NCBI GenBank assembly: GCA_030644725.1
Contig: CP130629.1
Span: 3,859,501-3,923,500 of the forward strand
Origin: Candidatus Electrothrix communis
Lineage (GTDB): Bacteria; Desulfobacterota; Desulfobulbia; Desulfobulbales; Desulfobulbaceae
Direction: 5' to 3'
DNA: 64,000 nt
The translations under genes were made by a program, and so were the position numbers. Position 1 is the first letter of the stretch. Each line of letters opens with the position of its first letter. Positions 1 to 64,000 of the stretch are shown here, in pieces. A model generated the notes under the pieces. That model saw only the letters and a list, made by a program, of their open reading frames with translations, was not told the DNA's origin and made no database searches.

Positions 1-2
1 AC

Positions 3-290
3 TTAAATAGGCTGGAACGGTTACCAGACGCGCTACGGGAGCAGGTATTTGAGCAGCTTTTTGAGAGTGCTGAGATTGCCCGCTTTACCCCAGACCAGAT
101 ACGTTCCTATGAGAAGAGCCTGAAATTTTACCGGGATATGCAAAACACACTGGAGACTGCCAAAGAAGAAGGGAGAGTGTCTGGGCAATTAAAAATGGCG
201 AAGGGTTTGTTGGCACAGGAGATGTCGGTGTCTGAGATTGTGGCCATTTCAGATTTGACGGTAGAACAGATTAAGGAATTACTGGATTAA
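3..290 (+). CDS. C-terminal part of an Rpn/PDDEXK-type transposase-like nuclease (partial)
   Basis: An open frame enters from the left edge and ends at a TAA at 288-290; no start is in the window. The 95 visible residues are helical and charged, with a segment rich in Glu/Lys followed by AKGLLAQEMSVSEIVAISDL and a final LTVEQIKELLD. This kind of tail (a short helix-turn-helix-like repeat after a coiled region) is typical of the C-terminus of the Rpn family recombination-promoting nuclease/putative transposase group (PD-(D/E)XK fold). The catalytic part lies outside the window, so activity cannot be judged. The next gene is another PD-(D/E)XK-containing protein, and such genes often occur in scattered multiple copies. 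Family assignment is by tail pattern only and is moderately sure. Confidence 0.6.
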   Translation, partial: LNRLERLPDALREQVFEQLFESAEIARFTPDQIRSYEKSLKFYRDMQNTLETAKEEGRVSGQLKMAKGLLAQEMSVSEIVAISDLTVEQIKELLD

Positions 291-382
291 TCGGGCTTAA
301 TTATTTCCGTAAAGGCTTTGGTCAATCATTTGGTAAACGATCTCCGTTTGCCGGATGAACCAAAAAATAAACACCCCAAACC

Positions 383-1933
383 ATGAAATACCCCTTAGGT
401 GTCCAAACGTTCAGCAAGCTGATCGGCCAGAACTACGTCTATGTCGACAAGACAGCATTAATATATAAATTGGTGGATGAGGGTGAGTGGTATTTCTTCT
501 CTCGCCCCAGACGCTTTGGCAAGTCGGTCTTGGTATCGACCCTGGAGGCCTTGTTTCGTGGGGAAAAAGCGCTCTTTGAAGCGCTGTTCATCAGTACCAC
601 AGACTATGCCTTTGATAAACACCTCGTGATCAAACTGGAATTCACCAAAGCAAAAATTCTCAACGCAACCAGCTTTGAAGCTTTTATTTCGGAACAAGTC
701 ACTACCCTGGCAAAACAACATCAGATTCCACTGACCAGTGAGCGCTTCGAGCGACAGTTCGACCAGCTGGTGACCGGGCTTCACTTGCAAACAGGGAGAA
801 AAGTCGTCTTGTTAGTTGACGAATATGATAAGCCGCTGCTGAACACCTTGGAGACTGATCAACTTGCCGACGTGAAAACCTCCATGAATGCCTTTTACGG
901 GGTTGTGAAAGCCTTGGACGAACATCTGCGCTTTGTCTTTATAACCGGTGTTTCCAAGTTTTCCAAAGTGAGTGTTTTTTCAGGGATGAATAACCTTGAG
1001 GACATCAGTATGAGGAAAGACTACTCAGCCTTATGTGGGTATACCCAACAGGAACTGGATAATTATTTTGAGCAGGCACTGAAATCCTTAGCAGTAGCTG
1101 AGCAGAAAAAGCCAGATACAATAAAAAATGAAGTGAAACAGTGGTATAACGGCTATCGTTTCCACCGGAACGGGACAACCGTGTATAACCCCCACTCCAT
1201 CCTTTCCTTATGTAAAAATCAGGAGTTTGATAATTTTTGGTTTCAAAGCGCCACCCCGACATTTTTAATCAAGAGACTCAAAGCCAGACAGTATTTGCTG
1301 TCTGATCTGGATAACCTCTATATTTCCCCTGAAGGGTTGAACGCCAGCGAACCGGAACATACCAGCATACAGTCGTTGTTTGTTCAAACAGGCTACCTGA
1401 CCATCAGCGCCTGGACAGGGACTTTGTATCAACTTGATTTTCCTAACCGAGAAGTGCGTGATTCTTTTTATAAGTCCATTGTCGAGCACTATGCCTATGT
1501 GGAAAAGGGCATTGGGCCCATCTATATTGAGCAACTGGTCAAGGGCTTCAAAGACAAAAACTTGGAGCATGTTTTTGCTACTCTGAAACTATTTTTTGCC
1601 AATATCCCCTACGATATCAACATAGAACAAGAAAAATACTATCAGTCAATTTTTTTCGCTATCTTCAAACTGCTGGGATTTTTAATAGAAGCGGAAGTTA
1701 GGACCAACAAAGGACGCATCGACTGTGTCGTCCAAACGGAATTTTTTATTTATGTCTTGGAGTTCAAATTACACGGGACAGAAGATGACGCTTTGCAGCA
1801 GATCAAAGACAAACAGTATGCGCAAAAGTACCAAGGCAGCGGAAAGGAAATTATTTTATTGGGTGTAGAGTTTGATCGGCAAGAGCGTAATCTCGGCGCT
1901 TGGGTAGAAGAACGTCACCTGCAAGAGGGCTGA
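383..1933 (+). CDS. AAA-ATPase-like / PD-(D/E)XK nuclease superfamily protein
   Basis: A 516-residue protein of the AAA-ATPase_like plus DUF1703 (PD-(D/E)XK) type. The N-terminus YPLGVQTFSKLIG and VDKT at 21-24 are family hallmarks, followed by a degenerate Walker A, SRPRRFGKS at 40-48, and a Walker B LLVDEYDKP around 143-151. The C-terminal region around 445-465 has GRIDCVV and YVLEFK, the D...ExK core of a PD-(D/E)XK nuclease. The function is unknown; these proteins are abundant, multicopy and often thought to be linked to mobile DNA or defence. It stands alone, about 90 bp after the partial nuclease-like gene and followed by a hairpin repeat. Start ATG at 383 gives the full conserved N-terminus. 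Confidence 0.85.
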   Translation: MKYPLGVQTFSKLIGQNYVYVDKTALIYKLVDEGEWYFFSRPRRFGKSVLVSTLEALFRGEKALFEALFISTTDYAFDKHLVIKLEFTKAKILNATSFEAFISEQVTTLAKQHQIPLTSERFERQFDQLVTGLHLQTGRKVVLLVDEYDKPLLNTLETDQLADVKTSMNAFYGVVKALDEHLRFVFITGVSKFSKVSVFSGMNNLEDISMRKDYSALCGYTQQELDNYFEQALKSLAVAEQKKPDTIKNEVKQWYNGYRFHRNGTTVYNPHSILSLCKNQEFDNFWFQSATPTFLIKRLKARQYLLSDLDNLYISPEGLNASEPEHTSIQSLFVQTGYLTISAWTGTLYQLDFPNREVRDSFYKSIVEHYAYVEKGIGPIYIEQLVKGFKDKNLEHVFATLKLFFANIPYDINIEQEKYYQSIFFAIFKLLGFLIEAEVRTNKGRIDCVVQTEFFIYVLEFKLHGTEDDALQQIKDKQYAQKYQGSGKEIILLGVEFDRQERNLGAWVEERHLQEG

Positions 1934-2028
1934 ATTCAGGAGGGATGAAAAGGGCATCCGCCAGCATGAGTACAAGAATACCTATCTTTTCACCTGGCAA
2001 AAAAAATATTGAAATGGTCCCATACAAA

Positions 2029-2106
2029 GGGCGAACCTCTGTGTTCGCCCTGAATACCCCCCGCAGTATATACGGTATATAAACGGGCAGGCACAAGGGC
2101 CTGCCC
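2029..2106. repeat. Intergenic hairpin repeat (GGGCGAAC/GGGCAGG type)
   Basis: Two perfect hairpins lie side by side between convergent genes. The first is GGGCGAAC (2029-2036), a 6-nt loop, GTTCGCCC (2043-2050). The second is GGGCAGG (2085-2091), an 8-nt loop, CCTGCCC (2100-2106). The GGGCGAAC hairpin recurs at 12648-12668, so this is a dispersed repeat family rather than a one-off terminator. It has no T-tract directly after either stem. Confidence 0.75.
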
Positions 2107-2124
2107 CTCCAAACGCTAATTCCT

Positions 2125-4491
2125 TTAGGAAAGAAACCGAATATTATTCTCGCTCGGTTTCATCTCCGGGTTAGGAAGAATGATGATGCTTACCTGGTGT
2201 TTATTTTCCAGCTCCATGAGTTCAGCCCGTTTCTTATTGAGAAGATATTGCCCGACCTCAAGAGGCAGGTTCGCCTCCACTCGTTTTATTTTCTTGCGGG
2301 TTACGCCGGTCTGGATGCGACGGAGATAATAGAGTGCCAAGGTCTCTACAGATCGGACCACACCACGTCCTTCGCAATGTTCGCAACGGCGATAGCTGCC
2401 TTTTTCAATGGGCGCACCCATTTTCTGGCGGGAGATCTGCATCAGGCCGAAGCGGGAGATCCGGCTGATATCAACCTTGGCCTTATCTCGCTTCATAGCA
2501 TTTTTGACCTGCCGTTCCACCTCTCTGATATTGCCCTTGCTGCGCATATCAATAAAATCCACCACAATCAAACCGCCCAGATCCCGCAGGCGGAGCTGGC
2601 GGGCCAGTTCTTCCCCAGCCTCCATATTGGCCAGAAAGATGGATTTTTCAAAATCACCCTTTTGGGAGGTCCGACCGGAGTTCACATCAATGGCCACCAG
2701 GGCCTCGGTGGGATCAATCACAATGGATCCGCCCGAAGGCAGCTGCACCTGGGGTTGGTAAATAGATTCGATTTGTTCTTCAATATTACTCTGATTGAAG
2801 ATCGGTTTTGATCCTCGATGCAATCTGACCAGGACCTTTTTCTGGCGAGCAGGGAGCATATCAACGAACTTTGCCACCTGATTATAGGAATCCTCGGTAT
2901 CAACAATGATTTCCTGGATGTCCTGGGTGAAATGGTCCCGAAGGAAACGATGGACCGTGTCCTGGTCCTCATAAACCAAGGCCGGAGTCTGAGAGGTCTG
3001 ACCTCGTTTTTTGATTTCCGTCCACAGCCCGGTCAGGTAGTGCAGATCCTGTTGCAGGGCGGTCTTGGTGATTTCAGCACTGGCGGTCCGGACGATATAG
3101 CCGATGCCCTCGGGGATATTGAAGTCGGACATAATCTCACGCAACCGACTCCGTCGCTGTTCCCCGGAAATCTTCCGGGAGATGCCCGCACTGTCGCTAC
3201 CTGGCATAAGCACCAGACAACGTCCTGGCAGGGAAAGAAAGGTCGTCATGTTAGCACCTTTATTACCCGTGACCTCTTTGACCACCTGAACCAGGACTTC
3301 TTGACCGCGTTTTATCACATCTTCGATCTTGAGCTTCTTCCACTGCTGTTGGTCGATCAGCTTGCGGCTCTGCTCGCTGAGATCCTGCCGATAATACTCC
3401 GGATGGATGTCGGTAAAGGGCAGGAATCCGTTACGGCCTGTGCCGATCTCCACAAAGGCTGCCTGTAGGTTGGCCTCGATAGAGACGATACGACCTTTAT
3501 AGATATTATTCTTGGTTCGCTCGCGCACCACCGTGTTGACGTGGAACGACTCAAGGCGACCGTCTTCCACCTGGGCGATACGGCATTCTTCAGGCTCTTC
3601 CGCATTGATCAGCAGTCGGATCTTTTGTTTTTTCTTCGGCTCCTGCCCGCTTTCCTCTTCAGTGTCCTCTACGATATCATCTTCTTCGGAGTAATCGCTT
3701 TTTGTTGTCGGGGCAGATGAGGTGCTCTGTTTTTTTCGGTTATTATTTCTTGGCCTTGAGGGCCTGCTTTTCTGGGTGCCTTCCCGACTGTCGTCCTTTT
3801 GACCGTCCTTTTGCACCTCAGATTCCTGCTTGGCCTCTTCCTTTTCTACGGCCTCTGCTGTTTCCTGTTGGGCAGGACTCGGCTTTTTTCCCCGTCTGCG
3901 CGGTCTGCGTGAGGGCTTTTTCTTTTCTTCCTGAATCTCGGTGGACTCGGCTTGTTCCGGCGCCTTTGCCTGCGGCTTTGTCTGCTGAGCAGGGGCTGTC
4001 TTCTCCGCTGCGGTTTCCTGTGTTTTCTTTATAGGGGGCTTTGCCTTGGCTGGTTGCGCTGCTTTGGCTGGTGCCTGCTTGGTCGGGCGCTTACCCCGAG
4101 GAGACGGTGTTGCTTGTGTTGTTTTCCCGGTTTGCTCAACCTGCTCGGCGTTCTCTTTTTTCTCAGCCTGATCGATCTTTTTGCTCTTGGCTGGTCGCGG
4201 TTTCCTGGGAGTTACCGGTTTTGATTCTGCTGATTTAGCTTCTGTCGGTTTGGCTTTAACAGTCCTGGCTTTTGTCGGTTTTGGTTCTACCGATTTAGCT
4301 TCTACCGGGGTTGCTTTTACAGGTTTGGCCTTTGTCGGTTTCACTTCTACCGCTTTTATCTGATCATTTCCTTGATCAGTTTTTTCAGCCTTTTTCTTCT
4401 TGAAATTTTTCCACCAGGCACCAGTGCTTACCTTGCGAATTTTTTCTGTTTTCGGTTGTTCTTTCGTCTTTTTTTCCGTTTCATTGGTCAT
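2125..4491 (-). CDS. Ribonuclease E/G family protein with long N-terminal disordered arm
   Basis: A 788-residue RNase E/G endoribonuclease, which processes rRNA/tRNA and initiates mRNA decay. Residues 1 to about 300 are low complexity, Lys/Pro/Ala/Glu rich, with repeated KPTKAKP/EAKS-like units. The catalytic part follows: an S1 RNA-binding region (NNIYKGRIVSIEANLQAAFV, about 328-350), metal-binding Asp602 (AIDVNSG) and Asp645 (VVDFIDM), and a CxxC Zn-link (CEHCEGRG, about 701). The chain ends about 90 residues after the Zn-link, so there is no C-terminal scaffold as in E. coli RNase E; the disordered arm is N-terminal instead. The start ATG at 4491 has GTAGGAA 9 nt upstream. It could be called rne or rng; the arm favours neither. 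Confidence 0.95.
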   Translation of the reverse strand: MTNETEKKTKEQPKTEKIRKVSTGAWWKNFKKKKAEKTDQGNDQIKAVEVKPTKAKPVKATPVEAKSVEPKPTKARTVKAKPTEAKSAESKPVTPRKPRPAKSKKIDQAEKKENAEQVEQTGKTTQATPSPRGKRPTKQAPAKAAQPAKAKPPIKKTQETAAEKTAPAQQTKPQAKAPEQAESTEIQEEKKKPSRRPRRRGKKPSPAQQETAEAVEKEEAKQESEVQKDGQKDDSREGTQKSRPSRPRNNNRKKQSTSSAPTTKSDYSEEDDIVEDTEEESGQEPKKKQKIRLLINAEEPEECRIAQVEDGRLESFHVNTVVRERTKNNIYKGRIVSIEANLQAAFVEIGTGRNGFLPFTDIHPEYYRQDLSEQSRKLIDQQQWKKLKIEDVIKRGQEVLVQVVKEVTGNKGANMTTFLSLPGRCLVLMPGSDSAGISRKISGEQRRSRLREIMSDFNIPEGIGYIVRTASAEITKTALQQDLHYLTGLWTEIKKRGQTSQTPALVYEDQDTVHRFLRDHFTQDIQEIIVDTEDSYNQVAKFVDMLPARQKKVLVRLHRGSKPIFNQSNIEEQIESIYQPQVQLPSGGSIVIDPTEALVAIDVNSGRTSQKGDFEKSIFLANMEAGEELARQLRLRDLGGLIVVDFIDMRSKGNIREVERQVKNAMKRDKAKVDISRISRFGLMQISRQKMGAPIEKGSYRRCEHCEGRGVVRSVETLALYYLRRIQTGVTRKKIKRVEANLPLEVGQYLLNKKRAELMELENKHQVSIIILPNPEMKPSENNIRFLS

Positions 4492-4581
4492 TGTGCAATG
4501 TTCCTACTCTAAGATAAACAATATAAGCTCCTGCCCCCGTTTTTGGGTGCAGCACCTTGGGATGGACATGTGGAGGTGCAT

Positions 4582-5565
4582 CTATTGATAAAAGATGCTG
4601 TCCCCATGGGCTCGTTTTTGTATGCGACCATCCTGTACAAGGGCTTCAAGCAGCAGCTCAACCTTTTTCGCTCCTCCCAGATGAAAGGTGCGATTGATAT
4701 CAGCGGCCGTACATGGCCGCCGTTTTAACATCTCGACAAGCTCAACCGTGAAGGCCTGTTTATCAGCTTCACGATCAAGATTGAAAAAAAACTTTTTCGG
4801 GTCTTCCGACTCGTCATCCTGGTTTGCTTTAAAGGCCAGCAGGTCAACGGGGCGTAAGGGGTTGTCTTCCTGGAATTGACGCGAAATGGCCGCCATGCTC
4901 TGTTTGTTCAGAGGGCGGGCAAAGGATTCCAGGGGTGGGCGGGCAACTGTATTCAGCTGGATGCGATCAAGCCGCATCCGATTGACTGCCTGGCGGAGTG
5001 CCGCCACTTCCTCGGCAGAATCGTTGATGCCCTCGACAAAGAGGATCTCCAGCCATATCTTTCCGTCATATTGACGGGAGAAGGTGACCATACCGTCAAT
5101 GACCTCTTCAAGGTCAACGCAGGCTGCCGGACGATCAATCTTTCTGAAGCCTGCGGGCAGAGCCGAGTCCAGCGAAGGAATCACCACGTCGGCCAGAGAC
5201 ATCTCTTGACGAACCTGAGGATCCGTGAGGGTTGTCCCGTTGGTCAGCACGGCAATCGGCTTTGCCGCAGTTTTTTTCAGATGCGCGATAATTTCCCCGA
5301 AATGTGCATGCAGCGTGGGTTCACCGCTGGCGGTCACCGTGATGAAATCCAGCTCGGCAACACGCTCCTGATCCAGACAAAAGGCGTCTATCTCCGCCTT
5401 GATGTCCCGGAACGGGGCATACTCTGCTCGTTCACAGGTCAAATGGACTGTGGCGCCGACTTCGCAATATATGCAGTTGAGGGTGCAGATTTTATCCTGG
5501 AAAAGATCCACTCCGAGAGAGCGTCCGAGTCGCCGGGAATTTACCGGACCGAAGATATGATTCAT
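4582..5565 (-). CDS. Radical SAM protein (COG0731-like)
   Basis: Radical SAM iron-sulfur enzyme of unknown substrate. The conserved start FGPVNSRRLGRSLGVDL precedes the cluster motif CTLNCIYC (CxxxCxxC), and VTASGEPTLH supplies the family's GEP-type SAM-binding stretch. The C-terminus has a winged-helix-like segment (RRPCTAADINRTF). The frame is open to a TTG at 5598 (338 codons), but no ribosome site supports that; I chose the internal ATG at 5565 because family members begin right before the FGPV motif. It lies 90 bp after the RNase E/G start on the same strand and probably forms its own transcript. The function in this family is not established. Confidence 0.85.
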   Translation of the reverse strand: MNHIFGPVNSRRLGRSLGVDLFQDKICTLNCIYCEVGATVHLTCERAEYAPFRDIKAEIDAFCLDQERVAELDFITVTASGEPTLHAHFGEIIAHLKKTAAKPIAVLTNGTTLTDPQVRQEMSLADVVIPSLDSALPAGFRKIDRPAACVDLEEVIDGMVTFSRQYDGKIWLEILFVEGINDSAEEVAALRQAVNRMRLDRIQLNTVARPPLESFARPLNKQSMAAISRQFQEDNPLRPVDLLAFKANQDDESEDPKKFFFNLDREADKQAFTVELVEMLKRRPCTAADINRTFHLGGAKKVELLLEALVQDGRIQKRAHGDSIFYQ

Positions 5566-5805
5566 AGAAAAAGCATAGGGCGCATCAGATGCTGCCAAGC
5601 ATCATATTAATGGAGCATTATACTACCGGAAGAATGGAAAATACAAGATCGGAATACGGAGTCCGAGTATTATCTTGAATACGTATAATATAACCGTTCG
5701 TCATAAAACAATTTATTGTTTTTGGCAAGGCTAATTTATCTGTTTTTTTGTTCGAAATATTGCAGAGCGTTTCAGTTGTCCCGGTACTTCCTTACTCCTT
5801 TTTCC

Positions 5806-5834
5806 TTGACACGAGAAGGTGGGGAGCGTAAATT
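5806..5834 (+). promoter_or_regulatory. Sigma-70-type promoter of the lptD transcript
   Basis: TTGACA at 5806-5811 and TAAATT at 5829-5834 are separated by exactly 17 nt. Transcription would begin near 5841, directly at the upstream ATG (5842) that lacks a ribosome site, which argues that translation starts further down at GTG 5908. Confidence 0.65.
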
Positions 5835-5907
5835 CGTGTAGATGACAACCTTGAATTTTCATAATTATTTCTTCCTCTTTCGAATAAAATTACAGGAGTA
5901 TATTGAG

Positions 5908-8406
5908 GTGCATTACCGAACCCCCTTTTTCCTCTTTATAACGGTTGGTTGTTTTCTGGGAGCATTTTGCATATTTAATCCCATAGATGCTCGTGCAGAG
6001 GCTGTCAGAGCGATGCAGTGGGAAATCACTGCTGATAAACTCACCAGGTTTGAAGACCCTGCCAGCGTAATCGCAGAAGGCAATGTTATCCTAAAAAAAA
6101 TAGAAAATATAACCGGGTCTGCTCAAGAAAAAAAGGGCAAAAAAGATTGGGGCGATCTTCTTGGTGAAGATACTTCGCCAGCGGACGAGAGCAACGATAC
6201 CAAAGATAGCCAGGCCGCTGACGCCCTCCCGAAGGAAGGTGGTGAAGCGTCATTGATCTCTCCGAAAAAAGCTCCTACCTTACAGGATGCGAATTTTGCG
6301 GATTCCGAGGAACAAGGGGAAACCGCTGAAGCAGATACGGATCAGGATGAGGAACAGGTTGTCGGTTCCGCTGTTATCAGCACCATCAAGGCGGATTGGG
6401 TGGTGTATGATATGGACCTGGGAACGGTCAAACTGCGTGGCAACGTGTTTCTTGATATTGGCCCGGATAAAGTGAGTGCCAGCGAGGGTGTTGTTCATCT
6501 GACCAGGGAAACGGCCTCGTTTACCGATGCAACTATTATCCGGCAGTATAAGGATATGCGTGTTGAAGGGCGGGTTATTGAGAAGACCGGAGAACTTACC
6601 TATCATATTGAAGACGGCTGGCTGATCACCTGTAAGCTGAAAGACGGGGAAAAACCTCCGTGGAGCTTCCATGCTGCTGATGCCGAAATCACCGACGGAG
6701 GGTATGCTTTTCTGAAACATGCTACCTTCCGAATCAAAGGGGTGCCTGTCCTGTACTCGCCTATTATGATGCTGCCTGCTAAGCGAAACCGTCAGACAGG
6801 TTTTCTCTTTCCTTCTGCTTCCCTGTCAGAGCGGGATGGGTTCAGTCTGGAGTGGCCGCTTTTTATAAACCTCTCTCCGAGCAGCGACATTACGCTGTAT
6901 CCCCATTATCTTGCCGAGCGGGGCTTCATGGCAGGGGCTGAAGCTCGTTATATGCTGGATCAGAATTCAAAGGGAACAGTGATTGCAAATTTCCTGAATG
7001 ACGATCTCAGCGATATCAATAATCCCGATAATGCTGAGTATTACGCCGAAGGCGGATACACCCATACCAATCAGAATCGCTATTGGGTACGAGGAAAGGC
7101 GGATCAGAAATTCGGTGGGTGGACAACTCGGCTTAATATTGATCTTGTTTCTGATCAGGATTATCTCGACGAATTCAGTAATGGCTATAGCGGGTACTCT
7201 GTGAGCGATCAGCGGTTTTCTGATCAGTTCGGACGTGGATTACAGGACAGAAATACTTATGAGCGAGAAAACAAGCTGACCACCCTTCGTTCCTGGTCCA
7301 ACGGAACCTCCCTAGAGGCAACGCTGAAAGGGATTGATGATCTGCGTGAATATAGTGATGACAGCGGCTCTACAGCGCTGTCGACATTTCCGGAGGTCAA
7401 ATACAGCGGTTTGGTTCCCTTGTATGACACGGACGTGGATTTTTCCTGGGATGCCAATTACGTTTATTATAAACGTGACGTGGGCGTGGAGGCGCAACGT
7501 ATTGACCTCCATCCTAAATTGAAAGTTGCCCTTCCCATGCTGAGTGAGTATCTGGAGACCACCGTCGGTGTAGGTGTCCGAGATACCATGTATATGATTG
7601 ATGATAATGGTGACGAGGATTGGCAGGATAGTGATAGCGAGAATCGTTTGCTTGCTGATGTGAACGGAGAAATCGCCACAACCTTGCGCAGGGATTTTTT
7701 GGGCAACGTCAAAGGGGGGGCTTCATGGAGCCATATACTACGACCTTTTGTTCGCTATACCTATGTAACAGATCCAGATGAGGATAATCTGCCGCTGTTT
7801 GACTCAGTCGACAGTATTGGTGATCAGAATCGGATTACCTACGGGTTGAATAATTTTTTCACTGTCTCCGAGATGAGAGATGATGAGGAGTATGAACGGG
7901 ATTACGGGTATATCAAGCTGCAACAGAACTATGATCTCCGTGACGTGGCCTCTGAGGAGCCTCTTTCTGATGTCCAATTCCGTCTCTCCTGGACTCCTTG
8001 GCAGAACATGAACTTCAAGTACTCCACTGATATTGATGTGTATGATAACGATTTTACACAGCATAGCGTTGAGAGCGATTACCGCAATAGTCGGGGCGAT
8101 TTGCTTTCTTTTGACTATCTCTTTTATGCCGGTGCCACTGATGAGGCAGAAGATACCAGTTCGATTAGGCTGTTTACCCGGATTAGTCTGATCTATGATT
8201 TTGCTATGGGCTATGCCCTGGAGCGGTCTATCGAAGATTCCGTGACCATAGCGGAGAAGGTCAGTCTGAGTTACAATCCTTCTTGCTGGTCAGTGGAACT
8301 GGTGGCTGATGTCACGCCGGATAACGAACAGATTATGGTCCTGTTCAAGTTGGCCAATATCGGCGCACCCTTTGGTGTGGACCTCATGGGAAGCAGTGAT
8401 GAATAG
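5908..8406 (+). CDS. lptD: LPS-assembly outer-membrane protein LptD
   Basis: LptD is the outer-membrane beta-barrel that, with LptE, inserts lipopolysaccharide into the outer leaflet. The N-terminal periplasmic OstA/LptA-like domain is visible (MQWEITADKLTRFEDPASVI, then VKLRGNVFLDIGPDKVSASE) and is interrupted by an acidic insert of about 100 residues. The conserved YSPIMMLPAKRNRQTGFLFP stretch marks the entry to the barrel. The frame is open from ATG 5842, but GTG at 5908 has AGGAG 9 nt upstream and gives a clean signal peptide ending near DARAEA; I prefer it (832 aa). It heads a run of + strand housekeeping genes. Its presence shows an LPS-bearing outer membrane. Confidence 0.92.
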   Translation: MHYRTPFFLFITVGCFLGAFCIFNPIDARAEAVRAMQWEITADKLTRFEDPASVIAEGNVILKKIENITGSAQEKKGKKDWGDLLGEDTSPADESNDTKDSQAADALPKEGGEASLISPKKAPTLQDANFADSEEQGETAEADTDQDEEQVVGSAVISTIKADWVVYDMDLGTVKLRGNVFLDIGPDKVSASEGVVHLTRETASFTDATIIRQYKDMRVEGRVIEKTGELTYHIEDGWLITCKLKDGEKPPWSFHAADAEITDGGYAFLKHATFRIKGVPVLYSPIMMLPAKRNRQTGFLFPSASLSERDGFSLEWPLFINLSPSSDITLYPHYLAERGFMAGAEARYMLDQNSKGTVIANFLNDDLSDINNPDNAEYYAEGGYTHTNQNRYWVRGKADQKFGGWTTRLNIDLVSDQDYLDEFSNGYSGYSVSDQRFSDQFGRGLQDRNTYERENKLTTLRSWSNGTSLEATLKGIDDLREYSDDSGSTALSTFPEVKYSGLVPLYDTDVDFSWDANYVYYKRDVGVEAQRIDLHPKLKVALPMLSEYLETTVGVGVRDTMYMIDDNGDEDWQDSDSENRLLADVNGEIATTLRRDFLGNVKGGASWSHILRPFVRYTYVTDPDEDNLPLFDSVDSIGDQNRITYGLNNFFTVSEMRDDEEYERDYGYIKLQQNYDLRDVASEEPLSDVQFRLSWTPWQNMNFKYSTDIDVYDNDFTQHSVESDYRNSRGDLLSFDYLFYAGATDEAEDTSSIRLFTRISLIYDFAMGYALERSIEDSVTIAEKVSLSYNPSCWSVELVADVTPDNEQIMVLFKLANIGAPFGVDLMGSSDE

Positions 8407-8439
8407 AAGGCGACGAGGATCACAGCCTGGAGCTTCACA

Positions 8440-9414
8440 ATGAACTCTCTTGATGTGTTTAACGGCGATGCCGACGGTATCTGTGCCCTTCACCAACTGC
8501 GCCTGCATGAGCCTCGTCCGGACGCCCGATTGCTCAGTGGGGTAAAGCGAGATATCGCCCTGCTTGAACAGGTAACCGAGGTGAGCAATACTGCACTCAC
8601 GGTCCTTGATATTTCCCTTGATCGGAACAGAGAAAGCCTGGAAAAGATCCTGGCTGGCGGGAACACGGTATTCTATGCGGATCATCATTACGCTGGTGAA
8701 CTCCCGAACTCGGAACGCCTCACAACTCATATTGACCCACAGCCTCTGATCTGCACCTCGTTGATAATCAATCAGCTCCTTGCAGGGAAATACGCCCTCT
8801 GGGCGGTTGTCGGTGCCTTTGGCGATAATCTTGATGAAGTGGCTGAACAGCTTGCTCGGCAATTAGGGGTTGACCAGGCCGCCCTTATCCTGCTCAGGGA
8901 AACAGGGATTCTGCTGAACTATAACGGCTATGGCGCATCGTTGGAGGATCTCTTTTTTGATCCTGTTGAGCTCTTTCGCCAGGTGCAGCCTTATGCAGAC
9001 CCGCGCGATTTTTATGCTGATGCAGCTGCATTGCGGACCCTGAAGCAGGGGTATCAGGACGATATGGAGCAGGCAATGTCCTTTGACCCTATGCATCAGG
9101 ACAGCTCTGGACGTGTTTATCAGCTGCCTGCTGAGGCCTGGTCTCGAAGGGTGGCAGGAGTATACTCCAATACCTTGGCCCGGCAAAAACCAGAACTCGC
9201 CCATGCCCTCCTGACGGAAAACGATGACCAATCTCTGCGCATCAGTGTGCGTGCTCCTCTGCGTCATCGCAATGGAGCCGATGTTCTTTGCCGCCAGTTT
9301 CCCAGCGGCGGCGGTCGAGCTGCGGCCGCCGGAATCAATGCCCTGCCTCCAGAGCAGCTTGATGATTTTATCAGGGCCTTCAGCGAGCAGTTCCATACGT
9401 CTGATTCTGTTTGA
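8440..9414 (+). CDS. DHH superfamily phosphoesterase
   Basis: A 324-residue protein with the DHH-family motifs: NGDADGICA near the N-terminus (motif I, Mn-binding), VLDISLDRN (motif II) and ADHHYAG (motif III, the DHH signature). The C-terminus carries FPSGGGRAAAAGIN, the DHHA1 substrate-binding motif. DHH proteins cleave phosphodiester or pyrophosphate bonds in nucleotides or short oligonucleotides; the substrate here cannot be told from sequence. It is shorter than RecJ and lacks NrnA-specific features that I could pick out. It lies 33 bp after lptD and 30 bp before the transglycosylase, so co-transcription is likely. Confidence 0.85.
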   Translation: MNSLDVFNGDADGICALHQLRLHEPRPDARLLSGVKRDIALLEQVTEVSNTALTVLDISLDRNRESLEKILAGGNTVFYADHHYAGELPNSERLTTHIDPQPLICTSLIINQLLAGKYALWAVVGAFGDNLDEVAEQLARQLGVDQAALILLRETGILLNYNGYGASLEDLFFDPVELFRQVQPYADPRDFYADAAALRTLKQGYQDDMEQAMSFDPMHQDSSGRVYQLPAEAWSRRVAGVYSNTLARQKPELAHALLTENDDQSLRISVRAPLRHRNGADVLCRQFPSGGGRAAAAGINALPPEQLDDFIRAFSEQFHTSDSV

Positions 9415-9444
9415 TCCAAGCTCTCCTTTCACCCTTTATTTATT

Positions 9445-10503
9445 ATGAGATTTCGTTGCGGTTATTCTGTTTGCTCCCTTTGTATCGCCTGCCTCCTGTT
9501 TCTTTTCTTTGCAATAGGCGAGGCGAAACCGGTCCCGACCATACTTGTCGAAGACGGGCAACCTGTTAACCTGCAACAGCAAAAATATAAGAAATTGTTC
9601 CAGGAATTGGAGCAGGAGCATAAGTTCCCGCCCACTGAGCTGGAGATGATCTTCCAGGGGCAGAAAATTTCCAAACGAGTGCTTGAGCTGATGGACAAGC
9701 AATGGAAACGACGCCCTTATTATGAATATTTCCCTCTTTTTCTTACCCCGAAGACTATTCGGACCGGTAAGGCGAAACTTCGGATGCACAGGGAGTTGTT
9801 GGATCGAATAGAAAAGAAATTCGGTGTAGCACGGGAAGTCATCGTGGCCATCTGGGGTATAGAAACCCGTTACGGTGCTAACCAGGGCGGATTTAATATC
9901 CTCCAGACCCTGAATACCCTGTTTGATGCCTATCCCAGGCGGGCGGAGTTCTTTCGCAAGGAGCTGATCCAGTTTCTCATTCTCTGCCGGGAGCACGGTG
10001 TTGATCCGAAAACGGCTGTAGGCTCCTATGCTGGCGCCTTTGGTCAGGCTCAGTTCATGCCCTCTTCGTTCCGTCGTTTTGCTGTTAGCTTTGACGGTAA
10101 TGAGCAATGTGATCTCTGGAATTCCGTACCCGATGCCTTGGCCTCCATTGCAAATTATCTAAAGGTACACGGTTGGCAACAGGGAACGCCTGTGTACGTG
10201 GAACTCGGCAATACGCTGAAGGATAAGCGGCTGATTACCGCTCAGGAGGAAGGCCGGAAAGGGCGCGTTCCTTGGGATCTTGTCTGGGAAGTGCAAAAAA
10301 CAGTGCAAAAAAAAGATATTCCTCCCTCACCGGGCAGGCTGCCTCTTTCTATCATCGGTTTAGAACTTAATCCGAAAACATCAAAGCATGCTTATCGCTA
10401 TGTTGCCGGTTATCCCAATTTCCACACCATTACGGAGTATAACCATTCACTCTTCTATGGAATGGCTGTCAGTGAATTGGCAGAGCAGCTGAAGGAAAAA
10501 TAG
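9445..10503 (+). CDS. Lytic murein transglycosylase, MltB type
   Basis: A 352-residue exported enzyme that cleaves peptidoglycan glycan strands to 1,6-anhydro products. A signal peptide (CSLCIACLLFLFFAIGEAK) is followed by the MltB/SltB fold: catalytic Glu in AIWGIETRYGANQGG, then GSYAGAFGQAQFMPSSF and WNSVPDALASIANYL, all diagnostic. No lipobox Cys is obvious right after the signal segment, so a soluble periplasmic or Cys-anchored state cannot be decided. It lacks a C-terminal peptidoglycan-binding domain that I recognise. It is downstream of the DHH gene in the same + strand run. Confidence 0.92.
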   Translation: MRFRCGYSVCSLCIACLLFLFFAIGEAKPVPTILVEDGQPVNLQQQKYKKLFQELEQEHKFPPTELEMIFQGQKISKRVLELMDKQWKRRPYYEYFPLFLTPKTIRTGKAKLRMHRELLDRIEKKFGVAREVIVAIWGIETRYGANQGGFNILQTLNTLFDAYPRRAEFFRKELIQFLILCREHGVDPKTAVGSYAGAFGQAQFMPSSFRRFAVSFDGNEQCDLWNSVPDALASIANYLKVHGWQQGTPVYVELGNTLKDKRLITAQEEGRKGRVPWDLVWEVQKTVQKKDIPPSPGRLPLSIIGLELNPKTSKHAYRYVAGYPNFHTITEYNHSLFYGMAVSELAEQLKEK

Positions 10504-10572
10504 GCACCTTCTTTGTTGAGAAATTCCTCATAACATAACCACGTATTTTATATCTTTAACACATCTCTAGCT

Positions 10573-11340
10573 ATGGAACGATCGCGATCCAATCGATTTT
10601 ATGCCCTTCCCAGCATGCTGACCTGTACCAGTCTGTTTAGCGGATTTTACTCCATAGTAGCTTCAATTAATGGAGATTTTTTTCCTGCTGCTGTGGCGAT
10701 TCTGGTGGCTGGGCTCTTTGACGGGCTGGACGGACGAGTTGCCCGTTTAACAGACTCCACCTCACGCTTCGGTATGCAGCTGGATTCCCTTTGTGACCTG
10801 GTTTCCTTTGGTGTTGCCCCTGCGCTCCTTGCCTATCTCTGGGCTTTGATCCCCTATGGACGATACGGCTGGTTGGCGGCTTTCTTGTACGTGGCCACCA
10901 CTGCTTTGCGTTTGGCTCGATTTAATTCCATGGCCGAGGAGTCGGAGGATGAAGATCATGAAAAGGATGAAAATCATGATTTTGTCGGCCTGCCTTGTCC
11001 GGCTGCAGCCGGGGCCATTGCAACCATGGTGATGTTTTTTCGGTATCTGGGAACGACCGATCCTGTGAAACATTTTTCCATTCTCTTGCTGGTCTATCTG
11101 CTCTCCTATCTGATGATCTCAACCCATCGTTATCTGAGCTTTAAGAAAACCAGGGTTCCCAAGGAAAAGCGTTTTCAGGCCGTTGTTGGTATGGTCCTGA
11201 TTCTGATCCTTTTGGCGACAGAGCCTCCTGTTACCTTGTTTGTTACGACATTATTGTATGCTCTCTCTGGTTTAATATTGGAGCTGTACGCTTTTTTGCG
11301 GAAAAGAAAGGAAACAGCAAGGCAAGAAAAGCTGAACTGA
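10573..11340 (+). CDS. pssA: CDP-diacylglycerol--serine O-phosphatidyltransferase
   Basis: Integral membrane enzyme that makes phosphatidylserine, the precursor of phosphatidylethanolamine, from CDP-diacylglycerol and serine. The CDP-alcohol phosphatidyltransferase signature DG(x)2AR(x)8G(x)3D(x)3D is fully present (DGRVARLTDSTSRFGMQLD followed by SLCD). Several hydrophobic segments span the rest, and an acidic loop (EESEDEDHEKDE) sits in the middle. The 255-residue length fits the Gram-positive-like PssA class rather than the soluble E. coli enzyme. It is 70 bp after the transglycosylase gene and 27 bp before rsmD. Confidence 0.93.
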   Translation: MERSRSNRFYALPSMLTCTSLFSGFYSIVASINGDFFPAAVAILVAGLFDGLDGRVARLTDSTSRFGMQLDSLCDLVSFGVAPALLAYLWALIPYGRYGWLAAFLYVATTALRLARFNSMAEESEDEDHEKDENHDFVGLPCPAAAGAIATMVMFFRYLGTTDPVKHFSILLLVYLLSYLMISTHRYLSFKKTRVPKEKRFQAVVGMVLILILLATEPPVTLFVTTLLYALSGLILELYAFLRKRKETARQEKLN

Positions 11341-11367
11341 TTCACCGTCCTCTGTTCTTAGAATATT

Positions 11368-11952
11368 ATGCGGATTACTGGTGGTTCAGCCAAAGGGCGT
11401 CATTTGATCGGGCCCAAAGCAGGGTGGCGTTTTATACGCCCGACCGGCGATAGGGTGCGTGAGGCGCTGTTTACTCTTCTTGGGGATGAGATGGTAGGCA
11501 GTACTGTGCTTGATCTCTATGCCGGTACTGGAGCCTTAGGTCTTGAAGCCTTAAGCCGGGGAGCAGAGACCGTGGTCTTTGTTGATCAGTCTCGCCAAGC
11601 CCTTGAGCTTATCCACAGCAACCTGACAAACTGTTTTCCGACTGCAAGGGCCTCTTTACAACAGCTGAATCTATCCCAGGGAGACAGTTTAAAGCGGCTG
11701 ATAAAGAAAATGCCTGATCAACTGCTCTTTGATGTCGTCTTTCTTGATCCGCCTTATGAAAAAAAACTGGCGGAAAAGACCTTGGCAATGGTAGAAAGAA
11801 GGGCCTTGTTGAAAGATAATGGGCTGGTCGTGGCGGAAGAGCGAGCAAGCGAACAGCTTGCTGAACAATACGGGACCCTGACCTTGGCGAGCCAGCGGAG
11901 TTACGGGGAAACCGGTATCTGGTTGTACCGCAACAACATCGTCAGCACCTAA
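11368..11952 (+). CDS. rsmD: 16S rRNA (guanine(966)-N2)-methyltransferase RsmD
   Basis: A 194-residue SAM-dependent methyltransferase acting on G966 of 16S rRNA. Family marks are the start RITGGSAKGRHL, RPTGDRVREALFTLL, motif I VLDLYAGTGALGLEALSRGA, and the catalytic DPPY in FLDPPYEK. Length is standard. Pairing of rsmD with coaD is common in bacteria and is seen here (70 bp apart). Confidence 0.95.
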   Translation: MRITGGSAKGRHLIGPKAGWRFIRPTGDRVREALFTLLGDEMVGSTVLDLYAGTGALGLEALSRGAETVVFVDQSRQALELIHSNLTNCFPTARASLQQLNLSQGDSLKRLIKKMPDQLLFDVVFLDPPYEKKLAEKTLAMVERRALLKDNGLVVAEERASEQLAEQYGTLTLASQRSYGETGIWLYRNNIVST

Positions 11953-12022
11953 GATGATCACATTCTGCTCCCCGAAAAGACCGATTCATTCATTCTAGCT
12001 CTAACCGTAAAAACTATCTGTT

Positions 12023-12550
12023 ATGCCTCATCAAGTTGTTGTTGACCCGGATTCTCAGCCGAGTCGTCCTTCGGGTATCGCTGTCTACCCTGGTACCTTT
12101 GATCCCATTACCAACGGCCATGTAGATATCGTCAAACGCTCATTGCGCATGTTTGATCAGGTGATCGTGGCCCTTGCCGTCAATACGGGCAAGGCACCCC
12201 TGTTTACTCTGGAGGAACGGGTTGCCCTCGTCGAGCAATGCTTTAGGGCTAACAGCAATGTGACCGTTGATACCACTGACGGGCTGATCGTTGATTATGC
12301 TGTCCGACAAAAGGCCTGCGCCATTGTGCGCGGTCTGCGGGCGGTTTCTGATTTTGATTATGAGTTTCAGCTGGCCCTGATGAACAGAAAGTTGGAACGT
12401 AGGGTCCAGACCGTTTTCCTCATGACCGGTTTTCGCTGGATATATATCAGTTCCTCTATTATCAAGGATGCTGCCCGCCACGGTGGGGACATCAGCGGAA
12501 TGGTCCCGGCCCATGTGCTGGCCGCTTTGAAAAAGAAATTTAATAACTGA
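12023..12550 (+). CDS. coaD: Pantetheine-phosphate adenylyltransferase
   Basis: Penultimate enzyme of coenzyme A synthesis: adenylates 4'-phosphopantetheine. AVYPGTFDPITNGHVDIVKR holds the nucleotidyltransferase TxGH motif, and WIYISSSIIKDAARHGGD holds the ISSS(x)K site. At 175 aa it is about 15 residues longer at the N-terminus than typical (PHQVVVDPDSQPSRPSG before the core); the only ATG in reach is 12023, with no strong ribosome site, so a non-ATG internal start is possible. It ends the rsmD-coaD pair and is followed by a hairpin repeat. Confidence 0.95.
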   Translation: MPHQVVVDPDSQPSRPSGIAVYPGTFDPITNGHVDIVKRSLRMFDQVIVALAVNTGKAPLFTLEERVALVEQCFRANSNVTVDTTDGLIVDYAVRQKACAIVRGLRAVSDFDYEFQLALMNRKLERRVQTVFLMTGFRWIYISSSIIKDAARHGGDISGMVPAHVLAALKKKFNN

Positions 12551-12610
12551 TTGTAGCTGTTGGATAAGTTGGTAAATTTATAAGGTGGTATCCCCGTTCT
12601 CGTTGCAGGA

Positions 12611-12675
12611 CTGTAGGGGCAGACCTGCGTGTCTGCCCCGAATAACTGGGCGAACACACAGGTTCGCCCCTACAG
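12611..12675. repeat. Composite palindromic intergenic repeat
   Basis: The 65-bp element is bounded by CTGTAGGGGC (12611-12620) and its exact inverse GCCCCTACAG (12666-12675). Inside are two hairpins: GGGGCAGAC/GTCTGCCCC and GGGCGAAC/GTTCGCCC. The second is the same stem, with an inverted loop, as the one at 2029-2050, so these are members of one dispersed REP/MITE-like family. An upstream open frame running through this repeat into the Rieske gene is not a real N-terminus. Confidence 0.75.
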
Positions 12676-12719
12676 TAGCACGATGCAAGAGGGGTAAGTT
12701 ATTTATTGTTGAATCCCTT

Positions 12720-13157
12720 ATGGCGGAAGAAAAACTCGATACATCGGATGATCGCCGCAGTTTTTTGCGCAATATGATCGGCTGGACAGGGGCCTTTATC
12801 GGAGCCAGTCTGCTCTATCCCCTGTTCCGTTTTGCCGGTTTTGCTGTCAAGCCCAAGCCGAGGCATATCAAGGTGGCGGCTCCCCTGCCTGTGAGCGGTT
12901 TTCACGCGGAGCGGGATTTCATCCTTTTTGCTCGGGAAGAGCAGGCTTGGGCTGTCTCCAGGACCTGTACGCATCTCGGTTGCCGGGTCAATTTCCTGGA
13001 AGATCAGCAGCTCATCGAATGCCCCTGTCATCAGAGTCGGTTTACGGAGCAGGGAAAACGCCTAAGAGGGCCAGCTGAACGCGATTTGCCTGCCTTTGCA
13101 GTGGCAGTGCAAAAGGACGCGGACGGGGTAATAACCGAGTATGTGGTGACGATCTGA
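12720..13157 (+). CDS. Rieske iron-sulfur protein of a cytochrome bc-type complex
   Basis: A 145-residue Rieske [2Fe-2S] subunit. A Tat-like N-terminus (DDRRSFLRNMIGWTGAFIG) forms the membrane anchor. The cluster ligands are in CTHLGC and CPCHQS, the two Rieske boxes. The start is the ATG at 12720 after GAGGGG; the open frame further upstream only translates the intergenic repeat. The stop TGA overlaps the cytochrome b ATG by one base, so the two subunits are translationally coupled. No cytochrome c subunit follows, so the electron acceptor is encoded elsewhere or the complex is minimal. Confidence 0.92.
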   Translation: MAEEKLDTSDDRRSFLRNMIGWTGAFIGASLLYPLFRFAGFAVKPKPRHIKVAAPLPVSGFHAERDFILFAREEQAWAVSRTCTHLGCRVNFLEDQQLIECPCHQSRFTEQGKRLRGPAERDLPAFAVAVQKDADGVITEYVVTI

Positions 13158-14053
13158 TGATCGTACCGAGTCGACAGGATAAGTCGAAGACGAGGCTGGT
13201 GGAACGGCTGCAAAACAGTCTGTTCTCGATCCGTTGGGGAGGCCATACCCTGATAAGTCTTTATATCTCGGTCTTGTCTGGCCTGATTGTCGGACTCCAG
13301 TATAATGCAGCAGAGCCTTTTTATTCTACTGCAACCATAGAGCTGATCGTTCCCTTTGGCTCCTTTTGGCGTTCTTTGCATTATTACTCCAGCCAGGCCT
13401 TTATGCTCCTCCTGCTGGTTCATCTGGCTCTCATTCTTTGGCGGAATGCCTCTTCCCCTGGGTACAACTTCACCCGAGGCGCATGGCTGCGGCTCAGCGC
13501 GTCTGTGCCGGTCGCGCTTTTCCTCCTCTTTACCGGTTATATCCTCCGGGGCGACGCCACTGGAGAGGCTGCCGGGGCCATTGCCGAAAATATCATCCTG
13601 GCTGTCCCGTTCCTGGGGTCTTTGCTCAATAAACTCCTGTTTGACGTTAACGCAGCCGGGGCGCAAAAGGTCTATCTCAATCATCTGATAGGGCTGATGG
13701 TTGTGGGCGGCTTCTGTGTCTGGCCCCATCTGCGCCGCTATACCGCGCTCTGGCGTAATCACCTCCTCCTGATTTTGCTTCTTTTCCTACTTGCTCCGGT
13801 ATTGAAAACCCCACTGGAACGCGACCATTTCGGCCTGCTCCATATTAATGGGCCGTGGTTCTTTCTCGGGCTTCAGGAGTTACTGCGCTATATCCCGGTG
13901 TTCTGGGCTGGAATATTTGTCCCGGCCATCTTTGTTGGTGCCTTGCTGCTCCTACCATCTGAAGGGACTGCTCGCCGAAGAACCCTATGGTTTATGGCGG
14001 CTTGGCTGGCTCTTTATATCGTGTTGAGTATTCTTGGTTTCCGGCGGGGATAA
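13157..14053 (+). CDS. Cytochrome b subunit of a short bc/b6-type complex
   Basis: A 298-residue multispanning cytochrome b. Two b hemes are ligated by His75/His89 (spacing 14) and His176/His191 (spacing 15; the 15-residue spacing is the b6 type, 14 the mitochondrial type). A subunit-IV-like stretch follows: the Qo motif position reads GPWF (residues 232-235), then FLGLQELLRY. The usual PEWY Glu is therefore replaced by Pro. The protein is shorter than mitochondrial cytochrome b (about 380), with about seven or eight helices. With the Rieske protein it should oxidise a quinol, probably menaquinol, and pass electrons to a partner not encoded here. Confidence 0.9.
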   Translation: MIVPSRQDKSKTRLVERLQNSLFSIRWGGHTLISLYISVLSGLIVGLQYNAAEPFYSTATIELIVPFGSFWRSLHYYSSQAFMLLLLVHLALILWRNASSPGYNFTRGAWLRLSASVPVALFLLFTGYILRGDATGEAAGAIAENIILAVPFLGSLLNKLLFDVNAAGAQKVYLNHLIGLMVVGGFCVWPHLRRYTALWRNHLLLILLLFLLAPVLKTPLERDHFGLLHINGPWFFLGLQELLRYIPVFWAGIFVPAIFVGALLLLPSEGTARRRTLWFMAAWLALYIVLSILGFRRG

Positions 14054-14077
14054 TGCATGGGCAGGAAATCGCGACAT

Positions 14078-14506
14078 CTAAAGATTAGGAAAGAGGTGGG
14101 CATCCTCTTTTCGTGCATGCAGCAGTACCATTTCGAGAACTGCCCTGCTTGACAGCATAATTTCTTCAACTTCCTCTTCTGTTGGATGAGCTCCGTACGA
14201 AGCGACTTTTCTCATAAACTGTGCGAGTTCTTTTAATATCTTTACATGGTCATCTTGCAGCATTTGAATCATTTTTTTTTCTTTATCATTACCGTATTTG
14301 AGTATCAGGGGGAAGATCTCCTCTTCTTCAAACCGGAAGTGGTTGATAATGTATTCTTCTGAGAATTTTCGCAGTCTTGTGAGATAATTTTCGACTTCAT
14401 CAGCATCTATTCCTTCCACGAATTTTTTAAAGAAGGTCATTTCTTCGGAAATCATGCCGTGATCAAGATATGCCTTGGTCAATTTGTCCATTTTTATGTT
14501 TTTCAT
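14078..14506 (-). CDS. Hemerythrin-domain protein
   Basis: A 142-residue four-helix protein with hemerythrin-like iron ligands: His16 in KAYLDHG, the HFRFEEEEIFP motif (HxxxE), a His in LQDDHVKIL, and LLHARKEDAHLFP (HxxxxD-type end). Such proteins bind a diiron centre and sense or store O2 or handle iron and NO. It is a single-domain form without a kinase or chemoreceptor. It stands convergent to the cytochrome b gene and is followed (upstream) by a 217-bp gap with a strong hairpin. Confidence 0.85.
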   Translation of the reverse strand: MKNIKMDKLTKAYLDHGMISEEMTFFKKFVEGIDADEVENYLTRLRKFSEEYIINHFRFEEEEIFPLILKYGNDKEKKMIQMLQDDHVKILKELAQFMRKVASYGAHPTEEEVEEIMLSSRAVLEMVLLHARKEDAHLFPNL

Positions 14507-14655
14507 AACGCCCTGTTCCTAATGGATTTTTCTTTATCGTGTTGATGGGATGATAACGTTGCTGTATATGCTTTTTTCTAAGCGTGATGTTCAAGATACA
14601 GAGTGGGGTAAAATTTTATTCTATCATCTGCGTATAATTTTTAATAGCTTGTAGC

Positions 14656-14688
14656 GCCTCCACAGTGAAGAGAGAGGGTTGTGGAGGC
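14656..14688. terminator. Strong hairpin without T-tract
   Basis: GCCTCCACA (14656-14664) and TGTGGAGGC (14680-14688) form a perfect 9-bp stem with a 15-nt loop, placed just downstream of the DUF4080 gene on the minus strand. No run of T follows on either strand, so it may be a processing or stabilising element rather than an intrinsic terminator. Confidence 0.45.
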
Positions 14689-14723
14689 CAAAAAATACGT
14701 TGATTTCAAAAAGTGAGGAGTTA

Positions 14724-16391
14724 TTACGAGCAGGAGGGTAGCACCACTGCCCGGTTAAATTTCATTACCCCGCTTGTCTGTTCCGGCAACAGAGCGACAA
14801 GTCCACCCTCCGCGTTGTCCTGGTTGACCAGTCCGAGAAACTGCATAGCACCCTGAGAAAGATCGACAAAGCTGGCTTGCTTGAGGAATTCGACCCGCGT
14901 TTGGTAGGTGAACAGACCTTCCACATTTTGCGGCAAGGTAGCGCGTAAGCGGTTACGCAGTTCTTTCTGGGATGTCTCCGTGAGATATTCAGGCAGGGTG
15001 CGGTATCCGCAGCGCAGCCAGTCGTAGCGTAACAGATCCAGCAACAGGTCCTTATCCTCTCGTGTTTGCAGCAGATCCGTGAGAATACGGAGCATCAATT
15101 TATGGGTTCGCGACAGCTGGAAAAAATTATGTTCTCGGCAAAGGCGCAGGAGTTCGACGAAGAAGGCAAAGGGCTCCTCGCCCTTCTGGACAAGGTAATG
15201 CCAGAGGGAACGGAAAAAGCGGTTATTATAAAAGGACTCTGTGCATTCGCAGAGCTCGTACAGCTCGCTCAATTGCTCATGACTCAGCCAGCGGGTGGCT
15301 AGTATCTCATAGGGTGGGGCGCTACAAGAGATCAGGCCGAATTCTTCCGCTCGTCGGGCGATCTCTGTATCGGGCAGGACCTTGAGCAGGCCCAATTGGA
15401 TATAATGGGGCGCGATCTGGAACACCTGATTAAAGGAATCCCGAAAACTGATCTCGGTTTCAAAGGGCAGGCCGAGAATCAGGTCCACATGAAGATGGAT
15501 GGTATCCAGATCAAGCAGTCGCTGGATATTGCGGCAGGTTGTTTCGATGTCCATCTTGCGGTTGACCGCTGCCAAGGTCTGTGGATGGCAGCTCTGGATG
15601 CCGATTTCAAACTGGAACTGGTCACAGGGGACGGTGGCCAACAGGTCAAACATGGGTTCGGTGAAGCGGTCCGGGGCGATCTCAAAATGAAAACGGACTT
15701 GTTCTGCTCGGTTAATGAGAAATTGCCAGATTGTTAGGGCCCGTTCTGGATGATCATTAAAGGTGCGGTCCACCAGCTTGATGATCATGGGATCTGCCGC
15801 GATAAGGGCGGTCAGCTCTTCCTTGACAAGATCAACAGGCTTATGACGCACGCCGTTAGAGCCGGAAGAGAGGCAGTAGGAGCAGGAAAAAGGGCAGCCG
15901 CGCGAGGACTCGTAATAGAGCTGGCGATGTTGCAGAGCCCCGGTGAAATCTTCTTGTCGGTAGGGAGAGGGGAAGGTCTGCGGTTTTTCAGCACGGTACA
16001 GCGTTTGCAGACAACCTTTCTCCAGGTCCTGGTAAAATTCTTTTGGAGCGCCTTCAATCTCGCCGAGAAAAAGGGTGCATTGCTCGGGAAGTTCTCCTAG
16101 GGCCAGGGCTTGCGGTCCACCGAGAATGATGGAGAGATTCGGTCGGAGTCGGGCCAGGTCATTGATCAGGCGGCGAATAACGTTGTGGTTCCAGATGTAG
16201 ACGGAAAAGAAGATCGTTTTTGCCGATTCTCCGCTGATGCGGAGCAGGGTGCCATAATAGGGATCATTAATGGTGAATTGGCTGAAGATGAGGGGCTGAT
16301 CGGGCAGCTGTTGCTCCAGAGCATTGCGGACGTAGAAGAGGGCAAGGCAGGAGTGGGAATAGCGGCAGTTGATGCTGATAAGATGAAACAT
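14724..16391 (-). CDS. B12-binding radical SAM protein (DUF4080 type)
   Basis: An N-terminal cobalamin-binding-like Rossmann domain (residues about 1-130, with IILGGPQALAL) is followed by a radical SAM domain with the cluster motif CPFSCSYC and a C-terminal DUF4080-like region. Class B radical SAM enzymes of this form usually methylate or rearrange unactivated carbons; the substrate is unknown. The frame opens at a GTG at 16412, but the ATG at 16391 (MFHLISINCRYSHS) matches the usual family beginning and is chosen. It seems monocistronic. About 555 residues is normal for the group. Confidence 0.85.
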   Translation of the reverse strand: MFHLISINCRYSHSCLALFYVRNALEQQLPDQPLIFSQFTINDPYYGTLLRISGESAKTIFFSVYIWNHNVIRRLINDLARLRPNLSIILGGPQALALGELPEQCTLFLGEIEGAPKEFYQDLEKGCLQTLYRAEKPQTFPSPYRQEDFTGALQHRQLYYESSRGCPFSCSYCLSSGSNGVRHKPVDLVKEELTALIAADPMIIKLVDRTFNDHPERALTIWQFLINRAEQVRFHFEIAPDRFTEPMFDLLATVPCDQFQFEIGIQSCHPQTLAAVNRKMDIETTCRNIQRLLDLDTIHLHVDLILGLPFETEISFRDSFNQVFQIAPHYIQLGLLKVLPDTEIARRAEEFGLISCSAPPYEILATRWLSHEQLSELYELCECTESFYNNRFFRSLWHYLVQKGEEPFAFFVELLRLCREHNFFQLSRTHKLMLRILTDLLQTREDKDLLLDLLRYDWLRCGYRTLPEYLTETSQKELRNRLRATLPQNVEGLFTYQTRVEFLKQASFVDLSQGAMQFLGLVNQDNAEGGLVALLPEQTSGVMKFNRAVVLPSCS

Positions 16392-16507
16392 GGTGTTTGT
16401 GCAGTCCCACACAGAGTGTTACCCTGTGCTTGATAGATATTATCCCTTCGGGGTGAGGGGGATCAGCCTGCCTGTCCTGAAGGAACAGGTGTCAGCCCGG
16501 TGGCAAC

Positions 16508-18430
16508 TCATTTTCTCGACGTTGTCCGCAGCACTGTCCCGTCAATAACCAGTTCACCCGGTGCGGTGGCACTCCGTATGCCTATGGCATGGTATACTTT
16601 GAAGCTGTCCAGCAAGGGCGATAGAACCTGGTCCACAAGGAGCTTACTCATGGCTCCGGTTTTGCGATCTCGGACAGCGATCATGGTTCCGGCCCAGGAT
16701 GCTAATTCCTGCAGGGCGTTGATTACCTCCGGGGTTCGAGCAAAAAACTGGAGATTTGCAGGGTCTTCCGGCTTGATGTCCACAGTTTGAAACTCTTTTC
16801 CCTCAGCCAGCGGTGTTTTTTTCTTAAGCAGGATATCTTCTATCTGTTCTTTGCTGTCTGCTAACAGGAGGTATCCGTTAAAAAAAGCATAGGATGGTTG
16901 CAACATGCCCTGGGCTGCCAGCAGAGAGGTGATTGGAACTCCACCCGCCATAGTACGCTTCACCGGGAGATCGCCGATAATTTCTTGGAAGAATTCGTCC
17001 ATTTTTTTTCGATCCAAGATCTCAATACTCAAGCAAAGGCGCGGGACCGGGAAGAAACCGGCTGTGCTGATGTCTGCCACATGGATACTGAAGTTTTTTC
17101 CAAATAAACCGAGGAACTCGTCCATGCTCATATCAGTCTGTTCTTTGATCCAGGCCGCAATTCTGGCAGCTTTCGCCAGTTCCTCTTGTTTGCCGTGGGC
17201 AACAGTGGTTTGCCACCAGAGTCGGGGTTCCAGCCAGTTGCACCAGAAGGAGAGGAGGAGGTCAGCTGGCACCTCTTCAAAACTCTGGTTGCGGATAGGC
17301 GGGGTGGTGTAGATGTGCTTCTGAAAGGGGGACAGTTGATCCTGGAAGAAACGGACAATAGTTTTGAATTGCTCAGTATTTTTTTCTGTATGATGGAAGA
17401 ATCCCATGCTTCTTACCCCAGGAGCCCAAGGCTGGTTAATGAATTCCTGGGATTCCTGTTTTTTGCTTTGTGAGTTGAAGTGAGCAAAAAGGAGCTTGAG
17501 ATGGAGCTTGAGGCGAAAGAGGTCTGCATAAAGAAAGAAATCTGTTTTCTCCGGGCGTTCCTTTGCCATCTTTGTGTACTCCTGATTTAAGAGCAGGTCG
17601 TTTCGTTGTTGGAAGAGACGGTCAAGAAAGAGAGCAATGCTTTTTCGGATAGGCTGTTGAGCAAAAGACAGGATAATCTTGCCGCCGACCGAAGCGATAT
17701 AGAGGTTTTGTCTATTTTTTGATTTTAAGGCATATATCGTGAAGCCAGCGTGTTTCAGCGTGGTTTGCTCCCCCCGGAGCATGTCGAGCAGGGCGAAAAG
17801 GACCGTTTCAGGATCCTCTTGGCCGGGATCCATGATGATCAGCAGGTTAGCCTGTAAGGGATGGCGCTGTTCGACCCGAATCAGAGAGGGGAGAGCAGGA
17901 AGTTGGGCAAGAAAGAGGCGTTTGCCAAAGACCTGAGCAAAGGAAGGATGGGTCAGTAGGTGCAGCAGGCCGGAGGCGTTTTGCTCCAGCGGCTGGCGCA
18001 AGCGTCTTTTTATCTGCATTCCTTGCAGAACAGCTGGCCAGTCGATGTTGTTTAACGTTTGCCCGAAACCGGAGTCGAGAAAGCTTTTGCCCGTTGCTGC
18101 TGCGTTTGCTAGTTCCAGGACGGCCATTGCATGGCGGGGGATTAACTCTTGGGGTGCTATTGATCGGGAAGAAACGAGGAGTTGTTGCTCTATTCCTTGT
18201 ATGAGGAGGCTGGGTAGCCTTGAAGGGTTAATGCTGGCAAGACGACTGGTGACAGGTGCGTTGAGTAAGCCCTTGCCTGTGGAGATAAGGCTGCGTTTAT
18301 GGAGCAGTCGTACAGCTTCCTGGGTGATTTTTCCAAGAGGTTCCTTGTCGTTCTGCGAGTAAAAAACAAGCAGATACACTGCCGAACACAGGGCAAAGAA
18401 AGAGAAAAAAAGAAGGAATGAACGCTTCAT
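16508..18430 (-). CDS. Large exported protein of unknown function
   Basis: A 640-residue protein with one N-terminal hydrophobic segment (LLFFSFFALCSAVYLLVFY, residues 4-22) that is either a signal anchor or an uncleaved signal, so the bulk is periplasmic. I recognise no catalytic motif. The pattern of repeated alpha/beta segments resembles DUF3352-type proteins, but that is a weak resemblance. A second protein of similar general make-up (N-terminal region, single membrane span, large exported part) is at 58320-59810. It starts at ATG 18430 and is not overlapped by neighbours. Confidence 0.7.
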   Translation of the reverse strand: MKRSFLLFFSFFALCSAVYLLVFYSQNDKEPLGKITQEAVRLLHKRSLISTGKGLLNAPVTSRLASINPSRLPSLLIQGIEQQLLVSSRSIAPQELIPRHAMAVLELANAAATGKSFLDSGFGQTLNNIDWPAVLQGMQIKRRLRQPLEQNASGLLHLLTHPSFAQVFGKRLFLAQLPALPSLIRVEQRHPLQANLLIIMDPGQEDPETVLFALLDMLRGEQTTLKHAGFTIYALKSKNRQNLYIASVGGKIILSFAQQPIRKSIALFLDRLFQQRNDLLLNQEYTKMAKERPEKTDFFLYADLFRLKLHLKLLFAHFNSQSKKQESQEFINQPWAPGVRSMGFFHHTEKNTEQFKTIVRFFQDQLSPFQKHIYTTPPIRNQSFEEVPADLLLSFWCNWLEPRLWWQTTVAHGKQEELAKAARIAAWIKEQTDMSMDEFLGLFGKNFSIHVADISTAGFFPVPRLCLSIEILDRKKMDEFFQEIIGDLPVKRTMAGGVPITSLLAAQGMLQPSYAFFNGYLLLADSKEQIEDILLKKKTPLAEGKEFQTVDIKPEDPANLQFFARTPEVINALQELASWAGTMIAVRDRKTGAMSKLLVDQVLSPLLDSFKVYHAIGIRSATAPGELVIDGTVLRTTSRK

Positions 18431-18632
18431 GGATATAAACGGCAGGACAATATCATATTCTCCTGCCGGTAGCAGATGGTTGCTGACAATTCAGGGGTCA
18501 GACCGTGAACTCGGTTACCCAGAGATCATGCATATTGCAGAAGCTGGCGGCGACAGCAGTTGTTTTCAGAAACTCTCTTCGATCAGTCATCTTGTTTCCT
18601 CGGGTTTGCGGTGTGTGGAATGTCGTGACGGT

Positions 18633-19052
18633 CTATGTAATGTTTTTGTCTGATTTTTCGGACTTCTTGTCCCCTTGCTGAGCCTTGATTTCCTCTCGCA
18701 GCTCTTCGATACGCTCATGGGCCGCATGTAAGGCCTCTTTTCTCGTTATTTCAGAGACATTCTGCTCAATTTTTTCAATGGCTGACAATAGCTTGAACAG
18801 CATCAGAAAGACCATCAAAAATCCCATCAGAACAACGGCATTGAAATTATCCACCACCCCCATTATCCGGGCAATAATCAGAGTGAAATCAGGATAGATA
18901 GCAATTAGGCCCATTCCGCCCCAGACGGCCAGACGGACAGAGAGTTTCAGTATGGTCTGACCGGTCTCCCGGTTGATGAATTCTTTGATGCCGAGGTAGA
19001 GCATGACCGATGAAATACCGACAACAATAACCTGATAAAGGTGTATTTGCAT
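18633..19052 (-). CDS. DUF2304-like small membrane protein
   Basis: A 139-residue protein with three hydrophobic segments in the first 90 residues (VIVVGISSVMLYLGI; LAVWGGMGLIAIY; AVVLMGFLMVFLMLFKLL) and a charged coiled-coil tail (EKIEQNVSEITRKEALHAAH). This layout fits DUF2304, found often near glycosyltransferases, with no defined role. It lies 2 bp after the DUF808 gene and is surely co-transcribed with it. Confidence 0.7.
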   Translation of the reverse strand: MQIHLYQVIVVGISSVMLYLGIKEFINRETGQTILKLSVRLAVWGGMGLIAIYPDFTLIIARIMGVVDNFNAVVLMGFLMVFLMLFKLLSAIEKIEQNVSEITRKEALHAAHERIEELREEIKAQQGDKKSEKSDKNIT

Positions 19053-19054
19053 GT

Positions 19055-19924
19055 TTACTTTATTTTTGTTACAGAATGGAGAATGAACAGGATAACAAAA
19101 CCAACGATCAGGCCTGCCAAAAGGCTGGCAAGCATTATCGGCATGAAATGAAGTCCATCGTGAATTACTTCAATATTATGTACGTACATACCACCGCCCA
19201 CGAGGAGCATAGCAATTGTGCCCACAAGTTCCAGGAACCTGATTATTTTTGGCAGTGAAGCTATGAGAAGCTCTCCCGCCTTGGTGAGTACCCCGGACAT
19301 CAATCCTGTTATTGACTGAGCATACTGAACCAGATAAAAGCCTATGTCGTCAAGCTTAACCAGCAGTGCAACAAGTCCGTAAACACCCACCGTGGCTAAA
19401 AGTGCCACAAAACTCACGACGAGGATCTGTATAGCCAGTTGTTGATCAAGTACTGATTCTAGAGCGATAATGATGATTTCTATAGAGAGAATGAAGTCAG
19501 TTCTGACGGCGGAGCGTATTTTTTCTTTTTCAGAGAGTTTTGTTGCGGTGGCCTGCTGGGAATCGTCTTCATGGGCATTTTTTGCAAAACGATGGGCCAG
19601 CCACTCGTAAATTTTTTCGGCTCCCTCAAAGCAGAGATAGGCTCCGCCAAGCAAAAGAATGGGGACGATGAGCCAAGGGATATAGGCGCTCAAGAAGAGG
19701 GCCGCTGGAATGATGATAATTTTATTGAGCACAGAGCCCTTGGTAATGGACCAAATAACCGGGAGTTCCCGCGAGGCATGAAAGCCAGTTGCTTTTTCCG
19801 CATTGACTGCTAGATCATCGCCGAGGATGCCAGCTGTTTTCTTCGCTGCTATCTTGCTCATGACAGATGCGTCGTCAAGCAGCACAGCTATGTCGTCTAA
19901 TATTGCAAAGATACCACTAGGCAT
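19055..19924 (-). CDS. DUF808 family inner-membrane protein (YedI-like)
   Basis: A 289-residue membrane protein with the DUF808 signature: start PSGIFAILDDIAVLLDDAS, then AAKKTAGILGDDLAVNAEK and a conserved GAYLCFEGAEKIYEW. Several transmembrane segments occupy the centre and C-terminus. E. coli YedI is the named relative; the function is unknown. The next gene on the same strand (DUF2304) starts 2 bp later. Confidence 0.88.
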   Translation of the reverse strand: MPSGIFAILDDIAVLLDDASVMSKIAAKKTAGILGDDLAVNAEKATGFHASRELPVIWSITKGSVLNKIIIIPAALFLSAYIPWLIVPILLLGGAYLCFEGAEKIYEWLAHRFAKNAHEDDSQQATATKLSEKEKIRSAVRTDFILSIEIIIIALESVLDQQLAIQILVVSFVALLATVGVYGLVALLVKLDDIGFYLVQYAQSITGLMSGVLTKAGELLIASLPKIIRFLELVGTIAMLLVGGGMYVHNIEVIHDGLHFMPIMLASLLAGLIVGFVILFILHSVTKIK

Positions 19925-20091
19925 GTTTTATCCTCTCTTATTGTTTGTGGCGGCAATGCTTAACTGTACTCGTTTTTTTTGCTGCATGCAGAGATTTTTT
20001 TCTCAATTTCCCTCAAAACCAGGGAGAAAGCAAAGATTGTCCGATTTGTACTGAGCTTGGCGGAGATCTCTAGTCCTGCCAGCATATCGCA

Positions 20092-21396
20092 TTATTGATA
20101 AGTCCTTTCCTTTTCAGGGATTACCGTAAAATCATGGGACTTCCCCAGGCTAAGGGCCATGTGCGTGTTTACCAACTCTAATAATTCGGATGCATTAATT
20201 TTGTCTCTTAAGGTAACAGCAAATTCTTGTACCCTGGATTTTATGTCCTCTGAAGCTAAGGCCGCTGCTAATGCCTTTTCCAGGTTGCGTATATTTTTCA
20301 GCCAAAGGCTGAAACCATGATACTCCAGTCGGGCAGCATAATCAAACTGATCGTAATCAATAGGGTAGGCAACAGATGGAATTCCGTTGAGCAGGCAATG
20401 ATACAAAATACCCGTTCCGGCATGATGCACCACCAGATCGTATGATGCGATATGTTCCTGATAGTTAATATAGGAAAAACGGTACAGTTGATCATTGATT
20501 ATCCGCACCGGTTGGTTCTCGCTATGGCCATCGGTAAAATGGAACACATAATCGGGAAATTTATGTGCGATCCGCTCAACTGCCGCGCAAACTCGATCTT
20601 TTTGTGTATCAACATGGGTTCCCAGGGTCACCAGGATATACTTTTTGCCCTCAACAAAATCAGGCTGAAGAGAATTGGTCGGTGGGCTGTAGAGCATGGG
20701 GCCGATGAGCGATGCCTGGGGCGGCCAGTTTACGGCAAACTCCAGCCCCTGATGGGTAAGGCATAAAATGCGTCGGCTGGAATAGATGGCCTCGATTCCG
20801 TCTTCACGGTAGATCCGGTTCAGGCCAAGGGCCTTGATCTCCGAGGCATAGCATTGAAAGATGATCCGTTTAAATACACGAACCAGTTTCCTCCCGAGAT
20901 AATTTTTTATACGCTCGATAATTGATCGTGCCGGTTGCAAGCCGCCAAGATAGGCCGGAGGTCCATCCCGGCATTCAAGGACACAGGCAGGCGGAATGCT
21001 TGTCCACCAAGGTATATTAAACGTGTCAGCTACGAGGCCTGCTACAGGGACGACGAAATCTGCTATGAGGAGATCAGGTCTACGGTTTGCGTAAATATTT
21101 TCAAGCTCATGGGAGAGTCTCTGAAGAAAAGGTAGAACCCCTCTGAACTGCTTGCGTAAGGCAAATGGTGAGTTGCCAACCACGTACGGTGGGCTGACAA
21201 TGTTCATCAACGCCGTATCATCAATGGATTCCAAGATAATTGCGTTCAGTCCAGCTACCCGGATATCAGATTGCGCTGATGCGGATGAGATGACGCAGAC
21301 CTCGTAGTATGGCGCTAAGAGCCTACCCATCGCCAGAATTGGATGCAGATGCCCTTTAAAGGGTGGCGCGACGAAATCTATCTGGCCACGTTTCAT
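20092..21396 (-). CDS. GT1-family glycosyltransferase
   Basis: A 434-residue GT-B glycosyltransferase of the UDP-glycosyltransferase/MGT type. The N-terminus IDFVAPPFKGHLHPILAMGR is the acceptor-side start, and the C-terminal donor-binding stretch contains VVHHAGTGILYHCLLNGIP and the Asp-Gln pair in DYDQFDYAARLE. Such enzymes put sugars on lipids, polyketides or carotenoid-like acceptors. It is the last gene of a six-gene minus-strand operon; its ATG overlaps the stop of the upstream gene by 4 bp. The preceding genes (KAS III, epimerase, GT2) suggest a lipid-like acceptor, which is inference. Confidence 0.85.
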   Translation of the reverse strand: MKRGQIDFVAPPFKGHLHPILAMGRLLAPYYEVCVISSASAQSDIRVAGLNAIILESIDDTALMNIVSPPYVVGNSPFALRKQFRGVLPFLQRLSHELENIYANRRPDLLIADFVVPVAGLVADTFNIPWWTSIPPACVLECRDGPPAYLGGLQPARSIIERIKNYLGRKLVRVFKRIIFQCYASEIKALGLNRIYREDGIEAIYSSRRILCLTHQGLEFAVNWPPQASLIGPMLYSPPTNSLQPDFVEGKKYILVTLGTHVDTQKDRVCAAVERIAHKFPDYVFHFTDGHSENQPVRIINDQLYRFSYINYQEHIASYDLVVHHAGTGILYHCLLNGIPSVAYPIDYDQFDYAARLEYHGFSLWLKNIRNLEKALAAALASEDIKSRVQEFAVTLRDKINASELLELVNTHMALSLGKSHDFTVIPEKERTYQ

Positions 21397-21965
21397 TCTT
21401 TCACCTTTCGTTGTAACTTCAGAGCAGTGTCATGCAAAACGCGCATAACTTCTGGAGACTGTAAATAACCCATATGTCCGCAGTTCACGGAAAAATCTAC
21501 CTTTGAAAAGAAGTATTTTGAGAGCCCGTCATGCCTTCCCTGTACCAAGGTGCAGCTGATATCAGGCATCTTGCGGGCAACGGGTCCATAGGAAAAAATA
21601 TGCAGTTTCTTCTTTACGTCGTCAGGTAAACGTAAATTATTTATTATTTCAAGTCCACAACTGCCTGCAAGTACCAAGGTGAGGGCATACTCAGATATCT
21701 TTTCACAAAATCGGGAGCGATATTTGGAGGTAAATTCTGGTCGTCGCGATTGAAAGAACATCTGTAGATTGGCCATACTTGCCAAAAGGATGTTGATTTT
21801 TCGGTAAGGAGCCATCCTTTCTTGATAGGGAAAATTAAGAGGTTGGACCTCAACGCCCAGCTTGCGTAACTCATGGGCTGTTTTTTGTTGGTCAGGGGTG
21901 AGGCTGCAACTGTGTTTATCACTTTGGCCTGTCAAAAAGATCGTCCCAAGACGTGCCGTTCCCAT
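21393..21965 (-). CDS. Alpha/beta-hydrolase-like protein
   Basis: A 190-residue protein without a clear family name. Features fit a small alpha/beta hydrolase: a nucleophile-elbow-like AGSCG (residues 100-104, Ser102) after a hydrophobic strand TLVL, Asp146 in GRHDGLS, and His164 in NCGHMGYL, in the right order for a Ser-Asp-His triad. There is no signal peptide. It overlaps the next gene by 4 bp and abuts the GT2 gene by 1 bp, so it is a dedicated part of the operon; release or transfer of an acyl chain would be a fitting role but is a guess. Confidence 0.6.
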   Translation of the reverse strand: MGTARLGTIFLTGQSDKHSCSLTPDQQKTAHELRKLGVEVQPLNFPYQERMAPYRKINILLASMANLQMFFQSRRPEFTSKYRSRFCEKISEYALTLVLAGSCGLEIINNLRLPDDVKKKLHIFSYGPVARKMPDISCTLVQGRHDGLSKYFFSKVDFSVNCGHMGYLQSPEVMRVLHDTALKLQRKVKE

Positions 21966-23116
21966 TACTCTCCCCTTTTCACGCTCTCAAATTTATCACT
22001 GGCATGGACTGTATAGACTCGACTCCGCCAACGTATGCGTCTGTACAATAAGGCATGGAGGTGGTGAACGCTTTGTAAGAGTTCTGAGAGGATGGATAAT
22101 GTTATTGCTTTGAGGTTACTTGTCTTTTGTTCTTTATTATGCTGCATGATGATGCGATGCCGCAGGGCCAGGGTGCAGAGAACAATCCCGCTATGAAGCA
22201 GCGATGGAGAGAAGAGAAAAGCTGCTAAAAGGGCCGCAAGGAGCAGCGGCTGTATCCCGTGCAAGACGGTTAACAGGCCTTTGATTCGTAACGGCTGCTG
22301 AGCAAAGAGGATATTGGCAAAGACATACCAGCGGTGCATCTGGCGAAAATAGGCGGGGATATCTGGCAGGTGGGTTTGAATGATTTGCCGATCAGGGATT
22401 TGGCGAATCGTTCCTCCTTGCGCCAACACCATCCCCGCCACGGCAAGATCATCTGTGAGATGATGGAGAACAGATTGGAACCCGCCCCAGCGGACAAATT
22501 CCTCTCGCTGAAAGGCATAGCACATCCCGTTGATGGTAATGGGGTTCATGAACAAGAGCGTGGAGAGATAGGTCATGGAGGCGTTATTATTTACAAAGGC
22601 TGCCAAGAGCACTGAAGGGAAATTACCGTCTGACCTGTATTGGGGTAAACCTGTTGCAAGGCTGCAATCTTGCAAGGCTGCGATAAGACCTTGTACGGTA
22701 GTCAAAGGGAGCTTGGTGTCATCATCCAGGACAACGCAGTATTTCTGCTGGCAGGAGGCGAGGGCCTGGTTGACTTTAAAGAGCTTGGGGTTTATCCCTT
22801 CCGGGGCGGCAGGATAGCTGCGCTTTATAATGGCCGCGTCAGGATGTTTTTCTCTGAGAGCATCAATGATGGCATGGGCAGCCGGGTCATCGTTATCAAC
22901 GAGCCAGTAAAAGCTTGCACCGCGCAGGGGAAGTATATTGGCCGCCAGGGTCTGCTCCAGCGTGGGGTCACCGCTGAGGATGGGCTGGAAGATGGCCACC
23001 TGCTCAAGAGAAACTGCTGTTTCTGGCTGAGGATAGGTCCTGATAAAACGGAGCGCAGCCCGTGACTTGCAGAACAGAACGAGTAGATAGAGAACGGCGA
23101 GTTCAGCGAGCAGCAT
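21965..23116 (-). CDS. GT2-family glycosyltransferase, ceramide glucosyltransferase/HpnI-like
   Basis: Membrane glycosyltransferase with an N-terminal anchor (LLAELAVLYLLVLFCKS), a GT-A core with VVLDDDTKLP (DxD-type), a LTDDLAVAG acceptor-site Asp, and RQMHRWYVFAN, the QxxRW motif of processive or lipid-acting GT2 enzymes. C-terminal hydrophobic segments follow. The frame is open to 23203, but ATG 23116 has GGAAG 7 nt upstream and overlaps the previous gene by 14 bp, so I use it (383 aa). Lipid glycosylation (ceramide- or hopanoid-like acceptor) is the likely activity by family. Confidence 0.85.
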   Translation of the reverse strand: MLLAELAVLYLLVLFCKSRAALRFIRTYPQPETAVSLEQVAIFQPILSGDPTLEQTLAANILPLRGASFYWLVDNDDPAAHAIIDALREKHPDAAIIKRSYPAAPEGINPKLFKVNQALASCQQKYCVVLDDDTKLPLTTVQGLIAALQDCSLATGLPQYRSDGNFPSVLLAAFVNNNASMTYLSTLLFMNPITINGMCYAFQREEFVRWGGFQSVLHHLTDDLAVAGMVLAQGGTIRQIPDRQIIQTHLPDIPAYFRQMHRWYVFANILFAQQPLRIKGLLTVLHGIQPLLLAALLAAFLFSPSLLHSGIVLCTLALRHRIIMQHNKEQKTSNLKAITLSILSELLQSVHHLHALLYRRIRWRSRVYTVHASDKFESVKRGE

Positions 23117-24071
23117 CTTGCATCTTCCATTGAATATAGCGTTCAACTCCTTTGCGCATCGAAACAGATGGCGGACCGAAATCGCGGAGCATCTTTTCCA
23201 CATGAAAGGTCTTGGAATGGGCCAGCACGCTGATGCCGTAGCGGGTAATGGGTGGTTCTTTAGCTATGCTCAAGAGCTTGTAGATATTCTCGAGTACGGT
23301 AGCGAGTGTCATAGCGGTCGAGACTTTAATATGGTGCTTGGGTGCAGGCAGACCTAGGCGGGAGAGAACATCCAGCAACAGGCTATGCATTTCAACCGGT
23401 TCTGCATTGGTGAGGTTGTACTCGCCGCTGATGTTTTTGTCCAAGGCTGCTTTGAGCATGTACTCGCAGAGCGAATCAATATAGATGAGATCACCGATGG
23501 CCGCGCCAGCCTGATTATCCAGGATGGGCAGACGGCCTTTTTCCGCTGCTGCCAGTATTCTCGGTAATAACACCGTATCCCCTGGCCCGAAGACTGCCCG
23601 TGGCCGCAGTATCACCGATTCCCCCCTGTATTGGTTGACCCGTTTTTCCCCTTCATACTTGGTTGCTGCGTATTCGTTGATAAATTCAGGCCCGATCTTG
23701 CTCTCCTCGGTTAAATCAAACTGCGGTTTATCCTGATAGAAAACCGAACTGGACGAGAGGTAGATGAGGCGGGGCAAGTTGTTTCGCTCGCAGAAGTGGA
23801 TGACCTGCTCTGTGGCAAAGACATTATTTGCCAAGAAATCCTTTTTCCTCCCCCAGGGCGAGACATGGGCTGCGGCATGGATAACGGCATCTGGGTGAAA
23901 GGGGATATCAATACCATGGGTGAGATCCAGGGAGATGTAGTTGGGCATGGGCAGGGGACGACGCGCTATCCCTAAGATCTCCAAATCGTCACGATCAGCG
24001 AATTGCTGAATGAATGAGCGGCCTACAAAACCGGAAGCACCGGTGACTAAAATTTTAAGTTTTTTGGGCAT
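23103..24071 (-). CDS. NAD-dependent epimerase/dehydratase (extended SDR)
   Basis: Extended short-chain dehydrogenase with the nucleotide motif VTGASGFVGRSF (GxxGxxG) at the N-terminus and the catalytic YAATK (YxxxK) after LSSSSVF. The C-terminal half resembles 3-beta-hydroxysteroid dehydrogenase/sugar epimerase relatives (TNAEPVEMHSLLLDVLSRLG). I chose ATG 24071 (PKKLKILVTG) over 24137 because the longer start adds an unconserved tail and a large overlap. The short overlap with both neighbours supports one operon. Substrate could be a beta-keto product of the nearby KAS III or a nucleotide sugar. Confidence 0.85.
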   Translation of the reverse strand: MPKKLKILVTGASGFVGRSFIQQFADRDDLEILGIARRPLPMPNYISLDLTHGIDIPFHPDAVIHAAAHVSPWGRKKDFLANNVFATEQVIHFCERNNLPRLIYLSSSSVFYQDKPQFDLTEESKIGPEFINEYAATKYEGEKRVNQYRGESVILRPRAVFGPGDTVLLPRILAAAEKGRLPILDNQAGAAIGDLIYIDSLCEYMLKAALDKNISGEYNLTNAEPVEMHSLLLDVLSRLGLPAPKHHIKVSTAMTLATVLENIYKLLSIAKEPPITRYGISVLAHSKTFHVEKMLRDFGPPSVSMRKGVERYIQWKMQDAAR

Positions 24072-24891
24072 CGGAAAACTCGTTGTAGGTATCCTGGCAG
24101 TGAGATGGAATGATGAAGAGGTCTGGTTGCCTGGCATGCAGTTGCGCCAGGGCCTCTATGGTCCTGTGATACTGCGCCGTGCTGCTCATGATGATATTGG
24201 CCACGGCAAGGGGTTTGCTGCCATCTTTCAGCGATGCTCTGGTCCAGCAGGCATCCGCCACGAGAAAAGAACGCGAATCACCCTGAGAGCAGAGTAAGCC
24301 AAACTGTCCCTGTGCATGGCCCGGTAAGGCAATGGCAAGACAAGAACCATCAGCAAAGATATCATAGCCCTCAGCAAAGGCCTGCTGCGCTAACCCGGAG
24401 GCTGTTGTCGGGCATTCCTCGATAAAGGTTGTTCGCTGCAAGAGATCTGGCGGGAGAAGAGCGGGTAAGTTCCCTTTAATCAGTCCATGAACGCGCTTCT
24501 GGCGAGTCGCTGCATGCAGGGCCGACTCTGAGCAGATGAACCGGGCCTTGGGGAAATCAAGGAGGCCTGCAATATGATCAGCATGGAAATGTGATATGAA
24601 GATATATTGAATATCTTCTGTGGCAATACCTCGTTGGGCCAACAGGTAGGGGAGTTCCTCTGTCTGCGGGAGATGCATGGGCGTCAGCCAGCGATAGACG
24701 CGCTCGGGAAAGGCATTGGTTGCCTCGTTAAAACGTCTTGCATACCCTGTATCAAAGAGGATGAAGCCCTGTTGCGGATGGTGCAGGAGCCCAACTATTG
24801 CAGGAAAGGAACGGGCACGCCAAGTTCCGCCACGGACAACCACCGTCTCTGGATGGGAGCAATGACCTATTTTGAGGAGTTCCATTCTCAT
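24055..24891 (-). CDS. Metallo-beta-lactamase-fold hydrolase
   Basis: A 278-residue MBL-fold protein. SHFHADHIAG at 100-109 is the HxHxDH zinc site; FDTGYA and LPGHAQGQFGL provide the further Asp/His ligand regions. No signal peptide, so cytoplasmic. Its start overlaps the KAS III stop by 4 bp and its end overlaps the epimerase start by 17 bp. MBL-fold enzymes beside ketosynthases often act as thioesterases or lactonases; here that is inference from context. Confidence 0.88.
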   Translation of the reverse strand: MRMELLKIGHCSHPETVVVRGGTWRARSFPAIVGLLHHPQQGFILFDTGYARRFNEATNAFPERVYRWLTPMHLPQTEELPYLLAQRGIATEDIQYIFISHFHADHIAGLLDFPKARFICSESALHAATRQKRVHGLIKGNLPALLPPDLLQRTTFIEECPTTASGLAQQAFAEGYDIFADGSCLAIALPGHAQGQFGLLCSQGDSRSFLVADACWTRASLKDGSKPLAVANIIMSSTAQYHRTIEALAQLHARQPDLFIIPSHCQDTYNEFSDAQKT

Positions 24892-25889
24892 AATTGCAAG
24901 ACTACGCCTCCGATGCTCAAACCAGCTGATGTTCCCAGCAGTAAGACCCGATCGCCCTGCTTGACCGGTTTGGTGGTAAGGAGGGTGTGTAGGCCAAAAG
25001 GGAGCGACACGGCGACTTGATTGCCGTGATCTTGCAGTAAAGGAATGGTCTTGTTGGGATCAAACTGGAGCAGCTTTTGAAAATGTTGTAAGGCCAAGCC
25101 GCTTGCCTGATGGAGGATAACCCAATCAATGGATTCCGTTGATGCTGTCTTGTTTTGGAGAAGCTCCTTGCAGAACTCTTTAATCACTTTTCTGGTTACG
25201 CGATAAAGCTCTTTTCCTTGCATCTGAAACATGCCGTATGGGCTGTAATCTCCCTTGATTTTGGAGGGATGATAGAGGCTACCACCGCCCTGTATTTGGC
25301 ATAAGTCCACGCCTTCCGAATATGTTCTGAAGAGTGCTTTATCAATGCCGCGTGTTTCCTCAGTCGATTGAGCAACAATCAGTGCTGCGGCCCCATCACC
25401 GAATAATCCTCCTATTTCAATATGCTGCCAATCCAGCCCCACCGAAGCAATCTCGCTGGAAACGATAAGAATTCGTTTATATTGGCCAGCAGTGAGTAAG
25501 GAGGCAGCCACGTCCATTGCCATCAAGGCACTGAGGCAGGTCATGTTGATGTCAAAGCCGACGATGGAGGGATTCGAAGGGGCATCTGTCTGAAGGCGGG
25601 AAAGAATCTTAGCTGCATTACAGGGGATTGCCTGTTCCATAGTGCCAGAGGCCGCAATCAGGCAGTCGATATCCTTGAGGGTGAGTGACGCGTTGTTCAG
25701 GGCCTGGTGGATTGCTTCAAAGGCCAGATCAGAGGCGGATTCATCGACGGCGTAATGACGGGAGGCCACGCCGGTTCTTTGTTCAACAGTCCCCTGAGCG
25801 AAGCCCTTTTGCTGGTCTAACTGGCGGGAAGAAACTTGTAATGCAGGTAAGGAGACTCCGCTACCAAGTACTTCGAATTTTTTCATCAA
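24888..25889 (-). CDS. 3-oxoacyl-ACP synthase III-like ketosynthase
   Basis: A 333-residue KAS III (FabH)-like thiolase-fold enzyme that condenses an acyl-CoA or acyl-ACP with a malonyl or acyl partner. The full triad is visible: Cys118 in INMTCLSAL, His260 in ILHQASG, Asn290 in HGNQVAVSLPFGL. Near the N-terminus, EQRTGVASRHY fits the FabH substrate arch. It is the first gene of the six-gene operon running to 20092, away from other fatty-acid genes, so it is probably a pathway-specific starter enzyme rather than the housekeeping FabH. Confidence 0.9.
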   Translation of the reverse strand: MMKKFEVLGSGVSLPALQVSSRQLDQQKGFAQGTVEQRTGVASRHYAVDESASDLAFEAIHQALNNASLTLKDIDCLIAASGTMEQAIPCNAAKILSRLQTDAPSNPSIVGFDINMTCLSALMAMDVAASLLTAGQYKRILIVSSEIASVGLDWQHIEIGGLFGDGAAALIVAQSTEETRGIDKALFRTYSEGVDLCQIQGGGSLYHPSKIKGDYSPYGMFQMQGKELYRVTRKVIKEFCKELLQNKTASTESIDWVILHQASGLALQHFQKLLQFDPNKTIPLLQDHGNQVAVSLPFGLHTLLTTKPVKQGDRVLLLGTSAGLSIGGVVLQL

Positions 25890-25959
25890 CGATCAAGCTC
25901 TTTTTTCCAGGTGTATGGCAATCACTGATATCAAGCAGCCCGGCTATGTGTTCGTTTGT

Positions 25960-26490
25960 TTATTGCATTTCATGAATAATTTTTCCAAATTCATCAACCT
26001 GGTTCCAGTCTGTGAATTCAATATTAGTTTCTGGATTTGTTGGACCTTTTGTTATCCACATAATGAGGCGGATCATAAAACGGTCCCAAAATGTATATTT
26101 CTGATATTCTAATTTTCCCGCAAAAACAGCGAGTTTTTTTGGTTTCCAGGTTATTTGTTTGAGGAATTTTTGGAGATACGGATTTGTTTCAGGTGTGTTT
26201 TTTTCCGGTTTGCGTGCGACAACGTTTACAGAAAAGAAGGCGTTGGGTTTCTCTTCCAAGGTTTCTTGGTTGTTTTTAATAAACGCATACGTCTGCTTGC
26301 TGTGTTTACCGTAACGAATACTTGCGCCGATGACTATTTTGTCAAATGAAGTGAGGTCGGTGGCATGGGCATTGTTGACAGCAACAAGGGTGATTTGATC
26401 ATTCTGGGTTTCGAGGACTTGCTTGAGGTGTAAACAGATTTTTTTCGTATGACCATCTGTTGACGAGTATATGATGAGTATTTTAGACAT
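25960..26490 (-). CDS. hemG: Menaquinone-dependent protoporphyrinogen IX dehydrogenase, HemG type
   Basis: Flavodoxin-like enzyme that oxidises protoporphyrinogen IX to protoporphyrin using membrane quinones, allowing heme synthesis without O2. Seen: ILIIYSSTDGHTKKI (FMN phosphate loop), VIGASIRYGKH, FFSVNVVARKP, a long insert WDRFMIRLIMWITKGPTNP typical of HemG, and IEFTDWNQV near the end. ATG 26490 (MSKILII) is chosen over 26517. The gene is visibly more AT-rich than its flanks, and HemG is mostly gammaproteobacterial, so transfer is possible. A HemY-type enzyme is also in the window (48909-50336). Confidence 0.9.
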   Translation of the reverse strand: MSKILIIYSSTDGHTKKICLHLKQVLETQNDQITLVAVNNAHATDLTSFDKIVIGASIRYGKHSKQTYAFIKNNQETLEEKPNAFFSVNVVARKPEKNTPETNPYLQKFLKQITWKPKKLAVFAGKLEYQKYTFWDRFMIRLIMWITKGPTNPETNIEFTDWNQVDEFGKIIHEMQ

Positions 26491-26598
26491 TGTTTTTGGA
26501 TTTGGTTTTTTGCGCATAACGCAAAGCTAAGTTGCGTGTCTGGCTTTAGGTTGAGTAAGTTCGGGTTGTGATGCGTTGCTGTGGGGATCACTCTTTTT

Positions 26599-27273
26599 TC
26601 ATGCAATCAACTTCCAGATCATTCTGTACAGGGTGATAAGACCATTCAGAAAGCCCTGCTTATTCTTCTTTCCCTTGGAGTAATCAGTATAAAGGGTATG
26701 CACCGGAACCTCGGTGAATCGTAGGCGATTATTTTTTATCTCCCGGATCACTTTGCTGTCGTATTCATACTTATCCGCCTTGGTATCAATAATCAGGGCC
26801 GCATAGCGGGAATAGGCTCGAAAGCCGGACTGGCTGTCCGAAACCAGGAGACCGTAGAACATCCAGGTGAAAAAATTGCCGATATTATTGGCGATAACCT
26901 TGATAAAGGGCATGTCTTCCCGATGGAGGAGGCGGGAGCCGAGCACCACATCACTGTCCCCCTCAAGAATAGGGGTGATCAGCGGCTTGATATCCGCAGG
27001 ATCATGCTGCCCGTCACCGTCCATGGTCACGATTACGTCCGCATCGAGCAGATTGGCCGCCATAATACCGGTCTTGACCGCTGCTCCTTTGCCGCGATTC
27101 ACCTTGAGGCGAAGAGCCAGCACGTCATGGGCAGAGGCCACACACCAGCTTTCATCAGAGCTGCCGTCGTCAACCACGACAATATGTTGAAAACCGTGCG
27201 CCCTGACATCCTCTATGACCTGGCCCACAGCCTTAGCCTCATTATAGACGGGAATAACAATAACTGTATTCAT
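26599..27273 (-). CDS. GT2-family glycosyltransferase (dolichol-phosphate mannosyltransferase-like)
   Basis: A 224-residue soluble GT-A glycosyltransferase. IPVYNEAKAVGQVIEDV, VVVDDGSSDES and VTMDGDGQHDPADI (donor DxD) are classical for the DPM1/undecaprenyl-phosphate sugar transferase group. KVNRGKGAAVKTGI is the conserved second motif. There are no C-terminal membrane spans. It starts 6 bp after the DUF4139 gene ends, so the two are co-transcribed. Likely product is a polyprenyl-phosphate-linked sugar for envelope glycans. Confidence 0.88.
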   Translation of the reverse strand: MNTVIVIPVYNEAKAVGQVIEDVRAHGFQHIVVVDDGSSDESWCVASAHDVLALRLKVNRGKGAAVKTGIMAANLLDADVIVTMDGDGQHDPADIKPLITPILEGDSDVVLGSRLLHREDMPFIKVIANNIGNFFTWMFYGLLVSDSQSGFRAYSRYAALIIDTKADKYEYDSKVIREIKNNRLRFTEVPVHTLYTDYSKGKKNKQGFLNGLITLYRMIWKLIA

Positions 27274-27279
27274 GGCTAA

Positions 27280-28725
27280 CTAATATTTCACCCTCACCCG
27301 CCACGTCAGAGTGGTGCTCGATTTTGGTTCTACCTTGATCCTCCAGACCGCAGCACTGGCGCTTTCTTTGATGTGCGGAGCTGACTCCTCCACCATCTCC
27401 CAGTCTCCGGGCAACGGCTCCTGCACCCGGACAGTCACGGCTTCGTCCTTGGCGTTTTTCAGGATAATCTCAAAGGCAGTTTCAAAGACTAAATTATAGC
27501 GGCTGTCCCCAGCCAGCTTTTTAAAATCCGTTTGTTTTTTATCTGCGGTGACATCAAAGGCCTCCCCCAGTTTCAGGCGAATGGTCTCGTTTTCTGGGGT
27601 ATGGTCGATTCGGTCTTCACCGACAAATTGAAGGCTACCGGAACTGTCTTTTTTGTAGACTCGCATAATGCCAGCAGGCAGCGGCTGGCCGATTCCGGTC
27701 TCCTTGCTGTTTTTCAGTTCAACAAAGACCCCGACCTTTAACTTCTTTCCCAGCTCTCCGGCTTTGTTGCTGTAATAATAATTTTGGCCGTATAGGGAAA
27801 ATTCTTTCTTCACCTGCACGCTATCAGCCTGCATCAGCGCAACTTGCTTGGATTGTTTTTCCTTGATGGTGGTGGGGCGGGCCAGGGTGTAGAGATGGTA
27901 TTCGAACATGGATTCTTCGGCCATGTCGGTGTCCATTGCAGACTCCGAAAGAACGGCTCCCCGTGCCATCATTCTCGGTTGCATCCGTTCTTGCACTCTA
28001 TTCACATCTCCGGCCACCAGCTTGAGTTGGGCATTCTCATAGGTTGCGCCGCTGTCGTTTTTTAAGGTGACCCAGCCGTTGAGGTCGAGAGCTGTATCGT
28101 CCGTATTCAGTTCAGCCACGTAATCGGCCTGCCAGGAAAGCCCGCCGGTTAGATAGCTGAGGATTACCGGTTGTGGCTCCTCGCTTTTACTGTCCACCAG
28201 CATGGTCAGGGTAGGGCGATCGCGCAGGTTTTCCGGGACAGCGGGGAAGATTAGGCGGCCAGGAATACCGGACTCAATATGGTCCCCGACCCGGAGGACG
28301 GTGCCGCTTCCGCTACTGAGAACCGTGGCCTCCTGTTTGGTTTCTTTGCCTGTAGTGGGATGACTCTTGACCAGCATGACCTTTTGGCCCACATATTTTT
28401 CCAGCAGAGATTGCGGGGTGAGCAGGTCATATTCAAAATTTTGTTCCAGCACCCGGAGGCTCGGTGCAGCAAGCAGCGCGGTCTGCGGGCGAATTTTTGC
28501 ACTGACTTCGCGAAAGGCAAGAGTTTGCTGACCCGGTTTTAGGCTGATTTTTCTGGCATCCCTGATCAAGGCGAGATCGTGATTATAGATAGTTACGGCA
28601 ACAGAAGTTTGGTCATTAAGGGCGGATACGATTTCTTCAGATTTTTTTTCATTTTTTTCAGGCATGGCAGAAGCAGCAGAGAGGGGGAGTAGAATAAGCA
28701 GACACAGACATAGGGTATGGATCAT
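27280..28725 (-). CDS. DUF4139-domain exported protein
   Basis: About 481 residues from ATG 28725, which has AGGAG upstream and gives a good signal peptide (TLCLCLLILLPLSAASA); the longer frame to 28911 has no such support. The mature part has the DUF4139 layout: SVAVTIYNHDLALIRDARK at the start, LSYLTGGLSWQADYVAEL, LNGWVTLKNDSGATYENAQLKLVAG, and the C-terminal W-rich beta domain ending RVRVKY. The function is unknown; it should be periplasmic or outer-membrane attached. It is divergent from the AAA/SPOR gene. Confidence 0.85.
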   Translation of the reverse strand: MIHTLCLCLLILLPLSAASAMPEKNEKKSEEIVSALNDQTSVAVTIYNHDLALIRDARKISLKPGQQTLAFREVSAKIRPQTALLAAPSLRVLEQNFEYDLLTPQSLLEKYVGQKVMLVKSHPTTGKETKQEATVLSSGSGTVLRVGDHIESGIPGRLIFPAVPENLRDRPTLTMLVDSKSEEPQPVILSYLTGGLSWQADYVAELNTDDTALDLNGWVTLKNDSGATYENAQLKLVAGDVNRVQERMQPRMMARGAVLSESAMDTDMAEESMFEYHLYTLARPTTIKEKQSKQVALMQADSVQVKKEFSLYGQNYYYSNKAGELGKKLKVGVFVELKNSKETGIGQPLPAGIMRVYKKDSSGSLQFVGEDRIDHTPENETIRLKLGEAFDVTADKKQTDFKKLAGDSRYNLVFETAFEIILKNAKDEAVTVRVQEPLPGDWEMVEESAPHIKESASAAVWRIKVEPKSSTTLTWRVRVKY

Positions 28726-29145
28726 GAGGCATCTCCTGGTTGGATGGGTTATTTGAAAAGGGACTTGAAACCGGAGGACTGATACTGTAAAAGTATTTCT
28801 TTTCCTTTTTGCTGTGTTGTATGTACTGTGTTGTAGAGAGTACAGGTGGACAGGGGCTCCTGCGGCGCAGACAACAGACGACCAACTTGTCATTTCTCTG
28901 CTGTTTGTCATGTTGCTGTATCTTCTAAAAAGCAGCTGTCAGTGAAAATCTGTTTACAGAAAGACTCGCTTGGCCAATAATGAGACAGTGTTTCACCTCC
29001 TGAGGTGCAGGAGCCAGTGAACATTGTACCGAATCACAGATTACGCTGAAATTATACAGGTGTCAATCGAACAGTTCTGGATGCTGGCGCTCCATGTCAT
29101 CATGAAGACGGTTTTGACATAATTTTTTTTCTTATAAATAGAGCA
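28726..29145. other. 420-bp divergent intergenic region
   Basis: Lies between the divergent DUF4139 and AAA/SPOR genes. It should hold promoters in both directions. A TTGACA (29114-29119) is followed by TATAAA only 13 nt later, too close for a standard sigma-70 promoter, so I do not call it. I see no RNA gene, repeat or convincing open frame. Confidence 0.5.
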
Positions 29146-31272
29146 ATGTATCTCCAACATTTTGGCCTCGAACACTCTCCGTTCTCTCGCCAACCGAATC
29201 CCGATGTGTTTTTTGCTCAGGCTGGGCGAAAAAATATCCTGAAAGATTTGCGTCAAGATCTTCTGCAGGGGAATGCGGCTATGCTCCTTACCGGCCCCAA
29301 AGCATCCGGCAAGACGGTTTTCTGTCGGTTGATTCGGCATCGTTTGGACGGGAGTTCGCGCAAGGTCGTTTACCTGGAGAATCCTGTTGGTTCTTTTGAT
29401 GGGCTCCTCAAGCAGGTCTGTTTGAAATTAGGAATGACTGTATCGATGGGCACGGAGCAGGATATGGTCTTGAATCTGCATGCCTTACTTCGAAGTCAGA
29501 AAGAGAAGGGGCGTAAAGTTCTTCTGCTTATTGATGAGTCGGAAAAGATGTTCCTTGCCACCTTGGAACGTCTGTTTCGCTTACTGAATGAGCTGAACGA
29601 GCAGTACGGGGCGCAGGCAATGTTGGTTGGTCAGCCAGCTTTGAATAGCTCTTTTGAGCAGTTAAGTGGCTACTGTGAGGGTGTCAGGATTGCATCATCA
29701 TATAAGCTGGAGGCGTTTTCACTGGAGGAGACAGGAGCGTATCTTGTCTATCGTCTTAAAACTGCGGGAGACCGCAGGGGAACGAGTGATCCAGTCTTTT
29801 CAGAGGAAGCCGTGCAGGAGGTTTTCCGTCTTGGTCAAGGCATTCCCGGCATCATGGATGGAATTGCTGAGGCGGCCTTGGAGAATGCTGCTACTGTCGG
29901 AGCGAGTTCTGTCTTGCCTGTTCATGTTGCACCGCTCAATGATCCTGTTGCTGTTTCTGTAGCGATGGACGAAGAGGAGCCTGGGGGAAGGCGTAAGTGG
30001 CTGCTTCTCTTGCTTCTTTTAGCTGTAATCGCCTTGTTCTTTTTAGAGCGACCCTCTTTTTTTCTTAATCGGAAGGAAGTATCGCAGGAGGCTGTTCAGG
30101 AGTCGATCAGTATTGACCCGGAAAATACGGAAATTCAACTCGCATTACCGGAAGAGGACCAAGGTGCCCCGTTGCCCTTTGCACCGGAAGAGACAATAAC
30201 GGAAGTTATCTCTTCTCCGTCTTCAACTGAACAAAATGAGGAGGTGAAGCCTTCGCTCCTCTCCCTCCCTATTCCTCAGCGTCTTAAATTTAAGAAAAAA
30301 GAAGATGTTATCGTGGCATCGGTAACACAGGAAGAAAAAAGTGACACAGAGAGCATCTCTTCGTTGGATGATAAGGAACTTCCCTTGGAAGTGTCGACAT
30401 CGATAGCGACTGCTGAAGAGGATAAGCCGCAGGCCCCGCAGGAGATGAAGACACCGGAGGTGGTTGAGTACGGTGAACAATTTGAAAAAACGGACAAGGA
30501 AGTCGTAGCAGAGGTTGTTGCTGAGGCGGTAGAGGAGGGCTCTGGAGAAACAATGTCGGTGCTTTCTCCTGGCGAGGTCGGTACTGAGACTTTGGCTACG
30601 GCCAAGAAGCTCCCTGTTATTAAGCCCACTTGGATTATTGAACTCACGCCGGGGATGAAGAAGAAGCGGCCTCTTGCCGCTGAAGAGCATGCCGCTGAAA
30701 AACCTGCTCTGGAATCCGAGCAAGAGCGAAAAGAAGCAACAATAGCCCCGCCGAAGCCGAAAACCTTGGTTTCTGTAGCTTCTGCCCGGGGAGTTGCGGC
30801 GTCAGCTGTCTCAGGCCCGCAACGAACTCAAGCTCAAATTCAAACTTTCGTTGCTCCTCCTGTGCAGGGAACCGAGGCCATTCAGGTACCGAAAATTGAG
30901 ATAAGGCCGGTTGCTCCTCTGTCTCGTTCAGCCAAGGCTGATCAGCTTTTTGCTCGATACCTCGGGGCCGGAAATCGATGGACCAAGGAAGCATACGGAG
31001 ATAAGTTTACGGTTCAGCTGGTTGTCTTGTCCTCGGATGATGCTGCTGATGATATAAAAAATATGATTTTCCGGGAAGAATATCAAGAGCATAAGGGGAA
31101 GTTCTACATTCTCCGCCGGGATACTCTGCCGCCGACTCTCTTTGTCTGTTACGGTGTTTACAGCAGCATGGATGAGGCCAGAAATGCTCGAAATACCATG
31201 CCTCTTTTTCTCCGTAAACATCACCCCTATGCCCTTTCGATCAGTGATGTCCTGGCAAAGGCAAGGGATTAG
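29146..31272 (+). CDS. DamX-like protein: AAA ATPase, membrane span and SPOR domain
   Basis: A 708-residue protein. The first 270 residues are an ExeA/GspA-type AAA ATPase (start MYLQHFGLEHSPFSRQPNP; Walker A TGPKASGKT near 47-55; Walker B LLLIDESEKM). A single membrane span (WLLLLLLLAVIALFFLE) follows near residue 285, then about 330 acidic, Pro-rich residues, and a C-terminal SPOR-like domain (FTVQLVVLSS to LVYGVYSS-type strand, about 620-700). SPOR binds denuded glycan at septa. This AAA-TM-SPOR order is that of DamX, a division-site protein. It is monocistronic; no stem-loop follows before the convergent regulator. Confidence 0.82.
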   Translation: MYLQHFGLEHSPFSRQPNPDVFFAQAGRKNILKDLRQDLLQGNAAMLLTGPKASGKTVFCRLIRHRLDGSSRKVVYLENPVGSFDGLLKQVCLKLGMTVSMGTEQDMVLNLHALLRSQKEKGRKVLLLIDESEKMFLATLERLFRLLNELNEQYGAQAMLVGQPALNSSFEQLSGYCEGVRIASSYKLEAFSLEETGAYLVYRLKTAGDRRGTSDPVFSEEAVQEVFRLGQGIPGIMDGIAEAALENAATVGASSVLPVHVAPLNDPVAVSVAMDEEEPGGRRKWLLLLLLLAVIALFFLERPSFFLNRKEVSQEAVQESISIDPENTEIQLALPEEDQGAPLPFAPEETITEVISSPSSTEQNEEVKPSLLSLPIPQRLKFKKKEDVIVASVTQEEKSDTESISSLDDKELPLEVSTSIATAEEDKPQAPQEMKTPEVVEYGEQFEKTDKEVVAEVVAEAVEEGSGETMSVLSPGEVGTETLATAKKLPVIKPTWIIELTPGMKKKRPLAAEEHAAEKPALESEQERKEATIAPPKPKTLVSVASARGVAASAVSGPQRTQAQIQTFVAPPVQGTEAIQVPKIEIRPVAPLSRSAKADQLFARYLGAGNRWTKEAYGDKFTVQLVVLSSDDAADDIKNMIFREEYQEHKGKFYILRRDTLPPTLFVCYGVYSSMDEARNARNTMPLFLRKHHPYALSISDVLAKARD

Positions 31273-31301
31273 GAGGGGTGCGGAGGTTAACCGGGATGAA
31301 C

Positions 31302-32162
31302 TTACTCCGATTGGGTTATAAAGGAGGTCAGGTTGATTTTTTTTCCCGAAATATTGAGTTTTTTTCGGATATGTTTTCGATGCGTCGCCACTGTCTGAGG
31401 AGAGATGTTTAAGGATTGGGCAATCTCCTTGCTAGAACGTCCTTGGCGAATAAAATTCAGCACCCGTAATTCAGTCGGCGTGAGAAGGGAATATGCGTCG
31501 ATATTTTTTCCAGCCACCGGGCTGGAAAGGTCCAGCAGATTGGTCTGGATAGTATCACGCAGTTGATAACGCTGTTGCGCCGGAGCCTCGGCCATTCTGT
31601 CAAGATCCGGGAGGATGAGGCGCTCGATGTTGGTTTGCATAATACGACTCACTTCCATTTTCTCTTCTTCAATTTCGTGAAGCAAACGTTTGAGTACAAG
31701 GTTTGTTTCTTGAAGTTCTTTATTTTTTTCTTTCAGCTCAACGGTCTGTTTGCGCACTTCCGCCGCCAGAGAATTTTGGATACGTTGCAGGGTAAGGTGG
31801 GTGTGCAGCCGAGCAAGCAGCTCCACTGTACTGCATGGCTTGACGATATAATCAACCCCGCCTACCTCAAAGGCCTTGAACTTTTCTTCAGCGGAAATCA
31901 GACCGCTCAGGAACATAACCGGTATTTCGGCAGACCGGGGATCTGCTTTAAGGCGTCGGCAGACTTCATAGCCGTCCATTTCTGGCATCACCAGATCAAG
32001 AAGAATAATTTCCGGTAGTTTTTCCTGAACCATCTTCAGGGCATCATGCCCCCCCGCAGCTGTTCTTGCCTGATACTGGGCTGATTCGACGATATGCTTA
32101 ATGGTCAGCCGAGCTCCGTCATCATCGTCTACAATCAGCACTTCTGTCCGAGAACTTACCAT
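31302..32162 (-). CDS. Response regulator with LuxR-type DNA-binding domain
   Basis: A 286-residue regulator: receiver domain (acidic cluster VDDDDGA at 11-17, phospho-acceptor Asp56 in LLDLVMPEMDG, Lys in YIVKPC), a coiled linker of about 60 residues (VRKQTVELKEKNKELQETN), and a C-terminal LuxR/GerE helix-turn-helix (LTPTELRVLNFIRQGRSSKE, then TVATHRKHIRKKLNI). The coiled linker between receiver and HTH is common in Desulfobacterota regulators. No kinase gene is adjacent, so it is an orphan. It is convergent with the AAA/SPOR gene and divergent from the C25 peptidase gene. Confidence 0.92.
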   Translation of the reverse strand: MVSSRTEVLIVDDDDGARLTIKHIVESAQYQARTAAGGHDALKMVQEKLPEIILLDLVMPEMDGYEVCRRLKADPRSAEIPVMFLSGLISAEEKFKAFEVGGVDYIVKPCSTVELLARLHTHLTLQRIQNSLAAEVRKQTVELKEKNKELQETNLVLKRLLHEIEEEKMEVSRIMQTNIERLILPDLDRMAEAPAQQRYQLRDTIQTNLLDLSSPVAGKNIDAYSLLTPTELRVLNFIRQGRSSKEIAQSLNISPQTVATHRKHIRKKLNISGKKINLTSFITQSE

Positions 32163-32265
32163 TTTATCCTTCCCCTATTTTTTATATTACTTGTCGTTTT
32201 AAGTTCTTGAAGAACGATTGGGTATTATTTGTACCTCTTTTGCGCCCTTTTTTCTACTATTGTGT

Positions 32266-32282
32266 TTCGCTCAAGGAGCGAA
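32266..32282. promoter_or_regulatory. Inverted repeat upstream of the C25 peptidase gene
   Basis: TTCGCTC (32266-32272) and GAGCGAA (32276-32282) form a perfect 7-bp inverted repeat with a 3-nt loop, followed by a second, weaker one (AATATC/GATATT, from 32281). They lie in the 247-bp divergent gap between the response regulator and the C25 peptidase. They may be an operator or an RNA hairpin; nothing decides between these. Confidence 0.35.
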
Positions 32283-32409
32283 TATCTTGTATTTAGATAT
32301 TCAGAAAATTGAACGCGTTTTTTTTCCTGTCGGACAGGGAAAAATAGTGATAAGCACAAAAGATACAGACAATGTCAGGTTTTTTATATAAATCAGGGGG
32401 CGCAAGGGT

Positions 32410-35400
32410 ATGCTAACGTATAAAAAATATACTACGAATACTGCGAGAGCAGGAACTGTTTTTTCAAAGGCGGGGTGTACTGCTGCGTATCTGTTTGTCG
32501 GGATAGCTATCGTGCTGGCAGGTGTGGTGTTGCGACCGCATTCGGCGTTTGCGGCTGATATCTCGGTCACGCCGATAACTTGGGATATTATCGGGTTGGA
32601 CAGTAATGATGTCAGTACCGGGCCGAATAAGTTTCCGGTCGGGGCGCGGATTTGTAATAACACCTCTGGGCCACTAGCCAATGTAGCTGCCACATTTAAT
32701 TGGGCAGACTCGGACGGTAAGTTTTCTGATACCACGTCTCCACTCCCGCATTCATCGATAAATTTACGGGCTGGCACAAAGGATGTTCTTACTTTTGATA
32801 CTGTGCTGGCTGGTGAATGCGTAGATGCTTATTATGAAGCGGAAGTTGTGCGTAACGCAGCTTCGTTTGATACGACAAGAAATTATTCCATCAGCGTTAC
32901 CTCCGATACTGTCTCAGGCAGCAGCTCTGAGCGCCAGCTCTATGTGGAGCATTTAGTCTCTCAGAATCGTAACGCGACAACAGAAGTTTGGTATGGCACC
33001 GATCCTGATCCGGATACAGGAGACCTTGTATCGGTAGATCCCGGTGGAACCCTGTCTATGATGGTCGGCGGTACCTATTATATCAAACTTGTCGGCAGTA
33101 CCGCCACTCAGGGGTATGAGCAGCTTGAGTCCTTTATTAATATTCCGAATACTATTTTTCGAATAATAGAGGTGAAAACCAGTTATACGGCAAACACTTC
33201 AGGGACTGTTGGGACCCCCAATGACAAGCTGTACGGTGACGGGTGTCTTTGGGAGAATAATCTGGCCAGCGAGAATCTCCGTTCCTGCTTGAGTACCGGT
33301 AAGGTCGGCGGAGGAACTGAAGTACTGTATAAAGTAGAAATTCTTTCGATGCCAGGGCCGCCTTTGATTAATCCTGAGCCGATCCAGACGTTGTACTATG
33401 ATTTTTCCGGGAGCAGTTTTCATTATAATGCGGATTGGAGTGCTTCTACGCGGTATATTGAAATAATAAACGCAAGTATCGTAAAGACGTTTGATCCTAA
33501 GGTTATTGCCCCTGGTGGTTCGTCAAAGCTGACTTTTACGATCACCAATCCTGGACCGGATGAGTTAACCGATGTTCATTTTAATGATACGACTGGCTGG
33601 CCCGCTGGGTTGCAGGTTACCAGTGGCGGAACAGTTGGTTACAGTGCTGATTGTGGTTCACCGGTTTCAGATCCGGTTTCTGTTGCTGACGCTACATTTC
33701 TTAATTTCAGTAATATTACAATACCGGCGTTCGGTGTCTGTACCATTACTGTAACGTCGGTAACGGTTTCATCCGACGGTACCTATCTTAATACAACCGA
33801 CAGCCTGTTCATTAACGACACTACTGATACCGAGAGTTATGGTGAGGATACGTTGGTGGTTAGATCTGGGCCAACTCCTCTTGCAAGTTGTGCAAATCCT
33901 GAGCCGCTTGCAATATGGGATTTTGAAAGTGAAACAGCGAGTACGGATTATAATATTGGATCTTTTGCTGCGTCCTCTTTGCCTGGAACTGGGGTGACAT
34001 TGGGCTCAGCCCGGCCGATTTTGTCAGGGGCAACATCAGGAATAGTTCAGGGTACCACTTATCCCGATGGCACAACTGATCCCGATTGGGGGAAATCTTT
34101 AGAGCCAGCTAGTGATAACGCTACGAAGGTTTGGGGAATTAATGCAGCCGCTAAGGTCGGTTGGCCAGGTTCATATTTTGAATTTCAGGTGGATGGTGCA
34201 GCCAACTATGGGGGCTATTCTTTTTCCTCAAGTTATAACCTACAGGGAAACTGGTCTAATTCAGAAAGTTGGTATGTGGAGTTCAGTACAGACGGAGTAA
34301 ATTGGACTTCAGTTACAAGTTCTCCTTGGGATAATGCAGACGCATGGCAGACTGTAACTGCTGGGACAGGGATTGCTGCGAGTACAACCAGTTCAGCCGT
34401 ATCTACTGTTTACTTCAGAGTGTACGTGTTGGGGGATCAAACTAATTCAGCAGCCACGTTATATTTGGATGATGTAACAATCAGCGGGTGTGCACCTATA
34501 GAATTCCCTACCCTTAAGAAAGAATTTCTCCCAGCCCAAATTTGCCAAGGCACCATCAGTACCCTTCAGTTCTCTATCGCGAATCCGAATACAGTGGCAT
34601 CAGGTGTAGCTTTAAACGATCTTGCTTTTACGGATACCCTGCCAGTAGGATTATCAGTTGCGACTCAAACTCTTTCCGCGTGCGGCGGTACAGATAATGT
34701 CGATATTGATGCGGCGACAAGGAAAATTACAGTAACAGGTGGAACACTCGCTCCAACTGCGTCGTGTACTATAGATGTTGAGGTTACAGGCGCAGTTGCG
34801 GGAACCCATATGAATACCAGTGGGAGTATTTCTTCAGCAGAAACAGGGACAAGTACGGCCGGGGCGCAGATTGGCTACGGACAGGCCAGCATAATTGTTG
34901 ATCCCCTGCCGACAACCCCGACTATGAATGCTGAGTTTTCTAAGACATTGCTTATTACTGGAGAGAGTACCACGTTAACGTTTACAATCGAAAATCCGAG
35001 TGCATCAGCAAGCAGTGGAATTAATTTCTCGGATACATTACCGGCTGGCTTGAGTGCTACGAATGTAGATGTTGATGATGTATGCGGAACCGGTTCAAAT
35101 TTAAGTGTTACGGGAGGGAATAGTATTGCATTGACTGGCGGGAATCTTGCTGCAAGCGGAACATGTTCGTTCTCCGTCGATATAACCGCTCTCAGTTCTG
35201 GATCATACGCTTATTCGGTACCTATAGGTTCAGATGCTACCTGCGCGTCTTCGGACGACGCATTTATTGCGGTGCTGGTTCAGAATCCCACATCTGATAT
35301 TAATTTACTCAAACAGATCAGTACGAGTCCTACCGGGCCGTGGAGTAATTATGTCGCTGTGCCAAAAGAAACGGCTGTTTACTATAGGTTTATTGTAGAA

Positions 35401-38400
35401 AATACAGGCAACCAGGCTTTAACTCAGGTTTCGGTCAGTGATGATTTAATGACGATTAACTGTCAGTGGAAGGATGGTGATGGAACTGATCTCACCGAAC
35501 CCTTTATACTTGAAGTTGCGGAGGCTGCTGATAACGGGCATTTTGCCGTTTGCGAGGGAGCTGGGCCGATGGATTCTGGCACGTCAGTAACTGGAGTTAT
35601 TAATACAGCAACAGCAACAGATCCCCCCACAGGGGAGAGTTCAACAGATACTGCAACGTATGAGGTCGCAGAGCTGGTGCTGGATAAGCATGTTAAATCC
35701 ATTAATGATGACGAAACAGCGATTATCTTTGATACCGTTGGTGATGTTATCACCTATGAGTATGTGATAACCAATAATGGTGCTAATCTTGATTATCCAA
35801 TAACTATAGATGACGACAAAATAGGAAGCCCCATTACCTGTGAGGAGACGAATGAGAGTGGAGGAGTTGCCTCTAGTGGCATTTTTGAAACAAATGCAAG
35901 CAACACCTGTACTGCCGACTACACCGTCACTACCGAAGATATGAATGTCGGCTCTGTGACGAATATTGCTTCGGCTTCTGCTGTTCTTACAACAGGTGGG
36001 ACTGTTACTTCAAACACCGACTGGGAGTTCGTTGGAACAATCATCCCTACCTACGCCGTTGTCAGTTCCTTCCAAGCCTATGTTGATTCAAATCATAAGG
36101 TTGTGCTGGAATGGACAACCGCCAGTGAGATAGGTACCATCGGCTTTATCCTGGAACGACTAAACGAGCAAAGCGGCAAGTATCAGGCTGTCACTAAGCA
36201 AATGCTGCCGGGTATGCTCACCCCGCCCCATGGCGGAACCTATCGTTACGTCGATAAAAAGGCGGAAATCGGTAGGAGCTACACCTACCGCGTGGTTGAA
36301 GTGGCGGTGAATAACCAGGGAGTAACTGCTGGCCCGTACACGGTGCAAGCGCAACAGGCCCTGCCGGTCAATAAGCAGATGTTTGCCGACGACAACGGTC
36401 CGAAAGGGTATACTTTGGCGCATAAGGCTTTCTCCAAAAAACAGCTCAACCGGTTTGCGGCTCGGGACAAGGCTGCCCGCAAGCTTGCAGCAAAGAAGAA
36501 AGAGAAAACAGGAGAGACAATCAAGATTCCTGTGAACAAAAATGGGCTGGTATATTTGAGTGCTGACGAGCTGGCAACCATATCCGGGCTTTCCAAGAAG
36601 CAAGTTAAGCGGTACCTGAAGAGGCGATGTCTGGTGACCTTGGCCGGTGAGCCTATCCCTGTCATCACGGCCGATAGCGGTTCAGGTATGTGGTTCTACG
36701 GGCAGGGCCCGAAGCGAAAGGATATCGGACAGAGTGTTTATCTACTTGAGTTGGGTGAAAAAGGCGTGAAGATGGAAAATACGTCGGGCCGGGCGAAAGA
36801 AAGCGCCGAGAGCGAGCAGTCCTTCTCAGCACATGTTCTGCTTGAGGAAAACCTTTATTCTCTGTATTTTTATAACATCAGCGAACCGCTGGATGATTTC
36901 TGGGTCGGTCAGTACCTGCCCGCTTACGGAGCGGATGCCGAGTTGAGCTATACATTGGACTTGCCGTATCTGACCAATGAAGGAAACGCGACTATTACAT
37001 TCAACTTGGTCGGGGCTGCTGCCAGCTATTCCGGCCACGATTCTCCGTACAAGGTTTCAGTTTTGTTGAATGGAAATAATATTGGAACGACAGTGGAATG
37101 GTCTGAGAGGGGGGATTACCAATTCAAAGCTGAGGTTGCGGCTGAATTGTTTCAGGAATCGGACAACGAGGTTCGCATTGTTTCGTATCTGAATAGCGGA
37201 GTTAAGTACTCTTTAATTTTCGTCGATTCTATTGAAGTGGAATATCAGCGACGCTATGAAGCTGTCGATGGAGAGGTTTTCCTGACGAATGAGGAAGATG
37301 AGCGCGTCACCGTAGCAGGCTTCACGGGTGCCGCTGTCTTGGCAATGGATGTGACAGAGCCGAATGCCGCACGGAGAGTGAGGGTTCTGACCGAAAAAAA
37401 TCAGTTCGGTGAGTACAGCGCGACCATATTGACCGAACCGGGGCATGAGTATTTTCTCACGGAAAAAATCGGTGAGGGGGTTGCGGGTGATATATCGGTT
37501 GACAGTCCTTCACAGCTGCGCAGCGACGATAACCGGGCTGATTACTTGATTATAACTTCGTTGAACTTGATAGATTCTGCGCAACGGCTTGCTGATTATC
37601 GTGCATCCGAGGGCATGACGACCATGGTTGTTGATATCGAGGATATTCAGGATGAGTTCGCCCACAGTTTGGCCGCACCGGAAGCAGTGGGTGGTTTTCT
37701 CGCCTATGTCCATGAATATTGGACGCAGGTTCCTCGTTATGTGGCGCTGATCGGGGATGGTTCGTGGGATTATAATAATTATTTGGGATTCGGTAGGCCT
37801 CAGGTGCCCGCCGTGCTTGTTTCCACACCTGACGGTTTTTTCCCCAGCGATAATGTGCTGGCCGATGTTATCGGCGATGACGGTGTGCCTGAGTTCGCCG
37901 TCGGCCGGATACCGGTTGTTGACAGTAGGGAACTTGACGCATATATTAATAAGGTCATTGCTTATGAACAGTCTCTTCAGGAAGGCGGCAGGGAGATGAC
38001 CCTTGTCACTGATCTTTCAGATCCTCAGGCAGGTAATTTTCAGGCTAGCACGGATCAGGTGGTCGCCCTGATGCCGGAATATTTTCAGGTGAACCGTCTT
38101 GATGCCGATACCATAGGCTATAATGGCGTGCAGGCCGGGATTAGCGATACACTCAACCAAGGAGCTGAGATCCTGCATTATACAGGACACAGTTCATGGC
38201 GCGGTTACGGAAAGAACAGCTCTTTGATGTCATCTGAGGGAATCGTTTCTATGAAAAACCTGTCTTCAGCCATGTTGATGGTTAGTATGTCCTGTTCTTC
38301 TGGAAGCTTCGGTTATCCGTTTCTGGACTCCGTCGGCGAGAGTGCTGTTCTGCACGCGACAGGAGGTGCTGTAGCCTTTTTCGGTGCTTCCGGTTTGTCA

Positions 38401-38589
38401 CGTAATGATCTTGCGAACATTATGGCCCAAGGTTTTTATCAAAGCTTGTTTGATCCAGAGGTGAGTACGGTAGGTGATGCGATTGTGCGGGGCAAACAGC
38501 ATTATTTCGAACAGGGTGCGAAACGTTACTCCCTTGATATTTACAACCTGCTTGGTGACCCGGCAGCACATGCGCCAAATCATCAGTAG
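32410..38589 (+). CDS. Secreted multidomain C25 (gingipain-type) cysteine peptidase
   Basis: A 2059-residue exported protein. A signal peptide ends near HSAFA (about residue 48). Residues about 50-1200 are beta-sandwich repeats of the DUF11/conserved-repeat type (KTFDPKVIAPGGSSKLTFTI, EFSKTLLITGESTTLTFTI, similar units), with a lectin-like jellyroll at about 500-695. An Fn3-like module follows at about 1215-1300 (VVLEWTTASEIGTIGFILER). Residues about 1710-2050 form a peptidase C25 domain with His1927 (YTGHSSWRGYG) and Cys1962 (MSCSSGSFGYP), the gingipain dyad at similar spacing. No sorting tail is obvious. The gene is 92 bp upstream of the PqqD-like gene and may belong to that cassette. Confidence 0.85.
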   Translation: MLTYKKYTTNTARAGTVFSKAGCTAAYLFVGIAIVLAGVVLRPHSAFAADISVTPITWDIIGLDSNDVSTGPNKFPVGARICNNTSGPLANVAATFNWADSDGKFSDTTSPLPHSSINLRAGTKDVLTFDTVLAGECVDAYYEAEVVRNAASFDTTRNYSISVTSDTVSGSSSERQLYVEHLVSQNRNATTEVWYGTDPDPDTGDLVSVDPGGTLSMMVGGTYYIKLVGSTATQGYEQLESFINIPNTIFRIIEVKTSYTANTSGTVGTPNDKLYGDGCLWENNLASENLRSCLSTGKVGGGTEVLYKVEILSMPGPPLINPEPIQTLYYDFSGSSFHYNADWSASTRYIEIINASIVKTFDPKVIAPGGSSKLTFTITNPGPDELTDVHFNDTTGWPAGLQVTSGGTVGYSADCGSPVSDPVSVADATFLNFSNITIPAFGVCTITVTSVTVSSDGTYLNTTDSLFINDTTDTESYGEDTLVVRSGPTPLASCANPEPLAIWDFESETASTDYNIGSFAASSLPGTGVTLGSARPILSGATSGIVQGTTYPDGTTDPDWGKSLEPASDNATKVWGINAAAKVGWPGSYFEFQVDGAANYGGYSFSSSYNLQGNWSNSESWYVEFSTDGVNWTSVTSSPWDNADAWQTVTAGTGIAASTTSSAVSTVYFRVYVLGDQTNSAATLYLDDVTISGCAPIEFPTLKKEFLPAQICQGTISTLQFSIANPNTVASGVALNDLAFTDTLPVGLSVATQTLSACGGTDNVDIDAATRKITVTGGTLAPTASCTIDVEVTGAVAGTHMNTSGSISSAETGTSTAGAQIGYGQASIIVDPLPTTPTMNAEFSKTLLITGESTTLTFTIENPSASASSGINFSDTLPAGLSATNVDVDDVCGTGSNLSVTGGNSIALTGGNLAASGTCSFSVDITALSSGSYAYSVPIGSDATCASSDDAFIAVLVQNPTSDINLLKQISTSPTGPWSNYVAVPKETAVYYRFIVENTGNQALTQVSVSDDLMTINCQWKDGDGTDLTEPFILEVAEAADNGHFAVCEGAGPMDSGTSVTGVINTATATDPPTGESSTDTATYEVAELVLDKHVKSINDDETAIIFDTVGDVITYEYVITNNGANLDYPITIDDDKIGSPITCEETNESGGVASSGIFETNASNTCTADYTVTTEDMNVGSVTNIASASAVLTTGGTVTSNTDWEFVGTIIPTYAVVSSFQAYVDSNHKVVLEWTTASEIGTIGFILERLNEQSGKYQAVTKQMLPGMLTPPHGGTYRYVDKKAEIGRSYTYRVVEVAVNNQGVTAGPYTVQAQQALPVNKQMFADDNGPKGYTLAHKAFSKKQLNRFAARDKAARKLAAKKKEKTGETIKIPVNKNGLVYLSADELATISGLSKKQVKRYLKRRCLVTLAGEPIPVITADSGSGMWFYGQGPKRKDIGQSVYLLELGEKGVKMENTSGRAKESAESEQSFSAHVLLEENLYSLYFYNISEPLDDFWVGQYLPAYGADAELSYTLDLPYLTNEGNATITFNLVGAAASYSGHDSPYKVSVLLNGNNIGTTVEWSERGDYQFKAEVAAELFQESDNEVRIVSYLNSGVKYSLIFVDSIEVEYQRRYEAVDGEVFLTNEEDERVTVAGFTGAAVLAMDVTEPNAARRVRVLTEKNQFGEYSATILTEPGHEYFLTEKIGEGVAGDISVDSPSQLRSDDNRADYLIITSLNLIDSAQRLADYRASEGMTTMVVDIEDIQDEFAHSLAAPEAVGGFLAYVHEYWTQVPRYVALIGDGSWDYNNYLGFGRPQVPAVLVSTPDGFFPSDNVLADVIGDDGVPEFAVGRIPVVDSRELDAYINKVIAYEQSLQEGGREMTLVTDLSDPQAGNFQASTDQVVALMPEYFQVNRLDADTIGYNGVQAGISDTLNQGAEILHYTGHSSWRGYGKNSSLMSSEGIVSMKNLSSAMLMVSMSCSSGSFGYPFLDSVGESAVLHATGGAVAFFGASGLSRNDLANIMAQGFYQSLFDPEVSTVGDAIVRGKQHYFEQGAKRYSLDIYNLLGDPAAHAPNHQ

Positions 38590-38681
38590 AGGAAGGTAGA
38601 GCAAAAAAACAGTTTGGGCAGCAAAGGGCTTTGGAACGGGCTGTTTTCTGCAATAATTAAAATGATACGAGAGGAGGGGGG

Positions 38682-38978
38682 GTGCAGCTTGACAGCGTAT
38701 TCAGAAAGGCCGATAATATCGTCAGTAGGAAGGTGATGGATGAAACTCTGCTTGTGCCCATTTCGGGTGAGCTGGCGTCCATGGATAATCTGTACTCTCT
38801 GAATGAAACCGGAGCCTTTATCTGGGGGGCACTGGACGGCTCCCGACCTCTTGTTGAAATAGGGAGGCAGTTAGGACAGATATACGACGCAGATGCGACG
38901 AAGATTGAAGCGGATCTGATGGAGATCATTGCTGAGTTGTCGGAGTCGGGTTTGGTTGTGGAAACTGCCGAGAATTGA
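38682..38978 (+). CDS. PqqD-like RiPP recognition protein
   Basis: A 98-residue PqqD-family protein, the RiPP recognition element that binds a precursor leader and presents it to a radical SAM enzyme. The match is in VPISGELASMDNLYSLNETG, then AFIWGALDGSRPLVEI and the helical tail EADLMEIIAELSESGLVV. It starts at GTG 38682 with a strong GAGGAGGGGG site just before. It ends 6 bp before the radical SAM gene, so the two are one translational unit. Confidence 0.88.
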   Translation: MQLDSVFRKADNIVSRKVMDETLLVPISGELASMDNLYSLNETGAFIWGALDGSRPLVEIGRQLGQIYDADATKIEADLMEIIAELSESGLVVETAEN

Positions 38979-38984
38979 GGCGTC

Positions 38985-40130
38985 ATGACAAAGGAGAAAG
39001 ATTGCTTCGGGTCGGGAGAAACAGATATCGCCCGGTATTTTGCCAAGGCCGCCACATCGCGAATACCCTTGTCCGCTTCCTTTGAGCTGACGCATCGGTG
39101 TAGTTTTCGTTGTGTTCATTGCTATCTTGGTGATCAGAAAAGTATTCGCAGGCATCAACACAGGGAACTGAAGAAGGAAAAAGTATTTCGTCTGCTGGAC
39201 GAGATGGTTGAGGCCGGGACGTTGTTTCTCCTGTTGACCGGAGGCGATCCGATGCTCCGTTCAGATTTTGTGGAAATATATAAATATGCGGTTCGGTCTG
39301 GATTGCTGGTGACGGTTTTTTGTAACGGTTCCTTGGTGACTGATGAAATTGTCAGGGTCTTTGTCGAATATCCTCCGAGAGTAGTGGAGATAACAGTCTA
39401 TGGAGCAAAGCCTGAGACCTTTGATGCTGTAACACAGCAGTTGGGTTCTTTCTCCGTCTGTGTGGCAGGAATAGAACGTTTGCGAAGGGCGAGAGTGCGC
39501 CTGCGACTGAAGACTATGGTGTTAACTGTAAATGTGGATGAGTTTCCTGCTATCCGACAGCTGGCTTTGGATATGGGGTTGCAGTTTCGCCATGATTGCT
39601 CCCTGCATGCCGCAATAGCTCATGAGGATAATAACGGACGCTCGAATATCGGTACTGCTGAGAGTAGCTTGACTGACCCGCTCCGGTATCGTCTTGCGCC
39701 GGAACAGGCAGCCGCTGTTGATTTGAGTATTGAAAAGTTTACACATGAATTGGCTGAAGGGGTAAAAAAAGTATGTCCGAAAGAATCCACGGAGCAATTG
39801 TACTCCTGCGGAGCAGGGAAGTCGTCATACCATATCGATCCCTATGGAATGCTACAGCCCTGTTTAACAGTTCAGTCGCATAGCTTTGATGTCAACAAGA
39901 AAGGAGTATTTCAGGCTGGCTGGGAGGGGTTGCTTAGGGATTTTATATCATGCACGGCATCAGCATCTTTTCCCTGTAATAATTGTAGAAATAGAGTGTT
40001 ATGTACGTCATGTCCGGCTGTTTTTGCCGCAGTATCAGGAGATCCAGAGCTGGTAGATCCTTTTTACTGTCGTTATGCGGAAAAACGTCGAGATAATATT
40101 GTTGCATTCAGGAGAAAACACAGTGGATAA
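38985..40130 (+). CDS. Radical SAM/SPASM peptide maturase
   Basis: A 381-residue radical SAM enzyme. The cluster motif CSFRCVHC is at Cys39, Cys43, Cys46, with LTGGDPMLR as the GGE-like SAM site. The C-terminal SPASM region carries the auxiliary-cluster cysteines: one in LYSCGAGKSSYH, one in GMLQPCLTV, then a CNNCRNRVLCTSCP run and a final Cys in DPFYCRY. Radical SAM/SPASM enzymes beside PqqD proteins modify ribosomal peptides (thioether, C-C or epimerised residues). The 3' end overlaps the start of the probable precursor gene by 8 bp. The modification type cannot be predicted. Confidence 0.92.
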   Translation: MTKEKDCFGSGETDIARYFAKAATSRIPLSASFELTHRCSFRCVHCYLGDQKSIRRHQHRELKKEKVFRLLDEMVEAGTLFLLLTGGDPMLRSDFVEIYKYAVRSGLLVTVFCNGSLVTDEIVRVFVEYPPRVVEITVYGAKPETFDAVTQQLGSFSVCVAGIERLRRARVRLRLKTMVLTVNVDEFPAIRQLALDMGLQFRHDCSLHAAIAHEDNNGRSNIGTAESSLTDPLRYRLAPEQAAAVDLSIEKFTHELAEGVKKVCPKESTEQLYSCGAGKSSYHIDPYGMLQPCLTVQSHSFDVNKKGVFQAGWEGLLRDFISCTASASFPCNNCRNRVLCTSCPAVFAAVSGDPELVDPFYCRYAEKRRDNIVAFRRKHSG

Positions 40131-40314
40131 CGTAAAAAGATCAGTTCAATTTTCAGAAACGGCTCAAACAGATAATGCTCGAAAGCAACCTTATGTAAAA
40201 CCGAGCATGAAAACCATTTCTCTGTTTGCTGATGAGGTGCTGGTCGGTTGCGGCAAACTCACTACAGACCCAGTTCCAGAAGGTGGCTGTGGGCTTGCTA
40301 TAAGCAGTTCTTGA
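40123..40314 (+). CDS. Probable RiPP precursor peptide
   Basis: A 63-codon gene starting at GTG 40123, with AGGAG at 40110-40114, overlapping the radical SAM stop; the ATG at 40075 upstream lies deep in the maturase and lacks a site. The product has a charged leader, then PYVKPSMKTISLFADEVLVG (residues 23-42) and a short tail with two cysteines (Cys43, Cys56), GG at 54-55 and a Ser-Ser-Ser C-terminus. The KPxxx..LFADEVL..GC pattern resembles leaders of other PqqD/radical SAM peptides. The kinase-like gene starts on its last base. No homology search could be run, so the call rests on position, size and composition. Confidence 0.78.
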   Translation: MDNVKRSVQFSETAQTDNARKQPYVKPSMKTISLFADEVLVGCGKLTTDPVPEGGCGLAISSS

Positions 40315-41285
40315 TGGAAAAAAATGAGGTTGTCTCTGGAAATTTAAAAGATTCTAACGAGTTGTTTGGTTCTGTAAAAGTGCAAAATAGGGAGGATGTG
40401 GACCGGGAAATTTTTTTTACTTATTCCATAGGAGGAATGTGCATTAATATTGGGGGAGCCTTGCTGAATATAGAGATACAGGCTTGCCCGTCCGAATATA
40501 AGCGTTTTTTTCGCTCCGTCAATATGTCTGGAGCGGATGTTCATATCAGTATGGACAAAACATCGGAACCGTATGAAGCTGTTTCTGGAGATGTAATCTT
40601 TCTTAATCGACATATCAAAGTTCAGGCTACCGAAGACGGGTTTCAAGTCTATAGGTTTCGGGATGGACAGCAGGAAACACCATATTTAATTATCCGAACA
40701 GATCAATATTTTTCCCGCTTTCATTATTGTTTTTATTCGGATGTCGAGCAGGGGCTCTGTTACAAACTGGCGGCCGATCAATTTCTTCTTCAACATAGTT
40801 TTATTAACCATCAAGGGTTGTTGATTCATGCTGGTGGAGGGATTGTTCAGGGGAAGGGTATGATTTTTTCCGGAACGTCAGGTGCTGGCAAATCCACCCT
40901 CAGTGAATTGCTGTGTTCCTCTCCAAAGAACCAATTCTTTAGTGATGAACGTTTGGTTATCCGTTTTGCCGATGAGAGGTGGAATGTGTGGGGAACCCCG
41001 TGGCAGAGTACCGGAAATATTGCTCGCAATGAAACAGCTCCTCTTTCAGCATTAGTTTTTTTGAAGCAAGGTGAAATGACAAAAATCACCGAATTGACCC
41101 CGTCGCAAGGTCTGCATCGTTTCCTGCAAGTGGTATCCATTCCTTGGTACAGTGAAGAATGGACGAACAAAGGTCTTGCTGTCTGCGAGCCCTTGGTTCA
41201 GGAGATTCCGATGTTTGAATTGACCTTTCGGGCAGATGAATCAGCAGTGCAGGCAGTGGAAGAACTGGCGTCGGGGTTGCCGTAA
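40314..41285 (+). CDS. HPr kinase-like P-loop protein of the RiPP cassette
   Basis: A 323-residue protein starting at ATG 40314, overlapping the precursor stop by one base (TGATG). The N-terminal 150 residues are unassigned. The C-terminal part is HprK/P-like: FSGTSGAGKSTLSELL (Walker A, residues about 187-194), then FFSDERLVIR where HprK has its acidic D-D site, and GTPWQSTGNIARNE typical of HprK-related proteins in peptide cassettes. Relatives phosphorylate the C-terminal Ser of lasso peptides or have unknown roles in PqqD-linked clusters. The precursor here ends in three serines, so C-terminal Ser phosphorylation is a testable guess. Confidence 0.8.
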   Translation: MEKNEVVSGNLKDSNELFGSVKVQNREDVDREIFFTYSIGGMCINIGGALLNIEIQACPSEYKRFFRSVNMSGADVHISMDKTSEPYEAVSGDVIFLNRHIKVQATEDGFQVYRFRDGQQETPYLIIRTDQYFSRFHYCFYSDVEQGLCYKLAADQFLLQHSFINHQGLLIHAGGGIVQGKGMIFSGTSGAGKSTLSELLCSSPKNQFFSDERLVIRFADERWNVWGTPWQSTGNIARNETAPLSALVFLKQGEMTKITELTPSQGLHRFLQVVSIPWYSEEWTNKGLAVCEPLVQEIPMFELTFRADESAVQAVEELASGLP

Positions 41286-41347
41286 AGAATCCCCATGCAG
41301 AAGAAATAATGTGCTGATCGGCACCGTGTTATTGGGGTGTATCGAAT

Positions 41348-41926
41348 GTGACTGTGTCCGCTAGTGAAAGACCGACTTCAACCGGCTCTTCTTCTTCAAA
41401 CCGGCAATCACCGCCGGGCCGAGAGCGACCTCGCACTGACTCTTCTGTCATCAGTATACGGAATCAGGGGGCTCTTGATCTTGTTCGGCTTCTTCTTGAT
41501 CAGGGCGTGGCTGTGCGTATCCGGGTGTCAGGAAAATCCATGAAACCGACCTTACTCGGCGGTGAAACCGTCCAGATTTCCTCTCTTGGCGGACAACGTC
41601 CACGGATCGGAGACATTCTTTTGCTCTGTGACCGGCAGGGCAATCTCTTGATCCACCGTCTGATCAGGCGGCAATCCTGTGAGGGTAGACACTATGTGCA
41701 GACGAAAGGAGATGCCTGTTTCGGCTGCGATAAATCTGTTCCTTTAGAACAGGTTATAGGCCGCGTCAGTTATATTTTTTCTCCTTGCGAGTCCCCTAAA
41801 AAAGAAGGGAGAGATAGCTCGAAAAATCTTACTGCACCTTTTATGCGATTAAAGTCAATTTTTATCGTTGCTCGTTTTGTTACCTTCTATTGCTTGCGTA
41901 AAGCAGGTTCTGTTTGGTCGTTGTAA
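41348..41926 (+). CDS. S26-family (SipW-like) signal peptidase-like protein
   Basis: A 192-residue protein starting at GTG 41348 after GGGGTG. The peptidase signature is VSGKSMKPTL (Ser64), LLIHRLIRR (His103) and VQTKGDACFGCD, i.e. the Ser-His type of S26 peptidase seen in archaeal/SipW enzymes rather than the Ser-Lys LepB type. The first 35 residues are Ser/Arg/Pro-rich and unconserved. A hydrophobic stretch near 170-185 may anchor it. It is the last gene of the PqqD/radical SAM cassette, 62 bp after the kinase-like gene, and could cleave the leader from the modified peptide or another exported product. Confidence 0.82.
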   Translation: MTVSASERPTSTGSSSSNRQSPPGRERPRTDSSVISIRNQGALDLVRLLLDQGVAVRIRVSGKSMKPTLLGGETVQISSLGGQRPRIGDILLLCDRQGNLLIHRLIRRQSCEGRHYVQTKGDACFGCDKSVPLEQVIGRVSYIFSPCESPKKEGRDSSKNLTAPFMRLKSIFIVARFVTFYCLRKAGSVWSL

Positions 41927-41977
41927 AATTTTTACTGCAGTGAAAATTAAAAAAGAATCTAAAGATGATTATCTAGA

Positions 41978-42210
41978 ACCGACATTCCGCACATGGCAAC
42001 GTATTGATAATAAATATTTTATAGTGATTGCGAATTTCTGGAAATAAAAAATTCATAAAATGACTTACTGTAACCTGTTGATAATAAAGTTCTTTCTCGG
42101 TTAAATCTAACTAGCTATTTTTACGTTGGCGGATTTTAAATCCATCTAATGAATTGATAATATTTCGGAAAAAATATATGAAAATCAAGATTCATGTGCG
42201 GAATGTCGGT
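41978..42210. mobile_element. MITE-like element with 18-bp terminal inverted repeats
   Basis: ACCGACATTCCGCACATG at 41978-41995 and its exact reverse complement at 42193-42210 bound a 233-bp AT-rich segment with no open frame of note. AGA flanks both ends, consistent with a 3-bp target duplication. TTGATAAT occurs three times inside. No transposase is present, so it would be a non-autonomous element or a long palindromic remnant. It lies in the 512-bp gap after the RiPP cassette; the rest of that gap shows nothing else. Confidence 0.65.
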
Positions 42211-42438
42211 AGAATGTTATCAATAATCATTTTCCCCTCCTCACTACTTCCTTTTCTCTCTTGCCTCATTTCTTCGTTATCAGTACCATTTAAGTGTAAG
42301 GATGTTTTCTGGGGTTTTGTCATGGACTAACGCTTCAATATTACGTTTATCGATCAGATAAATATGCAATGCTGGAACGGTGCTTTTTTAAGTTATGATT
42401 TTGAGTGCGACCGATATTCTAGGACAAGGAGGAGTAAG

Positions 42439-43218
42439 ATGTATACGGGGAAGAGAGGTAAAAGTTTAGCACGTTTTTTTCAAGTCTGGATCGCTACAAT
42501 AGTTCTAGTTAGTTTTTCTATAAACACTGGTGAAGCCCAGGAAGCTCCGACTGGTGGGTCAATATCGGGAAAAATAACAAATGGTACAGCGGGCATTGCT
42601 GGTGTTTATGCGCAGGCGTTTCAGGGGGTGGAGTGGAAGGGGAATGCTCCTGTAACAACCGGTGACGGTATATACAAAATTGAAGGTTTAGCGGACGGGG
42701 AATATATTGTGCGCTTTTGGGCGCAGGAAACGGATTTTATCACCCGTTGGTACAGTGATTCAAATGTGAACGGCGTCGATTATAACGATGCTACGCCTGT
42801 TACGGTTAGCGGTGGAAATGACACGCCGGGTATTGATATTCAATTACCTCTGGGGGGAAGCATTTCCGGGCAAGTAGTCAACGATACAGGTTGTGAGTCT
42901 GGAAAGATCGAAAATTTAGAGATAAAGGTATATGATACCTTGGGTATTTTAAGAGGCATTACCAGAACTGCTTCTTTGGAGGAGGGGGGTTTTTTTACGG
43001 TCACCGGCTTGCCCATCGGAGAGGACATGAAAATATTCATCTGGGATAGGGATGGATCTCAAGTCGAAGAATGGTATCAGGATGCAGCTGATTTTGCTAG
43101 CGCTACACTTGTTCCTGTTCCTCCGTCAACGGGAATTACGGTGAATTTCTGTTCTCTCAAACCGTTCAACTGGCTTCTCTTCCTCCCGGCAATTACTCAC
43201 CAGCCTACTGCACCATGA
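42439..43218 (+). CDS. Exported protein with two carboxypeptidase-regulatory-like beta-sandwich repeats
   Basis: A 259-residue protein from ATG 42439 (AAGGAGGAG just upstream; the frame to 42364 lacks a site). A signal peptide ends near NTGEAQ. Two repeats of about 95 residues follow, each beginning GGSISG and ending in a WY..D motif: RWYSDSNVNGVDYNDATPV and EWYQDAADFASATLV. These are CarboxypepD_reg/SdrD-like beta-sandwiches common in surface proteins. A hydrophobic WLLFLPAI stretch near the C-terminus may be an anchor. The function is unknown; the upstream MITE-like element separates it from the RiPP cassette. Confidence 0.75.
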   Translation: MYTGKRGKSLARFFQVWIATIVLVSFSINTGEAQEAPTGGSISGKITNGTAGIAGVYAQAFQGVEWKGNAPVTTGDGIYKIEGLADGEYIVRFWAQETDFITRWYSDSNVNGVDYNDATPVTVSGGNDTPGIDIQLPLGGSISGQVVNDTGCESGKIENLEIKVYDTLGILRGITRTASLEEGGFFTVTGLPIGEDMKIFIWDRDGSQVEEWYQDAADFASATLVPVPPSTGITVNFCSLKPFNWLLFLPAITHQPTAP

Positions 43219-43246
43219 CAAAATTTGCTTTCAAAAGGTAGAGATA

Positions 43247-43816
43247 ATGGGAGAGGCAGCAAAACGCTACGCAGTATACGAAGACCTTTTCGACTTACCC
43301 GACCATTTGGTCGGAGAGATTCTTAACGGAGTGTTGGAAACCCATCCGCGACCGGCTCCGCGCCATGCAAGAGCCTCATCTTCATTAGGGGGGAAGATTG
43401 TTACCCCGTATGATCACGGCCAGGGCGGGCCGGGAGGCTGGTGGATTCTTGACGAGCCTGAGCTGCATCTGGATGTCGATATAATGGTTCCCGATCTGGC
43501 GGGCTGGCAACGGGAGCGCATGCCGGAACTCCCTGAAACCGCTTGGTTTGAATGCGTGCCGGATTGGGTCTGTGAGGTGCTTTCGCCCTCAACGGGCAAG
43601 ACGGACCGTGCGGTCAAAATGCCCTTGTATGCGCATTACGGAGTCCAGTATTTGTGGCTGGTTGATCCGGACTTGCAGATTCTGGAAGCCTATAAACTGC
43701 AAACTGAATCGTCGGGCAATAAATGGGTGCTGCTCAAAACATTGCGGGATGATCAAAGCGTCTCCTTGCCGCCCTTTACAGAAACCAGTTTTGATTTATC
43801 CGTGTTATGGGCATAG
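43247..43816 (+). CDS. Uma2-family putative endonuclease
   Basis: A 189-residue PD-(D/E)XK protein. The Uma2 pattern is clear: KRYAVYEDLFDLPDHLVGEI, the D in VDIMVPDLAGW, CEVLSPSTGKTDRAVK (E.....K core) and YGVQYLWLVDPDLQILEAY. These proteins are very common, often multicopy, and their role is not settled. It is followed within a few bases by a strong terminator. It lies 28 bp after the previous gene. Confidence 0.93.
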   Translation: MGEAAKRYAVYEDLFDLPDHLVGEILNGVLETHPRPAPRHARASSSLGGKIVTPYDHGQGGPGGWWILDEPELHLDVDIMVPDLAGWQRERMPELPETAWFECVPDWVCEVLSPSTGKTDRAVKMPLYAHYGVQYLWLVDPDLQILEAYKLQTESSGNKWVLLKTLRDDQSVSLPPFTETSFDLSVLWA

Positions 43817-43819
43817 GCA

Positions 43820-43854
43820 GGGGGCATGGCACTCCGTGCCCCCTTTTCTTTTTT
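43820..43854 (+). terminator. Intrinsic terminator after the Uma2 gene
   Basis: GGGGGCA (43820-43826) and TGCCCCC (43837-43843) form a 7-bp GC stem, extended by GG/CC, followed directly by TTTTCTTTTTT. It sits between the convergent Uma2 and htpG genes. Confidence 0.85.
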
Positions 43855-43869
43855 CTCTATTTTTTCAGC

Positions 43870-45747
43870 CTACGCCGACATCCGCTCCAAAATACGATAG
43901 TTCCGGTTAACCATCTCCTGCGGATCAATGATCAGCCCAGCCTGAATCATCGCATTATCGTAGATCTGCTCAGCTATATCCTTAGCAAAATCCTGATCCT
44001 TGGTTCGCAGATCAGCCATCTTTTTGATCAACGAGCTGGCCGGATTAATTTCCATTTCCTTTTTCCCTGCCATCATCGGATTGTCCTGACCGCTCTTCCC
44101 CTGAGCCGCCAAAATTCGTTCCATGGATGAGGTCATGTAACCGTCCGTATTGAGGATCATGGCCGGGCTGTCCACCAAGCGGGTTGAAGGTTTGACTTCC
44201 TTGACCTTGTCGCCCAGAACCTCTTTCATCCATTTACAGAGCGAGGTCTGCACAGCCTCGGTCAGTTTTTCTTCCCCAGCCTCATCTTGAGCCTCCTCGT
44301 TCTTTTCGGTGCTCTCAGGCAGACGCAGATCGGCCCGGTCAGCGGACAGGAGTTTCTTGCCGTCAAACTCGCCCAGGTGAGAGAGGACAAAGTCATCAAT
44401 AGGCTCCAGGGTGTAGAGAATCTCGATATCCCGTTTTTTGAACATCTCTATATAGGGGCCGTTCTCGATAGCCCCTCGACTGGGACCGTTGATATAGTAA
44501 ATCTCTTCCTGGCCTTCTGCCATTCGATCCACGTATTCTTGCAAAGAGGTCATGCTGCTCGCTTCAGTGGCGGAAGACTCAAAACGCAACAGGGTGGAAA
44601 GTTCTTTCTGGTACTCAAAATCCGAGGTAACACCCTCTTTCAGGAAAATACCAAAGGTCTTCCAAAACTCCAGATATTTGTCGCTGTCCTTCTTCGCCTC
44701 TTCCGCCATCAATTTAAGAAAGCGTTTGGTGATAACCCTGCGCAGTTTGGCCACCAGAGCATTATCCTGGAGGGACTGGCGAGAGATGTTGAGGGGGAGG
44801 TCCTCTGAATCGACGACACCCTTGAGAAAGCGGAGCCACTCGGGCAGGATGCTCTTGCTATGTTGGTCGATGAGCACTTTCTGGCAGTAGAGATTGACAC
44901 CGGGCTCCATCCGGCCCATGCCCATATTTTCAAAGTTGTCCTTGGGTACAAAGAGGAGGGCATTGATGGCCAGCGGCGCATCAGCGGCAAAATGGAGACG
45001 GAAGGTGGGCTCATCATAGGCATTGCCGACGAACTTATAGAATTCGTTGTACTCTTCGTCTGTGATTTCGCTTTTGGAGCGGCCCCAGATGGCCTCAACT
45101 GTGTTGACCTTTTTCCCTTCAACGTTGACCGGAAAGGGGATAAAGGTGGAGTACTGCTTGATGATGCGTTCCAAGGTGAACTTCTGGCCGTACTCCTCAG
45201 CGTCGTCTTTCAGCTCAATAATGATCTTGGTGCCCCGATGCAGGCCGTCACATGGGCTGATGGTATAGGAACCGTTGCCGTCGGAATGCCATTCATGGCC
45301 TTCGCTGCCGTCCCAGGAGCGGGTTTGGACGGTAACGGTCTTTGCTGCCATAAAGGCCGAGTAAAAGCCTACGCCGAACTGGCCGATCAGGCTGACATCC
45401 TTTTTGGCCGCCTCTGCCAGCTCTTCAATAAATTTGCCAGACCCGGAATGAGCAATGGTGCCCAGGTTTTCCTCAAGCTCCTGCGCTGTCATGCCGATAC
45501 CGGTGTCGGTGATGGTCAGGGTGTGTTTTTTATCATCGCAGTCGATATTAATATCCAGCGGCACATGGGCGTCAAATTCCGGCTGTTCCGTGAGGGAAAG
45601 ATGGCGGAATTTTTCCAAGGCATCTGAAGCATTGGAGACCAACTCACGGACAAAAATGTCTCGTTCGGTGTAGAGCGAATTAATGACGATATCGAGAACC
45701 TTTCGGGTCTCTGCCTGAAATTGTTTGGTTTCAACCTGTGTACTCAT
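43870..45747 (-). CDS. htpG: Molecular chaperone HtpG (Hsp90)
   Basis: A 625-residue Hsp90 ATP-dependent chaperone. The GHKL ATP site is plain: ELVSNASDALEKFR (Asn/Asp), TITDTGIGMT, GTIAHSGSGKFIEEL, and IGQFGVGFYSAFM. The middle-domain catalytic Arg lies in NISRQSLQDN. Length is normal and no domain is missing. It faces the Uma2 gene across a terminator and diverges from the histidine kinase. Confidence 0.97.
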   Translation of the reverse strand: MSTQVETKQFQAETRKVLDIVINSLYTERDIFVRELVSNASDALEKFRHLSLTEQPEFDAHVPLDINIDCDDKKHTLTITDTGIGMTAQELEENLGTIAHSGSGKFIEELAEAAKKDVSLIGQFGVGFYSAFMAAKTVTVQTRSWDGSEGHEWHSDGNGSYTISPCDGLHRGTKIIIELKDDAEEYGQKFTLERIIKQYSTFIPFPVNVEGKKVNTVEAIWGRSKSEITDEEYNEFYKFVGNAYDEPTFRLHFAADAPLAINALLFVPKDNFENMGMGRMEPGVNLYCQKVLIDQHSKSILPEWLRFLKGVVDSEDLPLNISRQSLQDNALVAKLRRVITKRFLKLMAEEAKKDSDKYLEFWKTFGIFLKEGVTSDFEYQKELSTLLRFESSATEASSMTSLQEYVDRMAEGQEEIYYINGPSRGAIENGPYIEMFKKRDIEILYTLEPIDDFVLSHLGEFDGKKLLSADRADLRLPESTEKNEEAQDEAGEEKLTEAVQTSLCKWMKEVLGDKVKEVKPSTRLVDSPAMILNTDGYMTSSMERILAAQGKSGQDNPMMAGKKEMEINPASSLIKKMADLRTKDQDFAKDIAEQIYDNAMIQAGLIIDPQEMVNRNYRILERMSA

Positions 45748-45837
45748 GATGGGTAGCCTTTTTGTGAATTATTTTTTTAATGGTTCGCAGTTTCCATTTA
45801 TGGTTAGATGAAGTTGCCTCTACTCTAATAAACCCCA

Positions 45838-45865
45838 ACAGTAAGCATGATTAGCCTGCTGTCAA
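45838..45865 (-). promoter_or_regulatory. Candidate htpG promoter
   Basis: On the minus strand TTGACA (45860-45865) and TACTGT (45838-45843) are 16 nt apart, about 90 bp before the htpG ATG. I see no clear sigma-32 pattern. The remainder of the 330-bp divergent gap with the histidine kinase gene holds nothing else that I recognise. Confidence 0.4.
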
Positions 45866-46077
45866 GCCAATGATGGAGGGCTGAAGGCAAGCCCGTTGCA
45901 CAGAAGGCGGCAGTGATTTGGGAAGAAGGGATTTCTCTGTTTGTATTTACCTGACGGTGGAGCTCATGAATAAAGTACTATCATCTTTTATGCAGTCTGG
46001 TAACGCCGCATACTTGGTCGTTTTAGTCAAAAAATATGTCATCCAGTTGAACATGACAGAGGCAGACGAAAGACAAT

Positions 46078-48744
46078 ATGCAATCATCTCCCTTTAAAAC
46101 GCTTTATCTCGCGGCCCTGTCAGTGGGTGTCCTCTGGACAGCGGTTATCGCGACCTCTTTATTCTGGAATATCCATGTCGAGCGTCGCCAGTTGGCAGAA
46201 TTGGTGAAAAATGAGGTCCGCTCTCATTTCAACAAGGATCAGGCTTTTCGTTTCTGGGCCTCTTCCCATGGGGGCGTCTATGTACCGGTCAGTGAAGAAA
46301 CGCCTCCTAATCCGAACCTGAGCCATATCGCGGAAAGGGATATTGTCACCTCCTCTGGTAAAAAACTCACCTTGATGAATCCGGCCTATATGCTCCATCA
46401 GATGATGAAGCAGTTTGAGAACTTGTATGGGGTGAAAGGACGGATTACCAGTTTACAGTTTTTCAATCCTGATAATGCTCCTGATGAGTGGGAGAAAAAA
46501 GCTCTGCACGCCTTTGAGCAGGGTGCAGAGGAAGTCATAGAATATACCAAGATAAAAGAAGAGCCCTATCTTCGCCTTATGCGCCCGATGGTTGCGAAAG
46601 CTGATTGCTTAAAATGCCATGCCAAACAAGGATATAAAGAAGGTGATATCCGTGGCGGAGTGGGTATTGCGTTGCCCCTGACATCGTTTCAGAAGGCCAG
46701 TGATGATGTTGTTCGACAGATCTATTTAGTCTATGTTCTGCTGTGGTTGGCCATGCTGCCTGTCTTTTTTTTCTTTTTTAAAAAGATGCAGTCTCGACTT
46801 CGAGAAAGAGTGCAGCATGAGGCTGAGTTGCAGGAATGGGCCGATATTTTTAAGCATGCTCAGTGGGGGATTGCACTCAGTAAGGCAGATAGGGTAGAAA
46901 CATTTTCTTTGGATATGATGAACCCTGCTTTTGCAGAGATGCATGGTTTTTCCGTAGAAGAGCTGAAGGCTAAACCTTATCTTGCTCTGATTGATAAAAC
47001 GTTTCAAAACGACGTGAGCGAATTTTTGCACGTCGCAGACGAAAAAGGGCATCATGTTTTTGAATCGCGCCATCTTCGAAAAGAGGGAGCCCCCTTTCCT
47101 GTTGAGGTGAATATCACAGTTGTGCGTGATAGCGGGGGAAAGAAAATTAATCGGATTATGAATGTCCAGGATATCAGCGGCAGAAAGGAGGCTGAACGCC
47201 TCATTGTCCAGGCCCGTGATGAATGGCAGCGGACCTTTAATGCGATTAATGAAATAATCTTTCTTCTGGACACTGCCCTGCGGGTGTTGCGGGCCAACAG
47301 AGCTGCGGAGCAGTATTTTGATGCGCGACCAGAGGGACTTGTGGGGCTGCAATGTTTTGAACTCTTCCGCGAAGCATCTTGTCCTTGCGAAGGTTGCCCG
47401 GCAGTCAAATCAATTCAAGAACATAGATCTTTTTCTTGTCAGATTGAGCATCAAGGTCCTGAGAGATCGAATTATTTTTTTGTCTCTTCTGCACCTATCT
47501 TTGATGAGACAAAGAAGCTGACCGCAATTGTCTGCTTTGCTAAAAATATTTCCGAGCTAAAACAGCTTGAATCCAAAGTCCGACAGGCCCAGAAAATGGA
47601 GGCTATTGGCACGCTCGCAGGTGGTATTGCCCATGACTTTAATAATATTTTATCTCCGATTATGGGATATGCAGAGATGCTCAGCGAAGGCCTGCCAAGG
47701 GAATCAGTGGAGAGTTTTCAGGCCCAGCAAATATACAGCGCCGCTTTACGAGCTAGGGATCTGGTGCAACAGATCCTTGGTTTCAGCCGGCAGACAGATC
47801 AGGCCTTGCAGTCGGTGGAGCCCCATCATATTGTCAAAGAGGCATTGAAACTGCTTCGTTCTTCTATTCCGGCTTCTATTGCGATCAAGCAAAGTATAGA
47901 TGGTGCCTGCGGGAAGATTATGGCGGATCCCACCCAGATACATCAGGTGGTGGTCAATCTCTGTACCAATGCCTATCAGGCCATGATGGACACCGGGGGA
48001 ACCTTGGGGGTGACCATGCGTCCTCTTATCCTTATGGCTGAGGATTCAGTGTATAAAATAGATTTACCGCCGGGATCGTATATCCTGATAGAGGTGAGTG
48101 ATACCGGGCACGGAATTACCCCGGATGTAATCGAAAAGATTTTTGAGCCCTATTTTACAACCAAAAAAGACCGAGGGGGGACAGGATTAGGTCTTGCCAC
48201 AGTTCATGCCATTGTCCATGAGCATAAGGGGACAGTCTCGGTTTACTCGGAACCAGGGCAGGGGACAACGTTTCGGGTGTATTTGCCCCAGCTGAAGGAA
48301 GAGGAAAAACTGGGCGATGAGCTTTTTATTACCGGGGCGCATAATCCTGCGGGTACGGAACATGTCCTTGTGATTGATGATGAGAAAACCGTTGTTGATA
48401 TTACCCGCTATATGCTGATGCAATTAGGCTATAAGGTGACGGTAGAGACAGACAGTCCTGCTGCCTGGGAGCTTTTTGCTCAGCAGCCTGATGCCTTTGA
48501 TCTTGTCATCACGGATATGGCTATGCCGAAGATGAGCGGGATCGAACTGGCAACGAAAATTTTAGAACGAAGACCGGATGTACCGGTTATTTTATGCACC
48601 GGCTTCAGTGAGATGATCAATGAGGAAAAAGCCAAGTCCCTGGGCATTAAGGCGTATTTAATGAAGCCTGTGCTGAAGAGTAAATTGGCGGCGAGTGTCA
48701 GGCAGGCCTTGGGTGAGCCTGATACACAAGAGCTGGATGGATGA
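46078..48744 (+). CDS. Hybrid sensor histidine kinase with periplasmic heme-binding DUF3365 domain
   Basis: An 888-residue membrane kinase. A first span (residues about 8-30) leads into a periplasmic DUF3365/Tll0287-like domain that contains CLKCH at 177-181, a c-type heme site, followed by GDIRGGVGIALPL. A second span is at about 215-235. Two PAS domains follow (around 245-370 and 380-495), the second with a cysteine-rich insert (CFELFREASCPCEGCP). HisKA has His519 in GGIAHDFNNIL, HATPase_c has DTGHGI and GGTGLGLATV, and a C-terminal receiver has Asp813 in VITDMAMPKMSG. It probably senses redox state or a small ligand at heme. No response regulator gene is adjacent. Confidence 0.9.
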   Translation: MQSSPFKTLYLAALSVGVLWTAVIATSLFWNIHVERRQLAELVKNEVRSHFNKDQAFRFWASSHGGVYVPVSEETPPNPNLSHIAERDIVTSSGKKLTLMNPAYMLHQMMKQFENLYGVKGRITSLQFFNPDNAPDEWEKKALHAFEQGAEEVIEYTKIKEEPYLRLMRPMVAKADCLKCHAKQGYKEGDIRGGVGIALPLTSFQKASDDVVRQIYLVYVLLWLAMLPVFFFFFKKMQSRLRERVQHEAELQEWADIFKHAQWGIALSKADRVETFSLDMMNPAFAEMHGFSVEELKAKPYLALIDKTFQNDVSEFLHVADEKGHHVFESRHLRKEGAPFPVEVNITVVRDSGGKKINRIMNVQDISGRKEAERLIVQARDEWQRTFNAINEIIFLLDTALRVLRANRAAEQYFDARPEGLVGLQCFELFREASCPCEGCPAVKSIQEHRSFSCQIEHQGPERSNYFFVSSAPIFDETKKLTAIVCFAKNISELKQLESKVRQAQKMEAIGTLAGGIAHDFNNILSPIMGYAEMLSEGLPRESVESFQAQQIYSAALRARDLVQQILGFSRQTDQALQSVEPHHIVKEALKLLRSSIPASIAIKQSIDGACGKIMADPTQIHQVVVNLCTNAYQAMMDTGGTLGVTMRPLILMAEDSVYKIDLPPGSYILIEVSDTGHGITPDVIEKIFEPYFTTKKDRGGTGLGLATVHAIVHEHKGTVSVYSEPGQGTTFRVYLPQLKEEEKLGDELFITGAHNPAGTEHVLVIDDEKTVVDITRYMLMQLGYKVTVETDSPAAWELFAQQPDAFDLVITDMAMPKMSGIELATKILERRPDVPVILCTGFSEMINEEKAKSLGIKAYLMKPVLKSKLAASVRQALGEPDTQELDG

Positions 48745-48908
48745 GGGCATTAGCTCGGTAAGCTGTTTTTTGTTCCTGCTTGACCTTTAACAGGGTCAGG
48801 ATATAATATCCTATTTTCCTTTTTGAACTTCTATTCGGTGAGGGAGCGCAATAGGCGTAGGCCTCAACCACGAACCACGACATATAACTCCCTTCATGGT
48901 CTACCATT

Positions 48909-50336
48909 ATGCAACCAACAGCTGACGTCTTGATTATCGGTGCCGGTCTTTCCGGGCTGGCTGCGGCTACCTTTCTGAAACATAAAGAGCCGGATCTCTC
49001 TTTATTGATTATTGAGCAGGGGGATCATCCCGGCGGGGCTATTCGCTCGCATATTGAAGAAGGGTATCTTGCCGAGGGCGGAGCGCACGGCTTTTTGGAT
49101 AATTCTCTGGAAAGCAGGGTTTTGGTGCATGAGGCCGGTTTGACGGAAGAGGTGGAAAAGGCTCCTTTATCGGAATTTGTCCGTTATATCTGTCTAGATG
49201 GTGAGCTCAAGCTTATTCCCCAAAGTCCTGGGAAAGTGCTGAAGGCCCCCTTGATTCCTCTGGCCGCCAAGCTCAGGGTGCTTGCGGACCTCTGGAAAAA
49301 GCCCCTGCCTGACGAGCCCACCGTGGCCCAATGGGTGGAGCATCGTTTCGGCAAGGCCTTGCTGCCCTTTGCCGACGCAGTGTTCACTGGGACCTATGCC
49401 GGTGATATTAATAGACTGAAGCTGGAAGCGGTGATGCCCGGCCTGCATAACTTGGAGCAGTCTCATGGCTCGGTGTTGAAAGGGGCTGTGCATAAGATGC
49501 GGGCCACTCGTAAAGAAAGGAGGAAGCAGAGCAGGAAACAAGGCAAGAAGAAAGAGAAAAAAGGCCTGCCTGCTATGACCAGCTTTAAGTCAGGAATGTC
49601 GCGTCTACCCCAGGCGATGGCTGCCAAGTTAATTCCCAATAAAGAGATAATGTACCGGACTGCTGCCCGCTCTATTGCCCAGGTTGAGGGGGGCTGGGTG
49701 GTGAAAACCGGACAGTTGGAGTTGCAGGCGAAGCACCTGATCGTCGCCTTGCCGGTAAATCGTTGTTTGGAACTTCTTGCGGACAGCGAACTGCCTGCAC
49801 CACCTCTTGCCGCTCTTCCGGAAGCCCGTATTGCCACGGTGGCCCTCGGGTTCACGGACAAGGCGGATGTCCCTTTCGGCTTCGGTTATCTTGCCCCGGA
49901 GCAGGAAGAACGTTTTGCCCTCGGTGCTCTATTTTCCTCGCATATGTTTCCGGGCAGGGCTCCTGCTGGTCATGTTTTGATGGAAGCCTTGGTCGGCGGA
50001 CGTCGACATCCTGAACGACTGGAGCTTGCTGATGAGGAGCTGGTGGCAAAGGTTTATGAGGATTTGAAACAGCTCATTGACCTGCCCGAACCTCCGGTAT
50101 TTAGTCGGGTTCTGCGTCCCAAGTATGGTATTCCCCAGTTGGAAGAAGGCTATCCGGCTCTGCTGGAGTGGCGGAAACAACTGCATGCGGACAACGAAAA
50201 CTTACATCTTTGCGGATTTGGCTGGCAGGGGATCGGCATCAATGATATGCATAAGCAGGCTTGGGAAATGGCTAAGCGGATTTTGGCAGGATATCAGGAG
50301 GAGAAGGAGGAAGATGTTAAGGGGGTTTATTTTTGA
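48909..50336 (+). CDS. hemY: Protoporphyrinogen oxidase, HemY type
   Basis: FAD-dependent oxidase of the HemY/PPO family that converts protoporphyrinogen to protoporphyrin (or coproporphyrinogen to coproporphyrin). The N-terminus VLIIGAGLSGLAAATFL and IEQGDHPGGAIRSH form the FAD-binding fold, and CGFGWQGIGINDMHKQAWEMA is the C-terminal FAD motif. A Lys/Arg-rich insert (RKERRKQSRKQGKKKEKK) in the middle is unusual. HemG is also encoded in this window, so one of the two may be redundant or act on another tetrapyrrole. It lies 165 bp after the histidine kinase. Confidence 0.88.
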   Translation: MQPTADVLIIGAGLSGLAAATFLKHKEPDLSLLIIEQGDHPGGAIRSHIEEGYLAEGGAHGFLDNSLESRVLVHEAGLTEEVEKAPLSEFVRYICLDGELKLIPQSPGKVLKAPLIPLAAKLRVLADLWKKPLPDEPTVAQWVEHRFGKALLPFADAVFTGTYAGDINRLKLEAVMPGLHNLEQSHGSVLKGAVHKMRATRKERRKQSRKQGKKKEKKGLPAMTSFKSGMSRLPQAMAAKLIPNKEIMYRTAARSIAQVEGGWVVKTGQLELQAKHLIVALPVNRCLELLADSELPAPPLAALPEARIATVALGFTDKADVPFGFGYLAPEQEERFALGALFSSHMFPGRAPAGHVLMEALVGGRRHPERLELADEELVAKVYEDLKQLIDLPEPPVFSRVLRPKYGIPQLEEGYPALLEWRKQLHADNENLHLCGFGWQGIGINDMHKQAWEMAKRILAGYQEEKEEDVKGVYF

Positions 50337-50423
50337 GATAAGCTTGTTGTCATCGAGTTGCGCTGTGGGGAATAAAGTGACGTGGGTTTATGTTGCTGAA
50401 ATAAATATTATTTTAAGGTCTTG

Positions 50424-50963
50424 CTAGAGCAATAGTTTGATTCTTGCGGTATCTAATAGTCGGTTAAGTGATTCGGTAACTCTGTCTACCCGATCTATTT
50501 CCCATCGAATCATTTCTTGCGCGTTGGGGCCTTTTGATAAATCAGCTTCGCTGGGTGCAATTGCTACTGCCGGTGCCATTACGCCCAAAGAATTAACAAT
50601 ATCATATTGTTCTTCGTATTCTACCCAAGCACGGATAAATTTTTTCCTCCTTCTTCCTGAAAGATGTTCGATATACTCTCTCGCGGCATTTTTGTGATTT
50701 GGGAAGTGTGTTAATAACTCAGCGTTTAAATTCCCCTCAGTAGAATTAATCGCATGCAAAAATGGCCATATACTTGAACGAAGCTTTTCGTATTCAGCAT
50801 CGATTTTTTTTTGTTTCGATCTAACCTCGAATATTCGAATTCCTATCCATACAGGTAAGAGTAACGATAGTAGTGTAATGAGATATTGATGAAGGTTATT
50901 GTTCAGCATCTTATTCAACGGGTTCTCCCCGATAACAGGTGGTATTGGTGTTGTTGAGAACAT
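50424..50963 (-). CDS. Small membrane-anchored protein of unknown function
   Basis: The frame is open from GTG 51104 (226 codons), but the first 47 residues are low complexity; I use ATG 50963. ATG 50909 is also possible. The product has one membrane span near the N-terminus (YLITLLSLLLPVWIGIRIF), a charged coil (RSKQKKIDAEYEKLRSSIW), and a soluble helical part with two Arg/Lys runs (SGRRRKKFIRAW). I do not recognise the family. It is flanked by hemY and the SulP gene, with no clear operon partner. Confidence 0.55.
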   Translation of the reverse strand: MFSTTPIPPVIGENPLNKMLNNNLHQYLITLLSLLLPVWIGIRIFEVRSKQKKIDAEYEKLRSSIWPFLHAINSTEGNLNAELLTHFPNHKNAAREYIEHLSGRRRKKFIRAWVEYEEQYDIVNSLGVMAPAVAIAPSEADLSKGPNAQEMIRWEIDRVDRVTESLNRLLDTARIKLLL

Positions 50964-51270
50964 CTTTGATATTGAAACCTGATTGTCAACAGTGAGTTGC
51001 TTGTCTTCCTCTCCTCCCCCTTTGCCGACCGACAGATTACAAATTCCAGCCCGCTTCTCAGTACCTTTTTCAGCCCCTTCTTGCCGGAAATCCTCCCCTA
51101 TCACAAAAATGAATCATTCCCTTAAGGCTAAAATAATGCTATAGACAACCCCTTGTAATGTGGTAGGTGCGTTGTGCATTTTTTTTCAAAAAATTAAAAT
51201 TCAGGGGTGATTCAGCTTGTTTATGCCGGTCTTTGCTCATATGGCCCATGAAGGAGATGATTAAAGAAAG

Positions 51271-52848
51271 ATGAAAAGATTTAAATTCATAGAGCAGAAA
51301 CGAGGGACGGTTAAAGACGATATCCTTTCCGGATTGACGGTTGCTATAGCCTTGGTCCCGGAAGCGGTCGCCTTTGCCTTTATTGCCGGTGTATCCCCTG
51401 TCGTCGGTCTGTACGGAGCCTTCATGATGGGCTTGGTGACTTCGGTGATTGGCGGTCGTCCAGGAATGATCTCCGGTGCCACTGGTGCCACAGCCATTGT
51501 CATGGTGTCCTTGGTCAAAATAGGCACAGATATGGGCGGGGAGGGCGCAGGCTTGCAATATCTTTTTGCCACCCTCCTATTGGTCGGGGTGCTTCAGGTT
51601 CTGGCCGGGGTTTTTCGCTTTGGCAAGTTTGTTCGTCTCATCCCTCATCCGGTGATGATGGGCTTTGTCAACGGCCTGGCCATAGTCATTTTTCTTGCCC
51701 AACTGGACATGTTCAAGGTTGACGGCGCATGGATGCAGGGAACGCCTCTCTATACCATGCTCGGGCTTGTTGGCCTGACCATGGCCATCCTTTATGTTCT
51801 GCCCAAGTACACGACCAAGGTGCCGGCAGCCCTTGTCGCTATTATTACTGTTGCCTTATTGGTCATCTTCACAGGAATCGATACCGCAACGGTCCTGTCT
51901 TTTGTCCAGGCAAAAGGCGGAACCGGTATTCAGGCAGGCTTGCCCGTCTTTAACGTTCCGGCTATTCCCTTCACCTGGGAAACCTTGTATTTTATCTTCC
52001 CGTATGCCGCGATCATTGCCTCAGTGGGTCTGATCGAGTCTTTGATGACCTTGAACCTTATTGATGAATTGACCAATACCCACGGTAACACCAATAAAGA
52101 AAGTATTGCTCAGGGAGCGGCAAACATTGTGAACGGTTTTCTGGGGGGAATGGGCGGTTGCGCCATGATTGGCCAGAGTATCATTAATATCAAATCCGGC
52201 GGACGCGGACGCCTCTCCGGGATTGTGGCAGCCTTATCCCTGCTCGTGTTCATCCTTTTCGGCTCTTCATACATCGAGATGATTCCGGTGGCAGCCTTGG
52301 TCGGCCTGATGTTTATGGTTGTTGTTGGTACTTTTGCCTGGAGCACCTTTGGTGTCCTTGATAAAATTCCCCTGTCCGATGCCCTGGTTATCTTCTTGGT
52401 CACAATATTAACTGTAATGTTTGATCTGGCCATTGCTGTGCTTGCCGGTGTTATTGTTTCCGCCCTGGTCTTTGCCTGGGAAAATGCCATTCGCATCAGG
52501 GCCAGGAAGAGTATTGATGAAAACGGGGTAAAGCATTATGAGATATTCGGGCCGCTTTTTTTCGGTTCCGTGCAGATGTTCAACAGTAAGTTTGATGTAG
52601 AAAGCGATCCTGACGAGGTCATTATCGACTTTAAGGACTCCAGAGTTGCTGACCATTCCGGTATTGAAGCCATTAATAAATTGGCTCAGAAATATGAGCA
52701 GGCCGGGAAGAGCATCAGCCTTCAGCATCTCAGCCCTGATTGTCGGAAGCTCATCCATAAGGCAGATAAACTTATTCAGGTCGATATTATAGAAGATCCT
52801 GAGTACACAGTTGCTGCGGGCGGGTTTGAGGATTACTCGCCTGTGTAG
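51271..52848 (+). CDS. SulP-family inorganic anion transporter
   Basis: A 525-residue SLC26/SulP transporter (sulfate, bicarbonate or other anions). SGLTVAIALVPEAVAFAFIA is the family signature at TM1, and GMISGATGATAIVMVSLVK follows. The C-terminal STAS domain (residues about 415-510) includes DFKDSRVADHSGIEAINKL. Substrate cannot be read from the sequence. It begins at ATG 51271, and a 9-bp perfect hairpin follows the stop. Convergent with the Na/Pi transporter. Confidence 0.94.
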   Translation: MKRFKFIEQKRGTVKDDILSGLTVAIALVPEAVAFAFIAGVSPVVGLYGAFMMGLVTSVIGGRPGMISGATGATAIVMVSLVKIGTDMGGEGAGLQYLFATLLLVGVLQVLAGVFRFGKFVRLIPHPVMMGFVNGLAIVIFLAQLDMFKVDGAWMQGTPLYTMLGLVGLTMAILYVLPKYTTKVPAALVAIITVALLVIFTGIDTATVLSFVQAKGGTGIQAGLPVFNVPAIPFTWETLYFIFPYAAIIASVGLIESLMTLNLIDELTNTHGNTNKESIAQGAANIVNGFLGGMGGCAMIGQSIINIKSGGRGRLSGIVAALSLLVFILFGSSYIEMIPVAALVGLMFMVVVGTFAWSTFGVLDKIPLSDALVIFLVTILTVMFDLAIAVLAGVIVSALVFAWENAIRIRARKSIDENGVKHYEIFGPLFFGSVQMFNSKFDVESDPDEVIIDFKDSRVADHSGIEAINKLAQKYEQAGKSISLQHLSPDCRKLIHKADKLIQVDIIEDPEYTVAAGGFEDYSPV

Positions 52849-52870
52849 GGAGTGCAGGGCTGCTGGACAT

Positions 52871-52891
52871 AGAGCGGTTGCTAACCGCTCT
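52871..52891. terminator. Hairpin between convergent transporter genes
   Basis: AGAGCGGTT (52871-52879), loop GCT, AACCGCTCT (52883-52891) form a perfect 9-bp stem between the SulP and Na/Pi genes. There is no T-tract on either side, so it may stop transcription only with help. Confidence 0.5.
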
Positions 52892-52926
52892 GGTCAGTAC
52901 ACGGCAGTTCCATCTCTTCCACCCAT

Positions 52927-54996
52927 TCAACCGGCAGGCTGTTGTGACGGCTCTTCGCCTGTTGTATCCAGTTCTTCGGATGGTTGCCCCTTGTCCTGTT
53001 TCTCGGATGGTTGATCCTTGTCCTGTTTCTCGGATGGTTGATCCTTGTCCTGTTTCTCGGATGGTTGATCCTTGTCCTGTTTCTCGGATGGTTGATCCTT
53101 GTCCTGTTTCTCGGATGGTTGATCCTTGTCCTGTTTCTCGGATGGTTGATCCTTGTCCTGTTTCTCGGATGGTTGATCCTTGTTCTGTTTTTCAGATGGT
53201 CGATCCTGTATCCCTCCCTTGAGCAGGGACTTGGCAATGTCGGCGCTAAAGCCGTTGATCTGGTTCAGGGCATCAAGCAATTCAAGGTGGATTTCGTGGG
53301 TCTCCACCGACTGTTCTTTCATGTCCAGCAGACGCCGGAGATGGTGGTGGCGCAACCGCTGACTGAGTCGGTCATACCGTTTTTTCTTTTTTCGAACCTT
53401 ACGAGCTAGGATGCCGTCGGAAGCGCCCATCATCTTCTCCAGCCTACCCAGCTGTTTGCCGATCTTCTTGTGATAGCTGATCAGTTCCCGGCGCCCCTCC
53501 TCTGAAAAGTCAGCGTCCAGCTGTCCTTTCTTTTTCGCCAGGGGCACCATCTGGCGGATGATGATATCGCCGATACTCTCCATGCTGTCCAGGAGGGATA
53601 ACAGGGCGTTGACCTCGCTGCCCTGTCCCTCAGCCAGTTGCTGACGGCTTATTTTGAGCAGGTACTGGCGTATTTTCTCTTCTAAAAAGTTGATCTTCTG
53701 CTCCCGCATGGCAATGCCCTGCAGTAGGTCCAGTTGCTCAGGATGGACCTCGTCACGAGGCAATTGATCATGGGCGGTGATAAAGGGAAGGATGGCCGCG
53801 TTATGCATGCGGCGCAGGATCTTGGCCATGCGGGCGATCTCGGCATGGGCCAGTTCCAGGGCAATGGCCGGGGTGGAGACCAGGGAATCCTCCAGATGCC
53901 GGGCGGCGGGCTCAATGCCCCTTTCCCTGGGCTTATCGGGCATGAGGCGAAGGATGGCATGGGCGAACAGGTCGGTGAAGGGGAGAAAACAAAGGGCGAT
54001 GCCCACGTTGAAGACCGTGTGCGCATTGGCGATCTGCCGGGCCGTTCCCGAGTCGAACTGGGCGGCCAGAGAACGGATCATGTCGGCAAAGGGCCCTAAA
54101 AAGGGCACGATGAGCAGGACCCCGACTATTTTGAACAGAACATGGGCCACGGCCACCCGTTTTGCCTCGCGCCGGGTGCCGATGCAGGCCAGCAGGGCGG
54201 TGACGCAGGTTCCGATATTGGCGCCCAGGATGACCGCAATACCTCCTTCGAGGCTGATCAGTCCTTGCTGGGCTAGGACGATGACCACGCCAGTGGTGGC
54301 GCCGGAACCCTGGACAAGGGCCGTGAACACCGTCCCGGCCAGGATGCCCAGCAGCGGGTTTTCCATGGACTTCATCATGTCGATGAACTGCGGGTAAGTG
54401 CGCAACGGCGCCATGGAATCGCTCATCAGCTTCATGCCGTAAAAGAGGACGCCAAAGCCTAACAGGATGTCGCCGATGCTCTTGATTTTTTCACTCTTGC
54501 CGAACATGCGCACACCAAAGCCTACGGCGATCATGGCCAGGGCATAGTCGCTCACTTTGAAAGCAACCAGCTGGGCCGTGATGGTGGTGCCGATGTCGGC
54601 CCCCAGGATGACGCCCAGGGACTGGGCGAAGGTCATCAGTTCCGCCTGGACAAAGCTGACCAGCATCACGGTGGTGGCGCTGGATGACTGGATGACCGTG
54701 GTGACAAAGGCACCCATCAGGAGACCTATGAACCGGTTTTTGGTCAGAGCAGCCAGGATGGAGCGCATTTTGTTGCCAGCCGTTTTTTTGAGCCCCTCGC
54801 TCATCAGTTCCATGCCGTACAGGAAAAAGGCCAATCCTCCGGTTATCCCCAGAAACAACATCACCCAGGAGATGCCTTCGGCGTCGTTGTTGTTACCCGC
54901 CCAGAGCGGTCCTGCGGGAATAAGGACAGTCAAGCAGGCCAAGGCTAAGGCACTAGCAGGGATCTTGTCTAGAATTTTGTCTATATTTGTGGCCAT
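52927..54996 (-). CDS. Na+/phosphate cotransporter family protein with repeat tail
   Basis: A 689-residue NptA/PNaS-type transporter. Two copies of the core motif are visible, TVIQSSSATTVML and ALVQGSGATTGVV, each followed by a GA(D/N)IGT motif. A C-terminal PhoU-like helical region spans about 360-580. The last roughly 90 residues are a hydrophilic repeat of nine-residue DQPSEKQDK units coded by a 27-bp minisatellite, then EELDTTGEEPSQQPAG. The tail is cytoplasmic or periplasmic and not needed for transport by any known family rule. Convergent with SulP, divergent from the deacetylase. Confidence 0.93.
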   Translation of the reverse strand: MATNIDKILDKIPASALALACLTVLIPAGPLWAGNNNDAEGISWVMLFLGITGGLAFFLYGMELMSEGLKKTAGNKMRSILAALTKNRFIGLLMGAFVTTVIQSSSATTVMLVSFVQAELMTFAQSLGVILGADIGTTITAQLVAFKVSDYALAMIAVGFGVRMFGKSEKIKSIGDILLGFGVLFYGMKLMSDSMAPLRTYPQFIDMMKSMENPLLGILAGTVFTALVQGSGATTGVVIVLAQQGLISLEGGIAVILGANIGTCVTALLACIGTRREAKRVAVAHVLFKIVGVLLIVPFLGPFADMIRSLAAQFDSGTARQIANAHTVFNVGIALCFLPFTDLFAHAILRLMPDKPRERGIEPAARHLEDSLVSTPAIALELAHAEIARMAKILRRMHNAAILPFITAHDQLPRDEVHPEQLDLLQGIAMREQKINFLEEKIRQYLLKISRQQLAEGQGSEVNALLSLLDSMESIGDIIIRQMVPLAKKKGQLDADFSEEGRRELISYHKKIGKQLGRLEKMMGASDGILARKVRKKKKRYDRLSQRLRHHHLRRLLDMKEQSVETHEIHLELLDALNQINGFSADIAKSLLKGGIQDRPSEKQNKDQPSEKQDKDQPSEKQDKDQPSEKQDKDQPSEKQDKDQPSEKQDKDQPSEKQDKDQPSEKQDKGQPSEELDTTGEEPSQQPAG
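52991..53206. repeat. 27-bp in-frame minisatellite (8 units)
   Basis: Eight head-to-tail 27-bp units lie within the 3' end of the Na/Pi transporter gene. Seven are almost identical; the last (53180-53206) is diverged. Unit length is a multiple of three, so gain or loss of units keeps the reading frame. Confidence 0.95.
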
Positions 54997-55134
54997 GCTT
55001 TTTCCAAAGAGTTGTCTTTAAGTCTTTAATCTCAATAAGTTGAGTGGGGATACAGGTTGAGGTGCTTTCTGAATTTTCACACAATACCACAACTATACTC
55101 GTACGCGTACTCGAAAAGACAAACTGTGATACCA

Positions 55135-55962
55135 ATGTTGAAAATTTCCGACAAACGTTGTAAAGCCGAAAAAATCGGCATCATTGCTCTGCTGGCGGCC
55201 TTGCTCTGCGCTTTTTTTTTCCCGGTTCTGATACCCCTTCCTTTATTATCTTTCTTGCTTCTCTGTTTCTTTGCCCCGTTTCTTCCAGGAAGCAGTTTTT
55301 TCCTGCCGATCATCAGCCGGTCATCCCCAGGAATTGAGGGCGTTGTCCTGACCTTTGATGATGGACCGTCCCCAGCATCGACTCCGGCCCTGCTTGCCCT
55401 GCTTGCCTGTTACCGCTTGCCAGCAACCTTTTTTGTTGTCGGTAAAAAGGCCGCTAGGCACCCGGAGCTGATTGAGCAGATTCTGGCTGCCGGGCACAGC
55501 ATCGGGAATCATAGCTGGGATCATGATTATTTCCTCATGTTGCGCAGCACCAAGAGGATTCAGCAGGATCTTCACAACACCCAGGAAGTGCTGGCGCGTC
55601 GGGGCCTTCGCCCTTTGCTCTTTCGTCCTCCGGTGGGTATCACTGGCCCTCGTCTCAAAAATGTTTTGGAGGAGGAAGGGTTGATCGCGGTAAACTACAG
55701 CTGCCGCGCCCTTGATCGGGGGAATCGTAATATTGCTGGTTTGAGCGAAAAGATTATCAGCAGACTGCGGCCCGGTGATATCATTATGCTCCATGATCTC
55801 CCGGCCTTTCAGGAGGAAGACAGCGATTTACTGTACAGGGAATTCGACTGCCTGTTCAGGATGTTGGCAGAAAAATACATGGTTAGCCCTCTGGAAGAGG
55901 CCCTACAACGCCCGGTGATGCGTCCAGAAAAGGAAACGGGTCCACCGGGAACTGCCTGTTGA
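55135..55962 (+). CDS. Polysaccharide deacetylase (NodB-like)
   Basis: About 275 residues from ATG 55135 (the frame opens at 55057 but the extra residues look unconserved). Two hydrophobic stretches in the first 70 residues anchor it. The NodB motifs are present: VLTFDDGPSPAST (motif 1), HSIGNHSWDHDYF (metal His pair), FRPPVGITG (motif 3), and DIIMLHDLP near the end. It removes acetyl groups from an N- or O-acetylated glycan or lipid-linked sugar in the envelope. The next gene (PagL-like) begins 105 bp on. Confidence 0.9.
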   Translation: MLKISDKRCKAEKIGIIALLAALLCAFFFPVLIPLPLLSFLLLCFFAPFLPGSSFFLPIISRSSPGIEGVVLTFDDGPSPASTPALLALLACYRLPATFFVVGKKAARHPELIEQILAAGHSIGNHSWDHDYFLMLRSTKRIQQDLHNTQEVLARRGLRPLLFRPPVGITGPRLKNVLEEEGLIAVNYSCRALDRGNRNIAGLSEKIISRLRPGDIIMLHDLPAFQEEDSDLLYREFDCLFRMLAEKYMVSPLEEALQRPVMRPEKETGPPGTAC

Positions 55963-56067
55963 CTTTTCCGGCGCTGTTATATAATAATGCTGATATGCTA
56001 TCAATTGGAGCCGAGCCGGTCGGGTTTTCCTTTGCCGTCCCGTAAATTCATCAAGCAAGAGCCCGTT

Positions 56068-56679
56068 ATGATAAAAGACCGTTTGCAGTTCGTCCGTTTT
56101 CTCTCCTGTATGTTCTGTCTTCTTGGAACTGTTCTTTTGAGCAGGGGCACGGCGAATGCGGCAGAGCTGGTTAACCCCTTTGATTTTTCCCAGGACAGCT
56201 ATGTGTTCTTGGGCGGCTATGGTCAGTCTGTTCCTGGTTGGGGAAAGACTGAAGAACGGGTAACAACCTTGGAGCTGATTCCTCGTTGTAATCATAGGAT
56301 CATAGATAATATGGGCTCTGGCTGGTACAGGGGCTTTCACTCCATTTTGCTCGAAGTACCTCTCTCCTTGGTGCTCAGCCCTGATGAATCAGCCATGCTG
56401 GGGATAACTTTCCTCGGTGCTTACACCTTCACCGCTGATCCGATCTGGCAGCCCTACCTGTTCGGAGGTGGTGGGCCGGTCTATAACTTCGCCGATATTC
56501 CGGGTATGGGAGCGGATATCAACGGAAACTATCAGTTTGGTATCGGGCTGGAATACGCCTGGACGGAAAATCGCAAACTGCTCGTGGAATCACGCTACCA
56601 TCATATTTCCAATAACGGCAGTGAAGATCCCAATGATCCGCTCAATGCCTATAAGCTTCTGGTGGGAGTGACTTTCTGA
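56068..56679 (+). CDS. PagL-like lipid A 3-O-deacylase (acyloxyacyl hydrolase family)
   Basis: About 203 residues from ATG 56068, with a signal peptide ending near GTANAAE. The C-terminal part has VESRYHHISNNGSEDPNDP, matching the PagL site in which a His and Ser (HxS) and a downstream Glu are catalytic, and the chain ends in a beta strand LLVGVTF, typical of an outer-membrane barrel. It would trim a 3-O acyl chain from lipid A. Its stop abuts the next ATG directly, so translation is coupled. Confidence 0.78.
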   Translation: MIKDRLQFVRFLSCMFCLLGTVLLSRGTANAAELVNPFDFSQDSYVFLGGYGQSVPGWGKTEERVTTLELIPRCNHRIIDNMGSGWYRGFHSILLEVPLSLVLSPDESAMLGITFLGAYTFTADPIWQPYLFGGGGPVYNFADIPGMGADINGNYQFGIGLEYAWTENRKLLVESRYHHISNNGSEDPNDPLNAYKLLVGVTF

Positions 56680-57099
56680 ATGAAGAACGAGCAGAATAAC
56701 AGGGAAGAGAGCGTCACCGACGGGCTGCACACGGTTAGTTACGTTGCAGATGCGCAGGGTGAGCAGGAGTTGATTTCTGGCTCTGTCTGGCAACCGGTGA
56801 ATATAGTTAATCGTCAGGCCTGGGAGGAAATAGAGGAGCACATTGCCGCCTCCAAGGAAAACGTCGCCCAGGGGCGTGTGAGCTGTCTTCATTATTACAT
56901 GATTGCCAACCAGATGGACACCGGTCTCTTGGCCAAATACACCGGTCAGGTCCGCTGCCTTGTCCGTCTCCATCTCGTCCCCTTTATTTTTCGCCGACTG
57001 GGCCGGAAGACACTCGACAGGTATGCAAAAGTATTTCTTGTCTCCCCGGAAGATTTGATCCAAGGGATTCTTAAAGAGCCTGTTTACAACCAAGAGTAA
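56680..57099 (+). CDS. Small cytoplasmic protein of unknown function
   Basis: A 139-residue protein whose ATG follows the PagL-like stop with no gap. It has no signal peptide or membrane span. Readable features are a central QAWEEIEEHIAASKENVAQG helix and YYMIANQMDTGLLAKYTGQV. I do not recognise it. It sits between the PagL-like and BtrH-like genes, 45 bp before the latter, and is probably part of that small operon. Confidence 0.6.
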   Translation: MKNEQNNREESVTDGLHTVSYVADAQGEQELISGSVWQPVNIVNRQAWEEIEEHIAASKENVAQGRVSCLHYYMIANQMDTGLLAKYTGQVRCLVRLHLVPFIFRRLGRKTLDRYAKVFLVSPEDLIQGILKEPVYNQE

Positions 57100-57144
57100 C
57101 CAGTAGTAACTCCTCTATCCGTTCCTGAAAAGCTGAGAAGTTTT

Positions 57145-58173
57145 ATGCAACTTGATTTGTTGATTGATTTTCCCCATACCCAATCCGCCCATTGCGAAAG
57201 CGGAGCTGCTGCCAGCCTGCTCAACTGGCATGGTATCAAGCTTTCTGAGGCCATGACCTTTGGGATCGGTGGAGGCCTTTTCTATGGCTATTTTCCCTTT
57301 ATTCGGATCAACGGCCTGCCCCTGGTGACCTACCGGGCTGCTGCTGGTCATATACTGAAGCGCTTTGGTAAGATTCCCGGCATCACGATGTATGAAAAAC
57401 GATTCAGGAATCAGGATCAGGCAATGGCGGAGCTGGATGCGGCTCTTGCAGAGTCCATTCCGGTGGGCTTGCAGACCGGGGTTTTCTGGCTACCGTATTT
57501 TCCCAGGGCCTTGCGTTTTCATTTCAATGCCCATAATCTGGTGGTCTATGGCAAGGAAGGCGATGATTATCTGATCAGTGATCCGGTCTTTCCTCAACCG
57601 GTGCGCTGCCCGGCCCAGGATTTGGCTCGGGCCAGATTTGCTGCCGGTGCCTTGGCACCCAAGGGCAAGATGTATTATCTGGCTCAGGCTCCAGACCAGC
57701 TGGATTTGCAGCCGTTGATCCGGCAGGGAATTCAGTCTGTCTGCCGCATGATGCTCGGCAGTCCTTTTCCACTCATTGGGGTCAAGGGGATACGTTTTCT
57801 GGCCGGACGACTGGTGCGTTGGCCGGAACGTCTCGGTAAGGAGAGTGCTGAACTGCATCTCGGCCATACCGTGCGTATGCAAGAAGAGATAGGTACCGGT
57901 GGTGGTGGCTTCCGCTTTATGTACGCAGCCTTTCTTCAGGAAAGCGGCAAGGAACTCCACGATCAGGCCTTGCTTGATGCGGCGACCCTCTTTACCCAGG
58001 CGGGCGATCGTTGGCGGCAATTCGCGGTGATGGCTGCCCGGATATGTAAGGGGCGGGGCGGTCTGGATGACACCTACCCCGCTATGGCTGAGAGGATCAT
58101 GGCCTGTGCCGACTTGGAAGAGCAGGCCTTCCGTGGTTTAAAGGATTGGCTGCGCGAAAATTCAGCCCGGTAA
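57145..58173 (+). CDS. BtrH N-terminal domain / DUF4872-like protein
   Basis: A 342-residue protein. The first half matches the BtrH N-terminal, papain-like fold: HCESGAAASLLNWHGIKLSE (Cys), a GIGGGLFYGYFPF strand, and HFNAHNLVVYG with His and a downstream D in YLISDPVFP. The second half is DUF4872-like (GTGGGGFRFMYAAFL). BtrH is the acyltransferase that moves an acyl group from a carrier protein to butirosin, so an acyl-transfer role is possible. No carrier protein gene is adjacent. It is convergent with the frameshifted gene, 10 bp away. Confidence 0.75.
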   Translation: MQLDLLIDFPHTQSAHCESGAAASLLNWHGIKLSEAMTFGIGGGLFYGYFPFIRINGLPLVTYRAAAGHILKRFGKIPGITMYEKRFRNQDQAMAELDAALAESIPVGLQTGVFWLPYFPRALRFHFNAHNLVVYGKEGDDYLISDPVFPQPVRCPAQDLARARFAAGALAPKGKMYYLAQAPDQLDLQPLIRQGIQSVCRMMLGSPFPLIGVKGIRFLAGRLVRWPERLGKESAELHLGHTVRMQEEIGTGGGGFRFMYAAFLQESGKELHDQALLDAATLFTQAGDRWRQFAVMAARICKGRGGLDDTYPAMAERIMACADLEEQAFRGLKDWLRENSAR

Positions 58174-58183
58174 GGCCAGACGC

Positions 58184-58333
58184 TTATTCAGCGGGATACT
58201 TGGATTTAAAGTCAAAAGGATATTTCAGGGTTTCCTGCTCGGTGGCAATCACCAGCTCGATGTTTTCTATGCCGCGACCAAAGGGAAGGGTCATGGTCCA
58301 ATAGCCTCCAGCCTGGAAATTAATCAATCGTTG
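58184..58333 (-). pseudogene. Frameshifted 3' end of the 58320-59810 gene
   Basis: Directly after the 496-codon frame ends (TAA at 58320-58322), the +1 frame stays open to 58184 and codes a protein-like stretch, QAGGYWTMTLPFGRGIENIE and so on, ending YPFDFKSKYPAE. It fills the gap to the convergent BtrH-like gene to within 10 bp. This is the expected 3' end of the upstream frame after a single-base shift near 58325. Confidence 0.6.
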
Positions 58334-59810
58334 TGTAGTCTGTTGGTTTGTCGTTGATCTGCTCTGGTACCGGGCCGCCAGCGGTGCCGCTGTTATTTGC
58401 AATCCCGGCAAAAACATTGCTGATGCCTTCATTGATGACCTGTCCCGTGTCGTTCAGGAGTTGTGCATCCAGCCGGATATCAATATCCACCGCATCTGCC
58501 TTGTCGCTGGCCTTAATCCGGGAGAGTAGTCCTGACAAGGAGGGGGAAGTCGAACGGCTGTTTTGTTTCAGGTCGGTCAGTTTTTTTTCAATCCCGGACG
58601 CAGTGGAGGCGTTCCAGGCTGCATCTGCGCTGAACAGGTGAACATTAATGTTCAGCCCTCCTTTGAGTGGATGAGCTTCCAGCCCGGCAGCTAAGGCGTT
58701 TACCTGAGGTGTTTGTGAGGCAACCCCTTGCGTCATCATTCCCGGCATCCCGCCGATTGCCCGGCCTGCGTGGTTTGGGTCCAAAACCATAAAGCTGATA
58801 AACTTGCCTTTGCGATAGCGATGCCATGCACTGACATCCTGCTGCGCCTTTTGGCCGGACGATAATCGTCCCCAGATATGGTCAGCATAGGCTGAATCTG
58901 TGGAGAGTATCAACCAGTCAGGAGTGATTTGGAGGTAGAACCCCTTTTGTTCGGTTTTAGGTGTATTCTCTGTGCGGGATGAGTCCGTGTTAGATGGCGT
59001 CAACGGGTTGAGTCGCCAGCGTTTTTTATCGATTTGCTGAAGCTGAAAAAGGCCTCCTAAGGTTTTGAGTAAGGATTTTTTCACGAATTTTCCGGCAAGC
59101 AGCATCAGTTGCCTGCCCTGCTGTTGCTCGGAGCCCGCACTAGCGGAATAGAGGATATGGGTCAGGGTTTCTCGGAATTTTGGGGTTCCTGAGAGAAGGT
59201 TGTTGAGCAGTCTCTGCTGTTGGCTGTCCAAGGGGAGCGCCTTGGGATCTAGTTCGCCGAACCAGTACTGTTCTAGCAGCGTTATTTTTTTGAAATCAAC
59301 AAGGCCAGCTATAACCAAATTGCCGTCAAACAGGGCCTGTTCTGCTGCTGCCACTCCAGCTGGCAAGGGGCGATACAGCCAGTACCAGCCATAACCGATA
59401 CCGGCACTGGCTAGGGTGAGCAGGAGAAGGAAAAAGTACACCAAACAGCGCCCGAAACGAGTTTTTTTCTTTGCAGGAGCAACAGGGAACGGTAGGTAAT
59501 CTATCCGTTCTTTCTTCGTTTGTCTCTTCTCCTTGCTCGGCGCTATGGCCCCTGGCCCGTCCGTCTCTGCCTCCGAGGGGGTTTGGCGGACTTGTATCTT
59601 CACCTCTAAGCCAGCCTGGCGCAAGGCAAGAGCTGCCTTTTTAACCTTTTTTTTATCATCGGAACTGAGCATTTTTTTCGGTTTGCCGTTCAGTAGCGAT
59701 TTCCGAATTTGCTCTTCAGATAGCCTTGTTATTCGCTGTATCTGATGGATACTTTTTTGTTCCTCGGATCCGACCAGCAAGCGTCCGGATGAGATCAACT
59801 GATATTTCAT
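58320..59810 (-). CDS. Membrane protein of unknown function, apparently frameshifted
   Basis: A 496-codon frame. Residues 1-75 form a small basic domain (LSEEQIRKSLLNGKPKKM, then KKAALALRQAGLEVKIQV), followed by a linker, one membrane span (CLVYFFLLLLTLASAGIGYG, about 121-140) and a large extracytoplasmic part with no motif that I know. The stop seems premature: coding continues in the next frame to 58184. It starts 12 bp after the PhnD-like gene and is in its operon. It could be a real mutation or a sequencing error. Confidence 0.65.
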   Translation of the reverse strand: MKYQLISSGRLLVGSEEQKSIHQIQRITRLSEEQIRKSLLNGKPKKMLSSDDKKKVKKAALALRQAGLEVKIQVRQTPSEAETDGPGAIAPSKEKRQTKKERIDYLPFPVAPAKKKTRFGRCLVYFFLLLLTLASAGIGYGWYWLYRPLPAGVAAAEQALFDGNLVIAGLVDFKKITLLEQYWFGELDPKALPLDSQQQRLLNNLLSGTPKFRETLTHILYSASAGSEQQQGRQLMLLAGKFVKKSLLKTLGGLFQLQQIDKKRWRLNPLTPSNTDSSRTENTPKTEQKGFYLQITPDWLILSTDSAYADHIWGRLSSGQKAQQDVSAWHRYRKGKFISFMVLDPNHAGRAIGGMPGMMTQGVASQTPQVNALAAGLEAHPLKGGLNINVHLFSADAAWNASTASGIEKKLTDLKQNSRSTSPSLSGLLSRIKASDKADAVDIDIRLDAQLLNDTGQVINEGISNVFAGIANNSGTAGGPVPEQINDKPTDYTTID

Positions 59811-59822
59811 GGCGGCTCCTGC

Positions 59823-60725
59823 TCAATGAGTTCGTCGCCCAGTGTATCCACCGCCTTTGAGCTGTGATTGAACGATTTCAATGTCTGTGTAGTCAAGCGG
59901 ATCAACCCAGCCTTTCATTCGGGCTGCCCTTAGAAGTTTGTTTCCCGGTTGTAAGGCTTTGAGTGCATCGGCAAGCTCATTGGCTAAGGTCTGGTCGACA
60001 GCGGTTGTTTTGGCCAAAGGAAAGCCGGGGTAAAGCTCTGTTGAGCATGCATAAGGGAAGTCAGGGTAATCTTTTTTTTTCAGAATTTTTATATCCTCCA
60101 TTTGTATTTTTCCTGTTTTTGCTAGCCGTTCCAAGATGCTGGCAGGCACGGTGCCAGCATCAACCCGTCCACTAAGGACCGCCTTCACCACAGCATCGGG
60201 TCTGTCAAAAAACCGCAGCGTGTGGAGAAAGGGGTAGGGGTCAATACCCGTATTGCGGAATTCTTTTTCCGCCATCTGCCAGCCGCCAAAGGACCAACGC
60301 TGTAACGCACCGAATTTTTTACCATTGAGGTCGGTCAAGTTTGTTACATCTTGATTATCTGTTCTTGTAAAGAGCACTGCTCCGACGGAGTCGGCAGTGC
60401 TCAATTTCATGGTCAATATTTCACTTGCACCGTATTGTATCTTTGCGCTCATGAACATGGAAGGGTCAGCGGTAAAAAAATCAACTTCCCCATTTTTTAC
60501 GGCGGGCAGAACATCTTTAAACTCCAAAGGCAGAATGACAACCGGTCTCCCGATTTCTTCGCTAAGATATTTGCTGGTACCCCCCCAGCTCTTTTTAAAA
60601 CCCAACGGGCCTCGCCAGGAAAGGATCCCTATTTTGACTTCACCAGTACTCTTCTCTTGAGCCGCTAAACTTGGTGCGATTAAGATGAGTAGCAGGGAAA
60701 ATGCTGCTAGAAAACTTTTTGTCAT
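59823..60725 (-). CDS. PhnD-like phosphate/phosphonate-type periplasmic binding protein
   Basis: About 300 residues from ATG 60725, which has AGGAGG just upstream; the longer frame to 60839 is not supported. A signal peptide (SFLAAFSLLLILIAPSLAAQ) leads into a PhnD-family binding domain: KIGILSWRGPLGFKKSWGG, GEVDFFTADPSMFM, DLNGKKFGALQRWSFGGW, GRVDAGTVPASILERL. No ABC permease or ATPase is adjacent, so it is a lone sensor or scavenging protein. A candidate c-di-GMP-I riboswitch lies upstream. It is followed 12 bp on by the membrane protein gene. Confidence 0.88.
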   Translation of the reverse strand: MTKSFLAAFSLLLILIAPSLAAQEKSTGEVKIGILSWRGPLGFKKSWGGTSKYLSEEIGRPVVILPLEFKDVLPAVKNGEVDFFTADPSMFMSAKIQYGASEILTMKLSTADSVGAVLFTRTDNQDVTNLTDLNGKKFGALQRWSFGGWQMAEKEFRNTGIDPYPFLHTLRFFDRPDAVVKAVLSGRVDAGTVPASILERLAKTGKIQMEDIKILKKKDYPDFPYACSTELYPGFPLAKTTAVDQTLANELADALKALQPGNKLLRAARMKGWVDPLDYTDIEIVQSQLKGGGYTGRRTH

Positions 60726-60946
60726 TACTCTATCCTCCTTTTTTTTCTGAAAAAAATGAGTATGCCTTTGCGTGATTTTAATTCTCTTGTCCTTTTCATA
60801 AGTCGGTTTAAAAGGGCTGGGGAGGAGGGGTTCAAGCAAAAGGGATGGCTATCCATATGGCCAGCGGGTTGGGCCGCACAGATTTCTCTGTTCATTGATG
60901 TCATAATTCGATACTTCCAGACAGCAAGAAGGACAAGAAGTACAAG

Positions 60947-61022
60947 ATGGCAACCCGGCGGTCTCCTCCCGAGAGATCCGTGGCTTTCCGACACCGCCTC
61001 ACGACGGCTGTGGCTTTATCAG
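60947..61022 (-). ncRNA. Candidate c-di-GMP-I (GEMM-I) riboswitch
   Basis: Read on the minus strand, the segment has GATAAAGCCAC, then a P2 hairpin GCCGTC/GGCGGT closed by a GTGA (GNRA) tetraloop, then CGGAAAGCCACGGATCT, a short P3 stem (TCTC/GAGA), and CGCCGGGTTGCC. The core AAAGCCACGG..CT and GCCGGGTTGCC match the GEMM-I consensus as I remember it, and the GNRA loop fits its tetraloop. The 5' GGCAAACC part is degenerate (GATAAAGCC). It lies about 220 nt before the PhnD-like gene. No covariance search was possible. Confidence 0.55.
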
Positions 61023-61491
61023 CTCTCCATTTTCGACGGAAAGCAGGGCGCTTGCTTTATGAATACGCTCAACCCTTTGTTATATAATCAGGCATGGTGG
61101 GTAAAAAAGTCAAGTTTTTTTGTAGATACTGAGGGAGGGTTGCTGATGTGTATTTTTTGTAGAGAATGAAAGGAGAGAGCCTACTTGTGGTGAGAGGAAT
61201 GTCGTTTTTTAGTATAATATGTTTTGTATCAATGTGTTGACTTGGTCATGCTGTTCTCGTTGCATCGCGTAACGATACGGGGGCTTTTCGGCCTGTACTT
61301 TCTGTTGCATCATAAGGGGTCAGTTTTCTTTTTTGATTGAGTAAAAAGAATCCAGTGCGAGCGAAATGTTTCCGGGAGGGAGGGAAGTGGATTCATTTTT
61401 CTGATTTTTTTCGTAAGATAGCGCCATGAAATGACAGGTTGAGCTGGGGCAGGATGCAAAGAATATCTTCTTGGCTTGAGGGAGTTTTCTC

Positions 61492-61536
61492 TTGACAACC
61501 CTTCAGTGATTTAATTATTAATCAATCTAATAATTA
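61492..61536 (+). promoter_or_regulatory. Promoter and MarR operator of the efflux operon
   Basis: TTGACA (61492-61497) and TATTAA (61516-61521) are 18 nt apart. Overlapping the -10 is a perfect inverted repeat, TAATTATTA (61512-61520), 7-nt spacer, TAATAATTA (61528-61536). Such a palindrome over the -10 of a MarR gene is a likely autorepression site. Confidence 0.75.
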
Positions 61537-61562
61537 TTCATTCAACAGAATAGGAGTCTTCT

Positions 61563-62069
61563 TTGGCCGATCAACAAACCATAGAACAGGCCGGGTATAT
61601 CTTTTCCGTGGGCAAGATGATCCGGGATCATATGCATAACAGCTTAGCTCAGTTGCACGGTAATGACCGAAATTCCGATGGCTGCGAATTATCCATGGCC
61701 CAGATGAACCTGATGATGGCCGTGCGGGGTCAGGAAGAACTCACCCTCAGCGGGCTGGCTGAGATGCTCAAGGTTTCCCCGCCTTCGGTCTCAGTGATGG
61801 TGGAACGGTTGGTGGAGCGGAATATGCTGACCAGAAGCCGTTCCGCGCAGGATCGGCGCAAGGTGATTATAGCCCTGAGTTCGGATGCCGAGCTGCATAT
61901 CGAAAAGATGGAAGAGCAGATGCTGACGACCTTTATCAGGTTGGTTGAGGAGCTGGGGCCGGAGACCGCCCGCAAATGGGGCGAGGTCCTGCAACGGGTT
62001 GAAGAGGTGCTCAGGCGGCAGAACGAAAAACAGACAGAACACACAGAAAATATAGGGAAAAAGTTATGA
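61563..62069 (+). CDS. MarR-family transcriptional regulator
   Basis: A 168-residue winged-helix repressor starting at TTG 61563, with AGGAG 8 nt upstream; no other start fits. The DNA-binding part is ELTLSGLAEMLKVSPPSVSV and LVERNMLTRSRSAQDRRKVI (wing with DxR). It overlaps the adaptor gene (ATG 62066), so regulator and efflux genes form one operon. Typical role: repress the efflux genes until a toxic ligand binds. The operator is described at 61492-61536. Confidence 0.92.
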   Translation: MADQQTIEQAGYIFSVGKMIRDHMHNSLAQLHGNDRNSDGCELSMAQMNLMMAVRGQEELTLSGLAEMLKVSPPSVSVMVERLVERNMLTRSRSAQDRRKVIIALSSDAELHIEKMEEQMLTTFIRLVEELGPETARKWGEVLQRVEEVLRRQNEKQTEHTENIGKKL

Positions 62070-63310
62070 AGCAAATCGGCTCGGTATTGCTGCGTATCAT
62101 CCTCTGCCTGCTGATCCTTGCTGGCGGGTATATCGGCATGAAAAAGATGAAGGGACTGAAGAAGCCTCCTGCCAAGGTGGAGCGCAAAGAACGCGCCCTG
62201 GCTGTCCAAGTTGTGCAGGTGCGGGCGGAAAAGGCCCCGGTGATCATTTCCGGCTACGGCGAGGTCGTTTCCCGCACCGTGGTCACTCTGCCCGCCGAAG
62301 TCGCGGGCCGCATCACCTTTGCGCATAAAGATTTGCAGGCAGGGGCAATCATCAAAAAGGGAGAAATTCTGTACAGGATCAATGAGCAGGATTTCCGCCT
62401 GAATTTGGAAACAGCCCAGGCCCGTTTTAAAAGCCTGTCCCGCGATCTTGAGCTTGCCCGCAAGGAGTATCGGCGGGTCAGCAATCTGTACAAGAAGAAC
62501 AAGGTCGGTACCCAGTCCAGTGTGGAAAAAGGTGAGCAGTCGGTCAACGCCATCAGCAGCCAGATGATTCAGGTGGAACAGAGCATTGCGCAAGCAAAGC
62601 TGCAACTTGCCCGTTGCGTGATCCGCGCTCCCTTTACCGGGCGCATCACCGAGCTGCATGCGGATCAGGATGAGTACGTAACCCCAGGGAAAGATTTGCT
62701 CACCCTGACCGATGACAGCGATCTGGAGATGCAGGTTTCTCTGGACAGCCGTGATGCAGTGGACTGGCTCCGTTTCAAGCCCCGTAAAGAGCAGGATCGC
62801 TTCTGGTTCGGCCTACCGGAAAAAACCGGCTGCACTGTCACTTGGACAGAGAACGCAGCCACTCGGGCTGAGGGCCGTTTGGACCGAGTGGTCCGTTTTG
62901 ATCCCCGTACCCGCAGCCTGACCGTGGCCATTCGTTTGCAGCTGGATACGGCTTCGGCCTTTCCTCTGGTCCAGGGCATGTTCTGTCGGGTGGATATTGA
63001 GGGTCGCGCTCTTGACCGAGTATTCATCCTGCCCCGTACCGCAGTCAGTTTTGAACAGACCGTTTATGTTGCGGAAGAAAACCGTTTGCGCACCCGCAAG
63101 GTGGAGGTGGCACGGGCTGAGGACGGCACGACCTTTATCACCGGCGGGCTGGAGGAAGGCGAGCTGGTCATAGTCACCCGGCTGGAAAATCCGCTGGAAA
63201 GCAGCCTGCTCAATATCCTCACTTCGGTTGAGAAGGTTGAGGAAACTGAGTCGGTTGATTCGCTTGAAGCGGCGCAAAAATTCGAGGAGAATAAGGCGGG
63301 CAAACAATGA
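62066..63310 (+). CDS. RND efflux periplasmic adaptor (membrane fusion protein)
   Basis: A 414-residue HlyD/AcrA-type adaptor. An N-terminal span (LLRIILCLLILAGGYIGM) anchors it. The lipoyl halves are visible: VTLPAEVAGRITFAHKDLQ and RCVIRAPFTGRITELHADQD, separated by a coiled coil (LARKEYRRVSNLYKKNK). The beta-barrel part follows (LVQGMFCRVDIEG, then FILPRTAVSF). It bridges the inner-membrane pump to an outer-membrane channel. The stop overlaps the permease ATG (ATGA). Confidence 0.93.
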   Translation: MKQIGSVLLRIILCLLILAGGYIGMKKMKGLKKPPAKVERKERALAVQVVQVRAEKAPVIISGYGEVVSRTVVTLPAEVAGRITFAHKDLQAGAIIKKGEILYRINEQDFRLNLETAQARFKSLSRDLELARKEYRRVSNLYKKNKVGTQSSVEKGEQSVNAISSQMIQVEQSIAQAKLQLARCVIRAPFTGRITELHADQDEYVTPGKDLLTLTDDSDLEMQVSLDSRDAVDWLRFKPRKEQDRFWFGLPEKTGCTVTWTENAATRAEGRLDRVVRFDPRTRSLTVAIRLQLDTASAFPLVQGMFCRVDIEGRALDRVFILPRTAVSFEQTVYVAEENRLRTRKVEVARAEDGTTFITGGLEEGELVIVTRLENPLESSLLNILTSVEKVEETESVDSLEAAQKFEENKAGKQ

Positions 63311-64000
63311 AAAAAATTCTTGCAGCCTTTGCTGGCAACACGGTTTTTGCCAATATCCTTCTGCTCATGATTTTTGTGGGCGGCGGCTTGGCCCTGCACA
63401 CCATGCGGCGGGAGACCTTTCCCCAGTTTTCCGTGGATAAAATTCACGTCACGGTTGCCTATCCCGGTGCTGATCCAGAAGAAATTGAGGAAGGTATTGT
63501 CCTCAAAATTGAAGAGGCTCTGGAAGGGGTGGAAGGGATCAAACAGTACACCACTTGGGCGCGGGAAAACATCGGCTCCGCTTTGGTGGATGTACGGGAA
63601 GGCGGCGATGTCAGCGAGGTGCTGGACGATATCAAGTCCAAAATCGACGCGATCTCCACCTTTCCTGTGGATGCGGAAAGACCCGTGGTCACCGAAATCC
63701 TGATGCGCAACTCGGTGGTTATGCTCGCGTTGTCCGGGGATATGGCGGAAAAGCAGCTCAAACATTTTGCCGAACAAATTCAGGATGAAATCCGCCTACT
63801 GGATGGTATTTCCCAGGTCGAGGTTTTCGGCCTGCGGGAAAGCGAGATTTCCGTGGAGGTCTCGGAGGAGCAGCTGCGCCGATATAATCTCACCTTTAAT
63901 CAGGTATCTGAGGCTGTGCGCCGGTCCAGTATCAACCTGCACGGCGGCACTATCCGCACCAAGGGTGAGGAAATCCGGGTGCGCACTGTGGGCCGTAAGT
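63307..64000 (+). CDS. RND efflux transporter permease (partial, runs off the window)
   Basis: Start at ATG 63307, cut at the right edge after about 231 codons; full proteins are about 1000 residues. The visible start has TM1 (NTVFANILLLMIFVGGGLAL) and RRETFPQF, then the porter-domain motifs VAYPGADPEEIEEGI and VREGGDVSEVLDDIKSKID. These match AcrB/HAE-type pumps of the proton-driven RND family. Substrate unknown. Third gene of the marR operon. Confidence 0.92.
   Translation, partial: MKKILAAFAGNTVFANILLLMIFVGGGLALHTMRRETFPQFSVDKIHVTVAYPGADPEEIEEGIVLKIEEALEGVEGIKQYTTWARENIGSALVDVREGGDVSEVLDDIKSKIDAISTFPVDAERPVVTEILMRNSVVMLALSGDMAEKQLKHFAEQIQDEIRLLDGISQVEVFGLRESEISVEVSEEQLRRYNLTFNQVSEAVRRSSINLHGGTIRTKGEEIRVRTVGRK

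What the first reader, a model, noticed from the sequence alone, without database searches (positions are those of the whole stretch)
38682..41926. Compact RiPP cassette: PqqD, radical SAM/SPASM, 63-aa precursor, HprK-like protein, S26 peptidase
Seen: five + strand genes, the first four with 6-bp gap, 8-bp and 1-bp overlaps, three of them with GTG starts. Known: PqqD-type recognition proteins plus radical SAM/SPASM enzymes modify ribosomal peptides. Inferred: the 63-residue ORF is the substrate, the S26 protein cuts the leader, and the HprK-like protein adds a further step. I know of related sets (for example SynChlorMet and GeoRSP types), but this exact combination with a SipW-type peptidase may be undescribed.
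Basis: partly seen in the sequence, partly recalled or inferred. Interest (0 to 1): 0.88.

Follow-up and report, generated by a model that had tools for sequence, protein, structure and literature searches.

The report
Radical-SAM peptide cassette with terminal-serine kinase
A cable-bacterium genome carries a conserved gene set that probably modifies a small peptide, phosphorylates the serine at its very end and cuts it free, a combination that joins two known kinds of modified peptides and makes a kinase step directly testable.

Summary
The five genes are real and at the stated places. They form a RiPP cassette in a genome I assign to Candidatus Electrothrix (a same-genus genome has exactly the published size of Ca. 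E. scaldis). The 63-aa ORF is a true precursor: relatives hold YEKPxLxxVxLFADQVLxGC...C...S at the same place. A model built from leaders alone found 41 precursors near both an HprK-like and a radical SAM gene; 38 end in Ser (background 11%). Seven complete precursors from SynChlorMet-type cassettes, which also carry an HprK-like gene, never end in Ser, so the serine belongs to this class. Known lasso kinases of the same family phosphorylate a C-terminal Ser, and LPP peptides (2026) use the same recognition protein, kinase and S26-type leader peptidase. Best reading: PqqD presents the leader, radical SAM/SPASM modifies the Cys-containing core, the kinase phosphorylates the last Ser, S26 removes the leader. 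The chemistry and the role are unproven. New variant of a known kind.

The parts
   Evidence: Pfam PF01364 E 9.9e-70 at residues 1712-2053; signal-like N-terminus by eye; next to PqqD in ten of ten orthologous loci, window included; one of only two C25 matches in this genome, both beside such cassettes
38682..38978 (+). PqqD-type RiPP recognition element (RRE)
   Evidence: PF05402 E 8.1e-15; N41 and D78 each at 95% in 38 relatives and present here, the same spacing of 37 residues as N33/D70 of LppB
38985..40130 (+). radical SAM/SPASM maturase
   Evidence: PF04055 E 1.4e-21; C39, C43, C46 in 43 of 43 sequences; seven SPASM cysteines at 93-100%
40123..40314 (+). 63-aa precursor peptide (GTG start, AGGAG upstream)
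   Evidence: orthologues at the same place in relatives; leader-only model score 44.6 (this leader was in the model)
40192..40248 (+). leader motif YVKPSMKTISLFADEVLVG (residues 24-42), RRE-binding YxxP
   Evidence: alignments A1-A4; YxxP is the RRE-binding motif in LPP and lasso leaders
40249..40311 (+). variable core with two invariant Cys (C43, C56) and the C-terminal Ser63 (codon 40309-40311)
   Evidence: two Cys in 33 of 33, 32 of 33 end in Ser; 38 of 41 in the leader-only set
40314..41285 (+). HprK/PEPCK-fold kinase, proposed to phosphorylate the C-terminal Ser
   Evidence: H172, S189, G192, K193, T195 invariant in 31 of 31; model pLDDT 90; PEPCK Z 13.5, HprK/P 1kkl E 1.4e-4
41348..41926 (+). 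SipW/archaeal-type S26 peptidase, proposed leader peptidase
   Evidence: TIGR02228 E 6.6e-11; S64 90%, H103 100%, D122 100% in 31 sequences; highest 19-residue hydropathy 1.41, so probably no membrane span
42364..43218 (+). secreted carboxypeptidase-regulatory-like protein with C-terminal FNWLLFLPAI tail, syntenic in relatives; role unknown
   Evidence: PF13620 E 1.5e-5, below cut-off; related genes in 7 of the 8 orthologous loci that reach this far; in L042 only a 15-residue tail match to another protein

Best explanation
A RiPP cassette. The PqqD-like protein holds the YxxP leader of the 63-aa precursor and presents it. The radical SAM/SPASM enzyme modifies the Cys-containing core (a crosslink at the two invariant Cys is the likeliest outcome). 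The HprK/PEPCK-fold kinase phosphorylates the C-terminal Ser, once or several times. The S26-type Ser/His/Asp peptidase, probably soluble, then removes the leader somewhere in the stretch DEVLVG|C: at V39-L40 by analogy with LPP spacing, or just before C43. Shown here: conserved genes, leader motif, cysteines, terminal Ser, and intact catalytic residues of the three enzymes. Inferred: every reaction, their order, the cut site, and any link of the product to the C25 surface peptidase.
For: Precursor orthologues with YEKPxLxxVxLFADQVLxGC..C..S. A leader-only model run without any filter on the ending: 38 of 41 precursors near HprK and radical SAM end in Ser, one-per-locus 31 of 33, against 435 of 3847 small ORFs; 9 of 11 among those first recognised after the model was built (counted). 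The distance from the second Cys to the end varies, so what is conserved is the end itself. Seven complete SynChlorMet-type precursors: 0 end in Ser. Radical SAM-HprK fusion proteins in L081, L118, L120, L140. Lasso HprK homologues phosphorylate C-terminal Ser (PMC8498205, passages). LPP: RRE + HprK kinase + SpI-type peptidase shown by gene deletion and cleavage assay (PMC13381572, sections 6, 11, 12 and passages). HprK model. SPASM and S26 residues.
Against: No chemistry was observed. Three precursors with both genes near do not end in Ser (L041 ...AIAA, L117 ...KCN, L120 ...GVC). HprK-like genes also sit beside precursors without a terminal Ser: SynChlorMet types and the LPP-like locus L159 (...GISGGLP), and LppK phosphorylates an internal Ser, so kinase presence alone does not predict the site. 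L056 and L149 have kinase, PqqD and S26 genes but I recognised no precursor. The 41 rows are related by descent, and 26 of the leaders that built the model come from loci scanned, so the chance figure overstates independence. No exporter is evident in the window.
Confidence: 0.7

Rival explanations
1. The HprK-like protein phosphorylates the Ser only as an intermediate: the phosphate primes a further transfer (nucleotidyl or sugar) or peptide attachment, so the final product is not a plain phosphopeptide.
For: NTP_transf_5 genes lie beside related cassettes L051, L075, L080, L081 and L159, and relatives of them in L053, L076, L077, L079, L140; the LPP and paeninodin systems carry NTP transferases and pseudomycoidin is phosphoglycosylated.
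Against: No NTP transferase relative in the 64-kb window or in the fetched stretches of the nine orthologous loci L039-L047; one encoded elsewhere in the genome is not excluded.
Confidence: 0.25
2. The kinase acts on an internal Ser/Thr or on another protein, as LppK does on core Ser3; the C-terminal Ser is conserved for another reason, for example docking to the maturase or export.
For: LppK phosphorylates an internal Ser; SynChlorMet-type precursors have HprK-like neighbours and no terminal Ser; seven of ten leader-model hits without a kinase gene nearby also end in Ser, though six of them are in G449 and G434, of which G449 has a kinase fusion elsewhere.
Against: No internal Ser is conserved in the aligned cores, only the last residue; characterised lasso kinases choose the C-terminal Ser.
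Confidence: 0.2
3. A cofactor or redox peptide (PQQ/mycofactocin-like) rather than a secreted peptide: PqqD + radical SAM/SPASM, no exporter, no immunity gene recognised.
For: No ABC signature string in window ORFs of 150 aa or more; the radical SAM matches AhbD, NirJ2 and mycofactocin maturase models among its best, all far below cut-off.
Against: Cores are highly variable between species, up to two precursors per locus, unlike a conserved cofactor; related loci L054 and L118 have MsbA-like exporters.
Confidence: 0.15

Closest known systems
Linear polyphosphorylated peptides, LPP (Popov et al. 2026, PMC13381572)
   Same: discrete PqqD-type RRE, YxxP leader, HprK-like kinase, SipW-type peptidase with Ser/His/Asp; some related cassettes also with NTP_transf_5 and MsbA-like genes, and some beside polysaccharide genes
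   Different: no radical SAM enzyme in what I read (0 hits for 'radical' in its main text), reported as restricted to Bacillota, other leader consensus, phosphate on core Ser3; here a SPASM enzyme, two invariant Cys, terminal Ser, no NTP transferase in the window
Paeninodin-type phosphorylated lasso peptides
   Same: YxxP/WxxP leader, PqqD-type B1, HprK-like kinase, C-terminal Ser (PMC8498205 and PMC13381572, passages and sections)
   Different: no macrolactam synthetase and no B2 peptidase among the eight proteins scanned; radical SAM and S26 instead
SynChlorMet cassette (NCBIfam TIGR04248-04251)
   Same: PqqD, radical SAM/SPASM, usually HprK-like and S26, YxxP precursor where I recognised one
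   Different: two radical SAM enzymes in most loci; the window's kinase, PqqD and radical SAM score far below its cut-offs; its precursors, as I read them, are Cys repeats that do not end in Ser; nine of its kinases form a separate set in the tree
Sactipeptides/ranthipeptides
   Same: SPASM radical SAM acting on Cys-containing cores (recalled; titles in the listing)
   Different: no PqqD + kinase + S26 set that I know of (recalled); thioether not shown here

Membership tests
RiPP (general) | conserved small precursor with constant leader and variable core next to RRE and maturase | tested here: met
LPP | discrete RRE + HprK-like kinase + SpI-type peptidase with Ser/His/Asp | tested here: met
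   SpI model score 42.3 is below its cut-off 51.85
LPP | leader consensus YxxPxVLxHQxIxFETxxS | tested here: not met
   YxxP shared, the rest is LFADQVLxGC or EEAVLxxC
LPP | NTP transferase and MsbA-like transporter in the core set | tested here: not met
   no BLAST hit to two NTP transferases and no ABC signature string in window ORFs of 150 aa or more
LPP | linear peptide without a core-modifying cyclase | tested here: inconclusive
   a radical SAM/SPASM gene is in the cassette, but whether the product is linear is unknown
Lasso peptide | asparagine-synthetase-like cyclase and B2 peptidase | tested here: not met
   no such match among the eight proteins scanned
Phosphorylated lasso kinase group | C-terminal Ser on the precursor | tested here: met
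   window precursor ends in Ser63; 38 of 41 in the class
SynChlorMet | ScmC, ScmD, ScmE, ScmF models over cut-off | tested here: not met
   21.0/125, 18.3/100, 82.3/400, 60.9/400 bits
GeoRSP | GeoRSP PqqD and radical SAM models over cut-off | tested here: not met
   14.5/100 and 58.1/400 bits
HprK/PEPCK-fold kinase | fold and P-loop/His residues | tested here: met
   a shared fold does not show activity
Sactipeptide/ranthipeptide | thioether crosslink at Cys | not testable with these tools
   needs mass spectrometry

The most novel reading that the evidence does not exclude
A separate RiPP class, spread through the phylum, defined by radical SAM core chemistry plus phosphorylation of the last Ser, whose product works at the cell surface together with the co-encoded C25 (gingipain/PorU-fold) peptidase and the tail-bearing secreted proteins: the phosphorylated end would be a handle by which the C25 enzyme recognises, attaches or is controlled by the peptide on the cable-bacterium envelope.
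Probability: 0.12. Interest if true: 0.85.

Novelty: new variant of a known kind. Interest (0 to 1): 0.64.

Why it matters
It joins two lines of peptide chemistry, radical SAM maturation and HprK-type phosphorylation, in one cassette and points to one residue, the last Ser, that can be tested in a single mass-spectrometry experiment. It defines a precursor family that no Pfam or NCBIfam model named in my scans. It also opens a question about cable bacteria: why this genome keeps two such cassettes, each beside one of its only two C25 genes.

Tried and rejected
SynChlorMet and GeoRSP membership: rejected on model scores. Lasso peptide: no cyclase or B2 among the proteins scanned. Defence system: the PADLOC scan gave only viperin models against the radical SAM enzyme (best E 4.2e-14); read as superfamily likeness, not a defence assignment. 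Precursor as a known family: matches are scattered; the best are Pfam DARPP-32 for 2 of 21 (E 2.1e-4) and NCBIfam tryglysin RiPP for 2 of 33 (E 0.047), not believed; Pfam was run on 21 of the 33. Close relatives on plasmids: 305 records match the radical SAM protein, all under 60% identity, best listed 30%. The scan of genome contigs gave one locus, L038, whose contig name and length fit G001. Single-sequence fold of the kinase: pLDDT 30, not used; refolded with 31 sequences. HprK/P is not in the 50 VIA-align rows shown; it is in Foldseek's list at rank 47. Y/W in the leader against RRE residues N41/D78: no co-variation, 8 of 10 W loci keep both. RRE-Finder paper: no hit for kinase, HPr or S26. 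Cable-bacteria papers: term look-ups in PMC11976967 and PMC13047784 found no radical SAM, PqqD or gingipain text; 'cable bacteria' with 'radical SAM' gave one paper, seen only in the listing. Statements that something is not described rest in open-licence papers only.

Selection of rows: I printed small ORFs only if they ended in S, T, A, C or N, and picked 11 of the 33 precursors of A3 from that print (a twelfth, L083, was near-identical to L058); therefore the leader-only rerun used no filter on the ending and scanned all ORFs of 22-130 aa in the window stretch and 49 loci. Rows under score 12 were dropped; the L058 and L083 precursors (both end in Ser) are not among the rows printed there. 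L072's precursor (ends LGS) lies in an ORF longer than 130 aa and is not in the 41. L168's repeat precursor runs off its contig and is not in the seven; L172 holds a further Cys-repeat precursor ending in G, not in the seven; L185 of the seven comes from a genome whose ScmE score (366.7) is under the cut-off of 400. In the other nine of the 18 fetched loci I recognised no precursor. The kinase tree labelled as terminal-Ser class all 37 kinases, also those of L056 and L149, which have no recognised precursor, and L117 and L120, whose precursors do not end in Ser.
Full report
Observation. The PqqD and radical SAM proteins pass Pfam cut-offs; the HprK-like and S26-like proteins match their families below cut-off and were checked by residues and, for the kinase, by fold.

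Host. The window lies in a 4,845,585-base single-contig genome. I infer that the genus is Candidatus Electrothrix, cable bacteria; a second genus, g10, may be Electronema (inference only).

Distribution. A radical SAM orthologue at 48-72% identity with the cassette around it is in 7 of 8 genomes of the genus, own included (G006, 69% complete, lacks it), and in 3 of 5 genomes of g10. More distant cassettes were found in other families of the phylum. The order in the orthologous loci is C25 peptidase, PqqD, radical SAM, precursor, HprK-like, in 6 of the 9 fetched loci a secreted protein of about 210 aa, then S26 and a second secreted protein where the stretch reaches that far. In G026 and G040 one precursor sits between PqqD and radical SAM and a second after it.

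Precursor. Fourteen precursors from the orthologous loci align as YEKPxLxxVxLFADQVLxGC...C with a variable tail. Thirty-three across the phylum keep one Pro and two Cys without exception, and 32 of 33 end in Ser. Because some of these were picked from a print filtered on the last residue, I built a model from 27 leaders only and reran it over all ORFs of 22-130 aa in the window stretch and 49 loci without that filter. Of 52 hits at score 12 or more, 41 lie within 8 kb of both an HprK-like and a radical SAM gene; 38 of these end in Ser, one each in A, N and C. One per locus: 31 of 33. One further hit near a kinase but no radical SAM ends in R and does not look like a precursor (L149). Of 3847 ORFs of 40-110 aa in the same loci 435 end in Ser (11.3%). 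Rows are related, so the tiny binomial figure printed there is not a true probability. Among hits first recognised after the model was built, 9 of 11 end in Ser (L114, L115 twice, L116, L118, L148 twice, L054 at 12290, L140 at 4819; not L117, L120). Of ten hits without a kinase gene nearby, seven end in Ser: six in genomes G449 and G434 and one in G213; G449 has a radical SAM-kinase fusion elsewhere.

Contrast set. SynChlorMet-type loci were found by TIGR04250 (over cut-off in 17 of 395 genomes) and 18 were fetched. Thirteen of 18 have an HprK-like gene, in two of them in one frame with S26; 11 of the 13 have an S26-like gene. I recognised YxxP precursors in eight loci; seven are complete, all seven loci have an HprK-like gene, and none ends in Ser; they are rich in Cys and Gly, mostly as repeats such as CTAGxxxxxxCTAG. 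A tree of 51 kinases sets nine SynChlorMet kinases apart on a long, fully supported branch; the terminal-Ser loci are not shown to be one clade. Thus the terminal Ser marks one class of kinase-bearing cassette, not all.

Enzymes. Radical SAM: the three cluster cysteines in 43 of 43 and seven SPASM cysteines at 93-100%. S26: Ser64 90%, His103 and Asp122 100% in 31, matching the S29/H68/D93 set shown by mutation to be needed in LppS (PMC13381572, section 11); the window protein has no strongly hydrophobic stretch. Kinase: H172, S189, G192, K193, T195 invariant in 31; the AlphaFold model with 31 sequences has pLDDT 90 and matches PEPCK (Z 13.5, 249 aligned, 5.1 A, 12% identity) and L. casei HprK/P (E 1.4e-4). 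In L081, L118, L120 and L140 radical SAM and kinase are one protein of 655-671 aa, which supports a shared pathway.

Mechanism. Lasso kinases of the HprK family phosphorylate the hydroxyl of the C-terminal Ser (PMC8498205, passages). In LPP the RRE, kinase and SpI-type peptidase were shown to act on a YxxP precursor, with the RRE needed for cleavage (PMC13381572: sections 6, 11, 12 read in full, abstract and outline, others by passage). The window cassette has all three plus a SPASM enzyme. I therefore propose: RRE binding, radical SAM change of the Cys core, phosphorylation of Ser63, leader removal. Each reaction is inferred. LPP cleavage lies 16 residues after the motif Tyr, counting it, which would be V39-L40 here; a cut before C43 fits the mostly small residues there as well.

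C25. In this genus 13 strong PF01364 matches (E below 1e-50) were found in 8 genomes. Ten lie beside a cassette: nine with the radical SAM set and one (L159) with an LPP-like HprK-PqqD-S26-NTP transferase set that has no SPASM gene of this family, only a radical SAM-methyltransferase fusion on the other strand. Two were checked and have no cassette (L160, L161), one (G005:451203) was not fetched. In the window's genome both C25 matches are of this kind. C25 genes also sit beside cassettes in L048, L073, L078 and L114 and L050, from other genera. The link is strong in position and unknown in function.

Known or new. LPP, phosphorylated lasso peptides and SynChlorMet each share parts. I found no text describing radical SAM together with this kinase and terminal Ser in the searches listed under Tried and rejected, which cover open-licence papers only. 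I rate it a new variant of a known kind.

Noticed in passing
L058 (G000:C1:3010000-3024000), about 5507-11159: Second cassette in the same genome: C25, precursor ending LGS, HprK-like, PqqD, radical SAM, with S26 on the other strand; near-identical copy in G006 (L083).
   Followed up: partly
window 43160-43218; L040, L042, L045, L046, L047, L151: Secreted proteins beside the cassette end in a hydrophobic tail like FNWLLFLPAI; the similar words NNWLLYLPAI follow the signal-like stretch of another secreted protein (L151). Possibly an envelope sorting or docking tag.
   Followed up: partly
L159 (G002:C73:30000-48000): LPP-like set HprK, PqqD, S26, NTP transferase directly after a C25 gene in a cable bacterium, with a YESP small ORF that does not end in Ser; LPP was reported as restricted to Bacillota.
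   Followed up: partly
L170, L173, L174, L175, L180, L182, L185: Likely SynChlorMet-type precursors: YxxP leader followed by Cys/Gly-rich, mostly repetitive cores, 47-78 aa.
   Followed up: partly
L117 (G537:C1): A lasso-like set (PqqD, small protein, HprK-like, asparagine synthetase) lies next to a radical SAM/HprK cassette, as LPP and lasso clusters do in Bacilli; I recognised no lasso precursor there.
   Followed up: partly
L077 6494-7687: S26 peptidase fused to a methyltransferase domain.
   Followed up: no
window 43247-43816; L040 2764-3924: Uma2-type protein 89-93% identical between species and tandemly doubled in G003, more conserved than the cassette genes beside it.
   Followed up: no
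window 60946-61024: c-di-GMP-I riboswitch, minus strand.
   Followed up: no
L056 and L149: Kinase, PqqD and S26 genes (radical SAM too in L056) but no recognised precursor.
   Followed up: no
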